Source: Sulfolobus sp. S-194 (lineage in GTDB: Archaea > Thermoproteota > Thermoprotei_A > Sulfolobales > Sulfolobaceae). Taken from it: a stretch of 64,000 nucleotides of DNA. Below are positions 1-64,000 of this stretch, piece after piece; the first letter of the stretch is position 1; the number at the start of each line of letters is the position of its first letter. Where the stretch lies: the NCBI RefSeq assembly GCF_012222305.1, contig NZ_CP035730.1, forward strand, positions 2,073,501 through 2,137,500, written 5' to 3'. Made by a program: the position numbers and the translations under genes. Below the pieces are notes generated by a model that searched no databases, was not told where the DNA came from, and saw only the letters and a list, made by a program, of their open reading frames with translations.

Positions 1-453
1 GGTGGTATTTATCAAGGTAAATATTGGTCTTATTATGAAACAATTGCTGGTGGCAGTGGTGCTAGACCTAATTCAGATGGAGTGTCAGCTGTCCATACAA
101 ATATGACCAATACGTTAAATACTCCAATTGAGATTGCCGAAATGAACTATCCTATTATCTTTACCTCATACAAGATAAGAGGAGGAAGCGGTGGTAAAGG
201 ATTTTATAAGGGTGGTGATGGTATAATAAGGAGTTTTAAAGTTCTTTCTCCTACGAGGCTTTCTATTTTAGCTGATAGATTTAAGACCTCTCCTTGGGGT
301 TTAAATGGTGGTGAAAACGGCAAACCTGGTAAAGTTTATATAATAAAAAAGGGAGAGGAGATAGAAATGCCTAGTAAGTTTACGATAGATTTAAATGAAG
401 GAGATGAGGTAATTATTGAAACTCCAGGTGGTGGTGGTTATTCAAGGTCTTAG
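1..453 (+). CDS. Hydantoinase B / 5-oxoprolinase family protein, C-terminal part (5' end outside window)
   Basis: The frame is open from base 1, so the window holds only the last 150 codons of a longer gene. The translated tail has the Gly-rich blocks of the HyuB family: [14 protein letters not shown] near residue 60 of the fragment and a terminal ETPGGGGY signature. HyuB works with HyuA as an ATP-dependent amidohydrolase on hydantoins or 5-oxoproline, and the full protein is normally about 500-600 residues. The partner gene is not in the window. The substrate cannot be told from this tail. The stop overlaps the end of the convergent membrane-protein gene by 12 bases. Confidence 0.85.
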
Positions 454-762
454 AGCCAGAACAATACTATTAATTACTGACATCACAAGAAGGGAACCTA
501 TGTATGCTGTTACACCAGAGATTAAGTTACTATAAATTTTTTCACTAAAAGAAAACTTATGTGATAAAATGTTTACAATTAGTAGGGATACGATAATTGG
601 TAGTATGAGTACGTTGAAGGGTGTAAACCAAAGCCTAACCGGTCCGTCTAAGAAGAAGTAAAAATCTAAACTCATGAAGAGAAATATACTAGTAAGTCCA
701 CTCAATAAACCCAGTAAAATAACATATTTTGTTTTCATATTAGGTTGCCTATTCTCTTTCAA
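442..762 (-). CDS. Small membrane protein, unknown function
   Basis: A 106-residue protein with three clear hydrophobic segments (about residues 12-32, 44-64 and 80-102) and short charged loops. I do not recognise a family. A second Met at residue 9 is followed directly by a Lys and the first membrane segment, so translation may start at 738 instead. It is convergent with the hydantoinase gene and overlaps its last codons. The open frame on the other strand (674-877) is a shadow. The hydrophobic pattern makes it probably real, but it could be Sulfolobales-specific. Confidence 0.55.
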
Positions 763-835
763 GTATATAATATTTTTGGTAAGAGTATTACCAAGTTTAC
801 GTTTAAATATTCAGTGCCTGCGTATTTCTTCACCG

Positions 836-1390
836 TTAAGTGTGGCGGGCTTTCATCATTTCTTTCAAATTATTTAATACTTCAGAAATAGTTTTAAATG
901 GTAACCTTCCGTAGGGATATAACTTAACATTAACTCCAGTAATTTCTGAAGCTTCTTTTACTACACTATAATGATGTTTTGGCAATATTCCTACAATGTG
1001 AGCATGCATATTTCTAACATTTATAAGAACTTTTGCTAATAATTCAATAAATTCCTCTCTTTCCTCCTTAGTCATCATTGATGGTGGATAATCATAAGAG
1101 TTAAACGGGTAGCAGTCTTCATATTCTCTTGGTACTAACAACATAGGTTCTGATACAGAATAAAACTGTACTTTTTCCTCGTATCCTCTCATTATAGCAT
1201 AAGCTAACTTATGGGTTCTCGATAAGTGATATGGTTTTATAGAGGTGCAAGGGAGAAGAACAGCGTAAGGTTTTGTAGATTTCCATTCGTTAAGAAGAAT
1301 TTCGTACCATTTTCTAACTACTGGATGCTTAAAAGGATCTTCTCCTTCTCTTTTAATTATTCTTTCTCCGTGAAGAGGAGGACATTGCAT
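836..1390 (-). CDS. DUF5591-like protein (ArcS-type domain, 7-deazaguanine tRNA modification related)
   Basis: A 184-residue protein starting MQCPPLHGERI. It carries a motif LLPCTSIKPYHLSRTHK near residue 46, which resembles the LLPCS-x-KPY-S-x-SH signature of the DUF5591 domain in archaeosine synthase ArcS. The C-terminal half continues with a predicted alpha/beta domain ending in a VKLYPYGRLPF segment. In euryarchaeal ArcS this domain is fused to TGT-like and PUA domains; here it stands alone. It is divergent from the TGT-like gene at 1467 with only 76 bases between the starts, so the two are probably co-regulated. Family assignment is from motif memory; the substrate is unknown. Confidence 0.6.
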   Translation of the reverse strand: MQCPPLHGERIIKREGEDPFKHPVVRKWYEILLNEWKSTKPYAVLLPCTSIKPYHLSRTHKLAYAIMRGYEEKVQFYSVSEPMLLVPREYEDCYPFNSYDYPPSMMTKEEREEFIELLAKVLINVRNMHAHIVGILPKHHYSVVKEASEITGVNVKLYPYGRLPFKTISEVLNNLKEMMKARHT

Positions 1391-1466
1391 ATTAAAAAAT
1401 ACGCTGGGATATTTAATAATCTCTTTTTAGTAATACCTATAAACCTGGTATAACCAAATTATTTTC

Positions 1467-2342
1467 ATGGAAATTTTTCTTGGAGTGCAAGATTTGAAGG
1501 TACCGGTATGGGAATTTCACACGCCAGTTATGATTAACCAGCTTAGGTGGGATAGTATACTCTGGAATAATAAAACGTGGGTAGATAGTGGTGGTTATCA
1601 GATAATGAAAAAGGGAATTCCGTTAAGCCCAGAGATGATAGAAAAGAAATATAGGACGTTAACTGCTGATGCATATATTAATCTCGACATTCCCTCATTT
1701 CCTTGTGAGAGAGTTGACGAAAGAAACTTTAAACACTTTGAGTACCTTTATGAGAAGGAGATAAACGTAATTCCCGTTGTTCACGGATATAATGTTGAAG
1801 ACATTGATAAGGCTATCGATTTTTATTCCCAATATGTAGATGTAATAGCATTTGGCGGTATAGTTCCCCCCTCACTAAAAGGTGGGAGAAAAATAGTAAT
1901 TTACTTATATCATTACGTTAGAAAATCTGTTAAGAAGATTCACGTCTTAGGTGCTGGTTCACCTTATATGAGAAAAATTTTCTTTAATGCAGATAGTGTT
2001 GACACAGCAACATATCGTGTTAAGGGTGCTAATGGTTTAATAATTATACCGGGAAAGGGTGAGAGATATGTGGGAGAAAGGAAAATTACTTGGAATGCTA
2101 AAAGAGCTACTGAACAAGAGATTGACACTTTATTTTCTTTTCTTGAAAAATCCGGATATCCTTATGATGTTAATCTAAGGGACTGGGTAAATAGGTCAAT
2201 GATTAATGCATGGGTAATGCTATACTCTAACTATGATGGCGAAACGTGGGAAATTAGACTTTCTAAAGAAGTAGACAAAATATCCAAAGAAGAAATTAGA
2301 GAAAGAATAGATGAAATGTGCAAATTACTAAATTTTAAATAA
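1467..2342 (+). CDS. tRNA-guanine transglycosylase-like protein (short, no zinc motif, no PUA)
   Basis: A 291-residue TIM-barrel-type protein. DSGGYQ at residues 40-45 matches the DSGGFQ catalytic motif of TGT. HVLGAGSPYM near 159 and ADSVDTATYR near 175 match the HLLGxGxP and xDxFDSxxY blocks, so Asp40 and Asp179 would be the two catalytic aspartates. The CxCxxC zinc site of ordinary TGT enzymes is missing (only two Cys are present), and there is no PUA domain, making it about half the length of archaeal TgtA. It may be a base-exchange enzyme for a 7-deazaguanine on RNA or, like bacterial DpdA, on DNA. The divergent DUF5591 gene supports a shared job. Confidence 0.7.
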   Translation: MEIFLGVQDLKVPVWEFHTPVMINQLRWDSILWNNKTWVDSGGYQIMKKGIPLSPEMIEKKYRTLTADAYINLDIPSFPCERVDERNFKHFEYLYEKEINVIPVVHGYNVEDIDKAIDFYSQYVDVIAFGGIVPPSLKGGRKIVIYLYHYVRKSVKKIHVLGAGSPYMRKIFFNADSVDTATYRVKGANGLIIIPGKGERYVGERKITWNAKRATEQEIDTLFSFLEKSGYPYDVNLRDWVNRSMINAWVMLYSNYDGETWEIRLSKEVDKISKEEIRERIDEMCKLLNFK

Positions 2343-2762
2343 GGGCTAAAGCTTGTGTTTAAGTTCGTAATACTCTGTGTACACTAGATCTCGTCCCGAT
2401 AGAAGGTTTATTACTTCTAGGGGCATAGTTAACGTTTGAGTAAAAAATAAACAATCTATTGAAAAGAACCTCCTGCAATAGAAGATATAAGATTAGATAT
2501 AGAGCTAAAGATATAATATATTTGGAGTGAATGTAAAAGTTTCTAGAGGAGAAAAAGAGCTCTATAATCTCATCAAATGTATTAAGTAATATTTTATAAA
2601 ATTTAGAAAAATGAATCTAAAAAGGATTACTAATTTTTAAATCCCATACACAAAGAAGTTTCGGTTATAATTAGAGACTCCATGATTCCTAATATCTTAA
2701 TAATTTACAAATTATTTATTTATAGCTTAGCCATTAAAATAAGTTTTTACAAATGTAAAAGT

Positions 2763-2975
2763 GAGTGTGGATTACAATTTTGTTTATTTAGTATAAATTA
2801 TATAAAGTATAAATTTAGTTTCAGCTCATGATTAGTTCTGTTTGTAGATAATTTAAGGATATTATGATTTTAATCCCTATCTGAACTTTTATTGTATAAT
2901 AAAAGTGCTCAAAGGAAGAATAATTTAAGGTAATTTTGAATAAATTTCAAATAAATGAAATTGTAGTCCACACTC
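2763..2975. mobile_element. 213-bp MITE-like element with 27-bp terminal inverted repeats and 9-bp target duplication
   Basis: The two ends begin GAGTGTGGA and are inverted copies of each other over 27 bases, with 24 matches. The element is flanked on both sides by the same 9 bases, TGTAAAAGT (2754-2762 and 2976-2984), as expected for a target-site duplication. It encodes nothing, so it must be moved in trans by a transposase from elsewhere. It sits in the 768-base stretch between the TGT-like gene and the gene at 3111. I see no gene or other structure in the rest of that stretch. Confidence 0.8.
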
Positions 2976-3110
2976 TGTAAAAGTATTAAGTAAAGAAAAA
3001 GAGGGGTTACATCATTAATAACTACAGAGCTAACGGCACGTTGTTATATATAATAACCATAGCTTGACTAGTAGGAAATAGTTTAAAAAGGATAACTCGT
3101 AGTATTACTT

Positions 3111-4088
3111 ATGGAAGATTGTAAAGAATTATTATATCATGACCCCTTAAAGTTACAAGACAATATTGATTGTTTTCTCTCTGAGGATCATTATTATAGG
3201 GGTAAATTGGCATTATCTTATTATAGGGACTCTCAACGTGTAGGTGATTATGTAATTTTTCCTATGAAATTTTCTAGGAATTTTTTCGTAATGGGAATAG
3301 ATGATACTACTGGAAAAATATTTGTAAGATTGATAAATGGTGATCCGAGCATCATATTGGAGAAGGGAATAAGAGAAGATAAAAAAATTCAAAGGTTGAA
3401 GAACTTCATGGGGTTTACTCATCATAAATGGGAAATAACTAATCTAAGAAAGGGACAAATAGTAAGGATTCAAGGAGATTTTGCAATGAGAGTTATTAAG
3501 ACTTTTAGTTCTTTAGATAAACTACTTAATTATCTTTCTTTTTTTCCAGGTATTGGAGCTAATGATATACGTAGTACTCTTTGGGAGGAATTTATAAGAA
3601 AGTATTTGCAAGAGGATGAAGAGTTAGGAAAAATAGAAAGGTTACTAAATGTATTAGATGAGATAAGGAGGATAAGAAGAATAAGCTATATGATAGGAAT
3701 TAAAGAGAGGGAAATAGCTAAAGTTGAGGAGGAAGTTAAGCAAAAACTGAGAGATATACTAGGTGTAAAAAGAATACCAGAAAGAAATAGAATTTATTTT
3801 ATGAAAATAAGCAAAATGCGAGATAAGTTCAAAGAATTCATAATAAATAAAGAAGAGAAGTTAAAGATATATTATGGGCATTACACTTCTCCTCATTTAG
3901 TTCAAGTTATAGGTATTCTTGTTGGAAACCAAATTATTATACTGAGGGAACAAGAGGTAGTAGTAACGCATAAAGAACACGGTATATCAACATTTAATAT
4001 ATCTGTTCCTTCAATAGTAGAATTTGGAACTCTTGATAATTTTTCAAATATCACAACTCCAGATTTTATAGATATTATATTTATATAA
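3111..4088 (+). CDS. Hypothetical protein, Sulfolobales type, with central helical region
   Basis: A 325-residue soluble protein that I do not recognise. Residues about 1-110 look mixed alpha/beta. Residues about 165-245 are rich in Glu, Lys and Arg with heptad-like spacing, suggesting a coiled coil. The last 75 residues are beta-rich and hydrophobic. A TATA-like AGTTTAAAAAGG about 28 bases before the ATG fits a leaderless start at 3111. It lies next to a MITE and has no obvious operon partner. It could be of plasmid or viral origin, but nothing in the sequence proves it. Confidence 0.7.
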   Translation: MEDCKELLYHDPLKLQDNIDCFLSEDHYYRGKLALSYYRDSQRVGDYVIFPMKFSRNFFVMGIDDTTGKIFVRLINGDPSIILEKGIREDKKIQRLKNFMGFTHHKWEITNLRKGQIVRIQGDFAMRVIKTFSSLDKLLNYLSFFPGIGANDIRSTLWEEFIRKYLQEDEELGKIERLLNVLDEIRRIRRISYMIGIKEREIAKVEEEVKQKLRDILGVKRIPERNRIYFMKISKMRDKFKEFIINKEEKLKIYYGHYTSPHLVQVIGILVGNQIIILREQEVVVTHKEHGISTFNISVPSIVEFGTLDNFSNITTPDFIDIIFI

Positions 4089-4094
4089 AAAAAT

Positions 4095-4122
4095 AATCTG
4101 TGTATATAGATACACACAGATT
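4095..4122 (+). other. Stem-loop just downstream of the gene ending at 4088
   Basis: AATCTGTGT and ACACAGATT pair perfectly as a 9-bp stem around a 10-base AT-rich loop, starting 6 bases after the stop codon of the preceding gene. It could help end or stabilise that transcript. It is not followed by a pure T tract, so it is not a classical intrinsic terminator. Confidence 0.4.
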
Positions 4123-4161
4123 TATAAAAGTTTATATATTTGAATAATCAAATTTTTAAAT

Positions 4162-4299
4162 ATGAGATACTACACTGTGAAACAGACCTACTACTGCCCC
4201 ACCAACTATGGCTTATATGAATGCAGATTAGAAAATGGTAAAGAGGTTTGTAAATTAATAGCTTGTGTAGTTAGAGATTCCTTAACTACACCGTTATAA
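4162..4299 (+). CDS. 45-residue cysteine-containing small protein
   Basis: An ATG at 4162 opens a 45-codon frame ending at a TAA at 4297-4299. The product has four Cys (residues 12, 21, 31 and 36) and several Tyr in its first half. A TATA-like run TTTATAAAAG at 4121-4130 is some 35 bases upstream, so the gene could have its own promoter. Four spaced Cys in 25 residues suggest a metal-binding or disulfide-stabilised mini-protein. No family is recognised. The evidence is the open frame, promoter context and composition, which is moderate for such a short gene. Confidence 0.45.
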   Translation: MRYYTVKQTYYCPTNYGLYECRLENGKEVCKLIACVVRDSLTTPL

Positions 4300-4322
4300 G
4301 AATATATTTTTTAATATATTAT

Positions 4323-5351
4323 ATGGTACAAATCTTTTTTAATTCCAAGGAGGATTCCCTAATTATTACAAGGTCTGGAAAATACTCACAAAACTCTCAA
4401 GTTAAAGCAGAAATGGCTCTAACACCGGAAGGCTGGATTCTTGAAAATAAAGAAATTAGTTTTCAACCAAGTAAAAACTTTACTCCTTGTATTTCGTACG
4501 AGGAGAAAGAAGATGTATATCACGAGGTTATAAATAAAGCTGAGAAGTTAATTCCTTATATAGACAAGATAGTTATAAAGAGAATTGAGAGGAGAGTAGG
4601 AGAATGCAAAGAAATAAAATTCATCGCATTAGTGGAAAAAGATTACCTAAAAGTAGGAGGTAAAGTTCAGTACATAGATAGTTTAGTTAGTTATTTACAG
4701 AACGAGATAAAAAGTGTAAAGCGGATACTCAGAGACTATCAAACCGGAGGTAGAGTTAGAGTAATTTTGTCTCCAGAGGTTTTTGGTACTATAATAGCGT
4801 ATACTATTAAGATTTTACTAAACGGAAATTATCCTAGACTAAAACTTTATGAAAAAGTATTTCCCTTAACGGTATTTGATAACCCACTTAATGATATTTC
4901 TCCAGCATTTACAGTTTTTGATGATGAGGGAGTTTTAACGAGAAAGAAGGAATTAATAGGTGATGGAGTAGTTCAGGATTACTTAGGCACACTCTATTCA
5001 AGATTTGGCAATCCAGGTAATGCAAGAGGAATACCACCAGAACCGGACTTCTTTACTTTAGAAATTAAAGGTGGAGATTGGAGTTTAGAAGAAATGAGAG
5101 ATGAGAATAAAGATGCTATAACTATATACGGTGTTGAATCTGTACAGATCATTGAAAATAGCATAAGGATAACACCTAAAATTGTTGAGAAGGACGGTAT
5201 TGGGTTAAGAATAAGAGAGATAGCTGTTCCTTTCCAAGACCTTCTATCTATAGAGGCTTTGTCAAAAAATGTAAAACCCTTTGCATTAGATGAACAACAC
5301 GGAATAGTTTCACCATATGTTTTAATGCCGGTAAGAATAATATTATTTTAG
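4323..5351 (+). CDS. TldD/PmbA family protein, TldE-like (no HExxxH)
   Basis: A 342-residue protein with the conserved C-terminal TldD/PmbA pattern: FTVFDDEGVLTRKKELIGDG near 196-215, followed by YLGTLYSRFG and a beta-rich end. TldD-TldE form a heterodimeric metalloprotease that processes peptides; TldD carries an HExxxH zinc motif and TldE does not. No such motif is visible here, so this fits the non-catalytic TldE/PmbA partner. It is about 100 residues shorter than bacterial PmbA. A TldD partner is not in the window. The stop codon TAG is immediately followed by a C/D box sRNA whose C box uses the last base of the stop. Confidence 0.8.
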   Translation: MVQIFFNSKEDSLIITRSGKYSQNSQVKAEMALTPEGWILENKEISFQPSKNFTPCISYEEKEDVYHEVINKAEKLIPYIDKIVIKRIERRVGECKEIKFIALVEKDYLKVGGKVQYIDSLVSYLQNEIKSVKRILRDYQTGGRVRVILSPEVFGTIIAYTIKILLNGNYPRLKLYEKVFPLTVFDNPLNDISPAFTVFDDEGVLTRKKELIGDGVVQDYLGTLYSRFGNPGNARGIPPEPDFFTLEIKGGDWSLEEMRDENKDAITIYGVESVQIIENSIRITPKIVEKDGIGLRIREIAVPFQDLLSIEALSKNVKPFALDEQHGIVSPYVLMPVRIILF

Positions 5352-5403
5352 TGATGAGACCGCCAGAATAAGAGTGGTGACGATAACCCGGCCTTTCTGA
5401 TAA
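5349..5403 (+). ncRNA. C/D box guide sRNA
   Basis: The run contains, in order, a C box GTGATGA (5351-5357), an internal C' box GTGACGA (5377-5383) and a D box CTGA (5397-5400). Spacing of 19 and 13 bases between boxes is that of archaeal C/D sRNAs, about 50 nt in total. The D guide would be the TAACCCGGCCTTT segment just before the D box. The D' box is degenerate. The segment is richer in G+C than its surroundings. Such RNAs direct 2'-O-methylation of rRNA or tRNA by fibrillarin/Nop5/L7Ae. The C box starts at the last base of the tldE stop codon, so the RNA is probably processed from the tldE transcript. Confidence 0.75.
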
Positions 5404-5439
5404 TACTATTTTTTGGTATTAATCACGTTGTATTTTTAT

Positions 5440-5465
5440 TCAAAAGTTTAAACTATTATTTTCAC
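5440..5465 (+). promoter_or_regulatory. Promoter region of the PolB2 operon with a possible DNA-damage hexamer
   Basis: CAAAAGTTTAAACTATT at about 5440-5457 looks like BRE plus TATA. It is followed directly by ATTTTC at 5458-5463, which fits the ANTTTC hexamer reported for Orc1-2-controlled DNA-damage-response promoters in Sulfolobus. The hexamer is short and common in AT-rich DNA, so the assignment rests mainly on the gene it precedes. Confidence 0.35.
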
Positions 5466-5509
5466 TTATCTCTCTAAAGCCTTAATTAGAATAAGATAGA
5501 GAAAAACAT

Positions 5510-5776
5510 ATGGGAAGAACACAACCCTCTTACACTAGGGCTGTTGATAAAGAGTTGGAAACAGTAGAAAAAATTATTTCACGTTTACATTCTCCTTCAC
5601 TCGAGTCTCTCTTTGAGGAAGTAAAAAAGAAAGTTAGATACGTCCAAAGTGCTTCTTACGACGAATTTGTCGACCCCTATAATCTAGTGTATTTTACATT
5701 TATTTGGACTCTAGCGGAGGAGTGTGAAAAATGGAAGAAATTGTACTTGACGCTTATCCAACAAAAGGAGGAGTAA
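5510..5776 (+). CDS. Small helical protein of the PolB2 operon
   Basis: An 88-residue, mainly helical, charged protein (Glu/Lys-rich, with FIWTLAEECEKWKKLY near the end). No enzyme motif is visible. Its last 46 bases overlap the start of the PolB2 gene, so the two are almost certainly translated from one mRNA. Small ORFs of this kind are known next to PolB2 in Sulfolobales. By context it may be an accessory factor of this polymerase, but its role is not established here. Confidence 0.75.
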   Translation: MGRTQPSYTRAVDKELETVEKIISRLHSPSLESLFEEVKKKVRYVQSASYDEFVDPYNLVYFTFIWTLAEECEKWKKLYLTLIQQKEE

Positions 5777-7353
5777 AACTTCTGTTAAACAATTTCAGAA
5801 CTGAATTTGTAAAGACAACTTTTCCAGTTTACGTAATAACTGATAATCCAGACATTGTCCTTCAACATCCTGAGGTAAAATATTATGAAAAAGAAAAATG
5901 GAGGAGTTTAGATGGTAAAGAAGTTGAGCTTTACAGATTTGAGGTCGAAAGCTTTAATGCTTACTATTACATAAAGAAAAGATTAAAAGTAGTGAACGAG
6001 ATACCAACAGTATTAGCACAAACATTGTATAGACTTAAAATTCCTTTAGTAGACAGTATAGAGAAAGTTAATTATACTACGGTAAAATTCCTTAGATGGT
6101 ATGATGGTTGCTCAGAATGTTACGAAATAAATGGTGAAAGAGTTTATGACTTAGAGGACTTTGAGGCTGATGTTGTAGAATGTTACGGTTTTCCTTGTAA
6201 TAAGATTAAAGCTCAAGTTAAGATTCAAGGGGAAAGGAAAAGGTCACCAGTATCTATAAAGGGACTTCTTGAGTGGTCTTATATATCTAAAACACCCCTA
6301 CACGAGATCGCTTACGCAACTATTGGAAAAGCGTTAACAACAAACGAAGCATGGGTAGCTTTAAAAAAGAAAATCATAATATCAAATGTTGTTCCTAGAA
6401 TAGAGAAATTAAGAAGATTAGAAGATATAATGATGGCTGATAAGGGAGGTTTGTCTATATTCCCTAAACCTGGTTGCTATGAGGACGTTTATCAAATAGA
6501 TTTTAAATCAATGTATCCTTCTCTAATTATAAAATATAATATATCCGCTGAAACTGTTGACGCTTGTGACGACATAAAGACCGAGTTACATTCAATTTGT
6601 CTTAAAGAAAGAGGTATTGTGCCAGAAGCTTTAGAATGGCTTGTAAAGAGAAAAGAAGAACTAAAGAAAATTGATGAAGAGAGGGCAGAAGCCATAAAAT
6701 GGATTTTAGTAGCATCTTTTGGTTATTTAGGATATAGGAACTCTAGGTTTGGTAAAATAGAAGCATATGAGATGGTCACTTATTTTGCCAGAAAAACATT
6801 AAGGAAAACAATTAAAATAGCTGAAAGTTTGGGGATTGAAGTACTCCACGGTATAATTGATTCTTTAATAGTGAAGGGAGATGCGACAAAGCTAATTGAG
6901 GCTGTAGAAAAAGAAACCGGTTTAAAGTTAGATTATAAGAAATTTAAGTGGGTCATTTTTACAGTCACTAGAGATGATACACCTTATCCAACAAGATATA
7001 TAGGAAATAAAGATGATGGAGAGATTATTGCTAAAGGACTAATAAGAAGCAATATGCCTAACATTGTGAAGTCCTTTCTGAATGATTCTCTTAAAATTCT
7101 TTCAAAAGCTAAAGACTGTGATGAAGTTAAAGCAAGTATAAAGAAAATCAAGGACCTTTTAGACTCTTATAAGAGGAGGGTAATTAACGGTGAACCGGTG
7201 GATTATGTTATTTGGATTAAAGATATTCCCTATGTTAGAGGAATAAAAGGTTTTTACGATGCTAGGGAAGGATTCAAGAGTAAAGACGTTGACTATTACA
7301 GGGCGTATTTAGAAAGGGCATTTGAAGATTTGACTAAGGTGATTAAATGCTGA
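5731..7353 (+). CDS. DNA polymerase B2 (Dpo2/PolB2), atypical family B polymerase
   Basis: A 540-residue family B polymerase lacking a recognisable 3'-5' exonuclease domain. Motif A is IDFKSMYPSLI at about 256-266 with its catalytic Asp257. The motif B region is KWILVASFGYLGYRN at 323-337, where the usual Asn-Ser are Val-Ala. Motif C is HGIIDS at 373-378 instead of YGDTDS, so the first metal-binding Asp is Ile. These changes are typical of the PolB2 branch, once thought inactive and more recently linked to translesion synthesis after DNA damage. The gene overlaps both neighbours (46 bases upstream, 7 downstream), giving a tight three-gene operon. Confidence 0.9.
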   Translation: MEEIVLDAYPTKGGVKLLLNNFRTEFVKTTFPVYVITDNPDIVLQHPEVKYYEKEKWRSLDGKEVELYRFEVESFNAYYYIKKRLKVVNEIPTVLAQTLYRLKIPLVDSIEKVNYTTVKFLRWYDGCSECYEINGERVYDLEDFEADVVECYGFPCNKIKAQVKIQGERKRSPVSIKGLLEWSYISKTPLHEIAYATIGKALTTNEAWVALKKKIIISNVVPRIEKLRRLEDIMMADKGGLSIFPKPGCYEDVYQIDFKSMYPSLIIKYNISAETVDACDDIKTELHSICLKERGIVPEALEWLVKRKEELKKIDEERAEAIKWILVASFGYLGYRNSRFGKIEAYEMVTYFARKTLRKTIKIAESLGIEVLHGIIDSLIVKGDATKLIEAVEKETGLKLDYKKFKWVIFTVTRDDTPYPTRYIGNKDDGEIIAKGLIRSNMPNIVKSFLNDSLKILSKAKDCDEVKASIKKIKDLLDSYKRRVINGEPVDYVIWIKDIPYVRGIKGFYDAREGFKSKDVDYYRAYLERAFEDLTKVIKC

Positions 7354-7919
7354 AAACCGGTTTTACATTTTTGGATGAAATAATAGAAAAAGATCAAGTT
7401 GTAGAGTTCTTTTCTTTAGATCAAGAATTATTGAGGATATTTTATCATAGAGTAATCGCTCTTTCCTCTCCAGTTTATGTTGTTGTGGTATCAGAAAGGG
7501 GAGGGCTAGACCCTTATTTAGTAAAACGTTTTCAAAAAATATTTTTTAATGAAGAGGAAGTTTATATAAGAAGAGCATTTAAGGCTGAGGATGTACCATT
7601 AGCTATTGAATCTATGGGAGATGAGGATCTTATAATAATTGACCCTTATCATCACAAGAAAGAATACACTAAGATTGTTGCAGCTATAAGAAAGGGGAAG
7701 GGGAGAAAATTTTTATTTAGTTTTTTAGATAGAGAAAGAGAAGGTTCAATATTTGGTTCTCATACTGTGCACTCTTTAATAAAAATAGTTAGGAGTAAAC
7801 GAGGGTTTAAATTTATAGTCATAAAGAGTATCATAACTAGGGAAATTGAAATACCAAATAGTATTTGGGACTTATATGCTAAAATGAACGAAGAAGGTCT
7901 GTTAAGATGGTTAATGTAG
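7347..7919 (+). CDS. RecA/Rad51-like ATPase-domain paralog without Walker A
   Basis: A 190-residue protein beginning MLKTGFTFLDEII, like the start of a RadA core, with a Walker-B-like strand DLIIIDPYHH near residue 95. The Gly-rich Walker A loop is absent: where it would be expected the sequence reads VVEFFSLDQ. It therefore probably does not hydrolyse ATP and may act as a structural partner. Its ATG lies inside the last codons of PolB2. Similar RadA-like partners are encoded with PolB2 in Sulfolobus damage-response operons. The fold assignment is inferred from pattern only. Confidence 0.65.
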   Translation: MLKTGFTFLDEIIEKDQVVEFFSLDQELLRIFYHRVIALSSPVYVVVVSERGGLDPYLVKRFQKIFFNEEEVYIRRAFKAEDVPLAIESMGDEDLIIIDPYHHKKEYTKIVAAIRKGKGRKFLFSFLDREREGSIFGSHTVHSLIKIVRSKRGFKFIVIKSIITREIEIPNSIWDLYAKMNEEGLLRWLM

Positions 7920-7969
7920 ATAGAGAGAAAGAATGTTGAGTTTTTAATTTTATCTGTTTAACTAATATT

Positions 7970-10498
7970 ATGAATAGAAAGTTTATCATAACAATAATAG
8001 TTTGGGTCTTAATTCTTCTTTTCTCAATGTACTTAGCCTCACAATCTTTCGCACACCTTTCCTATAATGAAAACGTAACACTTCCATCAAACAGTAAAGC
8101 TTTTATCGCAACTAATCTACTTAGTAAATATTTCCCATCCGGTAGCGGTAACAACTCTATTGATATTGTTTTAGTTAACTCTACGCCTTATGAAGATTAT
8201 TTAATAGAACAAAAACTACTTAATATACCTTTAATAACTAATTTAAGTGGAGTACCTAACGTTTACATAAGCTATGCAAACTTTTTAGGAAAAGTAATTA
8301 ACGAAAGTGGATCATTACTCAACGAAAGTGCGTACGCACTCTACATTTTTCCTGAAAAATTCTTATTCTTATTAAACGAAACACATAACGAAAGTCTAGC
8401 CTTAAGTGAAGCTGAAAAAGGAATGCCTTCTTCATATTCCTCGTTTTATGAAAATTTCGCCAATATTTACGTGAAAACCGAAAACTATACTTTAGCATTT
8501 GAAGTTGGTGCCTCGACGTTAAACAAAACCCAGGTAATAGCACTAGCATTTATTAAGCCTCAAGGATTTGTTACACCAGAGTATATAAAAGAGCAACTAC
8601 CAATTGCTACTGCAAAAATCTTAAACATTTCACCACAATTATCTTCCCTTCTACTGTTCAGAAGTGTTAATAATGCATTAGAGTCGAATCCTAAAGCTTT
8701 CTTCAGCCTCTTAAATCCACCTTCTTCGTTGCTTGCAGTATATTCTAAGAGCCACACTGATGTTATTCTTATTTACACAAAATATTCAGCTACTGCTGTG
8801 TATTCTAACGGTACCTTTATTGATGAGCAAATTGTACCACAGATAAAGGAAAGTGTTAAGGAAGTTTTTAATGGAACGTTTTACGTTACTGGCGAAACAC
8901 CAGTATTTGCAGAACTTTCTCAATTACAAAACGAATATGATGCAATAACGTTTATCTTAATTTTTGCTTTCCTACTTATTGTAACAGCCATTTACTTCAG
9001 AAGCATTTTAGCACCTATAATTACCTTAATTACTATTAGCCTTTCAATTATTTCTGGTTTAGCTATGGTAACTCTAGTTAGTATAGTAACAAAACAGCAA
9101 ATAGACTTCCAAGTGATAGAACCTATGATAGCCGTAATTATGGGTGTTGGAACTGATTACAGTATATTCTTGCTCTCACGTTTCAGAGAAGAACTAAGTA
9201 AAGGAGTTGATAAATGGAGAGCTATGGAAATTTCTGTGAAAACGTCTGGAAGGGCTATATTAATAAGTGGAACAACCGTAACTATAGTTTTTCTTTCAAT
9301 GACTTTTATTCCATTTGCTGGACAATGGGGATTAATAATTGGTCTTTCAGTACCATTTGCTGTAGGAATTGCTGTAACTTTATTACCAATAATCTACGGA
9401 GCCTTAGGAAAAAGGGTGTTCTGGCCTTCAAAAGAATTTAAGGTAAAACCTAGGTTTGAAAAAGTTGCTAAAATTTCTACATCCAAACCAGAAATAGTGT
9501 TTGTAATTGCTTTACTCATTGGTTTGATAGCTGGATTCTATGTGTTTTCAACTCCTCTAAATTTGAATTTCCAATCTTATTTACCTAATACACCAGCTGT
9601 ACAAGGACTAAACGTAATTAATAAGGCTTTTGGAGAAAATTATCTAAATCCTGTTCTTGTTGTATTTAATTATTCTCACCCTATAACGGTACAAGACTTA
9701 ATTCAAGTAGGGAAATTTGAGGGTGAAGTTAATAAGTTAAATGGCGTTCAAGAGGTTTTTGGGCCAGTTCCTCCAAACTTTAACGGCACGATAACACCTT
9801 CAGTTCTTAGTATGTATAAAGCTAATGCTGGGAATAATAATAGGACATTGCTCGTTACTATAATACCCTCTTACAAATATGATAGTGTAAAAGCTTATAA
9901 CTTGGTGAAGGAGATTCAAAGTTTAACTAAAACCGGTTATGTTGGTGGAACCACTGCAGATTACCTAGCTTTCATGGATTATTTATTTCCTTACTATTAC
10001 ACTTTAATGGTTCTTTTACCAGTAGTTTTAGCAATAATAGTAGCAATTTTCATACGTTCAATTAGGATAGGTATTGGTGTTTCATTAAGTATATTGCTAA
10101 CTATAGTATCTGCTCTAGCCATAGTATATTTGGGATTTAGAGTTTCTCCAGATGTAGGAATACTATTCTTAGTTCCTATAGCAGTTTACGTACTAATGAT
10201 GGGTTTAGGAAACGATTACAGTATATTTATTCTTTCTAGAGTGAAAGAAGAGATTGAGAATGGTGAAAAAGATCCAATAGTAAAGGGATTATCCATTTCC
10301 GCCAATACTATAACTGCTTTGGGTGTAATTTTAGCCTTTTCATTTGGTGCACTAGCTATAAATCCTATTAAATCTATCCAAGAACTTGGCCTAGCAATAG
10401 CTCTGGCCGCAATTCTAGATACTTTCATAGTTAGAACTATAATTTATCCGGCAATTCTCAAAATCTCTTTAGTAAAAAGAGTGGAACAGAGTAAATAA
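7970..10498 (+). CDS. RND superfamily MMPL-type membrane exporter
   Basis: An 842-residue membrane protein with the duplicated RND plan. Each half has one TM helix (about residues 5-25 and 508-528), a large extracellular domain, then a five-helix block. The helix-4 motif GVGTDYSIFLLSRFREE occurs in the first half and GLGNDYSIFILSRVKEE in the second; the Asp-Tyr pair is the proton-relay signature of MMPL proteins. The outer loops hold many N-x-S/T glycosylation sites. It likely exports lipids or hydrophobic compounds using the proton gradient. It is a single gene with its own TATA (about 7941) and is distinct from the longer MMPL protein at 39.5 kb. Confidence 0.88.
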   Translation: MNRKFIITIIVWVLILLFSMYLASQSFAHLSYNENVTLPSNSKAFIATNLLSKYFPSGSGNNSIDIVLVNSTPYEDYLIEQKLLNIPLITNLSGVPNVYISYANFLGKVINESGSLLNESAYALYIFPEKFLFLLNETHNESLALSEAEKGMPSSYSSFYENFANIYVKTENYTLAFEVGASTLNKTQVIALAFIKPQGFVTPEYIKEQLPIATAKILNISPQLSSLLLFRSVNNALESNPKAFFSLLNPPSSLLAVYSKSHTDVILIYTKYSATAVYSNGTFIDEQIVPQIKESVKEVFNGTFYVTGETPVFAELSQLQNEYDAITFILIFAFLLIVTAIYFRSILAPIITLITISLSIISGLAMVTLVSIVTKQQIDFQVIEPMIAVIMGVGTDYSIFLLSRFREELSKGVDKWRAMEISVKTSGRAILISGTTVTIVFLSMTFIPFAGQWGLIIGLSVPFAVGIAVTLLPIIYGALGKRVFWPSKEFKVKPRFEKVAKISTSKPEIVFVIALLIGLIAGFYVFSTPLNLNFQSYLPNTPAVQGLNVINKAFGENYLNPVLVVFNYSHPITVQDLIQVGKFEGEVNKLNGVQEVFGPVPPNFNGTITPSVLSMYKANAGNNNRTLLVTIIPSYKYDSVKAYNLVKEIQSLTKTGYVGGTTADYLAFMDYLFPYYYTLMVLLPVVLAIIVAIFIRSIRIGIGVSLSILLTIVSALAIVYLGFRVSPDVGILFLVPIAVYVLMMGLGNDYSIFILSRVKEEIENGEKDPIVKGLSISANTITALGVILAFSFGALAINPIKSIQELGLAIALAAILDTFIVRTIIYPAILKISLVKRVEQSK

Positions 10499-10571
10499 AT
10501 TGAATTTTACTTAAGTCCATTTTGCTTGTTAATAATAAACTTATATAGTCGAAACATTTTTCATTATCGTG

Positions 10572-12200
10572 ATGAAAAAGGCAATATATGCACTACTAAT
10601 AGTGTTAATTTTACCAATTTTTTCAATCATACCTTTAGCCTCGAATAATCCGACAATTCACGTTTACTATACACGATATGATAGTGTATATAGCAGTGGT
10701 GGTGTAAAAAGCTTCTTCTTAAATTCTAACAGTATACTATATACTGTCACATCAGTTATATACAATAATACAATATCTGGAAATAACCAAGCTTTGCATG
10801 CCACTTATAATAAGACTGTATATCTACTAACTTTCAATTCTCTAACCAGCTATTCTGGTGAAGTTAAGGTAAGCATGTATATAAACAACTCTCTTTCGCT
10901 TTACACGAACGTTCCTAATCTGATTAGAATAATAATATATAGTGCCGGGCAATCAGAACTAGTATGGGCTGGGGTTGAAAATAGTTCTATTGCTATTAAC
11001 ACATTAGCGTATGTGAACGGTACTGGAACATTACTCCTACAATTCGCCAATGGTACTTCTATCGTTAATGTAACTTTAAGTATTAAGACTAATACTACAT
11101 TAACTAAGAATATTAGCTTAAGCTTACTTTCAATGGGCTTCACAATCTCTTCAACTACTAGTGGAGAAATTTCGATCCAAACACAAATTCCTAAGAGATA
11201 TTCTCCGCTCTTCATGAGCGTAAATTACAATGGTACTTCATGGAACAATGAGTCTGGATATATAGTTACAGAAGCATATTTCAATGGATCATTAACTCCA
11301 GCACTACTTTGGAAAGGGATGGGATACGGTTTTGCTGGGGGACTAATGGGTGGTGGCAAATTACAGTTTAGTGAAGAAACTATAGAATTTTATGGTGTGA
11401 ATGGGACTGTAGTTGGATATGTTCATATGGTTAATGTTAACGGGACTAACTCATTTAGTTTAGGACCTATAAAACACAGTGCAAACTTCGAGTTTTCTGA
11501 AATTAAAATAGTTGAAGTCCAGGGAATCACTGTAATTCATGGCGAATTTATAGGGAAAGCGTATTTAAACGGAAATGAAATTATAATTGTTGCTAATAGC
11601 CATGGTAAAGTTTCTTCTACGGCTTACGTCAACTTTAGTCATGTGGTTTCTGTAAATAATGAAGCTGGAGTTTTAGTGCTTGTTTACCTAAATAATTCAG
11701 CTAAATTTGTTGTAGTTACTAAATCTAATGTTACTGCTAATGTAACAACTGTTAAACCAGAAAATGTGAGTAATACTACAGTAAGAATTCAGGGTAAAGC
11801 TTATGTAGCACAAGAAGTTATAGTTAATTCGTCATCGCAGTATATATTATTTAACGTTAGTCTTCTCACTAATAATAGTGAAGTTACAGTTTACAAATTA
11901 GTGAATGGCGAATTCATAGAATTAAATTCCTCAAATTACTTTATTGTTAATGGAAAAGTTATAGTATTTGATGACCCCTCAACTACATACTACGTGGTAT
12001 ATAATCAACAACCAAGTACAGTTACTACGACTACTTCAACAACAACTAGCCAAACACCTTCAATGGCAACAACATCTCAACTAATACCTCCACCCTCTAC
12101 AACAACATCGTCTTCAACTTCTACAGCTTTGATCGTAGGCATAATAATAGCAGTAATATTGGTTATAATAGGCTTAGTTCTAGTTCTTAGAAGAAGGTAA
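10572..12200 (+). CDS. Secreted, C-terminally anchored cell-surface glycoprotein
   Basis: About 542 residues: an N-terminal signal segment (KKAIYALLIVLILPIFSII), a long beta-rich ectodomain with dozens of N-x-S/T sites, a Ser/Thr-rich stalk near residues 480-520, one C-terminal TM helix and an RRR tail. This is the architecture of Sulfolobales cell-wall-associated proteins. I chose the ATG at 10572; a GTG at 10569 is the alternative. A TATA-like TTATATAG sits about 28 bases upstream of the ATG. No enzymatic motif is seen. It follows the MMPL exporter by 73 bases with its own promoter. Confidence 0.75.
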   Translation: MKKAIYALLIVLILPIFSIIPLASNNPTIHVYYTRYDSVYSSGGVKSFFLNSNSILYTVTSVIYNNTISGNNQALHATYNKTVYLLTFNSLTSYSGEVKVSMYINNSLSLYTNVPNLIRIIIYSAGQSELVWAGVENSSIAINTLAYVNGTGTLLLQFANGTSIVNVTLSIKTNTTLTKNISLSLLSMGFTISSTTSGEISIQTQIPKRYSPLFMSVNYNGTSWNNESGYIVTEAYFNGSLTPALLWKGMGYGFAGGLMGGGKLQFSEETIEFYGVNGTVVGYVHMVNVNGTNSFSLGPIKHSANFEFSEIKIVEVQGITVIHGEFIGKAYLNGNEIIIVANSHGKVSSTAYVNFSHVVSVNNEAGVLVLVYLNNSAKFVVVTKSNVTANVTTVKPENVSNTTVRIQGKAYVAQEVIVNSSSQYILFNVSLLTNNSEVTVYKLVNGEFIELNSSNYFIVNGKVIVFDDPSTTYYVVYNQQPSTVTTTTSTTTSQTPSMATTSQLIPPPSTTTSSSTSTALIVGIIIAVILVIIGLVLVLRRR

Positions 12201-12201
12201 A

Positions 12202-12780
12202 CTATTTTTTTGCCTTTTCTTTTTCCATTATTCTTCTCACACTCTCCATTAAAGTAACAAGATATCCAGCTATAATCATGTTGTAGAGTATTGCAAATAA
12301 TAAACCTCCTAAATAACCTATTATAAGAATAAGGAATGATATTCTGAAAATCTCATCTTTTTCTATATTATAAATTACTCTTATATAATCAGAAATGATA
12401 ACACCACTAAAAGAAAATATAAGATATCCAACCAAAGGTTGTTTTGGTATAAGAAATAAGCCCAGTGGTGATAAATTAGCAAAATAATAATACCATTTAA
12501 CTTTAGATTCATATATTGCTAATGAGAGAAAAATTGTAGCTATTGCGTTTATAATACTCATATATTGAGGAAAAATAGAAAAGCCCACTATGCTAACTAT
12601 ATAAAATATTGATGTAAATAAGAGATAATAAAACACTATATTTTTTAATCTTTCTTTATTTTCAGCGATTTCGTTGATCGATAAACTTCTTATTTCAAAG
12701 AGCGGGTAATGACATTTTTCACAAAATTCTGCATCATCGGGATTCTCATAACTGCATCTAGGACATTTCTTCATATACAA
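12202..12780 (-). CDS. Zinc-ribbon membrane protein
   Basis: A 192-residue protein. The first 25 residues form a zinc ribbon, CPRCSYENPDDAEFCEKC (CxxC-x12-CxxC), and the rest contains about five hydrophobic helices with a lysine-rich C-terminus. Such fusions are common uncharacterised archaeal membrane proteins. The gene is convergent with the surface-protein gene, with two bases between stops. Function unknown. Confidence 0.75.
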   Translation of the reverse strand: MYMKKCPRCSYENPDDAEFCEKCHYPLFEIRSLSINEIAENKERLKNIVFYYLLFTSIFYIVSIVGFSIFPQYMSIINAIATIFLSLAIYESKVKWYYYFANLSPLGLFLIPKQPLVGYLIFSFSGVIISDYIRVIYNIEKDEIFRISFLILIIGYLGGLLFAILYNMIIAGYLVTLMESVRRIMEKEKAKK

Positions 12781-12820
12781 TTTTTCCTCATAATTACTAA
12801 AAAACTTAAATATAAAATCT

Positions 12821-13207
12821 TCAAAAGATTTTTAATAATTTTTTAAATTCATCTACACATAAAAACAATTTTTCTTTTAAATCTTCGTTTAACTCAACTT
12901 CAACGTTTAGCGTAATTTTTCCATCTTCTGAAATAAATGCAATAACTTCTCTTTTATTAAGATAAAATTTTATATAATACATATCAGACATAACTATAGA
13001 CTGAATAAAATTACACTTCAAAAGAAATTCTTTTACTTTATCAACTATTTCCTTTACAAATTCTTCATTCTTCATTTTTGTTACTTTAAATTCTACTCCA
13101 TCGTAATCCCCTACTTTTATTTCCCCGTTGATAAGTATTGCATTTATTCCTTTCTTATTTATTTCTATCAAGATTTTATCATCGATTTTTATTATTGATT
13201 TGGTCAT
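12821..13207 (-). CDS. Hypothetical protein
   Basis: A 128-residue acidic/basic alternating soluble protein, rich in Ile, Lys and Glu, beta-rich in the first two thirds and helical at the end. I do not recognise it. It is divergent from the small gene at 13245 with 37 bases between them, which contain TATA-like AT runs on both strands. The pair may share a promoter region and a function. Confidence 0.6.
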   Translation of the reverse strand: MTKSIIKIDDKILIEINKKGINAILINGEIKVGDYDGVEFKVTKMKNEEFVKEIVDKVKEFLLKCNFIQSIVMSDMYYIKFYLNKREVIAFISEDGKITLNVEVELNEDLKEKLFLCVDEFKKLLKIF

Positions 13208-13244
13208 GATAAATATATTAACCTCTGGGAAAATAAAATAAATT

Positions 13245-13559
13245 ATGTCATTTCAAAGAGTTGAGGTAAGGAAAGACGGTATTGGTTTCTGCTATCAGGG
13301 CAGTTGGATTGTTGTAAATATTTCCCAGGATGAGATTAGAATTGCTGAGGAAATTTCTTATGAAGTTGCTATAGGTTCTCAATTAGGTAAAATACAAATA
13401 GTAATTAAAAACGGAAAAGCTTATGTTGAATCTCCTCTTGGAAGGCACGAATTAGCTAACTCATCAGAAATTATTTCCATATTAAAAAAGATAAATGAAG
13501 AACTTGTAAAAAGCAAAAATGCTGAACTATATGAGAAAATAAGGAAATTACTTAGCTAA
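13245..13559 (+). CDS. Hypothetical protein
   Basis: A 104-residue soluble protein with a beta-rich first half (RKDGIGFCYQGSWIVVNIS) and a helical C-terminal third. No family recognised. Its end overlaps the convergent membrane-protein gene by 12 bases. It is divergent from the similarly small gene at 12821-13207, suggesting a linked pair. Confidence 0.6.
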   Translation: MSFQRVEVRKDGIGFCYQGSWIVVNISQDEIRIAEEISYEVAIGSQLGKIQIVIKNGKAYVESPLGRHELANSSEIISILKKINEELVKSKNAELYEKIRKLLS

Positions 13560-14159
13560 AAGAGATGCTAATATTGCCACATAGGGTATTGTGAGTATAT
13601 TTAAGATAGGAACGAATGACAAGATTGACGCTATATATAAGATAAGAAGAGAGACAGCATCTATTTTTATTAAAGTAGATATTGTTGAGAACCCTTCGTT
13701 CATCGAATCAACAATTTTTTTACCTCTTTCAGAAATAGAGAAACTTAACGCAAGACCAGTAAAAACTAGTGCTGATATTAATATTCCTACTACTGGAATG
13801 TAAGAGAAAACAAAGTTCACAAGACCTAATGCTATTCCAGCTATTATTACATCAGAGAAAAATATACCTAAATTGGAAAAAGCTCTAGAGATGTCCCAAT
13901 ATCTCTTGTAAGAGTAAGTTGAAATTGCTAAAGCAAACATGTAAAATATACTTACTAAGACAGAGAGTATTAGCCTTGCAATTATTCCGTACGGAGAAGA
14001 TATTCCAAAGATGGAAGAAATTGATAGACCTAATCCTAAAAGTAAGGAAATAATACCCACTACGATAGCACCAATTATTGCTATAATTAGCGTAAGAATA
14101 ATGAGCCTATAATTAGCAAAAAGCTCATTAACTGCGTCAATGGCTTTCACTCTTTTCAC
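13548..14159 (-). CDS. Integral membrane protein, likely partner of the adjacent ABC ATPase
   Basis: A 203-residue protein with five or six hydrophobic segments and a short basic N-terminus (MKRVKAIDAVNELFANYR). It resembles DUF4013-type membrane proteins in its alternation of Gly- and Ile-rich helices, but I cannot assign it firmly. Its start overlaps the 3' end of the ABC ATPase gene by 23 bases, so it is translated from the same mRNA. It may be a permease subunit or an accessory of that transporter. Confidence 0.65.
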   Translation of the reverse strand: MKRVKAIDAVNELFANYRLIILTLIIAIIGAIVVGIISLLLGLGLSISSIFGISSPYGIIARLILSVLVSIFYMFALAISTYSYKRYWDISRAFSNLGIFFSDVIIAGIALGLVNFVFSYIPVVGILISALVFTGLALSFSISERGKKIVDSMNEGFSTISTLIKIDAVSLLILYIASILSFVPILNILTIPYVAILASLLAK

Positions 14160-15048
14160 TCTCAGAAATTAATTGAAAGAAAACACTTTCAAGGTTTTGT
14201 CTTTCATAGCCTATTTCTATTAAACCATAAGGTTTTAGTTCACTAGATAGCTCAGAAATATCGCCCTTAAAATCAGATATAATTATTTGTCCATTAACTA
14301 TAGCCGGTTTACCATATTTTTCAGCAACTTTTAGTGCCTCATTGTAATTATTTACCACTGCTTTCACAATATTTACTGAGATCATTTTCCTTAAATCCTC
14401 CATCTTTTTAATCCCAATTATTTTACCTTTATGAATAAATACTACTCTATCTGCTATGTTTTCAACCTCAGATAAAATATGAGAAGAGAAAAGTATAGCT
14501 TTTCCTTCATTTTTCATTTTTATTACTAAATCCTTAAAGAATTGCATCCCTGCAGGATCTAAACCATTTAGGACTTCATCAAATAAAAAGTTATTAGGAT
14601 TACTGGCTAACGAAACGGCTAAGGCAAACCTTTTCTTCATTCCTTGAGAAAACTTACCAATTTTTGCATTCATCCATTCTGAGAGACCAACCTCTTCTAA
14701 AAGTTTCTTGCCTAGCTTTTTTGCTTCTTCAGAGGAAATGCCGTAATATCCAGCTAAATAGACAAAGTAATCCAAAGCTTTTACATCTGGCTCAAAATTA
14801 GGTATTTCCGGAACCCAACCAACGTTTCTACTTGCTTTCCTTTTATCTTTAGTAATACTATATCCATCAATCTCCACATCACCAGATGTAGGAAAATTTA
14901 CGCCAGCTGAAATTTTTATTGTAGTCGTTTTGCCGGCTCCGTTTAGCCCAACAAAGCCTACAACTTCTCCATTATTTACATCAAAGGAAACCCCTTTAAG
15001 AGCTAAGAAATCACCAAACTTTTTATAAAGATTTGCTATTCTAATCAT
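14137..15048 (-). CDS. ABC transporter ATP-binding protein (ABC-2 type)
   Basis: About 303 residues. Walker A is GLNGAGKTT, the signature is FSQGMKKR, and Walker B with its catalytic Glu is NFLFDEVLNGLD, followed by an H-loop SSHILSE. The C-terminal 90 residues are typical of ABC-2 export ATPases. The frame is open to 15132, but the family usually starts MIRIANLYKKFG, matching the ATG at 15048. The divergent gene at 15167 encodes an ABC-2 type permease and the overlapping gene at 13548 another membrane protein, so all three probably form one exporter or membrane-remodelling system. Confidence 0.9.
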   Translation of the reverse strand: MIRIANLYKKFGDFLALKGVSFDVNNGEVVGFVGLNGAGKTTTIKISAGVNFPTSGDVEIDGYSITKDKRKASRNVGWVPEIPNFEPDVKALDYFVYLAGYYGISSEEAKKLGKKLLEEVGLSEWMNAKIGKFSQGMKKRFALAVSLASNPNNFLFDEVLNGLDPAGMQFFKDLVIKMKNEGKAILFSSHILSEVENIADRVVFIHKGKIIGIKKMEDLRKMISVNIVKAVVNNYNEALKVAEKYGKPAIVNGQIIISDFKGDISELSSELKPYGLIEIGYERQNLESVFFQLISESEKSESH

Positions 15049-15166
15049 TAAGTTACATATTACCTCTGAATATAAAAAGTTTTTAGAAAGTGAATATGAT
15101 ATTGAGGCGTTGAAATTCTTCAATATAAGCATTAAATTTAAAATCTAATAACAACATGTAAAATAT

Positions 15167-16555
15167 ATGGTAAATCCATTACTTTATGATTTTAGAAGAA
15201 CTTTTCTGAGACTTTCTATATTAATTCTATTGATACTCTTCGTTGTTGGTGGGGTAGGAATAATTTACGAGGCATACCATTCTCTCCATATATATCCTGC
15301 GGAATTATACAATTATAACGTAATAGTTACCGTTAATCAAAATCAGGCTAGTGGGATATATCATATTATAGCATTTGCCTTTGATAATGATGGTAATCCA
15401 CTATCGGGAGTTGCTATAAAGATAGATAATAATACTTATGTAACTAACTCATCTGGATATATTGTAGCAAATACTTCTACTTTCCCATCGTTAATCACAG
15501 CTAATTATGATGGAGAGAAAAAGGTAGTATTATCAATAAATACTAATATACGTAATTCTGTAGGGTTTAATTCTTTCGGATCTAACGTGCAGACTAGTAG
15601 CCTTGTTGAAAATCTATTTTTTAATACTATAATTTTTGCAAATATAACCAAATTAGTCGATTTTTCAAGTTTTTCATACGCTTCTCAACCTTTCTTTATG
15701 GTATTCTTTGTCATAACTGGTTACGATAACAATTCAGCACATTTTATATTTGCTGGCATTGGGAATTTTTCAGTAGAATTCAGAAGTCTTAATAATTCTG
15801 TAATTAAAAGCGTCAACTTATCTGTTAACGGAATAAAAGATGATGTTATTCAGATGCCTCCAAATGCCTTTTATATTTATGTTGGTGTTCCTAAAGTCTC
15901 AATGAGTGGAACAAGTATGCCTTTACAGCCAGAGATAGAATTTGAGATAGTAACCCCTATGTTAGGAGCTATGGGATTATTCTCTTTTGCATTTATTATT
16001 GTTTTTATTTACGTTGCATATGTAATGTTCGGAAAATTGAAAGATAGGGGATTAGATTTTATACTCTCAAGGCCAATAACCAGAGGACAACTCTATTTTA
16101 CAAGATATTTTTCTGGTGCCATCTCTACGTTAGTGGCGAGCTTACTGTTTAGCTTGACAATTTCATTAACGTCGTATTCGTTATTACACTTTATACCATC
16201 CTTTATTGCTTACTATATGTTTATCTATACTTTTACAATTGTATTAGTATGGTATTCGATTAGCTACTTATTCTACTCTCTTTTACCGCCAACTAGTGGT
16301 TTAGGAATCTCAATAGCATTATATTTCATTGTAGATATAGCAATATCAGTTATTAGCCTTTTATACCCATCATTAAATAATATATTAAGTTACTACATTA
16401 ACCCTTCATCTGTTAGCTCGCTCATATCATACTATATGCTATACCTTCAGTTCCCTCAAGGGGTTAACTTAGGGGTTTCAGTAATTAGTCAACTATTGTG
16501 GATAGTATTACCTGTCCTGGGAGGATATGTTATTTTCAAAAGATTAAATATATGA
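15167..16555 (+). CDS. ABC-2 type permease with extracellular carboxypeptidase-regulatory-like loop
   Basis: A 462-residue membrane protein: one TM helix at about 13-35, an extracellular domain to about 260, then six helices. The ectodomain contains DNDGNPLSGVAIKIDN followed by NSSGYIV, the beta-sandwich pattern of carboxypeptidase-regulatory-like domains, and several glycosylation sites. The cytoplasmic loop after helix 2 reads KDRGLDFILSRPITRGQLYFTRY, typical of ABC-2 permeases. It is divergent from the ABC ATPase gene with 118 bases between starts. The substrate is unknown. Confidence 0.8.
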   Translation: MVNPLLYDFRRTFLRLSILILLILFVVGGVGIIYEAYHSLHIYPAELYNYNVIVTVNQNQASGIYHIIAFAFDNDGNPLSGVAIKIDNNTYVTNSSGYIVANTSTFPSLITANYDGEKKVVLSINTNIRNSVGFNSFGSNVQTSSLVENLFFNTIIFANITKLVDFSSFSYASQPFFMVFFVITGYDNNSAHFIFAGIGNFSVEFRSLNNSVIKSVNLSVNGIKDDVIQMPPNAFYIYVGVPKVSMSGTSMPLQPEIEFEIVTPMLGAMGLFSFAFIIVFIYVAYVMFGKLKDRGLDFILSRPITRGQLYFTRYFSGAISTLVASLLFSLTISLTSYSLLHFIPSFIAYYMFIYTFTIVLVWYSISYLFYSLLPPTSGLGISIALYFIVDIAISVISLLYPSLNNILSYYINPSSVSSLISYYMLYLQFPQGVNLGVSVISQLLWIVLPVLGGYVIFKRLNI

Positions 16556-16565
16556 GATAAAAATT

Positions 16566-17972
16566 CTAGGAGCTTAATTTTCTTTTTATTCCGCTAGCCA
16601 TTGAGAATATGGACGCAATTATAATTATTACGGCAGAAACTAGAAAGGCAAAGTGTAAGCCTTGAACAAAATCAGCTCCGGTTTTTGGATCTAACGCATT
16701 TGTACCTAATAGAATTTCAAACGCAATATATCTAGGAATAACTAAAGTAGCTATTGAAATGCTCATAACATAACTTAACACAGTCCCAATACTTCCTAGA
16801 GTTCTAGAAATTCCTGAAACTGAACCATAGTATTGCTTAGGTGCATAATACATAATTGCTGCTGCATTCGAGGGCCAAAACATTGCTGAACCACTACCAG
16901 TTATTGCTGAAATCCATAAAATGTCATACAGCGGTGTTGTGGGTGTTAATAAGAAATAGTAAAGAATTAGGGAGATAAATATGAATATTAACCCTATTCC
17001 AGCAATCAAACCTGGTGAACCTTTATCAGCTCTCCTACCCATAATTGGAGCTAACACACTAGCTATAATATAACTAGGTGTTAATAGAAGAGAGGAATCT
17101 AACGGTGATAAACCTCTGACACCTTGTAAATACATTATTAATAGAAATGTTAAGGCTAATGCACCAACACCTTGGAGAAAGCTGGAAATAAGAGAGAAAG
17201 ATAACAATCTTATTTTAAATACTGAGATGTTTATCATAGGCATTTTAACCTTTATCTCATTATAAATAAATAGGGGTATTAGTAGGACTCCCACAAGTAA
17301 CTCGAGAAGATATTGCATACTCATACCGTTAGCGGCAATGAACATAACTGAAAGTGATATGAAACTCAGTGAGACTCCGAGAATCAAAGCTCCAGTTATA
17401 TCTAAGGATGATTTAACTTTGTTTATGTCTTTAATATTTCTTAAACCTATTATTACAGCTATTATTCCAATAGGAACATTAATGTAGAATATGAATCTCC
17501 ATCCAAAGAAGGTAGTTAAAATTCCTCCTAATACAATTCCAAGAAGAGCACCAATATTCCAACCTAATGAAGTTATCCCATAAGCTCTTCCTCTTTCCTG
17601 GGGAGGGAAAATATCAGCAATTATAGCATTACTATTAGCAGTTAGCATTGCACCCCCAATAGCTTGAATTACTCTGAATGTGATTAATTCGTAAATGTTT
17701 GCCGAAGCACCAGCTAATGCTGATGCCAGAGTAAATAATATAAAGCCAAAATTGTATATTTTACTTCTTCCAAGAATATCGCCTAGCCTACCAGTTTGAG
17801 TTGTTAGTATTGCTAAAACTAAGAGGTAAGCCAATAAAACCCAGATTGATGTAAGTAAGTCTGTATTGAGATCTACAGTTATAGTAGGTAAGGCTAAAAG
17901 TACTATTGTAGTATCAACTGCAGCCATTAGTGTTCCTAGTGTAAGTACTAAAAGTACAAGCTTGGTACTCAT
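16566..17972 (-). CDS. MFS multidrug transporter, DHA2 (EmrB/QacA) family, 14 TM
   Basis: A 468-residue protein with 14 predicted helices. Motif A GRLGDILGRSKIYNFG is at about 62-77, and motif C-like GWNIGALLGIVLGGIL lies in helix 5. Asp in helix 1 (AAVDTTIV, residue 19) is the typical DHA2 feature. It would export drugs or organic compounds against protons. It is convergent with the ABC-2 permease gene, 10 bases apart. It could contribute to solvent tolerance, but no regulator is adjacent. Confidence 0.85.
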   Translation of the reverse strand: MSTKLVLLVLTLGTLMAAVDTTIVLLALPTITVDLNTDLLTSIWVLLAYLLVLAILTTQTGRLGDILGRSKIYNFGFILFTLASALAGASANIYELITFRVIQAIGGAMLTANSNAIIADIFPPQERGRAYGITSLGWNIGALLGIVLGGILTTFFGWRFIFYINVPIGIIAVIIGLRNIKDINKVKSSLDITGALILGVSLSFISLSVMFIAANGMSMQYLLELLVGVLLIPLFIYNEIKVKMPMINISVFKIRLLSFSLISSFLQGVGALALTFLLIMYLQGVRGLSPLDSSLLLTPSYIIASVLAPIMGRRADKGSPGLIAGIGLIFIFISLILYYFLLTPTTPLYDILWISAITGSGSAMFWPSNAAAIMYYAPKQYYGSVSGISRTLGSIGTVLSYVMSISIATLVIPRYIAFEILLGTNALDPKTGADFVQGLHFAFLVSAVIIIIASIFSMASGIKRKLSS

Positions 17973-18034
17973 TGCAATGCTTACTTAGTTCGGCAACTAA
18001 TAAATTTTCTCTTATAGGTTTTTAGAATTTATAA

Positions 18035-19102
18035 TTATAAAATCTGTCCCTCTTTAAGATTTTTGCAAGATTCTTTTAACTCTGGTAAATTGCATAACTC
18101 CTCTTTAACCTTACTACTGGCACCTTGATAAAGGAAGTAAACGTAATCCTTATACGCAACATCCTGTATTTCCTTCATTAAATTAAAGTATTTTAAAAAT
18201 TCATCAGTCTTTTTACCAGTTATTCTATTAATCATCACTTTTATGGAGATAACATACCTTTCTCTCCCATGTTTTTCTAATTCTTTCATAGCATGAGATA
18301 AAGCCTCTAAGCTTAGATCTCTAACGCGATCAACTTGCTCTAAATTAAAACTTGGGGAAGAAATTATTTCATTAGCTAAAATACCCAGATCTCTAGAAGC
18401 AAAATACAGATCTGTAAATGCTATCGGTATTAAGGTAAGATGAGAAGATATCTTTTTTACCCCTTCTGATAATAAATCAATTTCACCAAAAGAAATAAAA
18501 TTTGTTATCGTAGCAACTACTGGAGAGTAATCAGAATACTTTAGAAAGGAAAGGTGATAATATGATAAATCAAAGAGGGCTTGATAATAATTTAGGAAAT
18601 GGGGTTCTACTTCTTTAAAGTAATCTTTAACAAGCTGTAAGTGCTTATTATCAAAATCCCTTGAGATGAATGCTTTATAAAGCTTGTAAACCGCATGAGG
18701 AGAAAGAGATATTGCCTTGTTAATCAATTGTAAAGCATTTGAAATTCCTTCCGTGACAAAGCTAGAGTTAGGTGTAATATATCCTTTAGTTTCAAGTATT
18801 ATTGCTAATAAGGCATTTCTCCAGGAATCGTTGGGAAGATAGAATGAGTTTACATTTACGAAAAGCTTATCGTAACATTGTGGATCATTTAGATGATGTT
18901 GTTTTAACGAATAAGGATTAATAAATGGAGAATCTCTAGCACTTTGAAGAAAAAATGACGCTTGTTGAAGGTTTCCTTTGCAAGAAAATTTATATGATAG
19001 AATAAATGAATATAATGGTTTAAGTTCTGGTATAATTTGGTCAATTTGTAAAAATTCAGATGAATTAAGATAATTTAAGAGGTAAGGAAAATAGTTTACC
19101 AT
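18035..19102 (-). CDS. Hypothetical protein, all-helical
   Basis: A 355-residue soluble protein without signal peptide or membrane segments. It is helical throughout with Leu/Tyr/Phe pairs at repeat-like spacing, suggesting a TPR-like or other helical-repeat scaffold, though no repeat is clear enough to claim. It is followed by a small secreted-protein gene in the same orientation, 29 bases upstream of its start. Function unknown. Confidence 0.65.
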   Translation of the reverse strand: MVNYFPYLLNYLNSSEFLQIDQIIPELKPLYSFILSYKFSCKGNLQQASFFLQSARDSPFINPYSLKQHHLNDPQCYDKLFVNVNSFYLPNDSWRNALLAIILETKGYITPNSSFVTEGISNALQLINKAISLSPHAVYKLYKAFISRDFDNKHLQLVKDYFKEVEPHFLNYYQALFDLSYYHLSFLKYSDYSPVVATITNFISFGEIDLLSEGVKKISSHLTLIPIAFTDLYFASRDLGILANEIISSPSFNLEQVDRVRDLSLEALSHAMKELEKHGRERYVISIKVMINRITGKKTDEFLKYFNLMKEIQDVAYKDYVYFLYQGASSKVKEELCNLPELKESCKNLKEGQIL

Positions 19103-19131
19103 AAAAAATCTTTCTTTTCAAGGCTTAAAAA

Positions 19132-19575
19132 TTATTCAACGTTGAAGATATAGTTAGCCAGTGCCTCTATCTGTGTTACACTTACTGATGTTGAATTTCC
19201 TATATAGCTAATCATTAAATATCCATTTCCTTTATTCGTTGTAAATAGAACTGTATACCCGTGAGCGTAAAGAGTATTAGTACCGTGATATGGATAAGCG
19301 TATATTATTATTATTTGATCACCTAAACTGTCAGTTAGGTTTTCATACACTAATTCGGCATTCTTATAAACTTGCAGTTGGGGTAGCTTAGAATAATAAC
19401 CACTGCCAACATATTCATAGTTAATTGCCCAGGAGTTTCCTAAGTATTTAGAAACTGCAGAAGGCAAAATTAATGATAGATGTGTAGAAGTTGTTGGAGT
19501 GGCTGATAAAAACCCTAAAGATAATCCTGCCAAAATTAATAATATAGCAATTATCTCACCTATTGTAATTTTCAT
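19132..19575 (-). CDS. Small secreted or membrane-anchored protein
   Basis: A 147-residue protein with an N-terminal hydrophobic helix (IIAILLILAGLSLGFLSA) followed by a beta-rich, Tyr- and Thr-rich domain with glycosylation sites. It resembles class III signal/pilin-like or anchored surface proteins, but no peptidase site is clear. It lies 29 bases upstream of the helical protein gene and may be in an operon with it. Function unknown. Confidence 0.6.
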   Translation of the reverse strand: MKITIGEIIAILLILAGLSLGFLSATPTTSTHLSLILPSAVSKYLGNSWAINYEYVGSGYYSKLPQLQVYKNAELVYENLTDSLGDQIIIIYAYPYHGTNTLYAHGYTVLFTTNKGNGYLMISYIGNSTSVSVTQIEALANYIFNVE

Positions 19576-19652
19576 ATGTCATCAAATATAGTTTATACTC
19601 TATACTTAAAAACTTTTTGGAGTTAAAATAAAAAAATAATATCTTTAATTTT

Positions 19653-19949
19653 TTATGTGTTTATTTGTTGGAATACTTTGTGTGTTGGTCTTCCCTCAAT
19701 AATCTTCTTACCGTATTCCACAGTCTCCCTATAAGCAGTACTATTAATAAAATTCTTATAAGACTCCAAATCCTCCCACTCACTATAAATCAAATACTCA
19801 GAAGGATCATCAACACTCCTATAAAGCCTAGCACCCCTAAAACCCTTAAAACCAGACAAAAAAGAAACAACATCACTAAACTTCCTCTCAAACTCACCCT
19901 CAAAACCCCTCTTAACCCTATAATAAAAACCAACACTAATCAAAAACAA
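19653..19949 (-). CDS. ABM-domain protein downstream of soxN (OdsN-like position)
   Basis: A 98-residue protein of the antibiotic-biosynthesis-monooxygenase (ABM, dimeric alpha-beta barrel) type: YRVKRGFEGEFERKFSDVV, then GFRGARLYRSVDDPSEYLIY and EWEDLESYKNF. It lies 44 bases after soxN, where Sulfolobales carry the small odsN gene of the cbsAB-soxLN-odsN cluster; I infer, but cannot prove, identity. Its codon use is very odd: nearly all of the first 75 codons end in G or T, and the last 20 then switch to the A- and C-ending codons that were absent before. Confidence 0.7.
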   Translation of the reverse strand: MFLISVGFYYRVKRGFEGEFERKFSDVVSFLSGFKGFRGARLYRSVDDPSEYLIYSEWEDLESYKNFINSTAYRETVEYGKKIIEGRPTHKVFQQINT

Positions 19950-19993
19950 AACACCCCCAATATAAATTTTGGGAAAAACTAATAAAAAATATT

Positions 19994-21478
19994 TTATTTC
20001 CTGTATACTACGTAATGATACAACGATATAGCCTCACCTAGCATTATAAATATCAGCCCTAAATCGATGCCAAATAGGTTAGATGCTGATCCAGTTGAAG
20101 GTATTGTCCATATTTGTGCTGCTAATATTACTGCCATAATGAAGAGTATTGATATCAAAATCTCAGCAAATTTCTTTTTAGTTTCAGAAGCAACTTCTAC
20201 TTTTCCTACAGCTTTAATAGGCAAATTAGGTAAGTTTTGCGTCATCATTTTAGTAATGCTTGTGGATTGGGTTAAGGATGGTGAAGTATTTGCTTCTGTT
20301 TTTGGTGATGGCAAGAAATACATTCCTATAGCAACTATTACTGCTGGCGGTAAGAATGCCATAATTTGTTGGCTAAATGGTATTGGTACGCCAGGAGTTA
20401 GATCACCCCAAATAGTATTTTGAATTAGATAGGTAATCATTAATATTCCTATGCCAGTAAATACTTTTCTTTTTAGAGGATGCAATTCTGGGCTTCTGTC
20501 TAGGAATGGCACAACTATTAGGTAAACTAGCGGTATTATTGAGCTAAAGAATAGGAATAATAGTACGTTGTTAGTGAAATCTGCCATCTTATATAGGAAT
20601 AGGAAGAACCATGGTGGATAAGTTGTTATATGTGCAGCGGCTGGAGAATTTGGTGGAGGAGCAGGCTTTGGATTTAAGAATGGGTTTAATTGCTGTGGTA
20701 ATCCACTTAAATATGATAATGCATTTGGAATGACTAATATAAAGCCCCAAGTTAAGAATACTAACGACATCATATAAACAAAATTCCTTGGCCACCATGG
20801 GTTAAACTTCATCCACTCCTCCTTTGTATATACTGCAGGGGCTTTTGGTTTTTCCTTTCTTGACGGCATCATTCCGTAATGCTCAGCTAGGAAGAAGTGA
20901 AATACAAATAGTACTCCAATAAGTGCAGCAAAAATTATATGTAATGCTAATACTCTACCGTACTGACCGGCATCATAATTTCCAAATAATACCGGTAATA
21001 ATCCCGATAATCCAGGAACTGAAGAAACTATTCCAGCACCTACATCTACAGCACTAGTGGCCAATGCATCACCGATTAAACTATATCCAAGGAAAGACGT
21101 ACCTAATGTTAGAACTAACATAATAACTCCGATTATCCATAATAACTCTCTAGGTCTTTTGTACGCTCCAGCAAAGTAATTTCTAAACATATGAACATAA
21201 GCTAAAATTATCATTGCATAAGCTCCATATAAGTGGCTATAGAGGGCTACAGATCCGTAGGGAACTTTATCTATGATGAATAGTGTGGACTCGTATCCTT
21301 GGTCTGGATTATAATAGAGAAGTAATATTAAACCAGATATTACAGTATAGATAAATGCTGAAGCTACTAGTGCTCCTAGCCAGAAATTGACCTTATACAT
21401 ATAGTCTGGTGTTCTGAAAAATGGTAAGTCATCTAGTCCTAGCCTTTCCTTAAACCAATTTGAGACCCTATCACTCAT
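19994..21478 (-). CDS. soxN: Cytochrome b of the SoxLN-CbsAB respiratory complex
   Basis: About 494 residues with roughly ten TM helices. Two helices carry the haem-ligating His pairs, each 14 residues apart: HLYGAYAMIILAYVH and HIIFAALIGVLFVFH. It should pass electrons from quinol to haems and work with the Rieske protein SoxL2 encoded just upstream, as a bc1-like complex. The frame is open to 21553, but MSDRVSNWFKERLG at 21478 is the natural N-terminus, and TTTTTTAATATC lies 24 bases before it as a leaderless TATA box. A motif shared with cbsA and soxL2 lies 37 bases upstream. Confidence 0.93.
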   Translation of the reverse strand: MSDRVSNWFKERLGLDDLPFFRTPDYMYKVNFWLGALVASAFIYTVISGLILLLYYNPDQGYESTLFIIDKVPYGSVALYSHLYGAYAMIILAYVHMFRNYFAGAYKRPRELLWIIGVIMLVLTLGTSFLGYSLIGDALATSAVDVGAGIVSSVPGLSGLLPVLFGNYDAGQYGRVLALHIIFAALIGVLFVFHFFLAEHYGMMPSRKEKPKAPAVYTKEEWMKFNPWWPRNFVYMMSLVFLTWGFILVIPNALSYLSGLPQQLNPFLNPKPAPPPNSPAAAHITTYPPWFFLFLYKMADFTNNVLLFLFFSSIIPLVYLIVVPFLDRSPELHPLKRKVFTGIGILMITYLIQNTIWGDLTPGVPIPFSQQIMAFLPPAVIVAIGMYFLPSPKTEANTSPSLTQSTSITKMMTQNLPNLPIKAVGKVEVASETKKKFAEILISILFIMAVILAAQIWTIPSTGSASNLFGIDLGLIFIMLGEAISLYHYVVYRK

Positions 21479-21514
21479 ATGATTAAATTGGAAAGATATT
21501 AAAAAAGGATTAAG

Positions 21515-21525
21515 CGTTGGACTGA
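21515..21525 (-). promoter_or_regulatory. AGTCCAACG motif upstream of soxN
   Basis: On the minus strand the bases read TCAGTCCAACG, just before the soxN TATA box. The same core, AGTCCAACG, occurs before soxL2 and cbsA and was not noticed elsewhere in the window. The distance from motif to start codon is 37 bases here. Confidence 0.55.
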
Positions 21526-21595
21526 TTTTTAAGAAATGAGGAAGATACTTCACTATTTATCAAAAATTAAATAAGAAAATAATAAAAAGAAAAAA

Positions 21596-22576
21596 TTAAC
21601 TACCGCTAAAAGGATTTTGTGTATTTTGAACAGTTGTCTTGTTACCAACTGGAGAACCAAAACTATTATCTAAATCAGCTTTTGGATTAGATGACGGTAC
21701 GCCGTTAGCTCCTTCTGGATAAATTGCAACTCCAACAGATCCTACTGCATAAAGATAGTCTGTACTAGAATCCCACTCTAATACTACTGTAGGTAATGGT
21801 CTTTGCGTAGGGCCAGTAAGAACAGCGGCACCGTGGTACGGATCATATGTAGAACCGTGACAATCACAATGAATTAGTGCTGGTACTTTAGCTTGTTTAG
21901 CAGCTAATAATGCTTGAGCAGTTAATTGATCTGGTTCTGGTGCAGCTAATTGTGAAGGACTAACATATTGTGGTGGATAAAAGTGTATATATGGTGGGGT
22001 ACAGCCAAGATGTTGGCATATTGCACTATAAGCCACAATTGATTTATTCGGACCTACTCCTCCAGGAAAATCATAAGTATCTCCAGTCTGTGGAACAAAA
22101 ACCTTTGTTGGAGGTACTTCTACTGGTTTACCAGACGAATCTCCAAGATTCAATAGGAAGTTAGGTTCTCCAGTCATAGGATATTCAAAGAGAACAATAT
22201 AAGGACTGTTTACTGGTATTTCAGAAGCTTTAATTGGATTTCCAGATGAATCTACAAGGAGAGACTTAGGAAATCCGGAAATAGCCGCTACTTGAGGGGG
22301 AACTATCACTTCTACTCCCGGGATGATTGCAGCTATTGTTGCAGCAGCTATTCCAAAGATTAAACCTTTAAGGAATTTTCTTCTTTTTTCATCAACACTA
22401 CCTACGTTCTTATTTACGTAGTTAAATAAATAATCTTCTCCTTTTGAAACGAATTCTTTACCATCGAATCTAGTCTTAGGATCTCTCATTTTAGCTAATA
22501 ACCTCTTTATAAAGACAAGATCTGAATAGTTAAGTACAGTCTTTTCGTCTTTATCTCCTAATCTTATCTTTATCAT
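21596..22576 (-). CDS. soxL2: Rieske iron-sulfur protein SoxL2
   Basis: A 326-residue Rieske protein. The N-terminus is cytoplasmic and charged, followed by a Tat-like RRKFLKGLIFGIAAATIAA signal/anchor near residues 65-85. The [2Fe-2S] ligands are CQHLGC and CDCHGS, with the long insertion between them characteristic of SoxL. The C-terminal 50 residues are a Ser/Asn-rich extension. It would accept electrons from quinol with cytochrome b SoxN and pass them to the CbsA haem. The gene has its own TATA (TTATATGATATA) and the shared AGTCCAACG motif 47 bases upstream. Confidence 0.95.
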   Translation of the reverse strand: MIKIRLGDKDEKTVLNYSDLVFIKRLLAKMRDPKTRFDGKEFVSKGEDYLFNYVNKNVGSVDEKRRKFLKGLIFGIAAATIAAIIPGVEVIVPPQVAAISGFPKSLLVDSSGNPIKASEIPVNSPYIVLFEYPMTGEPNFLLNLGDSSGKPVEVPPTKVFVPQTGDTYDFPGGVGPNKSIVAYSAICQHLGCTPPYIHFYPPQYVSPSQLAAPEPDQLTAQALLAAKQAKVPALIHCDCHGSTYDPYHGAAVLTGPTQRPLPTVVLEWDSSTDYLYAVGSVGVAIYPEGANGVPSSNPKADLDNSFGSPVGNKTTVQNTQNPFSGS

Positions 22577-22622
22577 TTTTTATCACAATAAAAAGTGAGC
22601 ATTATATCATATAACTTTTTGC

Positions 22623-22632
22623 CGTTGGACTA
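22623..22632 (-). promoter_or_regulatory. AGTCCAACG motif upstream of soxL2
   Basis: Minus-strand TAGTCCAACG, immediately upstream of the TATA region of soxL2. It is exactly 47 bases from the start codon, the same distance as the copy before cbsA. Confidence 0.55.
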
Positions 22633-22663
22633 AAGATATTAAATTAAAAAAGAGTTTAATTTA

Positions 22664-23608
22664 TTATTGATTTTTTACTTTCAATTTTTGTGATAAATAT
22701 TTAGTAATATTTTCTTCTTTCATCTCATTATAACACATGAGAACATAACCAATAGTAGGAACTAACATGTACATTAACAAAAGATATCCATATATCCCAA
22801 AAAACACATTGGATATTAGCATAAAATAACCAATTCCTGCTGCACCATTACCTTTAATAATGATAGAAATGATGGAAAATGTAATTATTGCTAAGAAGTA
22901 AACTAAATAGAGTAAGTGAGAAGGATTATAGATAGTTATACCGAGAGCTGACGGAAGTATCATTTCCATTAGGATTTGTATATACCTATTTGTTATAATC
23001 TCGTGAGCAAACATAATAAACGGATACATGCTCATTAAGCCCACAATATAAGCAATAATACTCCTTTTACTAGTTATCTTTCTCCAAAGTATAGTATAGA
23101 CTAAAAATGTAACTGCAGAAAAAATGAGGAAATCTAAATAACTTACGTAAAGGGTAGTATGATAGAAAGTAATGAAAAATGATGCTATTAAACCCAGTCC
23201 TACTAGTATTCCAGAGGGGATAAGAAGTACTACTTTTATGTCACTTTTAATAGTAGCTTCGATCAATGCTGTAATAGCAATTATTATTATAAATATTTCA
23301 ATACCATAATAATATGTATAATTAACGTTTAAATACGCTAAAATAGGGGATATTATAAGTAATATTGATAAAGGTAGAAGAGCTTTCACTTTGTTAGATA
23401 AAAGAAACGAGACTAGAATGAGGGAAATGAAAAAGATGTAAAAAGAAACTGCACCTATTCTGAGAAGAAATACTTCAGCAGGGATATGAATAGGTAAGGC
23501 CGAAGGAAAAACAAAAGCTTCAGAAAACATGAATTGAAGAAATCCAGAAATGCCTAAAATTAAGAAAAAATATTTTATATCTTTCTCAAGAAAGGATAGA
23601 ATTTTCAT
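22664..23608 (-). CDS. cbsB: Cytochrome b558/566 subunit B (hydrophobic)
   Basis: A 314-residue, very hydrophobic protein with about ten TM helices and almost no soluble domain. It starts inside the end of cbsA (ATGA overlap of 4 bases), the known arrangement of the Sulfolobales cbsAB operon. CbsB is the membrane partner of the haem protein CbsA. No haem ligands are known with certainty, and none can be assigned here. The end is Lys-rich ([11 protein letters not shown]). Confidence 0.88.
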
Positions 23609-25005
23609 CTTCTGTACACCACATATAATATTACTAAGGCTAAAATAGCTATAACTGCACCGACCACAGTCACATCTACTGTTGCTGAAGGAATTGCAGC
23701 TGATGTAGAAGTAGTTGACGAGACTGAAGTAGTAGTTGTTGTAGTTGTTGTTGGTGGAGTGGTTACTAACTGTAACGTTAAGAATGAGGATGTTATAGAC
23801 TTATCAAACAAAGTCTCTCCTAATTTACCTTGCCATACTGCGAAAGCGACATAATAAGTCTTTCCAACTGTTATGTTAGGCATCCAATTAGCATAATTTG
23901 GTGGTACAGCTAATGGTCTAGCAAACTCTACAGTCCAATACCCATTACTCCATGTAGCTCCAGTCCATATGAAGAATAGTGAACCGTTTAACCCTTTTGA
24001 TGCTACTGGTGTATACCATATTCCAGAACAATCAACTTCATACATATTAGTATTATTTGAGTAAAGTGGTACAGCAAACCCATGATTTCCTGGATCAACG
24101 TATGGTAAACCAGTTAAAGACTCATTCTGCCATAGATTCGCTTTAAATGCTGGATCGTAAGTGGAATTGTTCCATGTAGCTCCAGATACCCACATCCAAA
24201 TATTAGCGGCACCTCCAGATTGAGCTAAAGAACCTCCAGCATCTTTAAAAGTAACACCATCGAATGTTTGTCCTGGATATTTACCACCTATATTCATACC
24301 GTCCTTACTAGGTGGTATTACACTACCCATATACCACATCATAGCAACTCTATCTGGATAATACCATGTTGAATTAGTATAATAACCATAAAACATACCA
24401 TCACTGTATAATAGGTCCTCCATTGGTCTCAGAGAGTGCCATAAGATAATCGAACCGTTAGATAAGACAGTTATTTGTGTTCCATTAGGAGTAGGTAAAA
24501 GTATACCAGAATAGTTAAGAACTAACCTACCTTGATATGTCTTTCCATTTACAATTGCTATGTAATTTGTATAATTCTTTTCTACAGTATATGTGGTTCC
24601 TGGTGTAAGCATTATTTGTCTAAATAATCCTGGGCCAGAAGCTGGAGGATAAAGTGCACCTGCAGCCGCTGACCAAGCGCCAAATGCTGGGTTAGGAGCG
24701 TACCATTTTACTAATACAAATATCCATGATCCATTCCAAGCAGCCTTAACTAACACATAATGTGTTAAACCAGAAGTTGGTGCTTGCGGAATATTTGCTG
24801 TTAGAGAAATGTTAATCCATGGAATTTTTGACCAGTACGATGCTGAGCCAGGATTAGATAAATCCGCTGTACCAACAATTTTGTATACTGGTATATCTGG
24901 AGATGTTTGTGCCATAGGAGTGTTGGTTACTGCTAATAATACTCCTAGTAGAAGAACTGAGAGAGTAATACTTATGGTTAATTTGGTAGAAGGTTTTACA
25001 CTCAT
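23605..25005 (-). CDS. cbsA: Cytochrome b558/566 subunit A (secreted haem glycoprotein)
   Basis: A 466-residue protein with an N-terminal signal helix ([18 protein letters not shown]), a large ectodomain of the ethylbenzene-dehydrogenase-related haem-binding type, a Thr/Ser-rich linker near residues 415-435 and a C-terminal TM helix. Many N-x-S/T sites fit the known heavy glycosylation. It sits on the outer face and takes electrons from the SoxL2-SoxN complex. It is first of the four-gene cluster and co-transcribed with cbsB. The promoter region carries the shared AGTCCAACG motif at 47 bases. Confidence 0.94.
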
Positions 25006-25051
25006 TTTATCACATTTAATAAGTTAAGTGGTTCAACTCAAAAATGTTAAT

Positions 25052-25062
25052 CGTTGGACTGA
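25052..25062 (-). promoter_or_regulatory. AGTCCAACG motif upstream of cbsA
   Basis: Minus-strand TCAGTCCAACG, identical over 11 bases to the copy before soxN and 47 bases from the cbsA start. The intergenic stretch 25006-25197 also holds the promoter of the divergent gene at 25198. Confidence 0.55.
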
Positions 25063-25197
25063 TTATCTAATTCTACTTTTGTTCTCAAAATGATTTAATT
25101 ATTTAACTTTATCTCATAAATGGTTAACATTGTTAATCATTAATACGACATTTTTTAAAATTTAGGAATATAAACCCTTAAATAGATATCTTTACGT

Positions 25198-25779
25198 ATG
25201 TGTTTATTAAGAGTTATTAATGTTACAAGACCCATAATATCAAATGACATAATTTTGCTTAAAGACGAAATATTCTCAAGATTAAGAGATGAGGTTTATG
25301 TAAGAGTTTTAAGTAGTGATAAAAGAGATGGTGAAATTAGTAAAAGTTATTTTTATTTTATAGTTGATAAGCTTAGAAAAATGGGACTTTTACTAGATAA
25401 TGCCATATCGTTTAAACTGGTAATTCCTTATACTCTTAATGATAAAAGAGAGATTGTTCTAAAAGATGGAATAATATATATAACCAACAAAAAACAATTA
25501 ATTTATTTTGATATATATGATACAACATATGTCTGCGGAAATTGCTCAGTTATTTTATCTTGTGTTCATGGATTAAAGCAAATAGCTTATGAATTGGGAA
25601 TTAAAATTAGAGATGATAACCCAGATTTAGCATGGTATAAAATATTAAAAGACATTCAGAGATCATTATTAGAAGCTTCTATGTCATTGAAGTTAAAGTT
25701 AGGAGATATACCTTTTGGGAATAGAATATGTTGTGAAGAAGAGGAGGTGAAAGAGAACGAATCCCAAATTAATTTATAA
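25198..25779 (+). CDS. Hypothetical protein with SWIM-like Cys/His cluster
   Basis: A 193-residue soluble protein. Near residue 113 it has CGNCSVILSCVHG, which resembles a zinc-binding CxxC-x6-CxH pattern similar to SWIM domains. The first 100 residues are mixed alpha/beta. The C-terminus is acidic and contains a CC pair. It is divergent from cbsA and begins a three-gene run with two membrane proteins. Because it faces the respiratory cluster it could act as a regulator or maturation factor, but this is only positional. Confidence 0.65.
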   Translation: MCLLRVINVTRPIISNDIILLKDEIFSRLRDEVYVRVLSSDKRDGEISKSYFYFIVDKLRKMGLLLDNAISFKLVIPYTLNDKREIVLKDGIIYITNKKQLIYFDIYDTTYVCGNCSVILSCVHGLKQIAYELGIKIRDDNPDLAWYKILKDIQRSLLEASMSLKLKLGDIPFGNRICCEEEEVKENESQINL

Positions 25780-25855
25780 ATACTCGATTATTAGTATAAT
25801 AGTCCTATTTGCGACTTTCACTTTAGGATTATTAAGGGCATTACTTGATAATGGC

Positions 25856-26161
25856 ATGATAAAGAATTATTATATGTCGGAAGAAGTACTGATCTTTCAT
25901 ATTATCTTTGCTTTAGCCTCGGGAGGGCTGGGATATTATCTTTATATTTTGGCTTCAAGAACTGGACTTTTATTCCCTAAATTTATAGCAACAAGTAACA
26001 TTGTTTCAATAGCTATCGCTGGATTTTCGGGCTTAGGCTATTTACTTACACAAAACGATGAATTTACTAGAGTAATGCTTTATGGATTTGAAATATCACT
26101 AGCATTATCATCAATGCTAGTAGGGTATTTGTATTGTTTCATGAGAGTTTGTAGTAGGTAA
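25856..26161 (+). CDS. Small membrane protein; true N-terminus may lie upstream
   Basis: From the ATG at 25856 a 101-residue protein with three TM helices. The same frame is open back to a TGA at 25748 and would encode another hydrophobic helix (SIISIIVLFATFTLGLL), but it contains no ATG, GTG or TTG. A strong GAGGAGGTGA ribosome site at 25741-25750 sits at the head of this extension. So either an unusual start codon is used, or a frameshift has separated start and helix. It overlaps or follows the gene at 25198 and precedes the gene at 26167 by 5 bases, forming an operon. Function unknown. Confidence 0.6.
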   Translation: MIKNYYMSEEVLIFHIIFALASGGLGYYLYILASRTGLLFPKFIATSNIVSIAIAGFSGLGYLLTQNDEFTRVMLYGFEISLALSSMLVGYLYCFMRVCSR

Positions 26162-26166
26162 TAAGA

Positions 26167-26652
26167 ATGGATTTGAAATATTTTTCTATCTTTTATTCTA
26201 TTTATTCTATGTTATCAATCATAACTCTCTATTTAAATTATGAGGTTATTAGTATTATAGGATTAATATTAGCATCTACCTCAGTCTATTTTCTAAGAAG
26301 AGAGTTAAAGAAACTCACATCTAAACAAGAGTTTAAAATACCTTATGCTGGTGCATATTTAATGCTCTTAGGTTATCTAGGAATACTTATAGGAATTCCA
26401 GTATCTTCAATATCTGTAGTTCATCTTCTAGGTTTAACTCTAGTACTAATTGGTGCAATGTTCGTTGATATCGGAATACTTACTGCCTTAGTTTTAGGTA
26501 ATTTCAGACTCTCAAACTTAACTAGAAATAATAAGTTAAAAATTATAGCAGTACTCTTTTTTCTTGGGCTTATAACAAGTTTTGATATAAGAGTTGTAAG
26601 CTATATACTATATCTGATCTCTTCTTTTCTCACTCTGGCGGAATCTCTTTGA
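26167..26652 (+). CDS. Membrane protein, five TM helices
   Basis: A 161-residue protein with about five TM helices and a basic loop (RRELKKLTSKQEFK) after helix 2. It is the third gene of the run starting at 25198. It overlaps the end of the convergent amino-acid permease gene by 23 bases. No family recognised; it may be a membrane accessory linked to the nearby respiratory cluster. Confidence 0.65.
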   Translation: MDLKYFSIFYSIYSMLSIITLYLNYEVISIIGLILASTSVYFLRRELKKLTSKQEFKIPYAGAYLMLLGYLGILIGIPVSSISVVHLLGLTLVLIGAMFVDIGILTALVLGNFRLSNLTRNNKLKIIAVLFFLGLITSFDIRVVSYILYLISSFLTLAESL

Positions 26653-28066
26653 ATATCTCTTCTATCCTTATTCCCTCCCTTTTCCTATATTCCCTTGATG
26701 CTAAATAAACAATCACAGCCGTAACTGGAGGTATTAAAATAGTAAGTAAATCAAATACCTCATTACCAGTAAATATTATATTTCCGAAGGATGAATTCGT
26801 AAAACCGAAATATAAAGTGTAGATTACTGTAAATAACATGCTAACTGAAGAGAGTATCCCGATAATTTTATACTTTCTTATAGAAGCAATACTAACAATC
26901 AGATAGCTCCATAAGATAAACCATATCCCGTCTATGGCAAAGCTTATAGAATAACCCTCATAAACTTCTATCCATGAGAAAATTAGAGATATTGCAAATG
27001 AGAAAATTAAGGATTTTATAGGTGTCCCTTTCCATACGTCAGCAAAAAATGCCGGAAGTATTCTGTCAAACGACATAGAAAATAAAAGCCTTGAGGACAT
27101 TACGAAATTCTGCATTGCGTATAACAAATACCAACTTAGGGAAGTAATGACAATCAGAATAACTACTAATGTATTTGGAAACGAAATTGTCGCGAAGGAT
27201 ATTAAACTATTTGGTATTATTGGATAATTCCATCCCTTACTTTCAATTTGCAAATACATGCTTTTGCCTATTGTCATCTCTATAGAGATCACTATGAGTA
27301 TGCTAAATAGTAAATTGAGAAACCAACTTAAGAAATAACCGTAGCGCATTCCCTTTTTGGGTTTCTTAACTTCACCAGCAAAGTAAGCTGGTGCATTAAT
27401 AAATGCGAAGTAGCTGAGTATCATGATTTGTGTTAAAGCTAATGTTTGTGGTAAGTTGATCTTAGGGTCTGTATAAAATCCGTGAAAGTGAAATAACGAG
27501 AAAATAATTAAGATTGTGCTTATAATTTCTGCGAATGTTAAGTACCTTATGGCTTTAAAGTATATTTTTACTGACAATGAAAGGACAAAGGTAAACAAGG
27601 TAAAAAGTAACGTAAGAATGAACAAAAATGTTGGAGTATTTACTATTTCATTCCCTAAGTTAATTAACTCTTGATTATTCATCACATAGCCAACACTCTG
27701 TAATCCTGGCACAACTACGTAAATTACCTCCAACATACTAAGTACCGGAAATCCCATAACAAAGCTCATAAAAAGTGAAACAGCCATTAATACTCCTCCA
27801 AAACCGTTTAAATTCCTAGATACAAATATATAGTCAGCTGACGCTCTACTATATTCTACTGAGATTAGATAATAATTTAAAACAAGGGGTAATGTAAGTA
27901 AAGCTCCTAATATAACAGATAGTGACCAGCTTGCATTTGGAATTGTTGAGGCCACAAATAAGGGATAGTTGAGACCAGCTATTGCTCCCATAAAGGATAA
28001 ATTAAGTAATGTAACATCTAAGGAGTTAAGTTCCTTTATGAGACCACTAGTTTTTCTTAGGAACAC
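26630..28066 (-). CDS. Amino-acid/polyamine permease, APC superfamily
   Basis: A 478-residue protein with 12 or so TM helices. The APC pattern is seen in helix 1 (LSFMGAIAGLNYPLFVAS) and in FAFINAPAYFAGEVKKPKKGMRYG near residue 220, the E-xx-xP-x-k-x-x-P segment of this superfamily. It is a proton- or sodium-coupled importer of amino acids or related compounds. It lies 31 bases downstream of the 4-hydroxybutyryl-CoA dehydratase gene on the same strand, possibly in one transcript. Confidence 0.85.
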   Translation of the reverse strand: MFLRKTSGLIKELNSLDVTLLNLSFMGAIAGLNYPLFVASTIPNASWSLSVILGALLTLPLVLNYYLISVEYSRASADYIFVSRNLNGFGGVLMAVSLFMSFVMGFPVLSMLEVIYVVVPGLQSVGYVMNNQELINLGNEIVNTPTFLFILTLLFTLFTFVLSLSVKIYFKAIRYLTFAEIISTILIIFSLFHFHGFYTDPKINLPQTLALTQIMILSYFAFINAPAYFAGEVKKPKKGMRYGYFLSWFLNLLFSILIVISIEMTIGKSMYLQIESKGWNYPIIPNSLISFATISFPNTLVVILIVITSLSWYLLYAMQNFVMSSRLLFSMSFDRILPAFFADVWKGTPIKSLIFSFAISLIFSWIEVYEGYSISFAIDGIWFILWSYLIVSIASIRKYKIIGILSSVSMLFTVIYTLYFGFTNSSFGNIIFTGNEVFDLLTILIPPVTAVIVYLASREYRKREGIRIEEIFKEIPPE

Positions 28067-28097
28067 AAAAGGGGATATTAGAGTGAAAGATAAAAAA

Positions 28098-29606
28098 TTA
28101 ACTTTTTACTAATTTTTCTGTTTCACTTTCCCTCCAAGGTTCTGCTTTAGGTTTCCACTGCAAATCAGTTTTCTTTCCAGCTAATCTTTTTGCAACCTCC
28201 TCAGCGTAGTTTAAGTCATAAAGTCTGCTAAACATTATTCTTTGTGCAGCAGGACTTCCAGCGCCATGTACGGATTCAATTTGGAACGCAACACCTAAGC
28301 TAACGTTTTCCAATAATCTAACCATTCTCAATCTATCTTCAGCCGTATAACCCTCAACACCTTGTAAGTATTTTGCAATATATTCTCTCAATTTAGGATT
28401 CTTTAGATCCCATTCACTTGGTGCAGTACCTATTATTCCGCCTGCAATATCAATAGATAGCTGAGAAATCTGTGCTGGGAATCTAGCTACTAAATGTTTT
28501 GTCACATTAGCGTGCATAGGATTAACCCACCAACAATTATCACAAACTTTAACAGCATTTAAACTAGCCGCAATCCCAGCTGAGTACATAGTCTCAGTTA
28601 AGAAGATCATTTCAGTTAACTTCTCTTGAACATGTGATGCTTTTTCCACTCCTAACTGTTTTGCTAAGTTCATTGATGCGCCGATAATTACATCTCCTAA
28701 ACCAGCCTTACAACCACCGTATCCTTGTCTATGATAAGCTGAGAATACTTCAACTAATTGTGAAGTAAATTCGTATTCTCCCATTAAGAATACTCTATCC
28801 ATTGGTACAAATACATGGTCAAAGATTACTAAACCCTCATGGTTATAGAAGTATGGTAAAGCATCAATATCTCCACCCTCTAATCTTCTAGCATCATTTA
28901 ATTGTCTACCAACAATAATCTTTATACCCTCAGTATCTGTTGGTATTGAAAAGGCAATAGCATAGTCTTTATCTTCTGGCCCCATAGCCCTAGTAGGTAA
29001 AACTACGATTTCTTCTGTTGCAGCTACACCAGTAATATTTGCCTTTGCACCGGAAACATAAATGCCATCTTTCGTAACTTCCTCAATTCTAACATAAGCG
29101 TTCTTATTTGGCTGTTGATGTGGTTTTAATGTTCTTACACCTTTTGCATCTGTCATAGCACCAGCTAATGCTAAGTCCCTCTTTTGAACGTAACTTAAGT
29201 ACTCTACAAATCTATCCTTATACTCTTTTTTACCTTTTTGAGCCATTATATTTGTCATAATCCATAAAGTATTTAGAGCATCCCATCCTACACATCTTTG
29301 AAAACATGCACCGGTCTTATGGCTTAATTTTCTTAATAACTTCACCTTAGCAGCTAAGTCTTCTGGTGACCTATGTATGTGATTAAATCTATTTACTTCT
29401 TCATTTATGAAAGGACTCCAGGTCCTAGCCAATTCTTTTGTGTCTTCTTCCCAAGCAGCATCAAATGTTGCTTTAAATGCCATTACAGAAGGTTTCAAGA
29501 AGGGATGAGTGGTTACATCCCTTACTTCTTTTCCCATTACGTAAATTTCAGCCTTATTTCTAATTTTTATAGAATCTAAATATTGCTCTCCAGTTCTAAT
29601 TGCCAT
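28098..29606 (-). CDS. abfD: 4-hydroxybutyryl-CoA dehydratase
   Basis: A 502-residue flavin/[4Fe-4S] enzyme of the 4-hydroxyphenylacetate-3-hydroxylase fold. The cluster ligands typical of the dehydratase are present: C101 and C105 (CFQRCVG), H292 ([10 protein letters not shown]) and C299. Plain flavin monooxygenases of the fold lack these, so dehydratase is favoured. In Sulfolobales it converts 4-hydroxybutyryl-CoA to crotonyl-CoA in the 3-hydroxypropionate/4-hydroxybutyrate CO2-fixation cycle. Sulfolobales often carry a second, divergent copy; this one has all four ligands. The promoter contains the imperfect palindrome AAGTTTTTAAACTT about 12-30 bases upstream. Confidence 0.92.
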
Positions 29607-30001
29607 AGGATCATGTATATTTTAAAGTTTTTAAACTTTTGTATATGTTTCTTATGAACTATATTCAAAGCCTTTAGTAACTATAAAAAATTTTAACCAT
29701 GGCATAAGAAGAAGTTCCCTAGACTTAAAATCATTACAACACAATGTAACTAACATGGAGAATAATCTGTGTGAACGATACAGCTCTTACCTTTAGTACT
29801 AACTACATAAGCAATCTATTTGTGTTTTTAATCAATTCTATCATTTATGTCATGATGAACTCCTTAACTATTTGTTAGTAGCGAGTAATTTATACCATTA
29901 TTCAAACTTTGCATAACCTCGTGATATTAATCTTAGCTCCCAGACTTCCAGAAATAACAAGGAGTGTTCATACGAGTAACTGTGATATAAATGCTTATGT
30001 C

Positions 30002-30180
30002 TTACTTGACGTGATTACCCGTGGCGTAATTTTTGTCCTTACTTCTAATTCTGCCACGGGCACTTATTAAGGGATCATACACGGTCACCCTTAAACCATT
30101 GGGGCTAGCCGAGGGAAATATCACTACCCTCCCATCCACCCTCTCTTCACTCCCAAGACCTCGTGAGCAGAGCACGTTAT
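30002..30180 (-). mobile_element. G+C-rich 3' end of an IS200/IS605-like (TnpB-type) element, remnant
   Basis: A 180-base island near 50% G+C in AT-rich DNA. Read on the minus strand it stays open in one frame to a stop at 30002, and its right end forms hairpins: CCCGTGGC pairs with GCCACGGG across about 23 bases, and TTAAGGG with CCCTTAA across 14. Such structure at the end of a tnpB frame is what IS605 right ends and TnpB guide RNAs look like. I could not recognise TnpB protein motifs in the short frame, so this is an inference. The rest of 29607-30446 holds the abfD promoter and nothing else I can name. Confidence 0.4.
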
Positions 30181-30503
30181 TAGTTGAAAGATCATCGATA
30201 TAAAATACTTCGGTAATACTAATATAAACATAACTAAGATCAAAACAATATTTAGAAGCAATTAAAAATAACATGTAGTTACGTAAAAGAGTTACAATCT
30301 TATCAAACTTTCTATAAAATAATGACAACGCAAAAATCACTTCTCACCTATTAAGGTGTTTTTCCTAATTATTATTCAAGTATAATTATTTCAAGATATT
30401 GCATAATAATGGGATAAGAAAAGTAGTTTTTACTTTACACATATAGGTGAAAATGCTGTTCTCGTATTATAGCTTTTTAAATCTTGTTTTTTATTCTTAT
30501 ACG

Positions 30504-33122
30504 ATGAAATCCTATTTACTTATTCCTCTTATACTGGTTCTTCTCTCAATCATCCCTTCATCTATGTTTATTGTTCATACAGTCTCACAAGAATCAACTG
30601 TTATTGCAGTACAACCATTAAGTATAGCTACAGATGGTAATTACTTATATGTCACTACACTTAATGGTATTATTACCTTAACTCCTAATTTATCAGTAGC
30701 GGATTTTATACCTCTTTATGGTTCTACAATACCTTTAATAGTAAATAATACTTTATACATAACTAACTATTTTAATGATATATTAAGCGTAATTAAAGAT
30801 AATAAAATCGTTGGAAATATTTCTCTAGGAGGAAACTTCAAACTCATAGGTAAAGCTCCTTCATTACCAAGAATGTTTTATGGATATGGTATGGCTTTCA
30901 ATCCTCAAGAAAATTTACTTTACGTTGCAGATAGTAATTTAGATTACGTGGTTGCTATTAACATTACTAGTGGTAGTAAGACTTTCATTTACGGTTTAGA
31001 AGAGCCAACTGATATTATTTATTACAACGGACTAACTTATGTATTATGTTATTATAGTGATCATATTGTAGTCCTAGATGGAACTAAAGAAATCGAAACT
31101 ATAAACGTAGCTTTACCACCATCGATGGGAATTATAGTAAATAATTTAATGTATATATCATCCTTTGACTATAGTTACGTTATAGCGTTAAACTTGACAA
31201 GTGGTAAGCAAACTCTTATCCCTACTGGTAATAATCCCTATTTCTTTGCTTATGACCCAGAAAATGGAAATGTGTATTTAACTGAATTCGGTGCCGGGAA
31301 AATTGCTGTTATTCACGGTACCAGAGTTATAGGAAATTATTCTATAGGCTCTCAACCAGCCGGTATTATATACTTTAACGGTCTTTTATACGTGGCTCTC
31401 TATGGAAATAACGAGATAGTAGCATTAAATCCTGACAACATGAGTATAGTTTATTCTATTACTTTAACAACCACTTATACTGACGCAATTGCTTACGGAC
31501 CATCAGTTTACGTTACAGAATATTATAACAATAGAATAGTTAAGATTAATTCTTCTGGAGAATTTGAGATAAGTCTAAATTCAAATCCTTATAGTATAAC
31601 TGAAGGTAATGGGATTATTTATGTTACTTGCCCTAATTCGAATAAAGTAGTTGAACTATCACCAACATTGAAAATACTAGGTTACATAAAAATCGACAAC
31701 CCCACATGGATAACGTACTATAATGGATATTTGTATATCACAAGTTACAATAAGAACCTTCTATATATTATACCCTCTTATGGGGGAAATATTACTGTTA
31801 GTACTGGTAAAGGACCAAATTACGTAACAGTGTATAGAGGAGAAATAATAGTTGCTGATCAGCTATCTGATCAGCTTACAATATATCAAAATGGCGTAAC
31901 AAAAAATATAAACCTGAGTTTCTCCCCCTTGGGTATTATAGGTTATAACGATAACATTTACATAATAGGGAACGATAGAATAGCTATATATAATGATAAC
32001 TTTACACTATTAAATGTTATTTATTTTACACCCATTAACTTACCTATTCCGATTCTACCATTTGAAGAAGCATTAGTCTATAATAACTCAGTAATTATAG
32101 CTTATGGAAATAATTTAGGAATATTTAAAGGAGTGAACGAGGTGTTCTCCTATCACTTTAATTCCAGCATTATGGGCTTAACGACACTTAATGGAAATAT
32201 TTATGTATTTTCACCAGAATCGGAAGTAGTTATATTACAAAAGCCTCCCGTATATTCACTAGTAATTCATGAGTCTGGATTACCTAATGGTATGGAATGG
32301 GGAGTGATAATAAACGGAAGCGTGATTAAAACCATTAACTCAACATTAAAATTAAACCTAACTGAAGGAGTTTACAACTTAACAGTTATAATACCGAAGT
32401 ATTACTATTCTAACCTTACATACGAGATTGTAAACTTAACATCAAATCTTGTAATTTCTGTCCACTTTTTCCCCATACTATTCAGGGTCTTATTTGAAGA
32501 AAAAGGCTTACCTAATGAAAGTGAATGGGGAGTAATAATAAATGGAACTAAAATATTATCATCTAATACCTCAATAGTCTTAACTTTACCAGAAGGCATT
32601 TATAACGTGAGTATTATCACTCCAGAATTCTATGAAACTAAGCAGAGCATTATGATTATTAATATAACGAGTAATCAAACCTTTGAACTAGTATTTTCAC
32701 CAATTCTTTTCAACGTAATATTTAATGAGTCTGGATTACCTAATGGTATGGAATGGGGAGTGATAATAAACGGATCCATTTATTCAACAAATTCCTCCAC
32801 TCTAATTATTAAACTACCACATGGAATATATTCATATAATGTTATAGTCCCTAAAGGATATAATTCCTCAATTGTTAAGGGAGAGTTTACTATAAATAAT
32901 AACTTAACAATTACTATAGCATTCCAAAAAATTGCTATGAAAACTTCAACTAGTATAACTACTAAAGTAACAACTACAAAAACAACAGTAGTAACTACTT
33001 CATCCTCTTTTAGCTTTGTCCATTCAAACAATTCCTCTACTAATGTTAAAGAGTATATTGGAGTCTTATTAATCATTGTAATTGGGGCTATTCTTTCAAT
33101 ATTTATAATGAGAAAACGTTAA
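30504..33122 (+). CDS. Large secreted beta-propeller cell-surface protein with three SGLPxGxxWxVxxNG repeats
   Basis: About 872 residues. Signal helix, then about 560 residues of YVTN/NHL-type beta-propeller repeats (G-x-hydrophobic-YV-blocks), three C-terminal domains each containing an SGLPNGMEWGVIING-like motif, a Thr-rich stalk and a final TM helix with an RKR tail. This is a typical archaeal surface/adhesion architecture; the SGLP domain occurs in thermopsin-like proteins. The frame is open to 30447, but the ATG at 30504 follows CTTTTTAAATC by about 28 bases and begins the signal peptide, so I chose it. The first and third SGLP motifs share a perfect 50-bp DNA repeat. Confidence 0.82.
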   Translation: MKSYLLIPLILVLLSIIPSSMFIVHTVSQESTVIAVQPLSIATDGNYLYVTTLNGIITLTPNLSVADFIPLYGSTIPLIVNNTLYITNYFNDILSVIKDNKIVGNISLGGNFKLIGKAPSLPRMFYGYGMAFNPQENLLYVADSNLDYVVAINITSGSKTFIYGLEEPTDIIYYNGLTYVLCYYSDHIVVLDGTKEIETINVALPPSMGIIVNNLMYISSFDYSYVIALNLTSGKQTLIPTGNNPYFFAYDPENGNVYLTEFGAGKIAVIHGTRVIGNYSIGSQPAGIIYFNGLLYVALYGNNEIVALNPDNMSIVYSITLTTTYTDAIAYGPSVYVTEYYNNRIVKINSSGEFEISLNSNPYSITEGNGIIYVTCPNSNKVVELSPTLKILGYIKIDNPTWITYYNGYLYITSYNKNLLYIIPSYGGNITVSTGKGPNYVTVYRGEIIVADQLSDQLTIYQNGVTKNINLSFSPLGIIGYNDNIYIIGNDRIAIYNDNFTLLNVIYFTPINLPIPILPFEEALVYNNSVIIAYGNNLGIFKGVNEVFSYHFNSSIMGLTTLNGNIYVFSPESEVVILQKPPVYSLVIHESGLPNGMEWGVIINGSVIKTINSTLKLNLTEGVYNLTVIIPKYYYSNLTYEIVNLTSNLVISVHFFPILFRVLFEEKGLPNESEWGVIINGTKILSSNTSIVLTLPEGIYNVSIITPEFYETKQSIMIINITSNQTFELVFSPILFNVIFNESGLPNGMEWGVIINGSIYSTNSSTLIIKLPHGIYSYNVIVPKGYNSSIVKGEFTINNNLTITIAFQKIAMKTSTSITTKVTTTKTTVVTTSSSFSFVHSNNSSTNVKEYIGVLLIIVIGAILSIFIMRKR
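32269..32318 (+). repeat. 50-bp direct repeat inside the surface-protein gene, copy 1
   Basis: Identical over 50 bases to 32725-32774; each encodes the start of an SGLP domain. The middle domain (about 32500) differs. Perfect identity, including silent positions, points to recent duplication or gene conversion. Confidence 0.85.
32725..32774 (+). repeat. 50-bp direct repeat inside the surface-protein gene, copy 2
   Basis: Second copy of the 50-bp repeat, 456 bases after the first and in the same frame. Recombination between them would remove one and a half SGLP domains without a frameshift, since 456 is divisible by three. Confidence 0.85.
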
Positions 33123-34267
33123 GAAGTTTCATATTTTATTTTTATCACTTGATCTGGGTAATATATATTGTAAGTTCTTAAAGTAAGATAAAGTTTGTAC
33201 TCCTTTCCTTTCAATAACCCTAATAAAGCTACTTTATCGAATTTTATCGCAACTTGGTTGTTTCCTATCTGTAGGCTTTGAGGCTGTATAGACAATGGAA
33301 TATACGGTAAATTTTCTATTTTTACCGAAGAAATTACACAGGGCTGAGAAACATAAATATTGAGGTATACCGTGCCATCAGACTTCAATATTCCGTTTCC
33401 GTTAATTACAAAAGTAGTCTGTGATTGAGGCATCAATGTTGGCGTGTATGATTGAGATGACATAGAGGATACTACTTGTCTTGTTGGTTGCATAGATGAA
33501 ATCTTTTGTGTTTGATATGACATTGGAGACTGTTGCTGTACACTTCTAGTTTCTTGTGGCTGTAATCTATGTACCTTAACAGTTTCCTTATAGTATATAG
33601 GATGAGTTATAGTGAGTTCTTCATTTCCTTGAGTTCCTATTTGTTTTGAGAGAGTGTTTTTAGTTGAAGGAGTCCTCCTCATCTGAAAATAATGAGTCGT
33701 TTGTTGATTTGTAATCATCTTCCTCAAACCTAAATAGGCTATTATATATCCAAAATACGATAAAACTACAGAAGTTATTAGTACTCCTCCATTTTTCAAT
33801 GTAGAATTCTTCATTAGCTCTCCTAATCTCTTTACCCCTATTCCTAGAAATACGTTACCACCAACATAGAATACTAGGGTTAATATTTCAGCTGAAATCC
33901 ATGCTAATATAGTAATTACATTAATAACTGAAATTAATGCAGATAATAAGACCAATAAATTACCAGTAAATAGAAAAATTGAAGCAATAGCGTTTAGCGA
34001 AGCCCCTAATATACCATTATGCTCTAAATTTAATAATCTTAAACCTCTTCTAATTCTATAAAAAGATGCCATATTAATGATACCTACAAAAGCGCCGCTT
34101 AAAACCATTGGAGAAAATATTGATAGGGGAAATCCATTAATTATTACGTTCATGGGCGGTGCGATACCAAAAAGTAAGGAAATATACCAAATAATAACTG
34201 CAAGGGGTAAAGATAAGATAATAATTAGCATACCTAAACTGAGATATTTAATAGCAGACGAATTCAT
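33119..34267 (-). CDS. DUF973 family membrane protein
   Basis: A 382-residue protein with about five TM helices in the first 210 residues, a Gln/Ser/Thr-rich linker (about 215-285) and a C-terminal beta-sandwich with GNGILKSDGTVYLNIYVSQ. The same plan, without the long linker, is seen in the gene at 34305, and the pattern is that of the Sulfolobales DUF973 family. Function unknown. The gene is convergent with the surface-protein gene, overlapping by 4 bases. Confidence 0.75.
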   Translation of the reverse strand: MNSSAIKYLSLGMLIIILSLPLAVIIWYISLLFGIAPPMNVIINGFPLSIFSPMVLSGAFVGIINMASFYRIRRGLRLLNLEHNGILGASLNAIASIFLFTGNLLVLLSALISVINVITILAWISAEILTLVFYVGGNVFLGIGVKRLGELMKNSTLKNGGVLITSVVLSYFGYIIAYLGLRKMITNQQTTHYFQMRRTPSTKNTLSKQIGTQGNEELTITHPIYYKETVKVHRLQPQETRSVQQQSPMSYQTQKISSMQPTRQVVSSMSSQSYTPTLMPQSQTTFVINGNGILKSDGTVYLNIYVSQPCVISSVKIENLPYIPLSIQPQSLQIGNNQVAIKFDKVALLGLLKGKEYKLYLTLRTYNIYYPDQVIKIKYETS

Positions 34268-34304
34268 ATGATAACCGTGTACTATGTTAATAAAAAATTT
34301 TAAC

Positions 34305-35150
34305 TTATGTAAAAGTCAAGAATACTTTTACAGCTTGACCATTACTTAATACTAACGTAACTGAGTATACACTTCCCCTAATAAATCCTGTTAATGGTGG
34401 AAATTGTATTGTAACGGTATTATTACCAGGATTTAGAATATATGGAGTTATCTTATCCCAATTTACAGAAATTAATGTATTATCTATAGAAGCTGATTGG
34501 ATCTGTAATTGGGTAGAGGAATATAAGACAAGAGAAGCCTTACCGTCAGCAGATAAACTTCCAGTACCTACTTGATAAACTGACACACTCGGTGTAGGCG
34601 CTGCTGGAGTAGGTATTATTGGAGATGGTGATAGTTTTTTCAGAACATCATCTATACTAATATACGTCAATATCCATCCAACAAAGTTAATCCCGGGGAT
34701 AATTATTAGAATTCCACCAATCCACATTAAATCAGATTGATAAAATCTACCTAAGTTATATATAGAAAGTCCAATTAGTAACCCACCGATAAATTCTAGT
34801 AGGACACCTAAAACTACCAGTAGAGTTCCAAATATAGCTAGAATAGCACTTATAGTGAATAACCCAGCGATACCTAAAATTCCACCTAAAAAGATTATAA
34901 TATATCCCCAAGGTAATATATTAGCACCAGTTATACCATTCCTAACATCTTTACCAGTTTGTAAAAATAGGTTAAAGGCATCTTTTAGTTTAGGAATCGC
35001 TATAAACAGCAATAGTATGAAAGCTACAATGGAAATGATCTCCGAAAAAACCGTTACGACCCCAATAAACCCAATAAGAGTTGCTATTATAAACCACAGA
35101 GAGGCATCTTTTAGCTTATTTAACGCGTTTACATCAAGATTTACGGACAT
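34305..35150 (-). CDS. DUF973 family membrane protein
   Basis: A 281-residue paralog of the upstream-type protein at 33119: about five TM helices to residue 180, a short Pro-rich linker, then GTGSLSADGKASLVLYSSTQ starting the C-terminal beta-sandwich. The two DUF973 genes are 37 bases apart in the same orientation, so they are probably co-transcribed, and may be a tandem duplication that later diverged. Confidence 0.78.
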   Translation of the reverse strand: MSVNLDVNALNKLKDASLWFIIATLIGFIGVVTVFSEIISIVAFILLLFIAIPKLKDAFNLFLQTGKDVRNGITGANILPWGYIIIFLGGILGIAGLFTISAILAIFGTLLVVLGVLLEFIGGLLIGLSIYNLGRFYQSDLMWIGGILIIIPGINFVGWILTYISIDDVLKKLSPSPIIPTPAAPTPSVSVYQVGTGSLSADGKASLVLYSSTQLQIQSASIDNTLISVNWDKITPYILNPGNNTVTIQFPPLTGFIRGSVYSVTLVLSNGQAVKVFLTFT

Positions 35151-35181
35151 TATTCATACTTTACTTAGAGAGATTAAAAAC

Positions 35182-36333
35182 TTACTTATCTCTTCTTTGT
35201 TTATTACCCATGTATTTTATATACTCTAGAACTCTAGGAATATTTATTTTCATTGGACATACTTCCTTACAATTACCCGAGTGAGTGCAATATAGAGCTG
35301 GCTTATAATCATTATAAATAATATAAGACCACATAGCGCCCATCGGCCCACTATAAGGTGCATCTCCCCAGCTCCCGTCTAAAACTCTATAGATTGGGCA
35401 GTGAAGATGGCATCTCCCGCATCTAATACAGAGTAAAGCTTCCCTAAGAATAGGGTCCTTACTTGCCTTTAACCTACCGTTATCTACTAAAATTAGGTGA
35501 AACTCCTTAGGGCCATGTGCAGGGCTAACTCTTCTCATCTCAATATCTCCAGTAGAGCTAGGGCCAGATGTAACGTTTATGTAAGTTGGGGGATATAAAC
35601 CAGCATAAGCTGCTTGAACTAAAGCCTCAATTAAAGCATCTTCAAGAGTGGGAACTATTTTCTCAACACCAACAATTGCTATATGAACGGGTGGGACTAC
35701 AGTACTCATCCTAATGTTTCCCTCATTTTCAACAAGAACTATGGAACCTACATCTGCAGCAACTGCATTTGCACCAGTTATTCCAACATTAGCTGACAAA
35801 AACTTATTCCTCAAAAATTCCCTAACTTTTTGCACAAGTTCCTCATGGGAAGAGCTTTCTGAAACATCAAAGCCCAACTTCTCTTTAAGCAGTTTTGCAA
35901 CTCTCTCTTTTGTCATATGAACTGCCGGGGCAATAATATGTGAAGGTGGTTCGTCAGCTAGCTGAATTAAAAACTCTCCTAAATCCGTTTCCCAAACTTC
36001 ATTTCCCAGTTGTTGTAAATATTTTCTAATTCCTAACTCATATGCAACCATTGATTTACCAAATACCACTATCTTTCCTTTTCCAACAATCTTTCCTACA
36101 ATTTCCTTAGCCTCTTCATCATCATTAACAAAGTAAGCGTTACCACCTGTTCTTTTAACAGATTCTAATGTCTGTTCTACATAAGTTTCTAAGTCAGATA
36201 AAACTCTCATTTTAGCTTCTCTGAGTTTCTTAGCAAGATCCAGAACGTATTTATGGTTTTCAAGTATTCTGTGAACTCTTGGGACATTATTGTTTATTGT
36301 CCGTTGTATTGCTATTTCCCAATCTTGACTCAT
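35182..36333 (-). CDS. LutB/LldF-like iron-sulfur protein (LUD domain plus ferredoxin domain)
   Basis: A 383-residue protein. The N-terminal 280 residues form a LUD domain ([23 protein letters not shown] near 190). [14 protein letters not shown] near 300 and [20 protein letters not shown] near 350 give two [4Fe-4S] cluster sites. LutB with LutA and LutC oxidises L-lactate to pyruvate in bacteria. Here the LutA-like partner is upstream and overlaps by 4 bases (ATGA); a LutC-like third gene is not seen nearby. The family covers other substrates, so lactate is only likely. Confidence 0.85.
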
Positions 36334-37193
36334 TCAACCACCTCAACCCAATCTTTCACATTACCATATTTTGAAAGGTTAGTATAACACATTGGGCAAA
36401 CCACAATAATATTCTTGCTAAGTTTAGACAATTGCTCTACCCTAGCCTTAGCGATTTTATCGCTTAAATCTGGGTTAATTGGCTTTACTGGTGAACCACA
36501 ACAGAATGAAGTATCTATGCCAGTAATCAACTCATCCTCTACAGTCTTTATCCCAGCTTTTCTAATTAAATCCCTGTATACATCTCTTAGATTAAGAAAA
36601 CGAGAGTAAAGACAAGAATCGTGAATTACAAAGGTTTCTTCCTTATTTACCCCTTTAACATCCTTTATAAGCTCTAGGTAACTAACAACTTCTAAGTCAA
36701 AATGGTCTACGAATTCATTATATCTGGAGAGCGCATTATGGGTATGAGGATCGACTGTTATTATTCTTTTTATCCCTTTGTTCTTGAAAAAGTTGTATAC
36801 ACTTTTTGCGTATTGACCAAATTCGTCTAAATAACCTAATTCAAGAAGTATCGCTCCACTATATGGCTCTTCTTCGTAGAGATATGCAAAATTTATCCCA
36901 TTTCGTTTAAGAATCTGGGATATTTTGTTTAAAATTCTGTAAGCTCTTTCTATCTCATCTTTACTAGGCTTGACGAATTTACCTAAAAACGATAGAGATG
37001 AAAGTTTTTCAGCATAGGGTATGAACTTAGAATAGATTTCACTTAAAGTTGCCGTTTGGTACATGCAAGAAGTGTAAAGTATTGTTTCTCCTTTGCTAGG
37101 TAAATCTTTCGCCCAACCAGAGCATATCTTTTTATCAATAGGATAGGGAAAAGAATATTTTTGCAAATTATCGTAAATTAATTTTCCCAGCAC
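36330..37193 (-). CDS. LutA-like CCG-domain iron-sulfur oxidoreductase subunit
   Basis: A 287-residue protein with two cysteine-rich CCG-type regions: [11 protein letters not shown] near 40 and [12 protein letters not shown] plus VCPMCYTNL near 233-275. This is the heterodisulfide-reductase-B/LutA fold. It likely passes electrons with the LutB-like protein encoded directly downstream (4-base overlap). The product is slightly longer than LutA at its N-terminus. Stretch 37194-37590 upstream holds the hsp20 leader and its small ORF. Confidence 0.8.
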
Positions 37194-37479
37194 ATATTGT
37201 AGTTTTTGGGACGAAATAAAAATATTTGTTTATTATTTTATCACGTCACGTTTATTTTTAAACTATTTATCAGCTTTAACATATTTCTAACAATTATTGA
37301 ATTACAGTAAATCTTAGGAAATTAAAATTTTAGTCGTAAATTTTACTGATATTCCAAAGCGTATTTTTGTTAAACACCTTTTCTTTTTCTGTCAATATCT
37401 TAATATTTCCCTTACTTATGTGCTTAGATTAAACTATTACTCTTAGACTGTAAGGAATTAATTAGGAATAAAATATTTT

Positions 37480-37575
37480 ATGTTGTTTGAGATAATGATA
37501 TTTATGAAAAGACTACTCAAATGGTATGCGATATATAGGTTAATATTGTTTTTCCTTAAAAGGAGAAGGAGGTGA
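37480..37575 (+). CDS. Possible leader microprotein before hsp20
   Basis: A 31-codon frame (MLFEIMIFMKRLLKWYAIYR then LILFFLKRRRR) whose stop TGA is part of the GGAGGTGA ribosome site of hsp20. AAAATATTTTA at 37470-37480 is a TATA candidate; a transcript starting about 26 bases later would make the inner ATG at 37504 the leaderless start of a 23-residue basic, hydrophobic peptide. It may be a small membrane peptide or a leader controlling hsp20. Short frames occur by chance, so confidence is low. The rest of 37194-37479 shows nothing I can name. Confidence 0.3.
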   Translation: MLFEIMIFMKRLLKWYAIYRLILFFLKRRRR

Positions 37576-37590
37576 GGAAAGATCTCATTC

Positions 37591-37962
37591 ATGTATTATT
37601 TAGAAAAAGAGTTACAGAAGAGGAGTGAAGAACTAAGTAGAGGTTTCTATGAGCTAGTTTATCCACCTGTTGATATGTATGAAGAAGGAGGATATCTGGT
37701 AGTAGTTGCTGATTTAGCCGGTTTTAATAAGGAGAAAATTAAAGCAAGAATAAGTGGACAGAACGAATTGATAATTGAAGCAGAAAGGGAGATCACTGAG
37801 CCTGGTGTAAAGTATCTTACTCAAAGACCAAAATATGTTAGAAAAGTAATAAAATTACCTTTTAATGTTGCAAAAGAGGCTGAAATTTCTGGAAAATATG
37901 AAAATGGTGTACTAACAATTAGGATACCAATAGCTGGGACATCTGTTATAAAGATAGAATAA
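37591..37962 (+). CDS. Small heat-shock protein, Hsp20/alpha-crystallin family
   Basis: A 123-residue protein with an alpha-crystallin domain (about 25-115), the A-x-x-x-NGVL-type motif KYENGVLTIRIPI, and a short C-terminus. It prevents aggregation of unfolded proteins as an oligomeric holdase. A GGAGGTGA ribosome site lies 15 bases before the ATG, which is unusual here because many neighbours appear leaderless; this means the transcript has a leader, probably starting before the small ORF upstream. Confidence 0.9.
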   Translation: MYYLEKELQKRSEELSRGFYELVYPPVDMYEEGGYLVVVADLAGFNKEKIKARISGQNELIIEAEREITEPGVKYLTQRPKYVRKVIKLPFNVAKEAEISGKYENGVLTIRIPIAGTSVIKIE

Positions 37963-37987
37963 CCTTATTTCTTTCTCTTCCCTCTTT

Positions 37988-39454
37988 TTAAAACCTATTT
38001 ACAGTTAAGGCAAATATTCCTATTAATATCGAAACGATAGCGTCGTGTGACATTAAATAATAGATTATTGCTATAATAACTAATATGGGAGCTATAATAC
38101 TACTCCTATTACTCTTTTTAGTAGGTAATATAGGTTTTTCTAATAAGGATAGTCTGAATTTTTTTATCGCAGCTTCCATCGTATTTTTAATGTCATCAAA
38201 CATAGCACTCCATTGCAGTCCTTCTTCTTCAATTAACTTCTGTAAATTTACAAAGAAATTGAATTCTGGGTCTATTTGCGTACAAGTACCTCCAAGTACT
38301 GATGTCATTCTTATATATATTGCTAACTTTTCTGGTATTTTAAGCGGAAAACGATAAAATACTTCATTTGCCGCATTAAGGAAAGTTTCTACTTCTAAAG
38401 TTTCTGCTGTAACTCCTTCAAATGTTTTTAAGAATAACTCTATGCCTTTTGCTAGTATCTCCCTATCAGCTTCAGGCTGAATAGCTCCTAATTCTTCAAG
38501 GACTTTTACTAGACCTATTGCATCTAGTCGTATTAGGGCTGCATACGCCCTTAAAAGTTTGTTTCTCGTCTCTTTATCCATTCTTCCAATCATTCCGAAA
38601 TCATAAAGTATTAAGTTTCCTTTTTCATCAACGGCCAAATTTCCAGGGTGAGGATCAGCGTGAAAATACTCTTTCGTCAATAGTAGTAGCATAAAAGTTC
38701 TAAATATCCTATATGCTAAATAATCAGGCTTTACAATCTTTTTAGCCTCTGGAGAAGTGACTTTGTATCCTTTCAAATATTCCATGATAAGTACTCGTTT
38801 AGTTGCATAATATGGTTGAGGAACAACAACATCAGGAAATTCTTCAAGTTCCTCTTTGATCTTATTTAAATAAAAGGCTTCCTTAGTATAATCCATTTCT
38901 TCAAATATTCTCTTACTAAAGTCATTCACTATTGCTCTTAAACTTTCATAAAAGGATTCATCGAATAGATATTTTGTTAGAGGTAATAAATTCTGGATAA
39001 CTTTTACATCTCTTTCTGCGATTTCCTTAATTCTAGGCCTATTTACCTTAATCACCACAATTTTACTACTCTTTTTTTCTTTCGCTAGGTAAACCTGGCC
39101 AATACTTGCTGATGATATAGGCTTCTTATCTATTTCGTATTCGTTAAATTTATCTCCTAAATCTTCTCTGATTATAGGTTCAACTTCTTCCCATGGTGCT
39201 GGAGGAACTTCATCCTGCAATTTAGATAATTCCTTAAGATAAGGTTCTGGTAAAACATCAGAATGAACAGATAAAACTTGTCCTAATTTAATAAATGCTG
39301 GTCCCAAAGAAATAAACGCTTCAAGTAATTTTCTCCCTTCCTTTCTCATTTCCTCTTCATCGACTTTCTCTCCTCTAAACTCCCTTTGCCTAAATTCTCT
39401 AAGCTTAAGAACTCTAGGTGCTAATTTAATTATTACTTGAAGCTCTCTAAACAT
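37988..39454 (-). CDS. AarF/ABC1/UbiB-type atypical protein kinase
   Basis: A 488-residue protein of the UbiB family. The KxGQ motif is FIKLGQVLSVHSDVLP near 57-70, the Ala-rich nucleotide loop is SSASIGQVY, the catalytic HADPHPGN lies near 265 and the metal-binding ILYDFGMIGR near 283. Two hydrophobic segments at the C-terminus anchor it to the membrane. In other organisms the family supports quinone synthesis or lipid handling by ATP-dependent activity. It is convergent with hsp20 and 26 bases downstream of the MMPL gene on the same strand. Confidence 0.9.
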   Translation of the reverse strand: MFRELQVIIKLAPRVLKLREFRQREFRGEKVDEEEMRKEGRKLLEAFISLGPAFIKLGQVLSVHSDVLPEPYLKELSKLQDEVPPAPWEEVEPIIREDLGDKFNEYEIDKKPISSASIGQVYLAKEKKSSKIVVIKVNRPRIKEIAERDVKVIQNLLPLTKYLFDESFYESLRAIVNDFSKRIFEEMDYTKEAFYLNKIKEELEEFPDVVVPQPYYATKRVLIMEYLKGYKVTSPEAKKIVKPDYLAYRIFRTFMLLLLTKEYFHADPHPGNLAVDEKGNLILYDFGMIGRMDKETRNKLLRAYAALIRLDAIGLVKVLEELGAIQPEADREILAKGIELFLKTFEGVTAETLEVETFLNAANEVFYRFPLKIPEKLAIYIRMTSVLGGTCTQIDPEFNFFVNLQKLIEEEGLQWSAMFDDIKNTMEAAIKKFRLSLLEKPILPTKKSNRSSIIAPILVIIAIIYYLMSHDAIVSILIGIFALTVNRF

Positions 39455-39480
39455 ATATAGAAATAAAAATATATGGCTTT

Positions 39481-42400
39481 TTATACTATTAGCTTAGGCC
39501 TTATCTTAAATCTTCTGTAAAGAATAAGCAATAACGAGGGACTCAAATGACTCCAAAGTACAGTAGTTTCCAGTATTGCAGCTACGGCGAAAGCAAATCC
39601 TAATTCTTGCAGTATTGAAGCCTTTACTAACATTAATGAACCTAATGTACCGGCAAAAATTAGGCCTAGAAAAGCTATAGTTAACCTTAGATTGCTCACA
39701 GAAATTTCAACTGCAGCTTCCATATTATTTCCTTTCTCTAATTCTTCATGGACTCTGGCTATTAAGAAAATATTATAGTCCATTCCTATACCTATGATGA
39801 TTGAAACCAAGAAGATAGGTACTACAGCAAATATCGAATAACCAAGAACGTTAGTGAATATTAGTCTTTCAAGGGCTAAAGTTATTGCTACAGCAGATAA
39901 TATTGTGTAAATAACTACTCCAGAAACAGCTATAGACCTAGTCATAATAAGCAATAGGATAAACATTGTGACAGCTATTTCTCCTACTATAACGAAGAAG
40001 TTAGTTTTAACGAAGTTATAAATATTAAAAGCATCTACTGGTCCTCCACCAACATAACCATTCTTTATAATCTTTTCTATTTGTTGAACAATTTGAAACG
40101 CTTGATTAGAGAACGGTTGATATTTCTGATTTACTACAAACAGCATATAACCGTGAGAGAAATACTCAGTGTAGTTATACTCTCCAAGTTCACTGTAATT
40201 AACTATCCCTCCGTATGGTGAAACTGGGGATTGTACTGCTGTAACTCCAGGAATGCTCGATAACTCTTTATATATGCTTACTGCGTAATCGTATGCTGTT
40301 TGGTTAAAAGTCCCATTGTAGGGAATAACCACGTAAATGGGAAATATATTAGCTGAGGTGAACTTATTGCTTAATATCGTAACCCCTTGTGTTGCTTGAG
40401 AAGGTGGTAATAAAGCTAAAACATTTAGGGTTAGGGGAGTAAATAGTGCTACAACCACAGAAATAACGACTATAGCTGAGATTATTCCAGCATAAAGTGA
40501 AGGTCTTTTTATGGTTACTCTTTTACTTTCACTTTCTGTGAATTTCCTTGGGAAGAAAAGCTTATCTCCAGCACCTCTTAATATAGCTGGGAATAAGGTT
40601 ATCGCTGATAACCACACAATTACAACAGCCAGCATATCAGAAATTGCAGTATCGGAGAAAAATGGTATTTTGTAGATATAGATAAATAAAAAGGACAGCA
40701 TAACTATTAGTGCTGTTATCGTTACTGCTCTTCCTCCCCATTTAACAGCCTCATAGACAGCTTCTTCCTTACTCTTTTTCTTTCTCCTTTCTTCAATATA
40801 TCTTGCTGCTATAAATACTACATAATCCGTGCCTAAACCTAGAGCTAATAGTAATACTTCGCTGGGTGTAAGGAAATTTACAGTAATATTTAGGATTTTT
40901 ATTACAACTAACCATAGAAAGACTGAAGCAACTAAATATGCTGATATATAGATAGTTAGAGGCATTATTGCAGCAACAAAAGACCTAAAGTAAATCCCAG
41001 CAAGAATAATTGCTAGAATAATACCCACAGGAATTGCTATAGAGTAAGCATTTGAGGCAATTTTCTTTAACTGATGACTAATTGGTTCTCCTCCAGTCAG
41101 ATAAGTTTTTAATCCAGTCTTTGTTTGAATGAATTCTTGGAAATTAATTGCTTCTTGATGAGTGAAGTTTCCCTTCATAAAGACTAAGAAGAGATTTGAA
41201 GAATATAGATTGTCAGTTATGTTACTTATTGGCTCAATAGGAAAAGCGTTAGAGGCTATTAGTTGTTCAACACTCTCGTTGCTTAGTATCACACTAATTA
41301 GCTCACTTTTGTTAACATTTAAAATCGGTGTGAAATTAGCGTAATTGACTATCAGTTTTATTGCTAAATCTCTTACGCTCACATTAGTTTGTAACATATA
41401 TGCAAGATCTAAAGTAGTAAGATTACTCTTTTGCAAAAGACTGGAAAGCTTAGTTAGATGTGAAGAGAATAGATAGGCTGTAAGATTGCTCACATTGTCA
41501 TATCTAATTAATTGTATGAAGAACCATTGAGGTAAATTTGTCTTATTTGAGGCTATACCAGATACATAATTTATGTAATCTTCAGTAGCGTTAAAAGATA
41601 AAATAGTAGCTACAAGTTCTCTACTCACATTATAATGTAATGAAATATAATTTATTGCAAATTGTTGTGGGGTTTTAGAAATATTCTCATAAACGCACTG
41701 TATAAATAGCCTTTCTGTAGTCGAATTAACTTTACTAATTATTTGTTGTAAAGCTATCTCATTGAAGTTAGTAGAGTTGAACACTTCTTCAAGAAAAGTT
41801 GTCGGAAGTCCGGTCTTTTCTTCATAAATCGATATAAGGACTTGGAATGGAGATTGTGTAAGAAGTAACTTTGCAAGTTCAAGGGGTATATTGTAAGTAT
41901 AATTGAAATAGCTTATTGAAGTTTTTTCTATTACTGAAATATTATTGAAGTTTGTTATGTTAATGTAGTGTAATACAAATGAAACAAACTCAAACTGTGT
42001 TATGTTGAAGAAATGTTCTGAGGCATTATAAACTGCCTCATCTGCAACTAAATAGACGTTTAATGGTGTTATTTCATTATTACTCCAATAGGTATAAAAC
42101 AAAGAGAAATATGGCTTTTCTTCTTGTGGTAACTGCGGGTATACTTTTTCATAAGCAATTTGGTTAGCAAGAGTTACGTTATGCGTTTGATTATATACTC
42201 CCACCCAAACTTCTAGGAAATACGATACTGGAACAAATAAAAATTTTGACAGATTGTAGATGGTTTGATTTGTTTCAATTTCTCCATTATGAATCTTACT
42301 AAACGCAGTATAGTTTTCTTGTAATGCGTTATGAAGTTGCTCAATCTTTAGTGCGGTTGAATTTATTGTTTCGCTAATATTTATAAACCCGTTCTCAGCT

Positions 42401-42891
42401 TCTAGCGTTCCATTACGCAATTCTTCTAGTTTATTTATTTCGATAGTTAAATTAGAATATTCATTGGAGAGTTTTATTGAAGTGTTACTTTCACTTTTAC
42501 TTATGTTCAGAAGTATGTTAGATAAATTATCTACCTCTGGATATAATTTGCTAAGTGTAGTGTTAAGTATACCTTTTTCTATTGTATAAAAATCATATAT
42601 GGAGATATTGCCATAGGATGTCAGATTAGCTAAAAATGAGGAATAGTGACTAACATTACCTTCTATTATTAAAACTCCATTAGAGCCAGAAGCTCCTAAA
42701 AGCTTAAAGTAGTTTGAAACGATATTCTCAGCTTTTGCCGATGTACTACCCGGAACAGAGATTGTAACTTGATAGCTTACAGATTTTAAGAAAAGAGAAG
42801 AAAGAGGTGTTGCCAATATAATTAATATAATCCAAATAATTATTACTATATACCATCTTTTTACGATAAATTTGGCTAGTCCATCAAACAT
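39481..42891 (-). CDS. Very large RND/MMPL membrane protein
   Basis: About 1136 residues with the duplicated RND plan. The first extracellular loop (about residues 45-600) is far longer than usual and contains a coiled-coil-like stretch near 125-200 plus many N-x-S/T sites. Helix motifs [17 protein letters not shown] and [17 protein letters not shown] carry the Asp-Tyr pair of MMPL proteins. The frame is open to 42930, but [13 protein letters not shown] at 42891 matches MMPL N-termini, and a TTATAAAC TATA box lies 26 bases before it. It likely exports a large or lipidic cargo. The AarF kinase is the next gene downstream. Confidence 0.87.
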
Positions 42892-42957
42892 AATTAAAAA
42901 GATATATCTATAGTTTATAAGACTAATCAATTTAAACCTCTAAATCATAAGTTTATT

Positions 42958-44430
42958 ATGCCTTTTGAGAACATAAAAGAGCTCGTTGAAGAATATAAAA
43001 AAATTTGGAGTTTAAATTACGCTTTAAGTTTGATGAGTTGGGATAGGGAAACCTACATGCCCCCAGCTGACGCTATGGTTAGAGGAGAAGTTACAGGGGT
43101 ATTTAGTGAATTAATTAAGGAAGAATATCTGAAGATTAACAATTTGGTTCAGAAATATCAAGGAAAAGAGAATTTACCTGATGAAGAGAAAGGTTTCATT
43201 AGAGTACTAAATAGGGAGATTAAGTATTATGTTAAAGTACCTATAGAGATAATTAAGGAGCTAGACAAGATAATATCCGAGGCTTTAATAGTTTGGAGAA
43301 CTGCAAAGAATGAAGGAAATTTCAGTAAGTTTAAACCCTATCTAGAGAAAATTGTAGATTTGGAGAGAAAAATTGCTGACTATTTAGGATATGAAAAACA
43401 CCCCTACAATGCACTTTTAGATTTATATGAAGAGGGATTTACGGTTGATGATGGTGATAGGATATTTAACACACTACTCCCTAATCTAAAGGATATACTA
43501 GATAAGGTAAGAGAAAAGGACTATTATCCAGCTTTTCATCCACTAGAAAGTGTTGCATATGAAATTAAAGATATGGAAAAAGTAAATAGGGAAATTCTAA
43601 AATTACTAAAAATGCCCGAAGACTCCTTTAGAATGGATGTTTCAGCTCATCCTTTCACGATTAGAATTTCTGGAAATGATGTGAGAATAACTACTAGATA
43701 TGAAGGAAAGGACTTTAAGGAGACAATTTACTCCGTTATTCATGAGAGTGGACACGCTATTTATGAGTTGCTCATTGATAAAAGTCTTGAAATGACTCCA
43801 CTAGCCCAAGGTGCATCTACCGGAATTCATGAGTCTCAATCTAGATTTTGGGAGAATATAATTGGAAGAAGTAGGGAGTTTATTAATCTTATCTTTCCGA
43901 TTTTGAAAAATAACCTTTCATTTTTGAAGAATTATGATGAAGAAGAGATACACAGGTATGTAAATACTGTTAGGCCAAGTTTGATTAGAGTAGACGCTGA
44001 CGAAGTAACTTATAATTTTCATATAGCGTTAAGATATGAAATTGAGAAGAAGCTACTGAACGAGGAGATTAAAGTTGAGGAATTACCAGAGATATGGAAC
44101 GATTTCATGGAAAAATACTTAGGGATTAAACCAAAAAATGATGGTGAAGGTGTTTTACAAGATATTCATTGGTCTCAAGGATCTATAGGTTACTTCCCCA
44201 CATACACTTTAGGCAATGTAGTAGCCGGAATGATATACTCCTCTTATATGAACTTGAAAGATAATATATCACAAGGAAATTTTGATAGTGTTAAATCATG
44301 GTTACGTGAAAAAATCTGTAAGTATGGTGCTACTTATTCTCCAAAAGAGTTGCTTATGAAAGCTTTTGGAAAAACTTATGATCCTAATGATCTGCTTAAG
44401 TATTTAAGAGAGAAGTATCTAAGCATTTGA
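42958..44430 (+). CDS. Thermostable carboxypeptidase, M32 (Taq) family
   Basis: A 490-residue metallopeptidase. The zinc motif HESGH is at residues 262-266 and the third ligand lies in the [11 protein letters not shown] segment near 290. The N-terminal helical lid and the closing region with SYMNLKD are those of M32 enzymes. It removes C-terminal residues from peptides in the cytoplasm. The Dpp-like transport genes follow with a 4-base overlap, suggesting peptide uptake and breakdown as one unit. Confidence 0.93.
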
Positions 44431-45701
44431 TCTTAGATAAATATTTAAGCATACTGTTAAACCCCTTTTTTGTGAAAAGCTCATATTTACTTTATATTTC
44501 TATAATTCTCTTAATATTAGGTTTAATTATTTCGTTCATTTCGATAGAATCTAAACAAATTACGCTTTTTTATTATAATGAGAGTAATATTGCTTATCCA
44601 CCACCAGGATGGCAAGAATATTATTGGAGTGTGTTAGTATATGGAAATCCGAATGCTACAATAGTTACCTTCAATGAAACTATATTTCTAAGGGATATTA
44701 CAATATACCAATTTAATACGACGACAAAATACGTGTATATTATACATGGTTATATTCAACCGTATGCATATCTTTCTCCATTTTCCCTATTTTTAGTATT
44801 AACAGCCTCATTTATTGGATTTAAAGGAACAACTTTATTCTTTCAATCAAGAATACTAGGGGAAGAACTAACAAAGGGTTACGCTGTAGGAGGTTCTTTA
44901 CATAGGTACGCACTTAAAAGATTTTCTAGCTTTTTAATCTCTATCATTCTAGTAATAACTGTAGTTATTATACTTGAATCACTTCATGGAAGAAATATAA
45001 TAAGGACGATTTATGACATGAGTTTATTTAATCTAGGTAACAGCTCATATTTTGGAGTTTCAGTGACTAGCCTAGTTTTAACTGCCTTAGCATATACATC
45101 TTTACTTCTAGGAATCTCCTTTGCACTAACTGTATATTTAAGTGCATTTCTTTCAATTTATAGTTTGACCAATAAGAAGCTAAGAAATATTATCGATAAA
45201 TGGAAATATATTGGTACTGCATTAGCATCATGGGTATTATCGATAATAGTAGTTTACCTTTTCCACTTCTTCCTTAACATCTTCCCTTATGGTATTCCGA
45301 AAGAGAATATACTCCCGTACTTATTCATGCCACTTATATCCTTATTCTTTCCCTATGTAGGAATATTTAGCAATAGGCTTCTATCTAATGTAAAAAGTAT
45401 TCCAGCTAATTACAAGGGATTAAAAGAAACCATTCTAATTTATAGGCATTTACTAGGTAATGTGACTGTAGTTATGCTTTCATCAATATCCTCAGCATTT
45501 ATTGAGATGTTACTTGCTGAAATGCTCGTTGAAGGAATATTCTTATGGCCAGGTTTAGGTGAGTTATTAAAAATCGCCATATTTCATGGAGATTACAAAA
45601 TAGTAGAAGGAGTAATGGTACTATATTCTACCATTGCTCTGTTATCTAATCTGATAACTGATATTATTTATGGCGTTCTCGATCCAAGGGTGACTAGATA
45701 A
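44427..45701 (+). CDS. Dpp/Opp-like ABC permease (DppB type)
   Basis: A 424-residue membrane protein with an extracellular domain after helix 1 (longer than in DppB) and about six helices. The EAA-like region near the end, [20 protein letters not shown], followed by [20 protein letters not shown] and a DPRVTR terminus, matches the DppB family. The start is a TTG at 44427, overlapping the carboxypeptidase stop (TTGA), which indicates translational coupling. It pairs with the DppC-like gene next door. Confidence 0.85.
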
Positions 45702-46468
45702 TGATCAGACTCTATGTATTATTAGGAATACTAATTTCTATTGTAGGTTCAAGTATATTCTTTGATTTTTATCAATTACCTAAAGGGAAACCATTAACAC
45801 CACCTAATCCCGAATACCCTTTAGGTACTTACATAAATGGAGAAAATATGGTAAATGTGAATGCGGTTGCAATAGTCAATACATTAATATTCGGTAGCAT
45901 AGTTGGCACGCTTGAGACATTATTATCAGTAACTTATGGTGTTGTTGCAGGAATATTGGGAGGGAAAGTAAGAACTATTATGGTTAGGGTTGCTGACTCT
46001 ATAAATTCTATACCTAGATTACCGTTCTTACTTTCAATAGTATTATTTTACGGTATACCTACTGGAACATCACTAAAAGCAAATTTTTTCGTAACCGCTA
46101 TAATAGTTGCCTTAACTGGTTGGCCTCTTTTTGCTAGACAAATTGCTGAAGTAATTTATACTCAGTCCATTGGGAAATCGTTGAGGATAATAGTTAAAAG
46201 GATTCCAATAAGAATAGGTTTTCACGTTTTGGGAGTAAAGCAAAATATTCAATTAATTATACCTTCAGCTATAGACGGAATATCTACTTATACAGCTATG
46301 GGTGTTATTGGAGGTGTTGGTGATCCAAGATATCCGACTCTGACTACATTACTTAATACGGCATCACACTTGATTCCGGACTGGTGGTTGTTTCTCATAC
46401 CAGCAATATTTAGGGGTGTTATACTTATCCTACTTCAATTATTAGCCGATGAAATAAGGAGGGTTTAA
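45701..46468 (+). CDS. Dpp/Opp-like ABC permease (DppC type)
   Basis: A 255-residue membrane protein with about five helices: [20 protein letters not shown], then [29 protein letters not shown] and the EAA-like [14 protein letters not shown] near the end. This matches DppC. Its ATG overlaps the stop of the DppB-like gene by one base. It forms the second half of a peptide ABC channel. No substrate-binding protein gene is seen in the window. Confidence 0.85.
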
Positions 46469-46470
46469 AA

Positions 46471-47310
46471 ATGTTGAAGTACGAATGTTTAAGTGTAAAA
46501 GGAAAGTTAAACTGTTTCTCACTCGAGATTAAAGAAGATACTGGAATATTAGGGCAAAGGGATAGTGGTAAGGAAGAAATAATAAATGTTACTTTTAAGT
46601 TGACGAAAGATTTTAGTGGACGAATTCTCTTAGATGATATAGATATTACAAGATATAATGAAGAGATATACTGGACTAAAATTTCTGTTATATTTTATGA
46701 TCCAATGAAATTATTTAATCCAATCTACGATATAGCATCACACTTTATTGAACTTGGGATAAGTCATGGAATTGAAAATGAAGAAGCTATTCTAGAGACT
46801 GCTGAAGAGATTCTAAAAATATTGGGTATGAAGAAAGAGGTAATCTTCTCTTATCCGAATCAGTTAAAACCATTAGAATTAAAGAAGATAGCATTAGCAT
46901 TAGCTTCATTTCTTGAACCAGAATATATCTTCATAGACGATATTGAATATAATTTGAGTACTTTAGAGATAGAACTTCTAATTAACTCTATTTTGGATTT
47001 AAAAGAGACATTTAATATGAAACTTATTGTTTTTGATAATGATCCTGCAGTAATATCTAGATTGGTTGACTATGTTGTAGTTCTTTATAGGGGTGAAATA
47101 GTAGAAGAGGGATACAATGTGATTGAATATCCTTATCATCCATACACAATAGATTTAATTAGAGGTGAATTAAAAGAAAAAAACCTAATTGGGAAAGGAT
47201 GTATATATAGCGGAAATTGTAGGTTTTCAACTTTTAATTGTAAAAACATTACTCCAAAGCTAGTTGATCTAGGAGGTAGAAAATTAAAATGTTTGGGATT
47301 CCCATGGTAA
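46471..47310 (+). CDS. Degenerate DppD-like ABC ATPase
   Basis: A 279-residue ABC-like protein with the oligopeptide-family C-terminal Cys-rich tail (GCIYSGNCRFSTFNC). Walker A is GQRDSGKEE at 28-36, so the Ser/Thr that binds Mg after GK is Glu. The signature LSGGQ is replaced by NQLKPLELKK. Walker B is degenerate: EYIFIDDIEYNL has Asp in place of the catalytic Glu. It probably cannot hydrolyse ATP normally. A GGAGG ribosome site lies before the ATG, and the gene is three bases downstream of the DppC-like gene. Confidence 0.75.
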   Translation: MLKYECLSVKGKLNCFSLEIKEDTGILGQRDSGKEEIINVTFKLTKDFSGRILLDDIDITRYNEEIYWTKISVIFYDPMKLFNPIYDIASHFIELGISHGIENEEAILETAEEILKILGMKKEVIFSYPNQLKPLELKKIALALASFLEPEYIFIDDIEYNLSTLEIELLINSILDLKETFNMKLIVFDNDPAVISRLVDYVVVLYRGEIVEEGYNVIEYPYHPYTIDLIRGELKEKNLIGKGCIYSGNCRFSTFNCKNITPKLVDLGGRKLKCLGFPW

Positions 47311-48086
47311 TACAAAATATATCGGGGAAGTTTATTTCTAACATAGATTTAGAAATACATAAAATAAGTTGCATAATTGGGAACTCTGGAAAGGATAAAG
47401 AGGAAATAGAAGAAATAGTGCTAAAAAAGGTAGATACAAGAAAGGTTAGGATAATTCCTAAAGATAGAATTAACGTCCCCTTAAAAGTCTCTGAAGTCTA
47501 CAGCCTTTACGAGAGAAGATTCGGTAAAAGATCCCAATTTGTTCTTTCCCTTTTAGACTTAGATGAGAATGCTAAATTAGAAGAATTATCTGAGTTTGAG
47601 AAGTTTAAAGTTGAATTAGCCCAAGTTGCATTTGGTGAAACCGAGCTTCTAGTAGTAGAAAACTTCTTGGAGACTTTTGAGGAACAATTAAAAAATTTAG
47701 CTATAAAGGAAATAATTAAAATATCAAATTTGCTAGATTTTAAAATCTTATTTTTCTTTAGTGATCTAGATTATGTAAATGTGTGTGATAGAATATATAT
47801 AATTTATGGCGGGAGACTATTAGAATATTCTACGAATAGCTCCGAGTTCTATCACCCTTATACACTTGCATTAAAGAACTCTACTCTGAATATCGGTAAA
47901 AAGGGAGAAAAGATAGAAGTTAATTACATAGGCGAACCAGCTTTTAGGGGTTGTCCTTTTCATGATTACTGCACTTTTACAAAAAAAGATAGAAAATTAT
48001 TTAGAACATGTGTTACCTTATTCCCACCTAAAGTTATAATTAATAGGAACGAAGTGTATTGTTGGTGGTATTTATCTAGAGAATGA
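47289..48086 (+). CDS. Degenerate DppF-like ABC ATPase
   Basis: A 265-residue ABC-like protein. Where Walker A should be it has GNSGKDKEE (31-39), again with Glu-Glu for Ser-Thr and Lys-Asp breaking the glycine loop. The signature region reads EELSEFEKFKVELAQ and Walker B ELLVVENFLET. The C-terminal Cys block CPFHDYCTFTKKDRKLFRTC is like the oligopeptide-family tail that can hold a cluster. It overlaps the preceding gene by 22 bases. With its partner it makes a four-gene Dpp cassette lacking any canonical ATPase. Confidence 0.72.
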   Translation: MFGIPMVIQNISGKFISNIDLEIHKISCIIGNSGKDKEEIEEIVLKKVDTRKVRIIPKDRINVPLKVSEVYSLYERRFGKRSQFVLSLLDLDENAKLEELSEFEKFKVELAQVAFGETELLVVENFLETFEEQLKNLAIKEIIKISNLLDFKILFFFSDLDYVNVCDRIYIIYGGRLLEYSTNSSEFYHPYTLALKNSTLNIGKKGEKIEVNYIGEPAFRGCPFHDYCTFTKKDRKLFRTCVTLFPPKVIINRNEVYCWWYLSRE

Positions 48087-48437
48087 TTTTAGATATTCTG
48101 CTAACTTCTTATAATTTGGGTTATTACATCTATTTACTAATCTGACTACTCCAAAATTCCCTCTAATTTCTGGTTCAAAATTATCCTTTTTAGCGAATAA
48201 TACTCCAGCATAATGTATATTTCCAGCTAACATTTCCCTAACAATATCTTCTGTAGGCGGAAATGGAGTTACTATAAACGCAACACCATTACACCAATTT
48301 ATTGTTGGTATTGAAGTCCCTCCTAAAGCTCTAGCTTGCATTAAAACCTCAGAAACTAAGTCCTCAAAAGAAAATTCAATTATTTCATGAATTATAATTT
48401 TTTTGTAGGGCTCGTATACAATTTGGATTGAGCTCAT
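48072..48437 (-). CDS. Hypothetical protein, cotranscribed with a Ni/Co-permease-like gene
   Basis: A 121-residue soluble alpha/beta protein with two Cys (one near residue 49, one near 104). No family recognised. The ATGA overlap with the upstream membrane gene and same strand indicate a two-gene operon. It converges with the degenerate DppF-like gene and overlaps it by 15 bases. By context it may be a metal-handling accessory of the permease, which I cannot prove. Confidence 0.6.
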   Translation of the reverse strand: MSSIQIVYEPYKKIIIHEIIEFSFEDLVSEVLMQARALGGTSIPTINWCNGVAFIVTPFPPTEDIVREMLAGNIHYAGVLFAKKDNFEPEIRGNFGVVRLVNRCNNPNYKKLAEYLKSFSR

Positions 48438-48976
48438 ATTTTTAGTATACTCAGTAAGATATAAATAATTGTAACTATGGCTATACAGATATTAATCATT
48501 CTACTTAGATCCTTTTTAACATTTATATAAGACAAGAGAAAACCTACTAAAAAAATCCCTAAAGAAGATACTATCACGAATAAAATTATATAGATTGATC
48601 CTAAGAGAAAACCTACTTCTGAGGCTAGTACTGCAACAATAATTTTTGAAGGAGTTATTGCAAAAGCCCCTTGAAGTATGCCAGATCCTAAAGACTTTGA
48701 CACATTAAATTCAAATTCCTTTCCTACTATCTCTCCATAAAGTAAAATTGCAGAAAATCCTAACCCTATAATATTACCAATTAATTCCAATTCTGGAATT
48801 ATTGAAAGTATAATTACTAGGGGTAATGCTATCAATGCAAAGCCAATTCCATGAGAGAGACCAAATACTGCATAATCCCTCCTACTTTTCATTAATCTTA
48901 ATGTTACAATGTGATCTGGTTCAAAAGCATGAGATAATGCTAATGCTAAAACAACTACAAATATTATGAGTGGCAC
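48434..48976 (-). CDS. NiCoT/UreH-like metal permease, short
   Basis: A 180-residue protein with about five TM helices. Helix 1 contains HAFEPDH (residues 16-22), matching the H-x4-D-H metal-binding motif of NiCoT nickel/cobalt permeases, and GLSHGIGFALI follows near residue 38, comparable to their second His motif. It is shorter than NiCoT (300 or more residues), nearer to the UreH/RcnA-like small members. It probably moves Ni2+ or Co2+ across the membrane. No urease or hydrogenase genes are near. Confidence 0.65.
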   Translation of the reverse strand: MPLIIFVVVLALALSHAFEPDHIVTLRLMKSRRDYAVFGLSHGIGFALIALPLVIILSIIPELELIGNIIGLGFSAILLYGEIVGKEFEFNVSKSLGSGILQGAFAITPSKIIVAVLASEVGFLLGSIYIILFVIVSSLGIFLVGFLLSYINVKKDLSRMINICIAIVTIIYILLSILKI

Positions 48977-49132
48977 GATTACTCATTTTTAACGGAAAAT
49001 AAAAAACATGAGTGAGAACCTTCACGACTTATACTCACACCATTATTAATGATAAAACTTCATTCTGTTTTAAAAAATTTTAAAAAGTAATAATTAAAGC
49101 TTAAATTTGACACCAAACAATTAAGTTTTGCA

Positions 49133-50287
49133 ATGACTGAGAATAGAAATAGCTTGATCTTAGCTTCGATTATTTTAGTCCTTATGACAGTATCAGCGAG
49201 ATCAGTAAACAACATGGTAACTACAACTGTACCCCTTTTAGGAAAATACATTCTCTCCTTGCCAGATTCTGTTGTAGGACTTTTGTCCACGGTCATGTTT
49301 GCCTTCACTTTTCTTTCAACATCTTATCTCAATCCTAGATTAAACGCACAATTTAGAAGAAAAGTGTTTATAGCATCTAACTTAATAATAGCACTTTCAC
49401 TGGTCTTATTTAGTTACTCAAACGTTCTAACTATCTGGATAATTTCAGCACTAGCAGGTTTAGTTTTTGGCTTTATAATGCCAAACTTAGTTACAGCAGC
49501 TAGTTTAACAAAAGATAAGAGATCAGCAGAGAGATTATTATCACTATACTCTACGAGTTTAAGCCTAAGTTTAATCATAGGTCCCGCTTTGGAGTCTTAC
49601 TTGTTAACAATGTTTAACTATAGACAAATTTTCCTTTGGTTCTTACCATTAGCTATTCTAGGAACCATAGTTTCCTTTAACATAAAATTCCCTGATGTAA
49701 AAAGGGAAGAATCTGGGATTTCTGTGCTTAAAAATAAGGGGTTAATTGCATCTATCTTATCAATAACTACCTATAATGTACCATTTGCAGCATTTACAAC
49801 GTTCTTAGCAATTTTGGCAAAAGAAAGGTTCGACTTATCCAACTTTCAAGCTTACTCAGTCTTTCTACCTTTCTATATTATATCATTTTTAACTAGGTTA
49901 TCAATGACTATAAGACCATTTAGGGATTTAAGAATGCCTTTGTTAGTTTCAATACTTATTACCATAATGGGTCTAATAGGAATATTATATGCTCCTTCAT
50001 ATGCAATGTTTCTAGTTGTGATAGCACTATTAGGAATTCCTCACGGCTCAATATTCCCAATGTCGACAATAATGATAAGTAGGGCAACAAGGATAGAAGA
50101 AAGAAATGCAGTAAACTCCTACTTCTTAGCTTATAACAATATATTATTCCTTTTAATTCCAGCTATTGTGGGTTTTATAGCAATCTTTATAGGATTAACC
50201 TTAGCTATTACTTTATTAGTAATCCCCGTGGTTTTGTCAGCAGTGCTTTTCTTTAAGATGTTTTGGAATGACGAGATCACAAGATAA
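49133..50287 (+). CDS. MFS transporter, 12 TM
   Basis: A 384-residue protein with 12 predicted helices, an amphipathic loop after helix 2 (NPRLNAQFRRKVFIAS) and IMPNLVTAASLTKDKRSAERLLSLYST in the centre region. These features are generic for the major facilitator superfamily; no specific substrate signature is seen. It is a single gene with a promoter of its own, divergent from the metal-permease gene. Confidence 0.78.
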   Translation: MTENRNSLILASIILVLMTVSARSVNNMVTTTVPLLGKYILSLPDSVVGLLSTVMFAFTFLSTSYLNPRLNAQFRRKVFIASNLIIALSLVLFSYSNVLTIWIISALAGLVFGFIMPNLVTAASLTKDKRSAERLLSLYSTSLSLSLIIGPALESYLLTMFNYRQIFLWFLPLAILGTIVSFNIKFPDVKREESGISVLKNKGLIASILSITTYNVPFAAFTTFLAILAKERFDLSNFQAYSVFLPFYIISFLTRLSMTIRPFRDLRMPLLVSILITIMGLIGILYAPSYAMFLVVIALLGIPHGSIFPMSTIMISRATRIEERNAVNSYFLAYNNILFLLIPAIVGFIAIFIGLTLAITLLVIPVVLSAVLFFKMFWNDEITR

Positions 50288-50379
50288 AGGTTAATAAGTT
50301 TTCATCTTTTATATGATAATAATTAAATATCTAAACCCTTTCAAATTAAATATTAGTAATATTTTCAATAAATATTAAA

Positions 50380-50631
50380 TTATCTATTATCTTTTAACTC
50401 CTTTTCCATCTTAAACAATGTATTAATCCCTAGCCATTTAGCCGTGGTAATAACAGATGAGTCAACTATAGAAATAGAATTATTACACTTTATCTTAACA
50501 ATCTCGTCAGTAAAATCTAATGCGTTAACTACCTTTAAATAACTTGAATCTAAAAGTTTCATAATAAGTTCTATGGCTTTATCTATCTTATTTCTTTTAC
50601 ATATAACATAAGTTAACTCAATGACTACACT
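50380..50631 (-). pseudogene. vapC (PIN-domain toxin) remnant, 5' end lost to an IS
   Basis: Minus-strand reading gives the C-terminal two thirds of a PIN-domain protein: about 20 residues before the Met at 50562 (VICKRNKIDKAIELI), then MKLLDSSYLKVVNALDF, and SIVDSSVITTAKWLGI with the late catalytic Asp. The 5' part is replaced at about 50632 by the end of an IS remnant. No start codon fits the truncated frame. The VapB-like fragment at 52587-52703 on the same strand may be its former partner. Confidence 0.6.
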
Positions 50632-50812
50632 GTTGTCTCACCGGTTAACCCTAACGAGTCCTTTCGTTCCTCACTGAGGGATAGGCTAGTTAGGTTCAAG
50701 AGAGCAATAAAGGCTGTAAATAGGAGCATAAACATGATGATGTACTCCATAGCATTAGTCTTATGGGAGAGAAAGCTTATCCCAAAATTTGTAGCTTAAT
50801 GACGACATTATG
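50632..50812 (+). mobile_element. IS remnant: 3' end of a transposase gene, copy 1
   Basis: Encodes the last 50 or so residues of a transposase, ending ...NRSINMMMYSIALVLWERKL then IPKFVA and a TAA, followed by the IS end TAATGACGACATTAT. The same end occurs on the minus strand at 52396-52590 and at 58760-58926. The IS family is not recognised with certainty. Its 5' part is gone. The fragment interrupts the vapC remnant. Confidence 0.75.
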
Positions 50813-50866
50813 TCCACACTCATAAAAGTAAAGTTATTAAATTAAATTTTAGTAATAATTTGTAGT

Positions 50867-51625
50867 ATGCCTTCAATTTCCATTTGGCTTAACTCAGAGG
50901 ATTATAAGCACCTTGAAGAACTTTCCAAATTACTTAACAGAAAACCAAGCAGAGTAATAAAAGAAATATTAGAGGATAAAATCTCATTTAAAGGCATTGA
51001 GAACCATTACTCTATAGTAAAAGAATTATACAAATGGTATTATTACGAAGGAAATGGAATATCTAGTGAAAAATACATTAGAAGAATATTAAAAAAGAAA
51101 AATATAGAGGCAATTCTCAGCATAATTAGCCTTCATGACGACATTAGAGCGATATTTAAGACACTAGGTACTTTAATGCTAATTGTCTCACTAAAATCTT
51201 ATGCTAATATACCAGAAGAAAACTTCTCATTATTAAAGTTACTAAAATATGATTTGATAGAGGATATTAAGCACATTAAAGTGCACTCTGTTCCATTACT
51301 ATATTCTAAAATTTTATGGACTAGATGTATTGAAAAAATAAGAGAATTATCTATTAATAAAGCTAAAAGCTGGGAGTGCTTAGCGTTTACTGCTGGATTA
51401 TTTGCTGTAATGATTTTAGGTCAAGAGACTCCAGATGAAATATATGCCAAATACGGTTTAAATGACTTCGAAAAAGAGTGGAAAGAATTGTTTACTCAAA
51501 TGATTAAAATAGTAAGTACAGAAGAGAAACTAGTACCCAAATGTGCAATATGTAAGAATATATTACAGGGTGTTAAATGCATATGTGGAAGTACAGAATT
51601 TTACCTTGAAGATGCACTTATTTGA
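50867..51625 (+). CDS. RHH-domain protein with C-terminal zinc ribbon
   Basis: A 252-residue protein. The N-terminal 45 residues look like a ribbon-helix-helix DNA-binding domain (SISIWLNSEDYKHLEELSKL). The middle is helical. The last 30 residues contain a four-Cys ribbon, CAICKNILQGVKCICG. Such a fusion could be a transcription regulator, but the long helical centre is unusual and I cannot name the family. It lies together with the carbonic anhydrase gene between two inverted IS ends. Confidence 0.65.
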   Translation: MPSISIWLNSEDYKHLEELSKLLNRKPSRVIKEILEDKISFKGIENHYSIVKELYKWYYYEGNGISSEKYIRRILKKKNIEAILSIISLHDDIRAIFKTLGTLMLIVSLKSYANIPEENFSLLKLLKYDLIEDIKHIKVHSVPLLYSKILWTRCIEKIRELSINKAKSWECLAFTAGLFAVMILGQETPDEIYAKYGLNDFEKEWKELFTQMIKIVSTEEKLVPKCAICKNILQGVKCICGSTEFYLEDALI

Positions 51626-51645
51626 AAGAAAAAGAAGGCTAAAAA

Positions 51646-52260
51646 TTATTCCTTAACTACTGTTCCGTGCTCAAATCTAGAAGTTATCTCGTAAATCCTT
51701 TGATGAGGTTTCCTCAACCTATGAGTCTCAACTTCATATACATAAGTACTAATTGTCACATTTTTAGGAATTAAGGGATGATTCCTAAGTATCTCAGCGT
51801 TCTTTAGTGCTATATCATCTGGACTATTAGTTCCTAGGTCTTTAAAGAATTTAAACCATTTAATAAAATCAGTATCGCTGCTCAATTTCAGTGAAGGTAA
51901 TAAGGGATCTATCTGAAGTTCACTTACCTTAATTCCCTTATCTAAGAAGTACTTAGCTACCTCATCTCCAGTAAACCTTAACATTCCGCAATCTGTGTGG
52001 GTTACAATTATTATCTCTTTAGTTCCGAAGAAATTAGTGGTTAATGCAGCAGATCTTATTGCATCATCAGTAACTATTCCACCAGCATTCCTATAAATGT
52101 GTGCATCTTCTGGCTTAATACCCAAAACCTCCTCTATATGAACTCGTTCATCCATACAAGTCAATACCCACAGCCTTCTGTCATTTGGAATTCCTTTTAA
52201 CCTCCTTAAACTATAATCCTCTCTTCTTTTAATCTCCTCATCAAGATATTCTGAGAGCAC
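51646..52260 (-). CDS. Beta-class carbonic anhydrase
   Basis: A 204-residue enzyme. Zinc ligands are C35, H88 and C91, and the Asp37-Arg39 dyad is in CMDER, with HTDCGM at 88-93. It interconverts CO2 and bicarbonate in the cytoplasm, which would feed the carboxylases of the 3-hydroxypropionate/4-hydroxybutyrate cycle. The gene is convergent with the RHH/zinc-ribbon gene, and both sit between inverted IS ends. Confidence 0.9.
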   Translation of the reverse strand: MLSEYLDEEIKRREDYSLRRLKGIPNDRRLWVLTCMDERVHIEEVLGIKPEDAHIYRNAGGIVTDDAIRSAALTTNFFGTKEIIIVTHTDCGMLRFTGDEVAKYFLDKGIKVSELQIDPLLPSLKLSSDTDFIKWFKFFKDLGTNSPDDIALKNAEILRNHPLIPKNVTISTYVYEVETHRLRKPHQRIYEITSRFEHGTVVKE

Positions 52261-52395
52261 GTTTCTCCCATTTATATTTTATGTAAACTTTCCACTATTA
52301 CTTCATCCTACAGAAAATATATGTTCCTATAACATTTAAAAACTAATTAGGTAATTTATCGATTAGTATAAAATAATTATTCTAGTTAATATTCC

Positions 52396-52590
52396 ATAGT
52401 GTCGTCATTAAGCTACAAATTCAGGGATTAGCCTTCTCTCCCATAAGACTGGCGCTATGGAGTACATCATCATGTTTATGCTCCTATTTACAGCCTTCGT
52501 TGCCCTCTTAAACCTAACAAGCCTATCCCTCAGTGAGGAACGAAAGGACTCGTTAGGGTTAACCGAGAAGAGGCTAGGCTTGACCTTCAT
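52396..52590 (-). mobile_element. IS remnant: 3' end of a transposase gene, copy 2 (inverted relative to copy 1)
   Basis: About 150 bases match copy 1 at close to 90% by eye, in inverted orientation. The frame encodes MKVKPSLFSVNPNESFRSSL and so on to LIPEFVA, and the end reads TAATGACGACACTAT on the minus strand. The two 3' ends face each other and enclose 50813-52395. Confidence 0.75.
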
Positions 52591-52703
52591 TTTGTCAGCA
52601 ATTGAGGGTCTTTCTTAGTTCTTTTATTCTCTAAGTAAAGGGTTATTAAATATTTTATTGTGTCGTTTAAACTAACCCTTTTACCTTTACTCAATTGCAA
52701 TTC
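52587..52703 (-). pseudogene. Degenerate VapB-like antitoxin fragment
   Basis: Minus-strand reading gives ELQLSKGKRVSLNDTIKYLI and LYLENKRTKKDP, then LLTK and a stop. It resembles part of a ribbon-helix-helix antitoxin and is preceded by a stop in frame, so it is incomplete. It abuts copy 2 of the IS end. The remaining bases 52704-53004 show no gene I can support apart from the promoter of the vapBC pair. Confidence 0.35.
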
Positions 52704-53022
52704 AGTGCAATTTCAACTAACTTATTCTTCACATCTTTACTTAACTCTTATAACTTCAGTTACAAATAAGAAATCATAACCTATGTATATGAAGTTTATT
52801 GTGTATACTTAATATAAACTAGAAATTTCTAAGAGGTAAGAGTGATCTGCCTTCTTTATTCGTTTTGTAATTAATCTCCATGTATCTAAAATCAGTATAT
52901 GTATAAAGAAAGTAACCATCGTAGTATCATCTAATTGGCAGAATTCTACGTGATAGAACAATGTAATATATTTATTACATGAGCGTAAATTTTATAATAT
53001 ACGAATGTCCTATTTTTTACAT

Positions 53023-53283
53023 ATGCCTATAATTAGTATAAGAATAGATGAGAAGTTGAAGAAGAAGATGGATGAGTTGAGTTATATAAATTGGAGTGAG
53101 ATAATAAGGAGAAAGATAGAAGAGGTAATTGAGGAAGAAGAAGAGAAGAGAAAAGGAAAAAGAAAAGATTATAAGAAGATTGCTGAGGCTTCAGTTAGAT
53201 CTTATGAATTTTTCTTAAATTATGGCGGTAAGAGTTCGGAAGAAATTATAAGGGAATGGAGAGACAAGAATTGGCAGTTGTAG
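53023..53283 (+). CDS. VapB-type antitoxin (ribbon-helix-helix)
   Basis: An 86-residue protein from the ATG at 53023; the frame is open to 53005, but MPIISIRIDEKLKKKMDEL is the usual VapB start and a TTTATAATA TATA box lies about 28 bases before it. The N-terminal strand-helix-helix should bind the operon operator; the C-terminal half is acidic and basic helix that would wrap the toxin. It overlaps the vapC gene by 28 bases. Confidence 0.85.
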   Translation: MPIISIRIDEKLKKKMDELSYINWSEIIRRKIEEVIEEEEEKRKGKRKDYKKIAEASVRSYEFFLNYGGKSSEEIIREWRDKNWQL

Positions 53284-53681
53284 ATGCTTCAGTTGTAATA
53301 AAATGGTTTGTTAATGAGAATTATAGTAAAGAAGCGTTAATTCTTAAGGAGGCATATGTGAAAGGCTTAGAGGATTTACTAGCACCTTGTATTCTTCCCT
53401 TTGAAGTGCTAAACGGGTTAAAGTATACTTATAGTCTGGGAGAAAAGGAACTGGAAGAGGTAGGGAAAATTTTATCCGATTTTCAGATAACGCTTTACGG
53501 ATTCGAAAATATATTGGACGAAATGGTTTCCTTATCTCTTAGATACGGTATAACAATATATGATGCAGCATATATAGCATTGGGTAAGGTTCTCAACGAG
53601 AAAGTTTATACTGCTGATGAAAGACTTATTAGAAAAGTCAAAGAATTACCTTTCGTAATTCATATAAAGGACTATAAATAA
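53256..53681 (+). CDS. VapC-type PIN-domain toxin ribonuclease
   Basis: A 141-residue PIN protein with the acidic catalytic set D10 (VVDASVVIKW), E50 (PFEVLNGL), D103 (IYDAAYIAL) and D121 (TADERL). It is an RNase inhibited by the overlapping VapB. All catalytic residues are kept, unlike the remnants at 50380 and 59468. Confidence 0.9.
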   Translation: MERQELAVVDASVVIKWFVNENYSKEALILKEAYVKGLEDLLAPCILPFEVLNGLKYTYSLGEKELEEVGKILSDFQITLYGFENILDEMVSLSLRYGITIYDAAYIALGKVLNEKVYTADERLIRKVKELPFVIHIKDYK

Positions 53682-53719
53682 CAATAAATAATTCAACTTT
53701 ATAATTTTTCCTTCTTAAA

Positions 53720-54703
53720 TTAATAAACCTCTTTAATGAATTTCTTAGCTGTTTCAGTATCAATTTTAATGGGATTACCGCTGTTATTAACTAAATTGAC
53801 GAAAACATCAACATACTTTAAGGCATCTTCTAACTTAGTATACTCACCTAATTTTTTTCTTATACCAAGTTCTATCAGAAATCTTTCCATAAATTCGTAT
53901 AATGGAGTATCATTAGTTTCGATTTCTCGTAACTTATTTTTAGCAATATTATAGTTTAACTTTATTGCATAAGGAAGTGAAATACAGGACGTGATACCAT
54001 GAGGAATATTATATCTTGGACCATATACATATCCAAAAACATGACTTAACCCCATCCTTACATATCTCATTGTCAAGGATGATAACCATGTGCCTATTTG
54101 ACATAATCCCCTATTCTCGAGGGAATCTACATCTCTTAAACATGTTATCAACTTTTTAAATCCTTCAATTGCTAATGAATCTGTAAAAGGATTTGAATCC
54201 TCGGAATATAACGCTTCTATTGCGTGGTCTATTGCCCTCACTCCACTTGCTATAAGTAACCATTTAGGTGTTTCAAGTGTAGCTCTTGGATCTAATATTA
54301 CTAAATCTATGTCTTTTCCTGGCTTACTTCTCTTTAACCCTTCAGATGTAAAACCACCAAATTGTGTATGTTCTGCTCCAGCAAGTGTTGTGGGTATTGC
54401 TATGTAATAGCCTTGGAAGATTATTTTTATACCATCAATAATGCTACCACCACCCAAACCTATAACAGTATCGTAATTAGAGAGAACTTTGGCTAATTTA
54501 TTTACATCATCTTCTGGTGTATGTTGTCTTGGTCCTTCCATAACATCACCTTTAATTAAGCTCGATATTTTTGATAACAATTTACTATTCAATAAACTTC
54601 TAGTTGTAACAATTGCTACTTTTTTACTCTCCACATTACTTAACCATTCAAGAGCATCATTACCATATATAACTTGAGTTTTAGGATATTGTAATTTAAA
54701 CAC
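53720..54703 (-). CDS. Maleylacetate-reductase-like / iron-containing alcohol dehydrogenase
   Basis: A 327-residue protein of the iron-ADH superfamily. The nucleotide loop is GLGGGSIIDG near 80 and the PTTLAGAEHTQFGGFT block near 108-123 resembles maleylacetate reductases. Later His-containing motifs are DHAIEALYSED, SHVFGY and IPHGITSC. Maleylacetate reductases act at the end of catechol/hydroxyquinol catabolism, which fits the aromatic genes that follow. It is on the opposite strand from most of them and has no TCAAACTTGTTTGA-like box that I found. Confidence 0.78.
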   Translation of the reverse strand: MFKLQYPKTQVIYGNDALEWLSNVESKKVAIVTTRSLLNSKLLSKISSLIKGDVMEGPRQHTPEDDVNKLAKVLSNYDTVIGLGGGSIIDGIKIIFQGYYIAIPTTLAGAEHTQFGGFTSEGLKRSKPGKDIDLVILDPRATLETPKWLLIASGVRAIDHAIEALYSEDSNPFTDSLAIEGFKKLITCLRDVDSLENRGLCQIGTWLSSLTMRYVRMGLSHVFGYVYGPRYNIPHGITSCISLPYAIKLNYNIAKNKLREIETNDTPLYEFMERFLIELGIRKKLGEYTKLEDALKYVDVFVNLVNNSGNPIKIDTETAKKFIKEVY

Positions 54704-55251
54704 ATAGATATTTTTGCGGTAACAAATATATTTTTAACATTTATTAGGAAATCGTGTACTCATAATTCTTATGAATCGTCTAGTTAATATCTATTCCTAA
54801 TTTTAGAATAAATAATAAGATATAGCAGAACTAAACTGCAATTTTTATAATATAAGTTATGTTTCTTTAAAAACTATTAAGTTATTCATTCTATGTAAAA
54901 TCTTGAATATTTTTATAATAAATTAGTTATTTTTACTAGTTATAACACTCTTCTTTTTTGTATTATTAAATTGTGACCGGTTATAGTTTAAAGAGTGGCA
55001 ATATTTTTAAAATCATATAAGATCTTTTAGTATCTTAAGAAGAAGACCTTAGCTCTTAAAGCCTCATAAAGTATAACAAATTATGTTTAACATAGGTTCG
55101 TTTTTCTCATATAGTTATTTTATTGCAGATACTAATCGATTAAATGAAGTCGTAGAACTTATGATATACTAGAATAGAACAGCAAGTCCCTATATTTTTA
55201 TTTCACTTGTAAAATCATTATTAGTAATTAGAAAATATTAAAAAATCTATC
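54704..55251. other. 548-bp stretch without recognisable gene
   Basis: AT-rich DNA with no credible frame, RNA fold or repeat that I could support. It includes the promoter of the gene at 53720 (minus strand) near 54704-54740. Part of it may be decayed coding sequence, but nothing is identifiable. Confidence 0.6.
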
Positions 55252-55674
55252 TCATTCTTTAGGTATTATTCTCAGTGCATATTGAGCTATTTCCATATCT
55301 TGCTCTGCGGTTCCGCCAGAAACACCAATACCTCCTATTACTTGTCCTTTATATATTATCGGAAAACCACCTCCAAATATTATTAATCTAGGCACTTTAG
55401 GGAACCCCATGGCTAACGGAGGATTATCTTTTAACATGCTATACCATTCATGTGTAGGAATCCCGAAACTTACAGAAGTCCAGGCTTTATCAATTGCGAT
55501 TTGTATTGTCAAAATAGGTGCACCATCCATTCTTTTAAATGCTTTTAACTCTCCTCCCTCATCAACAATTGCAATAGATACTTTTATTCCCAGTTTTTTT
55601 GCTTTTTTTACAGCTTCATTCATAATAGAATCTGCTATTTCATCTGAAATACCAAGTTTATTAATTATATTCAT
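55252..55674 (-). CDS. HbpS/GlcG-like (DUF336) protein
   Basis: About 140 residues of the GlcG/HbpS family: VSIAIVDEGGELKAFKRMDG near 34-53 and the Gly-rich IGGIGVSGGTAEQDMEIAQY at the C-terminus. Members bind haem or corrinoid and occur in many aromatic and glycol operons, role unclear. The frame is open to a GTG at 55710, but the ATG at 55674 has a TATA-like ATTTTATTTT about 26 bases before it and fits the family start. A palindromic box lies just upstream of that TATA, shared with the divergent dioxygenase gene. Confidence 0.85.
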   Translation of the reverse strand: MNIINKLGISDEIADSIMNEAVKKAKKLGIKVSIAIVDEGGELKAFKRMDGAPILTIQIAIDKAWTSVSFGIPTHEWYSMLKDNPPLAMGFPKVPRLIIFGGGFPIIYKGQVIGGIGVSGGTAEQDMEIAQYALRIIPKE

Positions 55675-55711
55675 TAATTCTTTTGTTAATGTAGTGAAAA
55701 ATAAAATCACC

Positions 55712-55725
55712 TAAAACTTGTTTGA
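55712..55725. promoter_or_regulatory. Palindromic regulatory box between HbpS and dioxygenase genes
   Basis: TAAAACTTGTTTGA, one mismatch from TCAAACTTGTTTGA. It lies 5-6 bases upstream of the TATA elements on both strands, so it could activate both genes. Confidence 0.7.
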
Positions 55726-55769
55726 GTAGGGTTTTTAATGTTAGGATAAAAACTATCTTTTGAAGTAGT

Positions 55770-56777
55770 ATGGTGAACAAGATATTATCACAACTAGTTA
55801 GTGTAGAGATTTTAACCCCTAAGATGGATGATACTTTATGGTTTTTCAAAGAGATTCTAGGACTTTATGAGGTAGGTAAGAAAGGAAGGTCTGTATATTT
55901 AAGGGGATGGGAGGACTGGTATACTTATAGCTTAAAGGTAACAGAATCAGATACTGCAGGCGTGAAAGAAATTGTTTGGAGAACCTATAGTGAACAAGAT
56001 TTACATGATGCTGTTAATATAATTAATTCTTATGGTTTAGGCCTCGGCTGGGATGAAGGAGAACCCGACATGGGTGTAGGAAGAGGATATAAATTCCTAT
56101 TACCAAGTGGTCAAATAGGCAAAGTAGTATGGGAAATGAAAACATGGAGAGCTTCTGGAATGTTAAGATCTGGTTATAAGGCTAGGCCAATGAAGAAACC
56201 AACTAAGGGTGTACAAGCTAAAGATCTTTCTCATATATTTCTCTTTGCATATAATGATGATTCATTAGCTAAATCAGTAGAACTATTAAAGAAGTTAACT
56301 TTCAAAGTGAATGAGATATTAAAAGAAGGAGATCATAAGATAGCATATTGGATGGCCGTTAATGGTACTGCACATGATTTAGCTATTGGTTTAGATCCTT
56401 CAGGCGTTCCAGGTAGACTAAACCATGTAACCTTTAATGTTGATTACGCTGATGACCTTTTAAGGGCAGCAGACTTTTACACAGATTATGGCATAGAAAT
56501 TGTGGGTGGACCATTAAGACACGGTATAACTGATAGTCATTCACTCTACGTCAAGGAACCTGGTGGAAATGTGATCGAATTATTACATGGAGGTTATATA
56601 AATACTGTACCAGATTGGGAACCAGTGACATGGGATACGAAAGAGGATGAAAATAGGTGGTTATTCTATTGGGGACATGTCAAAGAAGCTTTCTGGCATG
56701 GCAGCCCATTACCACCAAATAAAATCAGTGATGAATTAAAGGAAATAATTAGACAAAAATTGGGTGCAAAAATTTAA
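55770..56777 (+). CDS. Extradiol (catechol 2,3-) dioxygenase, VOC family
   Basis: A 335-residue two-domain VOC protein. The Fe(II) ligands are visible as H155 (KDLSHIFLF), H219 (GRLNHVTFNV) and E270 (GGNVIELLHGG). It cleaves catechols next to the hydroxyls, opening the ring to a 2-hydroxymuconic-semialdehyde-type product. It is divergent from the HbpS gene, sharing the palindromic box, and is followed by the ADC-family copies. Its substrate (catechol or a substituted catechol) cannot be read from sequence. Confidence 0.9.
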   Translation: MVNKILSQLVSVEILTPKMDDTLWFFKEILGLYEVGKKGRSVYLRGWEDWYTYSLKVTESDTAGVKEIVWRTYSEQDLHDAVNIINSYGLGLGWDEGEPDMGVGRGYKFLLPSGQIGKVVWEMKTWRASGMLRSGYKARPMKKPTKGVQAKDLSHIFLFAYNDDSLAKSVELLKKLTFKVNEILKEGDHKIAYWMAVNGTAHDLAIGLDPSGVPGRLNHVTFNVDYADDLLRAADFYTDYGIEIVGGPLRHGITDSHSLYVKEPGGNVIELLHGGYINTVPDWEPVTWDTKEDENRWLFYWGHVKEAFWHGSPLPPNKISDELKEIIRQKLGAKI

Positions 56778-56884
56778 TAAATCTTCATTCTTTTTATTCT
56801 ACATAAATACATATTATTTCGGATTAATATATATTAAATTGATTTTATTATTTTTCAATAAATTCAAGAATTGATAAAAAAACA

Positions 56885-56898
56885 TTAGACTTGTTTGA
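56885..56898 (+). promoter_or_regulatory. Palindromic regulatory box before the dead ADC copy
   Basis: TTAGACTTGTTTGA, two mismatches from TCAAACTTGTTTGA, immediately followed by a TATA-like ATAAAATGTTTATTTA. It retains the promoter plan of the active genes although the gene behind it is broken. Confidence 0.6.
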
Positions 56899-56920
56899 TA
56901 AAATGTTTATTTACAGTCTT

Positions 56921-57727
56921 ATGAATATAACTATATGCTCTAAAATTCAAATAACAAATTCACATTACCTCCAACTAAGAGTGGGAAATCTCAAATAGTA
57001 TTTCCTCCACCGTGGCATTACGGAGTAACCTAGATTGTAGTTCATGAGAAATTTATTAAAGAATCCGCTAATAACGTGCTTCCTAATTTCCTTACAACTG
57101 ATGGTGAAGGCTGGGTTTACATAGCGGAGCTCATATCAATGTCAGATAGCAGTTGGGATTACATGCATCAAGATCCAGATTTAGTCCAATACATGGAAGG
57201 AGCTATAGGATTAAAGGTGAATTTTGAAGGGAAAAACTATCCTTACTTCCCCTTTATGTAGGTAGTTAAGGATTGGACATTAGTAAGGAGATGACTAGAC
57301 GGTTACCCTAAAAAGATAGCAAAAATAGCCATAACGAAATTACATCCCTTACTTCCGAAATACAATAAGCCAGAAGCTGGATTAAAAATTAGGAGGATAT
57401 GTAGTAAGGGGAGTAGGAATAATGTTTAGATTATAAGTCAAGCTTGAAGATAAGACAAATTCAAATTCAGTAAGAGAAATCCTGGGACTGTTTTTAAACA
57501 TCAGAAGATTTGCAAGTAGAGGATTTATATGAGGTAGTAAGTAAAGTTAGAGATGAGAGTGTATTAGGAGAAATATGGAAATGTAAAGTTAATCTAGGAT
57601 TAAGAGGATATGAAATAACGAAGTTAATGTGCAGAAGATTGAAAAAGTACTTGGTTATTATTACACTATGTATTTTAAAGTAACTAAAACCCAGTTATTG
57701 AGTAAAAGAGTGGCTAATCTAATATAG
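56921..57727 (+). pseudogene. Dead copy of an ADC-family gene
   Basis: Successive frames match the intact gene at 57811 in order: FTLPPTKSGKSQIV near 56960, then [20 protein letters not shown] (57076-57135), [18 protein letters not shown] and a YYY-rich end near 57650. Several stops (for example after PYFPFM at 57261) and at least two frameshifts break it. Its own promoter box survives. It is a tandem duplicate that has decayed. Confidence 0.85.
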
Positions 57728-57760
57728 CTATTAGTTTAATTTTTACACAAACTTAAGTGG

Positions 57761-57774
57761 ACAAACAAGTTTTA
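57761..57774 (+). promoter_or_regulatory. Palindromic regulatory box before the ADC-family gene
   Basis: ACAAACAAGTTTTA, a looser fit on either strand, about 6 bases upstream of CGTTTATAAAC (TATA) and 36 bases before the ATG at 57811. Confidence 0.6.
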
Positions 57775-57810
57775 GAAACGTTTATAAACGAATAAAGAGT
57801 AACAAAAATT

Positions 57811-58602
57811 ATGCAAACGCGGAACGTGTTTAATATATTTACGTTACCTATAACGAAATCTGGACAATCGCAAATAGTTCCACCTCCACCATGGATATAT
57901 GCGATAGAAATGATAGGTGTAAAGGCCTTTTTTGATTTAAATAGAATAACAGACTTGATCCCACCTCCATTAGAACCTACGGATGGTGAGGGATTTGTAT
58001 ATATAGCTAAAATTTTCACGATAAGTGACAATAGATGGGAGATGTTATATGAGGACCCAGAAGAAACTAAGTATATGGAAGCTGCAATAGCCTTAAAAGT
58101 TAAATACAAGGACTCCATATACACTTATTTCCCCTTTATGTGGGTAGATAAGGATTTACCACTGATTCGCGGCTGGTTATTAGGTTATCCTAAGAAATTA
58201 GCAATTATAGCCATGTCCGAATATCATAAATTATTAGATAATTATAATGGGCCAGCTGAGGGGATAAAAATGGGTGGATATGCAGTAAGAAACGGTAGGG
58301 AAATCATTAGGATGAGGATTACGCTGAAAGAAAAGTATTCCTCACCTCCAATACCCTTCGGTCCCATAGTACAGTTTAGAAGGTTTCCTTCAGTTCAAGA
58401 AGGCACTAACGTATATGAGTTAGGTCAAGTAATTTCCTCAGATTTTAGAGCTGGTGATATATGGAGGGGAGATGGAGAGCTGCTACTGAATAATTCAATA
58501 AATGATGAACTAGAACTTTTTAAGATAAATAAAATAGAAGCCGGATACTACTTTAACTGGTCATTTAAACAATTAGGCACTAAAATTTTAGCAAAATTAT
58601 GA
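57811..58602 (+). CDS. Acetoacetate-decarboxylase (ADC)-family protein
   Basis: A 263-residue protein with an ADC-like beta-rich fold: PPPPWIYAIEMIGVKAFFDL near 29-48, EPTDGEGFVYIAKIFT, then FMWVDKDLPLIRGWLLGYPK with the Lys-containing loop around residue 125, and QFRRFPSVQEG near 188. Members decarboxylate or hydrate keto acids through a Schiff-base Lys. In this setting it could act on a keto acid from the cleaved ring. An inactive tandem copy lies directly upstream. Confidence 0.8.
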   Translation: MQTRNVFNIFTLPITKSGQSQIVPPPPWIYAIEMIGVKAFFDLNRITDLIPPPLEPTDGEGFVYIAKIFTISDNRWEMLYEDPEETKYMEAAIALKVKYKDSIYTYFPFMWVDKDLPLIRGWLLGYPKKLAIIAMSEYHKLLDNYNGPAEGIKMGGYAVRNGREIIRMRITLKEKYSSPPIPFGPIVQFRRFPSVQEGTNVYELGQVISSDFRAGDIWRGDGELLLNNSINDELELFKINKIEAGYYFNWSFKQLGTKILAKL

Positions 58603-58759
58603 TGTTAGAATCTAATTTCAAATAATGTTCTTTCATATACACACTTCTTTTTATTATATTATAAGTGTTAGAAACTGTTTGAATCTAGCTTTAACTTTAT
58701 CTGAATCAGTAATTATTAAGGAAAATGTTAAGAGAAAGGTAGATTAATGAAGTGAAAAG

Positions 58760-58926
58760 ATAGTGTCGTCATTAACCTACAAATTCTGGAATTAACATTC
58801 TCTACGACAAGACTAGGACTATGTAGTACATCATGGTACTAATGCTCCTATTTACTGCCTTTGTTGCTCTCTTGAACCTAGCCTATCCTTTAGTGAGGAC
58901 TCGTTAGGGCTAACCGGTGAGACAAC
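58760..58926 (-). mobile_element. IS remnant: 3' end of a transposase gene, copy 3
   Basis: On the minus strand it shows the same end TAATGACGACACTAT and the same coding tail as copies 1 and 2, with small deletions (for example near 58880-58890) that break the frame. It also keeps GTTGTCTCACCGGTTA, shared with copy 1. The 1.6-kb stretch 58603-60205 around it holds only remnants and promoter sequence. Confidence 0.7.
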
Positions 58927-59029
58927 CATGTGATCTTTCAACCAGAAGTACAAATTATAATTAGCAGTTGTCGAAAATTCTTGAAGTTTTAGGGCGCCTT
59001 GAAAACTTTTAAAAATTAACCAAATAAAT

Positions 59030-59300
59030 TATCGTGTGGATAAAATTCCGGCAATAGAAGCGTATTACAAGGCACCCCCAAGAAACAATCTGATTCATTC
59101 TTTGGAGGAGTTTAGGGTTAGGACTTGTGATGTGTATGAGTGAGTTCTTCTTTCTTATTTTCTTTTGAATGTTTAGTTCTTGGAGAAGGTTTTTGGGAGT
59201 TTTGTCAATCTCTATTGTAAAGGCTTGAGATGTTTCCTGATTCAAGAGGTCAAAGAGAGAAGGCTAGTGTGTTTTATCGTAAGGCATTTCAAGTTTAGTT
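59030..59300 (+). other. Degenerate coding remnant, perhaps transposase
   Basis: Reading the plus strand gives short blocks such as DKIPAIEAYYKAPPRNNLIH and SLEEFRVRTCDVYE separated by stops, and a G-rich, less AT-biased composition than its surroundings. It looks like a decayed protein gene, possibly a second transposase. The family is not identified. Confidence 0.3.
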
Positions 59301-59467
59301 AACTCTATGCTTCTCCTATTATTCACGTTAGATAAATTATATATTTTCAGAATATTCACGAAAAATATTATTTATTAACTATAGTTAGTCGAAATATATG
59401 ATATTTTATCGTAAATTAATTGACTTAAATTCCAGTTTATTCTGAGAATTTATCTTGAGATAAACGA

Positions 59468-59611
59468 GATTCCCATGCTGACGTAATAGCTACCGCAGAT
59501 TATTTAAAGGACAAAGTTCTTTTTAAGAAGGAAAAAGAAATCACAGAGTCATTAGATAGGACTAGATGGGAAAACATAATATATAAAAGTAGAAATTTGA
59601 TGAAACATTAG
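59468..59611 (+). pseudogene. PIN-domain (VapC) C-terminal remnant
   Basis: A 47-codon frame DSHADVIATADYLKDKVLF and so on up to a TAG at 59609. The DxHADVIATA segment is like the late Asp motif of PIN toxins. No start codon or N-terminal half is present. Together with the IS piece it marks decay of former toxin-antitoxin and IS genes here. Nothing else is identifiable in 59612-60140. Confidence 0.5.
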
Positions 59612-60146
59612 AAAGAGTTAAGAGCAATTCAGCAAAGGATATCTTTTATTTTACTTGCCAAATTCTAAAAAGAGATTTTTATGTCTATTACATAGAAGAT
59701 TTTCATTATAATCATAGAAACAAATTATTATATTTCACCACGCGACAATAATATATACTAGCTCAAGTTGTGAAGAGCAAGGTGAAATATAATAATAAAT
59801 TTACTTAAGCTCATGACCTATGCTGAGCTCAACCTTAAAGTCTTAAGGAAGTATAATTAAATTCATTATATGCAATAATTAATCATATAAGTATAAAAAG
59901 AATATATTATAATCCAATATATGTGTTTTGATAATAAATTAGAAATTATCATAATATATCTAAACATTTTATGTTTAATATATAGTGCAATAATCTTGTC
60001 GTAAAATCTAAAATATAAACAGAAGTAGTAACCTTTAAGCAACTATACAAAATTTCATATTGATATTACATTTAATGTAAAATTTATTAAAAAATAAATT
60101 AGCATTTAATTGATTCAATATGAAACTTATATATTCTACTTAATCT

Positions 60147-60160
60147 TAAAACATGTTTTA
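60147..60160 (+). promoter_or_regulatory. Palindromic regulatory box before the aldehyde dehydrogenase gene
   Basis: TAAAACATGTTTTA, a perfect 14-base palindrome. It contains AACATGTT, the core of the Sulfolobus ARA box. It lies about 6 bases before AGTATATAGATA (TATA). Confidence 0.65.
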
Positions 60161-60205
60161 GTTAAGTATATAGATATCAAGAAAAGTTTAAATCCATGAG
60201 AGAAT

Positions 60206-61678
60206 ATGATTTTGCCAGAAGTTCAATCAAACTATGGGAAACTAAGATTATATATTAATGGTGAGTACGTAGATTCAAAAACTGAAGTATGGGGGAATGT
60301 TTATAATCCAGCTAAGGACGAGGTTATTGCAAAAGTTCCTTTTTCTACTAAGGATGAAGTGAAAGAAGCAATTCAAGTAGCTCAAGAAGTATTTGAAAAG
60401 TGGAGAGAAGTTCCAATAACTACTAGAATACAATATCTGTTTGCATTAAAGAATAAACTTGAAGAGTATTCAGAGACTTTAGCCAGGATTACTACTCAGA
60501 ATCATGGTAAAACCGTACAGGAAGCGAGAGGAGATATGAGAAGAACAATAGAAAATGTTGAAGCAGCAATTAGTGTGGCCTACACCCTATATAAGGGAGA
60601 ACATTTAGACCAAGTTTCTCAAGAAATAGATGAGACTGTAGTCAGAGAACCTTTAGGAGTTTTTGGAATTATAACCCCATTTAACTTTCCTACAATGGTT
60701 CCATTCTGGTATATTCCTTATGCTATAGTCCTTGGTAACACTGTGGTAGTCAAACCATCAGAAATTACACCAATTCCAATGGATTTTATAACTAAGATAT
60801 TTGATGAAATAAAATTACCAAAAGGTGTTGTAAATGTAGTTCATGGTGCCAAAGATGTTGTCGATGAGTTTCTAACTAACAAGTTAGTTCAGGGCGTCAC
60901 TTTCGTAGGATCAACCAGAGTTGGAAAATATATTTACGAGAACGCTGGTAAAAATGGTAAGAGAGCGATTGTACAAGCTGGGGCTAAAAACTTCATTGTA
61001 GTCATGCCAGATGCAGACTTAAATAAGGCTATTCCATCGATTGTTTCATCGTTCTTTGGTAATGCTGGGCAGAGATGTTTAGCTGCGGCTAATCTAATTA
61101 CTGTGGGTAATATTTATGACGAGGTAAAAAGGAAATTTGTTGAAGCTTCAAAGCAGCTTAAAATTGGTTATGGTTTAGATGAGAGTGTTGATATGGGACC
61201 GGTTGTTACTAGAGATGCGAAAAAAAGGATAATCGGCTATATAGAAAAGGGTATTGAAGAAGGAGCAAAATTAATACTAGATGGTAGAGATGTAAAAGTA
61301 CCAGATTATCCTAATGGTTACTTCCTCGGCCCTACAATATTTGACGAGGTTACTCCAGAAATGATAATTGCTAAGGAGGAAATATTCGGTCCCGTAGCGA
61401 CAATAATTCAAGCTAAGAGTTTAGATGAGGCTATTGATATGATAAATAGAAGTAATTACGGTAATGCCTCATCAATATTTACAACTATTGGATACTATGC
61501 CAGAAAGTTTAGGAGGGAAGTTAATGCTGGAAATATTGGTATAAATATCGGTATAGCGGCTCCAATGGCTTTCTTCCCCTTTGGAGGAAGGAAAGACTCT
61601 TTCTTTGGAGTACTTCATGGTCAAATAGATAGTGTGGATTTCTTCACAGATAGAAAAGTGATAATAACTAGGTGGTAA
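60206..61678 (+). CDS. Aldehyde dehydrogenase, MmsA (methylmalonate-semialdehyde dehydrogenase) type
   Basis: A 490-residue ALDH. The catalytic Cys is C291 in FGNAGQRCLAA. GSTRVG at 235-240 and QAGAKNF at 257-263 are the MmsA-like variants; the usual Glu base (ELGGK) is replaced, a mark of CoA-dependent members. It would oxidise the semialdehyde formed from ring cleavage, perhaps giving a CoA ester. A near-perfect ARA-like palindrome precedes it. The HTH_10 gene follows convergently with 3 bases between. Confidence 0.9.
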   Translation: MILPEVQSNYGKLRLYINGEYVDSKTEVWGNVYNPAKDEVIAKVPFSTKDEVKEAIQVAQEVFEKWREVPITTRIQYLFALKNKLEEYSETLARITTQNHGKTVQEARGDMRRTIENVEAAISVAYTLYKGEHLDQVSQEIDETVVREPLGVFGIITPFNFPTMVPFWYIPYAIVLGNTVVVKPSEITPIPMDFITKIFDEIKLPKGVVNVVHGAKDVVDEFLTNKLVQGVTFVGSTRVGKYIYENAGKNGKRAIVQAGAKNFIVVMPDADLNKAIPSIVSSFFGNAGQRCLAAANLITVGNIYDEVKRKFVEASKQLKIGYGLDESVDMGPVVTRDAKKRIIGYIEKGIEEGAKLILDGRDVKVPDYPNGYFLGPTIFDEVTPEMIIAKEEIFGPVATIIQAKSLDEAIDMINRSNYGNASSIFTTIGYYARKFRREVNAGNIGINIGIAAPMAFFPFGGRKDSFFGVLHGQIDSVDFFTDRKVIITRW

Positions 61679-61681
61679 AAA

Positions 61682-62350
61682 TTAATCTTTTTCTTCCTTT
61701 ATTTTATTAATTATGTTTAAAAATTCTAACTCTTTAATATATTTTTTAATCATCTTATATTCAGCAGACCTTAAATGATATGTGAATGTTGACTTACTAA
61801 TATTAACTAATTTAGATACTTTATCTGACTTTATCCTTCTAGGAAAGTCAAAATATCCAGATTTATACGCTGTGACAAGAACTTTTAATTCTTGCTGTGA
61901 CAAATCCTCCGGCTCTATTTCAAACTCGTTTCTTTTTGCAACATAAAGCTTGCCTTTAGACCGCAAATCTTCTAGTAGTTCGTTAAGATAGGACTCATAA
62001 ATTAGTATTCTCCAAAATTCTTTTCCGTAATATTTGAAACCATCTATTATTATTCCATTATGCTTAGATATTGTATCCATCACACTCCCCTTATACCTCT
62101 TCCTGAAATCAAATAGTATTTTTCCATTTTCTGAAAGAGAGAAAGAAACATAATCTATGAAAGTACTAGTTTTTCTAATCTTGCTAATAAGATCTTTATG
62201 AGCTTTATCTAATATTATGATGGACCTTATATAATTTTTTTCCGTATCTACAGAAAAATTCAAAGTTTTAACAACGTAATCTCCTACAAGGCTCGTCCAA
62301 CAATTTTCATGCTCAATTCCAAGAAGTATCTCTTGTAATTTGTCTTTCAT
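61682..62350 (-). CDS. HTH_10 (bacterio-opsin-activator type) transcription regulator
   Basis: About 222 residues with the HTH_10 DNA-binding domain at the end: QQELKVLVTAYKSGYFDFPR followed by VSKLVNISKSTFTYHLRSAE near 175-205. The N-terminal 150 residues may be a sensing domain. The ATG at 62350 is preferred to a TTG at 62353. It is divergent from the monooxygenase gene, so it is the best local candidate for the regulator of the palindromic boxes; that is only by position. Two overlapping inverted repeats at 62401-62442 lie upstream. Confidence 0.82.
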   Translation of the reverse strand: MKDKLQEILLGIEHENCWTSLVGDYVVKTLNFSVDTEKNYIRSIIILDKAHKDLISKIRKTSTFIDYVSFSLSENGKILFDFRKRYKGSVMDTISKHNGIIIDGFKYYGKEFWRILIYESYLNELLEDLRSKGKLYVAKRNEFEIEPEDLSQQELKVLVTAYKSGYFDFPRRIKSDKVSKLVNISKSTFTYHLRSAEYKMIKKYIKELEFLNIINKIKEEKD

Positions 62351-62584
62351 CAAGTTTCACATGTTAATAATGAGTAATGATAATATTTAAACCTTATTAA
62401 ATAACACATAAACTATAATGTTATTAAGTATATATTAACATTGGACTATACTATATAGATATAAAGAAAATAATGATACTTATTATATCTTATGTTAAAA
62501 TTATCATAAAACTAATTGTGCTTTTCTTTTTAGTATATGAAGTTTTAAGTATATTTCCATTGTAGAGGTTAATAGGAGTTATGT

Positions 62585-62598
62585 TCAAACTTGTTTGA
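62585..62598 (+). promoter_or_regulatory. Palindromic regulatory box before the monooxygenase gene
   Basis: TCAAACTTGTTTGA, the consensus form: arms TCAAAC and GTTTGA with a TT centre. It is 8-10 bases upstream of TTTTATTTATA (TATA) and 37 bases before the ATG at 62636. Confidence 0.75.
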
Positions 62599-62635
62599 TA
62601 CAAACTTTTATTTATAGTAAGAGAGAAACTATCTA

Positions 62636-63442
62636 ATGAAGCCTGTTCCTACAGAAGCTAGGTTACCTAGTAGAGATGAATATTATAATCTAGCTAATAG
62701 ATTAGAGTGGACTCCTAAATACGTAAGCGAAGAAGAACTATTTCCAGTAGACATGACTGGAGTACCAAATCTACCTATTGACGTTTGGGCAGAATTATAT
62801 GATGCACCATATAAGGTAACTTATAGAGAATACGTAAAGAACCAAAGAGATAAAGATCAAAGAGTTTTCGCTATTAGAGAAGCTGGCGTAAGAACCGAAT
62901 TAGTCAAAAAATTAGATAAGACCTATCATCAGGGATCCTTCTGCTTCCATATAACAGCAGTTCCGATACCAGAATATACAGCAGCTATAGCAGAGGCTAG
63001 AATGGCTAGATTTGGCAAAGCCGGTGAATGGAGGAATTTAGCTACTTTTGGCTCCATGGACGAAGTAAGACATGCACAAGTGCAAATACTATTATCACAT
63101 GATAGTATATCAGTCAGTCCAAAGTTTGCATTTGCACATAAAATGTTTTGGGTTGATGGATGGTTACCAATAGCAGCTAGATCCTTCTTCGATGATACTA
63201 TTACTGCAACTTCAGCGATAGAGTTTGCATTGATGACTACATTCGCTTTTGAAACGGGCTTCACTAATCTACAATTTGTAGCTTATGCTGCAATGGCAAA
63301 CAAAGCTAATGATTTTGTATTTTCTTCGACAACGCAAAGCATACAGACTGATGAGTCAAGACATGCTCAAATAGGTCACCCAGTCTTAAAGAGCTTTGTA
63401 GATGTAACTAAAGTAGCTGAAGAAGTAAAGAAAAAGATATGA
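62636..63442 (+). CDS. Diiron monooxygenase alpha subunit, N-terminal half (TmoA-like, split gene)
   Basis: 268 residues homologous to the first half of bacterial multicomponent monooxygenase alpha subunits (toluene/phenol hydroxylase type). The diiron ligands all fit: E120 (AEARMARF), E143 and H146 (SMDEVRHAQ), E206 (FETGFTN), E240 and H243 (TDESRHAQ). The usual alpha subunit runs on for another 230 residues; here the frame ends with a clean stop after the diiron helices, and the next gene continues the alignment. It would hydroxylate aromatic rings or alkenes with O2. It has its own promoter with the palindromic box. Confidence 0.88.
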   Translation: MKPVPTEARLPSRDEYYNLANRLEWTPKYVSEEELFPVDMTGVPNLPIDVWAELYDAPYKVTYREYVKNQRDKDQRVFAIREAGVRTELVKKLDKTYHQGSFCFHITAVPIPEYTAAIAEARMARFGKAGEWRNLATFGSMDEVRHAQVQILLSHDSISVSPKFAFAHKMFWVDGWLPIAARSFFDDTITATSAIEFALMTTFAFETGFTNLQFVAYAAMANKANDFVFSSTTQSIQTDESRHAQIGHPVLKSFVDVTKVAEEVKKKI

Positions 63443-63555
63443 TTTTTATTTTTCTTCTTTTTTACGGAATTATATATTGTTTAGAATATTTTATTCTTTA
63501 AATAATTAAAATCATTTATGTCTGTATTCAAAATCTTTAAGTAAGATAAAACTCA

Positions 63556-63569
63556 TCAAACTTGTTTGA
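63556..63569 (+). promoter_or_regulatory. Palindromic regulatory box before the second monooxygenase gene
   Basis: TCAAACTTGTTTGA, identical to the box at 62585. It is about 5 bases upstream of TTTTTAAATA (TATA) and 38 bases before the ATG at 63607. Confidence 0.75.
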
Positions 63570-63606
63570 ACCATTTTTAAATAAGCAAGAAAGCACATTA
63601 TTATTG

Positions 63607-64000
63607 ATGACTGAAACAGAGGGGATAGGTAGTTTAGGTCAAACAAAAGGGGAAGTGAAAGAAGCATTGTCAAATGTTGCTGATATGTTAATGAAACAAT
63701 ATAAAAATACAGTAGAATTCGCCGTAAAAATGAGAGAAAAAGGACCTGCATATAGAGAGGCTGGCGAATATTTAATAGCAAAGGGATTTTGGCTTTCTGT
63801 AAGATTAATAGGAGCTTTAACTGGTGTATCCATGGATTATCTTACACCACTAGATGCCAGAGTAATGTCGTATAAGGAATTTATGACAGAATGGGTTGGA
63901 GCACAGTTCAGAAGACTACTAGAAGATTATGGAATAAATCTACCGTGGTACTGGAAATGGTTTGAGTTAGAATTAGACTACTGGCATCACGACTTTATTA
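63607..64000 (+). CDS. Diiron monooxygenase alpha subunit, C-terminal half (TmoA-like, split gene; 3' end outside window)
   Basis: The frame continues to the window edge. After a new, helical N-terminal segment of about 70 residues it matches alpha subunits: MDYLTPLDARVMSYKEFMTE near 78, then FRRLLEDYGINLPWYWKWF and LDYWHHD, aligning with the part that follows the diiron helices. So this is the second half of a split alpha subunit, joined in the complex with the product of the previous gene. The start is the ATG at 63607, set by the TATA box 26 bases upstream. Confidence 0.85.
   Translation, partial: MTETEGIGSLGQTKGEVKEALSNVADMLMKQYKNTVEFAVKMREKGPAYREAGEYLIAKGFWLSVRLIGALTGVSMDYLTPLDARVMSYKEFMTEWVGAQFRRLLEDYGINLPWYWKWFELELDYWHHDFI

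Follow-up and report, generated by a model that had tools for sequence, protein, structure and literature searches.

How Sulfolobales choose between the branches of their respiratory chain is the question raised by the cbsAB-soxL2-soxN(-odsN) cluster, an archaeal bc1-analogous complex that lies on the minus strand of the 64-kb stretch of DNA from a thermoacidophilic archaeon analyzed here (the window). cbsA (23605..25005) encodes subunit A of cytochrome b558/566, with an EB_dh domain (Pfam PF09459, E 2.6e-27), and orthologues occur in 28 of the 31 family genomes (11 genera) used for comparison. It is overlapped by cbsB (22664..23608), named by position, which encodes a hydrophobic protein with no Pfam match, and is followed by genes for a Rieske [2Fe-2S] protein (soxL2, 21596..22576; PF00355, E 2.9e-5, above its cut-off) and a cytochrome b (soxN, 19994..21478; PF13631, E 3.5e-46; start at 21478 set by homology). 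Downstream of soxN is an odsN-like gene for a small ABM-domain protein (19653..19949, minus strand; PF03992), named from the cluster order given in PMC11486757. In RNA-seq data for S. acidocaldarius, the SoxNL-CbsAB-OdsN block changes together, and it is down-regulated as a block under nutrient depletion and overfeeding (PMC6335949 and PMC11486757). The joint change of the five cluster genes saci_1858-1862 in this species (PMC11486757) speaks for coordinated control.

A shared element upstream of cbsA, soxL2, and soxN

The preliminary description reported one motif before cbsA, soxL2, and soxN, and this is confirmed: the nine-letter sequence AGTCCAACG has three exact matches in the window, all on the minus strand, at 25052..25060 (cbsA), 22623..22631 (soxL2), and 21515..21523 (soxN), against an expectation of 0.07 (sd 0.26) in 100 dinucleotide shuffles. 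Gaps of 46, 46, and 36 nt separate the motif end from the respective ATG, equivalent to the 47, 47, and 37 bases given originally, which include the A of that ATG. The motif had also been placed just upstream of the TATA region, and a TATA-like stretch is indeed found 16–22 nt past its first base on the same strand: a T-run before cbsA (25040..25044, offsets 16–20), GTTATAT before soxL2 (22609..22615, offsets 16–22), and CTTTTTT before soxN (21501..21507, offsets 16–22), each with a putative TATA role. The operon-internal cbsB is without the element, as was claimed: among 30 rows searched over 98 nt upstream, none has it, and the best match has at least three mismatches in all 30. When 150 nt were viewed, matches appeared 131–140 nt upstream of cbsB in L053 (one mismatch) and in L052 and L065 (two mismatches), where the 3' end of cbsA is repetitive. 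An RNA element was ruled out on geometry, since a motif upstream of the TATA-like box should stay untranscribed.

The element is conserved in most of the 11 genera. At most one mismatch to AGTCCAACG is seen in 25 of 31 cbsA, 22 of 25 soxL2, and 19 of 25 soxN rows, so that loss from orthologous promoters, which would have counted against the motif, is not what the family shows; together these are 66 of 81 cluster promoters, compared with shuffle means of 0.12–0.16 per gene set. At 58 of the 66 sites, TTWW stands at offset 17, counted from the motif start. Orientation is nearly single across the family; G004 and G005 lack the element at its normal place, and G005 keeps one copy before cbsA, which is the one inverted exception. 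Start codons in the other genomes were extrapolated from alignments, which makes distances approximate (e.g., 15 and 13 nt for soxL2 of G021 and G022). soxL2 and soxN of G001, G013, and G026 lie outside the fetched stretches and hence outside these counts, although the exact motif is present at soxL2 of G001 and at soxL2 and soxN of G013. Coding conservation was rejected as an explanation: GTCCAACG is non-coding, and the cbsA sites are not placed at a stop codon. In many soxN rows, the motif opens on the final base of the soxL2 stop codon, so that the TCATN flank is partly coding. AGTCCAACG is a conserved promoter-proximal element of near-fixed orientation and spacing, to which a protein probably binds. 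Archaeal sites upstream of BRE/TATA are more typical of activators, and the position of the element, just upstream of BRE/TATA, appears activator-like.

Distribution of the element across genomes

The whole genome (2.79 Mb) contains 11 exact AGTCCAACG matches, comprising the three in the respiratory cluster, one about 40 nt before a paralogue of the gene neighboring cbsA, five within the copies of an unidentified repeat ORF, and two in further long ORFs. The bare 9-mer is not unique and is rare only in promoter context. With one mismatch allowed, it occurs in the genome at chance level (166 matches vs. 168 when the pattern is reversed), and in some GC-richer genomes even the exact 9-mer is no more frequent than its control (e.g., 18 vs. 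24 in G007). An extended pattern has only four sites in the 2.79-Mb genome and 82 matches in the 31 genomes, most of them in the cluster, against 10 for the reversed control; chance-rate occurrence before unrelated genes, the other outcome that would have spoken against the motif, is thus not seen for the extended pattern. Loosening the pattern (AGWCYAAYR, followed downstream by A and TTWW) gives 81 matches vs. 27 for the reversed control in the 31 genomes, and the extra matches look mostly like background.

A profile trained on 55 cluster sites returns 72 matches at E <= 0.0186 in the 31 genomes, where about 0.6 chance matches are expected, the E-values being rough. Sixty-one are in the cluster, mostly training sites, with one representing a cbsA fragment at a contig edge. 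The 11 off-cluster matches include five before genes of one candidate regulator family (the TF family, see below), three before a U32-peptidase-like gene, and three elsewhere. In the window's genome, the four best-ranked matches are those of soxN, cbsA, the TF-family paralogue TFB, and soxL2, and the fifth lies inside an ORF. The exact site precedes the U32-peptidase-like gene only in G002 and G003 (two of the 24 promoters whose start could be located; two more starts were not found), for which reason this gene was rejected as a general regulon member and is called here a putative lineage-specific target; the gene of G016, one without a located start, has AGTCCAACA. Before one gene of G024, which has no TF gene, lies a single weak site, AGTCTAACG (E 0.46). 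In seven g7 genomes, antisense sites (AGTACAACG) are present upstream of TFB; they fall in an opposite-strand ORF and were discarded as a coding coincidence; the AGTACAACG site of G018 is counted among the three other off-cluster matches. A profile match near G000 C1:1631932, with counterparts in G029 and G030, is inside an ORF and was likewise rejected.

A candidate regulator family adjoining the cluster

Divergent from cbsA, the window encodes TFA (25198..25779, plus strand), a candidate regulator of 193 aa with a winged-helix-like N-terminal half, Cys2, and a CX2CX5C motif. The gene downstream encodes a small hydrophobic protein (25856..26161, plus strand; judged by eye), and similar ORFs, also judged by eye, follow TFA in several other genomes. 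The TF family is represented by 61 of 67 rows, six having been dropped as fragments or as shorter than 140 aa, and one further duplicate was removed for the tree. Aligned to its distant homologues by hhalign, the family gives a probability of 98.2 % (E 3.1e-14) over 145 columns, with the recognition helix aligned. Of seven distant homologues scanned, six match wHTH models of Pfam (best HTH_5, E 4.7e-11, and HTH_20, E 5.5e-11), by which they are classed as winged-helix regulators. The 37 Sulfolobaceae members have no significant Pfam HTH match (best, MCM_C, E 0.016, in 2 of 37), their best Pfam match of any kind being DUF61 (E 0.003, one member), and they match no HTH family in an NCBIfam scan. 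An AF2 model of TFA, built from an alignment of three sequences, is poor (pLDDT 57, pTM 0.57); with it, Foldseek returned nothing at E <= 0.001, and the best VIA-align scores (Z 2.6) were to MHC chains. Four cysteines are near-invariant: Cys2 in 56 of 61 sequences, and those of CX2CX5-6C in 59, 60, and 61 of 61. This pattern suggests a metal or [4Fe-4S] center, with zinc and [4Fe-4S] equally possible at the predicted site.

In 20 of 28 genomes, a TF gene is found no more than 10 kb from cbsA, vs. 0.6 expected (the count omits 7 of 69 TF matches), and such linkage extends to 9 of 11 genera in varied arrangements. The remaining 8 of the 28, with no TF gene within 10 kb of cbsA, are five of six g7 genomes together with G005, G011, and G020. 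In G023, which we take to be S. acidocaldarius, the only TF gene is located downstream of odsN; both cbsA and TF genes are missing from its congener G024. G015 and G019 carry TF genes and lack cbsA, from which it follows that the TF family must have other targets. No occurrence of the family in viral contigs was confirmed. In all four genomes of the window's genus, the exact site is located 39 nt before the Met-Cys start of TFB, and it is absent from TFA promoters and from most TF-family promoters, including those fetched from Metallosphaera. In g4, g5, and g9, TF divergence goes with motif decay, an observation that is confounded with phylogeny.

Interpretation and comparison with known systems

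The proposed coordination of the three transcripts by one factor is well supported as regards a shared cis-element, which is conserved, oriented, spaced, and absent from cbsB; binding of a protein to that element is the part that we infer. Because off-cluster profile matches favor TF promoters and TF genes lie near cbsA, we consider AGTCCAACG a candidate operator that is probably bound by the neighboring winged-helix TF family and so coordinates the cluster. The sequence YATN-AGTCCAACG-N4-A-N3-TTWW would be a dedicated, one-sided operator directly upstream of BRE/TATA at the three cluster promoters, bound by TFA, by its paralogue TFB, or by both; the TFB promoter itself has the same site. The bound regulator would help recruit the basal factors TBP/TFB to all three promoters together, and its metal or [4Fe-4S] center may couple DNA binding to the redox or oxygen state. 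The fuller reading, in which a new archaeal winged-helix Fe-S family responds to O2 or redox state by turning the bc1-analogous complex of Sulfolobaceae on and off via one 9-bp operator at the three promoters, with a feedback loop through paralogue TFB, is put forward tentatively.

A genuine operator might instead be read by another regulator that is widespread in Sulfolobaceae (of Lrp, Lrs14, or MarR type), TF linkage then reflecting only a shared respiratory neighborhood. The site-free TFA promoters and the eight genomes without TF-cbsA linkage are in keeping with this, as is a genome-association region of the nucleoid protein AbfR1 in M. sedula at msed_0504/0505, adjoining cbsA (PMC12529230); but the same source does not have AbfR1 behaving as a motif-specific regulator, and TF-family promoters are the commonest off-cluster profile target (5 of 11), so we regard another regulator as somewhat unlikely. 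Within the operator reading, the same factor could act as a repressor that blocks loading of basal TFB/TBP in some condition; a site upstream of BRE/TATA is less typical of such action, and we rate it as unlikely. The block-wise down-regulation of the S. acidocaldarius cluster under nutrient depletion and overfeeding (PMC6335949 and PMC11486757) would suit this variant.

That the 9-mer is a core-promoter variant, namely an extended BRE for an alternative TFB or a TFE-like general factor, would agree with its BRE/TATA adjacency, near-single orientation, non-palindromic sequence, and fixed spacing. It is nevertheless highly improbable, given four extended-pattern sites in 2.79 Mb and a 9-mer (offsets 0–8) that lies upstream of the BRE position, the TATA-like stretch being at 16–22. 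Chance, or shared ancestry without function, accords with the chance-level frequency of the one-mismatch 9-mer, but can be practically dismissed against its retention in 66 of 81 promoters (shuffle means 0.12–0.16 per gene set), between genera with diverged flanks, and its absence from all 30 cbsB rows.

The preferred reading, an operator bound by the TF family, makes the regulation question directly testable, since the operator is defined and the adjoining candidate gene is single-copy in the genetically tractable S. acidocaldarius. If confirmed, a cysteine-rich, possibly Fe-S, class would join the known archaeal regulators. The preliminary description named no regulator for the motif, and we found neither an earlier description of the element nor a named regulator of the cluster in the open-access literature.

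In Sulfolobus, the ARA box is a promoter-proximal activator element read by XylR, and the UV-inducible ups hexanucleotide is ANTTTC. Like the ARA box, the present element is short, just upstream of BRE/TATA, and common to several promoters of one pathway, but it differs in sequence, in its respiratory genes and very small regulon, and in the candidate protein family. With the hexanucleotide it shares the character of a conserved short Sulfolobales promoter motif defining a regulon; sequence and genes are different, and three to five promoters are involved here. PMC7264815 deals with XylR, and PMC5817253 with the ups hexanucleotide, found in UV-inducible promoters of S. acidocaldarius. Another Sulfolobales energy/carbon regulon derived from comparative genomics, that of the HHC box and HhcR in the 3HP/4HB cycle (Leyn et al., 2015, as described in PMC12529230), also came with a proposed regulator, but has another motif and other genes; its regulator, AbfR1/HhcR, is now described as a protein that organizes the nucleoid (PMC12529230).

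By profile-profile homology, the TF family shares its winged-helix half with ArsR/TrmB-type regulators, but it has a C-terminal CX2CX5-6C and an N-terminal Met-Cys, and no family model is convincing for its Sulfolobaceae members. The [4Fe-4S] loops of EndoIII/MutY and of the iron-staple proteins AddB/Cas4 have CX2CX5C spacing, and iron-staple proteins also use a distant N-terminal Cys. The TF family is alike in this spacing but has no significant sequence homology to these proteins, MutY loops being among the top matches at a non-significant E of 0.8, and its cluster binding is putative. FNR is a bacterial [4Fe-4S] respiration regulator. ArnR is a further one (PMC12343034). The TF family, without demonstrated sequence relation to these bacterial proteins, would have the same job, keeping respiratory genes under redox or O2 control, and as an Fe-S winged-helix family would be the archaeal functional counterpart of bacterial Fe-S respiration regulators.

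A conserved element in the respiratory cluster promoters

The preliminary description placed the element AGTCCAACG before cbsA, soxL2 and soxN at near-fixed distance, and this is confirmed: the 64-kb window contains three exact copies (0.07 expected), all on the minus strand, in the promoters of cbsA (25052-25060), soxL2 (22623-22631) and soxN (21515-21523), with gaps of 46, 46 and 36 nt, respectively, from motif end to gene. These genes, components with cbsB of the archaeal bc1-analogous complex, match the Pfam families EB_dh, Rieske and cytochrome b, in that order, and cbsB, which overlaps cbsA, is without a Pfam match and is named from its position. The start distances would be compatible with a nearly leaderless soxN transcript, and with short cbsA and soxL2 leaders bearing a GTGA-like ribosome site. 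The host genome (2.79 Mb) contains 11 exact copies, five of which lie within copies of a repeated, unidentified ORF and two within other long ORFs; the remainder are the three cluster copies and one ~40 nt upstream of a paralogue of the gene facing cbsA. With one mismatch allowed, the bare 9-mer shows no excess over chance in this genome and carries no weight, and the case for the element is made by context and conservation only.

Loci from the other genomes were fetched, genes were mapped by tblastn, and 98 nt upstream of each were searched for the element. Among 31 Sulfolobaceae genomes, cbsA was found in 28 (31 rows, with two copies in some genomes). At ≤1 mismatch, the element precedes cbsA in 25/31 rows, soxL2 in 22/25 and soxN in 19/25, such that most orthologous promoters carry it; it precedes odsN, downstream of soxN, in 2/21, and shuffled promoters gave a mean of 0.10 to 0.25 matches per set. 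The stated absence of the element from internal cbsB is also borne out (0/30 rows at the same threshold and distance); a wider 150-nt search yielded three cbsB rows with one or two mismatches, far upstream inside the end of cbsA. All three cluster promoters lack the element at ≤1 mismatch in G004, and lack it in normal orientation in G005; further misses are cbsA of G022 and soxN of G020, G021 and G022. Two-mismatch versions occur at G006 soxN, G008 cbsA, both G009 cbsA rows and G023 soxL2. In G005, which has no normal sites, an exact inverted AGTCCAACG lies ~70 nt upstream of cbsA (L069:2896-2904). The two cbsA copies of G009 adjoin one another (L063), the second match having one in-frame TAG, and two genomes of genus g11 (L070, L072) have AGTCCTACG 40-46 nt upstream of odsN, possibly an extra site.

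The conserved block across the cluster promoters is YATN-AGTCCAACG-N4-A-N3-TTWW, with TTWW at offset 17 from the first base of the motif in 58/66 sites. Because this offset is near-fixed, the element is placed directly upstream of BRE and TATA, in constant helical phase, in three otherwise unlike promoters. The suggestion that one factor coordinates the three transcripts is thus upheld for the cis-element, by conservation and geometry; that a common factor binds it is what we infer.

Sites outside the cluster

Genome-wide, the extended pattern WTNAGTCYAACGNNNHA has 82 matches in 31 genomes, mostly in this cluster (vs. 10 for the reversed control). The host genome has four matches. Each of the three promoters of the cluster has one, and the fourth (C1:2336375) precedes TFB (165 aa), a paralogue of the gene facing cbsA. 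The same four sites are found in congeners G028, G029 and G030, with one additional match, within an ORF, in G029. A profile built from 55 cluster sites gave 72 matches across the 31 genomes at E ≤ 0.0186 (~0.6 expected by chance; E-values are rough). Cluster sites account for 61, mostly training data and including one contig-edge cbsA fragment; five are promoters of the TFB family (G000, G028, G029, G030, G002), three are U32-peptidase-like promoters (G002, G003, G016) and three are others, so that one protein family heads the off-cluster matches. Seven Acidianus-like genomes (g7) have a variant, AGACCAACA, AGACTAACG or AGATCAGCG, 37-41 nt upstream of the TFB start, possibly an operator that has drifted in sequence. 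The element is missing from the majority of the remaining promoters of the family, those fetched from Metallosphaera among them.

An additional paralogue in G028 (L205:2492, plus strand) has AGTCCAATG 46 nt upstream of its start. In G024, AGTCTAACG lies upstream of a 209-aa gene (L339:2510-3186) although this genome has no TFB-family gene; the 209-aa gene resembles one upstream of TFB in Acidianus-like genomes. Motif-like sites are also found next to mutually similar genes, SRPBCC/CoxG-like as judged by eye, in genomes of two genera (G011, L332:3921-3971; G003, L335:3336-3356, inverted and weaker), a possible further target.

Distribution and neighbors of the candidate regulator

The gene divergent from cbsA (25198-25779) encodes the candidate regulator TFA (193 aa). 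Its family, which includes TFB, is present in 30/31 genomes; the sole genome without it (G024) likewise lacks cbsA, and the congener G023 has a single member, downstream of odsN. A family gene lies ≤10 kb from cbsA in 20/28 genomes (0.59 expected) and in 9/11 genera, in divergent, tandem or downstream arrangement. Where TFA is away from cbsA, its neighbors in some genomes include oxidases resembling COX1 and NorB, or a sulfocyanin-like protein; no such gene was evident among its neighbors in G016 and G020. In Acidianus-like genomes TFA adjoins NorB/COX1-type oxidases or a sulfocyanin-like protein (L207:7624-9744, L206:8278-9882, L086:2378-3082), and TFA may therefore control further respiratory genes. 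In several genomes, U32-peptidase-like, radical-SAM and metallo-beta-lactamase-fold genes adjoin family members (L222:3928-8380, L223:10239-13394, L206:3426-5296), and one guess is that these may form a pathway for a cofactor or a quinone.

TFA promoters, in the window (25131-25137) and in other genomes, share another element, WGTTAA (often TGTTAAT): 22/25 TFA-side promoters contain it (shuffles: mean 4.6, maximum 11), compared with 10/36 other promoters of the family (shuffles 6.0) and 13/81 cluster promoters (shuffles 10.4). It is also found upstream of 11/24 U32 genes (shuffles 3.5). WGTTAA is to be taken as a lead because it was picked after inspection of promoters; it is possibly the site of another regulator, or of TFA autoregulation.

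Proposed regulation

In S. acidocaldarius, the five cluster genes saci_1858-1862 changed jointly, by -1.9, -1.6, -2.1, -1.9 and -1.8, in one comparison of a nutrient-excess study (PMC11486757), and the cluster genes are jointly lowered under nutrient depletion (PMC6335949, in which the word "motif" is absent). SoxABCDL likewise shifts in both transcriptomes (PMC11486757; PMC6335949), and co-change alone is therefore not specific to the cluster.

We propose that the element would be bound as a one-sided site by TFA and/or TFB, which would recruit the basal machinery to all three cluster promoters; TFB, itself among the putative targets, would provide feedback or feed-forward. Counting against this proposal are the lack of the element in the promoter of TFA itself, the two genomes with the family and without cbsA (G015, G019), the eight genomes in which linkage to cbsA is absent, and the outcome of structure prediction, which gave no usable model. 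No earlier account of the element or regulon was found in a search of open-access literature; new here are a small, deeply conserved respiratory regulon and a specific, testable candidate regulator from an undescribed, cysteine-rich winged-helix family.

Members from Sulfolobaceae have no convincing match to any family model. A phylum scan found family matches in 34/300 genomes (14 in Sulfolobaceae, 4 in family f7, 14 in f26, 2 in others). Because 6/7 scanned distant homologues have a winged-helix Pfam match (best E 4.7e-11), and because the Sulfolobaceae set aligns with these homologues profile-to-profile over 145 columns (98.2 %, E 3.1e-14), covering the recognition helix and cysteines, TFA is, by homology, a winged-helix protein. 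Of 61 members, all have S[KR]SY and 56 retain Cys2; the three cysteines of CX2CX5-6C are retained by 59, 60 and 61 members. From this cysteine pattern we propose an Fe-S center, which would link binding to redox or oxygen state. The cysteine part has a non-significant similarity to the MutY loop (E 0.8), and the spacing of its cysteines is akin to that of the iron staple.

Follow-up and report, generated by a model that had tools for sequence, protein, structure and literature searches.

In the bacterial diiron enzymes toluene/o-xylene monooxygenase (ToMO; TouABCDEF, PDB 1t0q) and toluene-4-monooxygenase (T4MO; TmoABCDEF, PDB 3dhg), the alpha (hydroxylase) subunit is one chain of ~500 residues. 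Multicomponent-monooxygenase relatives have been reported in S. solfataricus, S. islandicus and Pyrobaculum arsenaticum (PMC3512248), and in Saccharolobus solfataricus P2 the cluster Sso1225-Sso1233 carries a TmoA annotated in two pieces, Sso1227 as an 'amino end' fragment and Sso1228 as a 'carboxy end' fragment (PMC7820114). On phenol, the transcripts of Sso1227 and Sso1228 rose 73-fold and 384-fold, respectively, with a p value for Sso1227 of 0.015, which exceeds the 0.01 threshold set in that study (PMC7820114). For S. islandicus, 'TmoA alpha beta' is named among six subunits, a list mention that does not discuss the split and in which TmoA is counted as two parts, as here (PMC3283564). A survey described 'duplicated' tmoA in Sulfolobus and Acidianus (PMC9535955), which could be explained if each half was scored as a hit of its own. 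In related species, then, a two-piece alpha is already on record through annotation and expression studies, which answers the doubt in the original prediction as to whether other Sulfolobales have it, and the locus described here is a further case. Our literature search, with most subscription papers outside its reach, turned up no study of the structure or biochemistry of a two-chain alpha.

The stretch of DNA analysed (64,000 nucleotides, hereafter the window) corresponds to positions 2073501-2137500 of a single-contig 2.79-Mb genome that its relatives place in the Sulfolobaceae. Its cluster resembles that of P2, which belongs to a different species and, by genus grouping, probably to a different genus: TmoB, C, D and E and a metal-sulfur-cluster protein follow in the same order, and catechol 2,3-dioxygenase, aldehyde dehydrogenase and acetoacetate-decarboxylase-like genes lie close by, the match having been made by gene order and annotation.

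Two genes that together cover one alpha chain

The 268-aa product of gene A1 (62636..63442, + strand) is the N-terminal half of alpha, as assigned from Pfam (Phenol_Hydrox, 3e-66), the match to TouA and alignments. A2 (63607..64000, + strand) encodes the C-terminal half, with a YHS domain (Pfam, 1e-13), and continues past the end of the window; the whole gene (L003 9608-10549) specifies 313 aa, a length taken from the genome. The two genes are separate, as predicted, with a gap of 164 bases (63443..63606, + strand) that holds a T-rich, apparently terminator-like tract after the A1 stop. A TTG at 63562 was considered as the start of A2, but it falls within the promoter box and was therefore dismissed.

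In the comparison with the solved structures, A1 spans TouA, the alpha subunit of ToMO, from residue 5 to residue 251, and residues 51-257 of A2 span TouA 252-462, such that the halves abut without loss and together rebuild the alpha chain with no gap. This agrees with the earlier view that A1 ends about half-way and A2 resumes the alignment, and so does the position of the break, which directly follows the last diiron ligand. A1 runs on for about nine residues past the break point, and A2 begins with an N-terminal extension of 49-50 residues (about 50 had been predicted) that is without bacterial counterpart in the alignment.

As is characteristic of the toluene (T4MO/ToMO) group, A1 carries six Glu/His iron ligands in two EXXH sets (E113, E143, H146, E206, E240 and H243), all of them in common with ToMO and T4MO and aligned with the TouA ligands. 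Five of the six had been named correctly beforehand; the first had been given as E120 and is really E113, which sits in 'IPEYTAA', aligns with TouA E104 and is invariant across all aligned sequences, whereas E120 is not. A model of A1 alone, made with AlphaFold2 without an alignment, reached a pLDDT of 32 and was discarded.

All eight bacterial alphas examined were single chains of 495-519 aa (seven toluene-type alphas of 495-508 aa and one phenol hydroxylase of 519 aa), in keeping with the prediction that the bacterial subunit is one chain. The one-chain alpha of ~500 residues, a trait of the toluene group, was not found at this locus, and two genes stand in its place in six genomes. The original prediction saw in this a possible adaptation to heat or acid, which addresses why the chain is split and not what it is. 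Such an adaptation would fit the fact that all carriers found are Sulfolobaceae, archaea of hot and acid places; however, the thermophile Thermomicrobium roseum keeps a single alpha chain of 497 aa, and a split that happened once and was then inherited would leave habitat and descent confounded, such that this explanation appears unlikely to us.

Since every iron ligand is in A1 and the halves have separate promoter-like regions, it could also be thought that A1 is a diiron protein working without A2 and that A2 has another role. However, A2 matches the rest of the alpha subunit, with 38-45% identity to the toluene-monooxygenase alphas compared, it keeps the YHS domain and, among 31 Sulfolobaceae genomes, it is present only in those with an intact A1, all of which makes independent roles highly improbable.

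Conservation and origin of the split

Intact A2 was found in 6 of the 31 Sulfolobaceae genomes, and in all six A1 was a separate gene of equal length. Besides the genome of the window, G131, G146, G141, G152 and G050 have the break at the same position. The gap between the halves is about 130-150 bases in the first four (the figure for G152 is somewhat overlong, being counted from the end of the BLAST hit), and in G050 A1 and A2 are divergently transcribed with ~390 bases between them, which excludes a frameshift or a sequencing error and bears out the prediction on this point. A full-length alpha was found neither in the genome of the window, where PF02332 matched only A1 and the beta subunit, nor in any of the 31 Sulfolobaceae genomes; the alignments with TouA and with these genomes, which had been proposed as a check, gave complementary halves and a conserved split.

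Both halves are under strong purifying selection. In unsaturated pairs of close relatives, dN/dS was 0.04-0.09 for either half, and for the extension of A2 (47 codons) it was 0.02-0.08; at larger distance the extension evolves faster, with a pN against G050 of 0.30-0.34 versus ~0.15 for the whole of A2. The complete cluster is absent from 25 of the 31 genomes and decayed in some, which shows it to be dispensable.

Remnants of A1 without A2 were seen at L018 8822-9262 (G136), L019 15762-16383 (G059, Ca. Aramenus) and L038 (G266, Pyrobaculum-like). The G136 remnant holds only A1 residues 129-268 and ends at the same split stop codon, which indicates that, within the genus of the window, the split form was once present outside this species too. 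In G059 only an N-terminal part of A1 is left, and the search of the Pyrobaculum-like family, a name we derive from its place and the literature, gave only a truncated A1 remnant. That a single gene was recently broken by frameshift, insertion or sequencing error, leaving two decaying ORFs, has next to no likelihood: the remnants in G136 and G059 do show that decay occurs in relatives, but the same break, own start and extension recur in six genomes, on opposite strands in one of them, selection is strong, and the G136 remnant stops where the intact A1 stops.

Small trees of the two halves united the archaeal sequences in one group separate from the bacteria, with support of 1.00 for A1 and 0.99 for A2, consistent with one acquisition and one split. 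The genome of the window (G000), which is of another genus, branches between G050 and the remaining g5 genomes, at a node with few sequences whose support is moderate for A1 and lacking within the archaeal group for A2; its position hints at a transfer between genera.

Promoter-like regions and the surrounding genes

The prediction that the gap holds a promoter with a palindromic box is borne out to the extent that box and TATA-like element are there, as found by sequence and pattern search. The box TCAAACTTGTTTGA, to which no strand is assigned, occurs before A1 (62585..62598) and before A2 (63556..63569), followed by putative promoter elements on the + strand, TTTATTTATA for A1 (62607..62616, about 20-28 bases before the ATG) and TTTTTAAATAAG for A2 (63574..63585, about 22-33 bases before the ATG). 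The distance of about 20-33 bases between the TATA-like stretches and the ATG suggests leaderless transcripts of both halves. Two further boxes, likewise without strand, were located in the window: one with one mismatch (55712..55725) before a gene of the glyoxalase/extradiol-dioxygenase family (55770-56777), catechol 2,3-dioxygenase-like by gene order, and a related one, TAAAACATGTTTTA (60147..60160), before the aldehyde dehydrogenase gene (60206-61678).

Across the 2.79-Mb genome, the search for TCAAACNNGTTNGA gave just three sites: one before A1, one before A2 and one at ~944 kb (G000:C1:944608), before an acetoacetate-decarboxylase-family gene. A looser form, TNAAACNTGTTTNA, was found four times in the window where 0.1 would be expected, and all four hits lie in promoter regions, those of the dioxygenase, the aldehyde dehydrogenase, A1 and A2; as this form was chosen after the sites had been seen, this count is descriptive, and the genome-wide count of TCAAACNNGTTNGA is the cleaner test. 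At these four sites and at G000:C1:944608, TNAAACNTGTTTNA marks the promoters of an apparent aromatic-catabolism regulon. Boxes and TATA-like elements precede both halves in five genomes; the related boxes in G131, G146, G141 and G152 share the core AACNTGTT, and in G050 they are not clearly present.

A regulator of the HTH_10 (bacterio-opsin-activator) type (61682..62353, - strand; PF04967, 7e-19) adjoins A1, and its gene stays near the cluster in relatives. Its identity is 61-63% in G131, G146, G141 and G152 and only ~30% in G050; being conserved where the box is clear and diverged where it is not, it fits as a candidate reader of the box.

Downstream of A2 follow a 143-aa gene in the position of TmoB, a Rieske ferredoxin (PF00355, 4e-13), an MmoB/DmpM effector (PF02406, 2e-20), a beta subunit of 377 aa (PF02332, 4e-59) and a PaaD/MIP18-like gene. 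The homologues of alpha, beta, Rieske and effector proteins thus stand in the same order as in ToMO and T4MO. The 143-aa gene in the TmoB (gamma) place has no Pfam or PDB match, and in profile comparison its product resembles bacterial TmoB weakly (probability 7.8%, E 0.004). In the bacterial clusters a 2Fe-2S reductase follows beta, whereas the archaeal clusters have the PaaD/MIP18-like gene there; no TmoF-type 2Fe-2S/FAD oxidoreductase was found after beta in this cluster. The ferredoxin reductase of the archaeal clusters is of a different type and lies elsewhere: here it is a Pyr_redox_2 plus Reductase_C protein ~2 kb further downstream, and in G131, G146, G141 and G152 a reductase-like gene is directly upstream of A1. 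In G152 (L042 3308-4585), the beta gene is interrupted near residue 315-320 by ~1.3 kb of other DNA resembling a transposon insertion; an insertion element in this operon has been described in S. solfataricus 98/2 (PMC3512248).

Upstream in the window lie the dioxygenase-family gene, an acetoacetate-decarboxylase-family gene, a fragment of another and the aldehyde dehydrogenase gene. The fragment (57076-57261; Pfam ADC, 61 aa) is apparently decayed, and the copy at ~944 kb (L021) is full-length and has a perfect box before it.

A proposed two-piece hydroxylase

We consider it very probable that A1 and A2 together make up the alpha subunit of a T4MO/ToMO-type toluene/phenol monooxygenase, each gene supplying one half. 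The presence of the split in six genomes, the divergent arrangement in one, purifying selection and the published induction of the two counterparts on phenol in S. solfataricus give good support to a split alpha that is functional and has separate promoters. A single-chain gene of bacterial type would have been broken just after the diiron-binding stretch, probably once, in the ancestor of the archaeal lineage, and the second half has its own start, its own promoter and the ~50-residue N-terminal extension. A1 brings all six iron ligands and A2 the remaining alpha fold with the YHS domain; by homology, the two would dock to close the active site, presumably in a one-to-one ratio at each alpha position. 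Assembled with beta, the small third subunit, the Rieske ferredoxin and the effector, the resulting hydroxylase would make catechol from phenol or toluene-type substrates, if this species uses them, and the ring would then be opened by the dioxygenase encoded nearby. It is a more speculative thought, and rather unlikely as it stands, that the split gave rise to a new interface, in which the A1 tail and the A2 extension, ~58 residues together, act as an archaeal docking element placed between the last iron-binding helix and the remaining alpha, and that the separate promoters set the levels of A1 and A2 independently and so control assembly.

For annotators, the case is a warning that such halves may be mistaken for 'fragments', in the sense of broken genes, or for copies that arose by duplication. 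Protein engineers are offered a cut point found in nature, together with a two-chain system in which the assembly of these enzymes can be studied. In this case the alpha subunit of a diiron monooxygenase has been cut directly after its metal site, and both pieces have been kept under selection in at least two genera.
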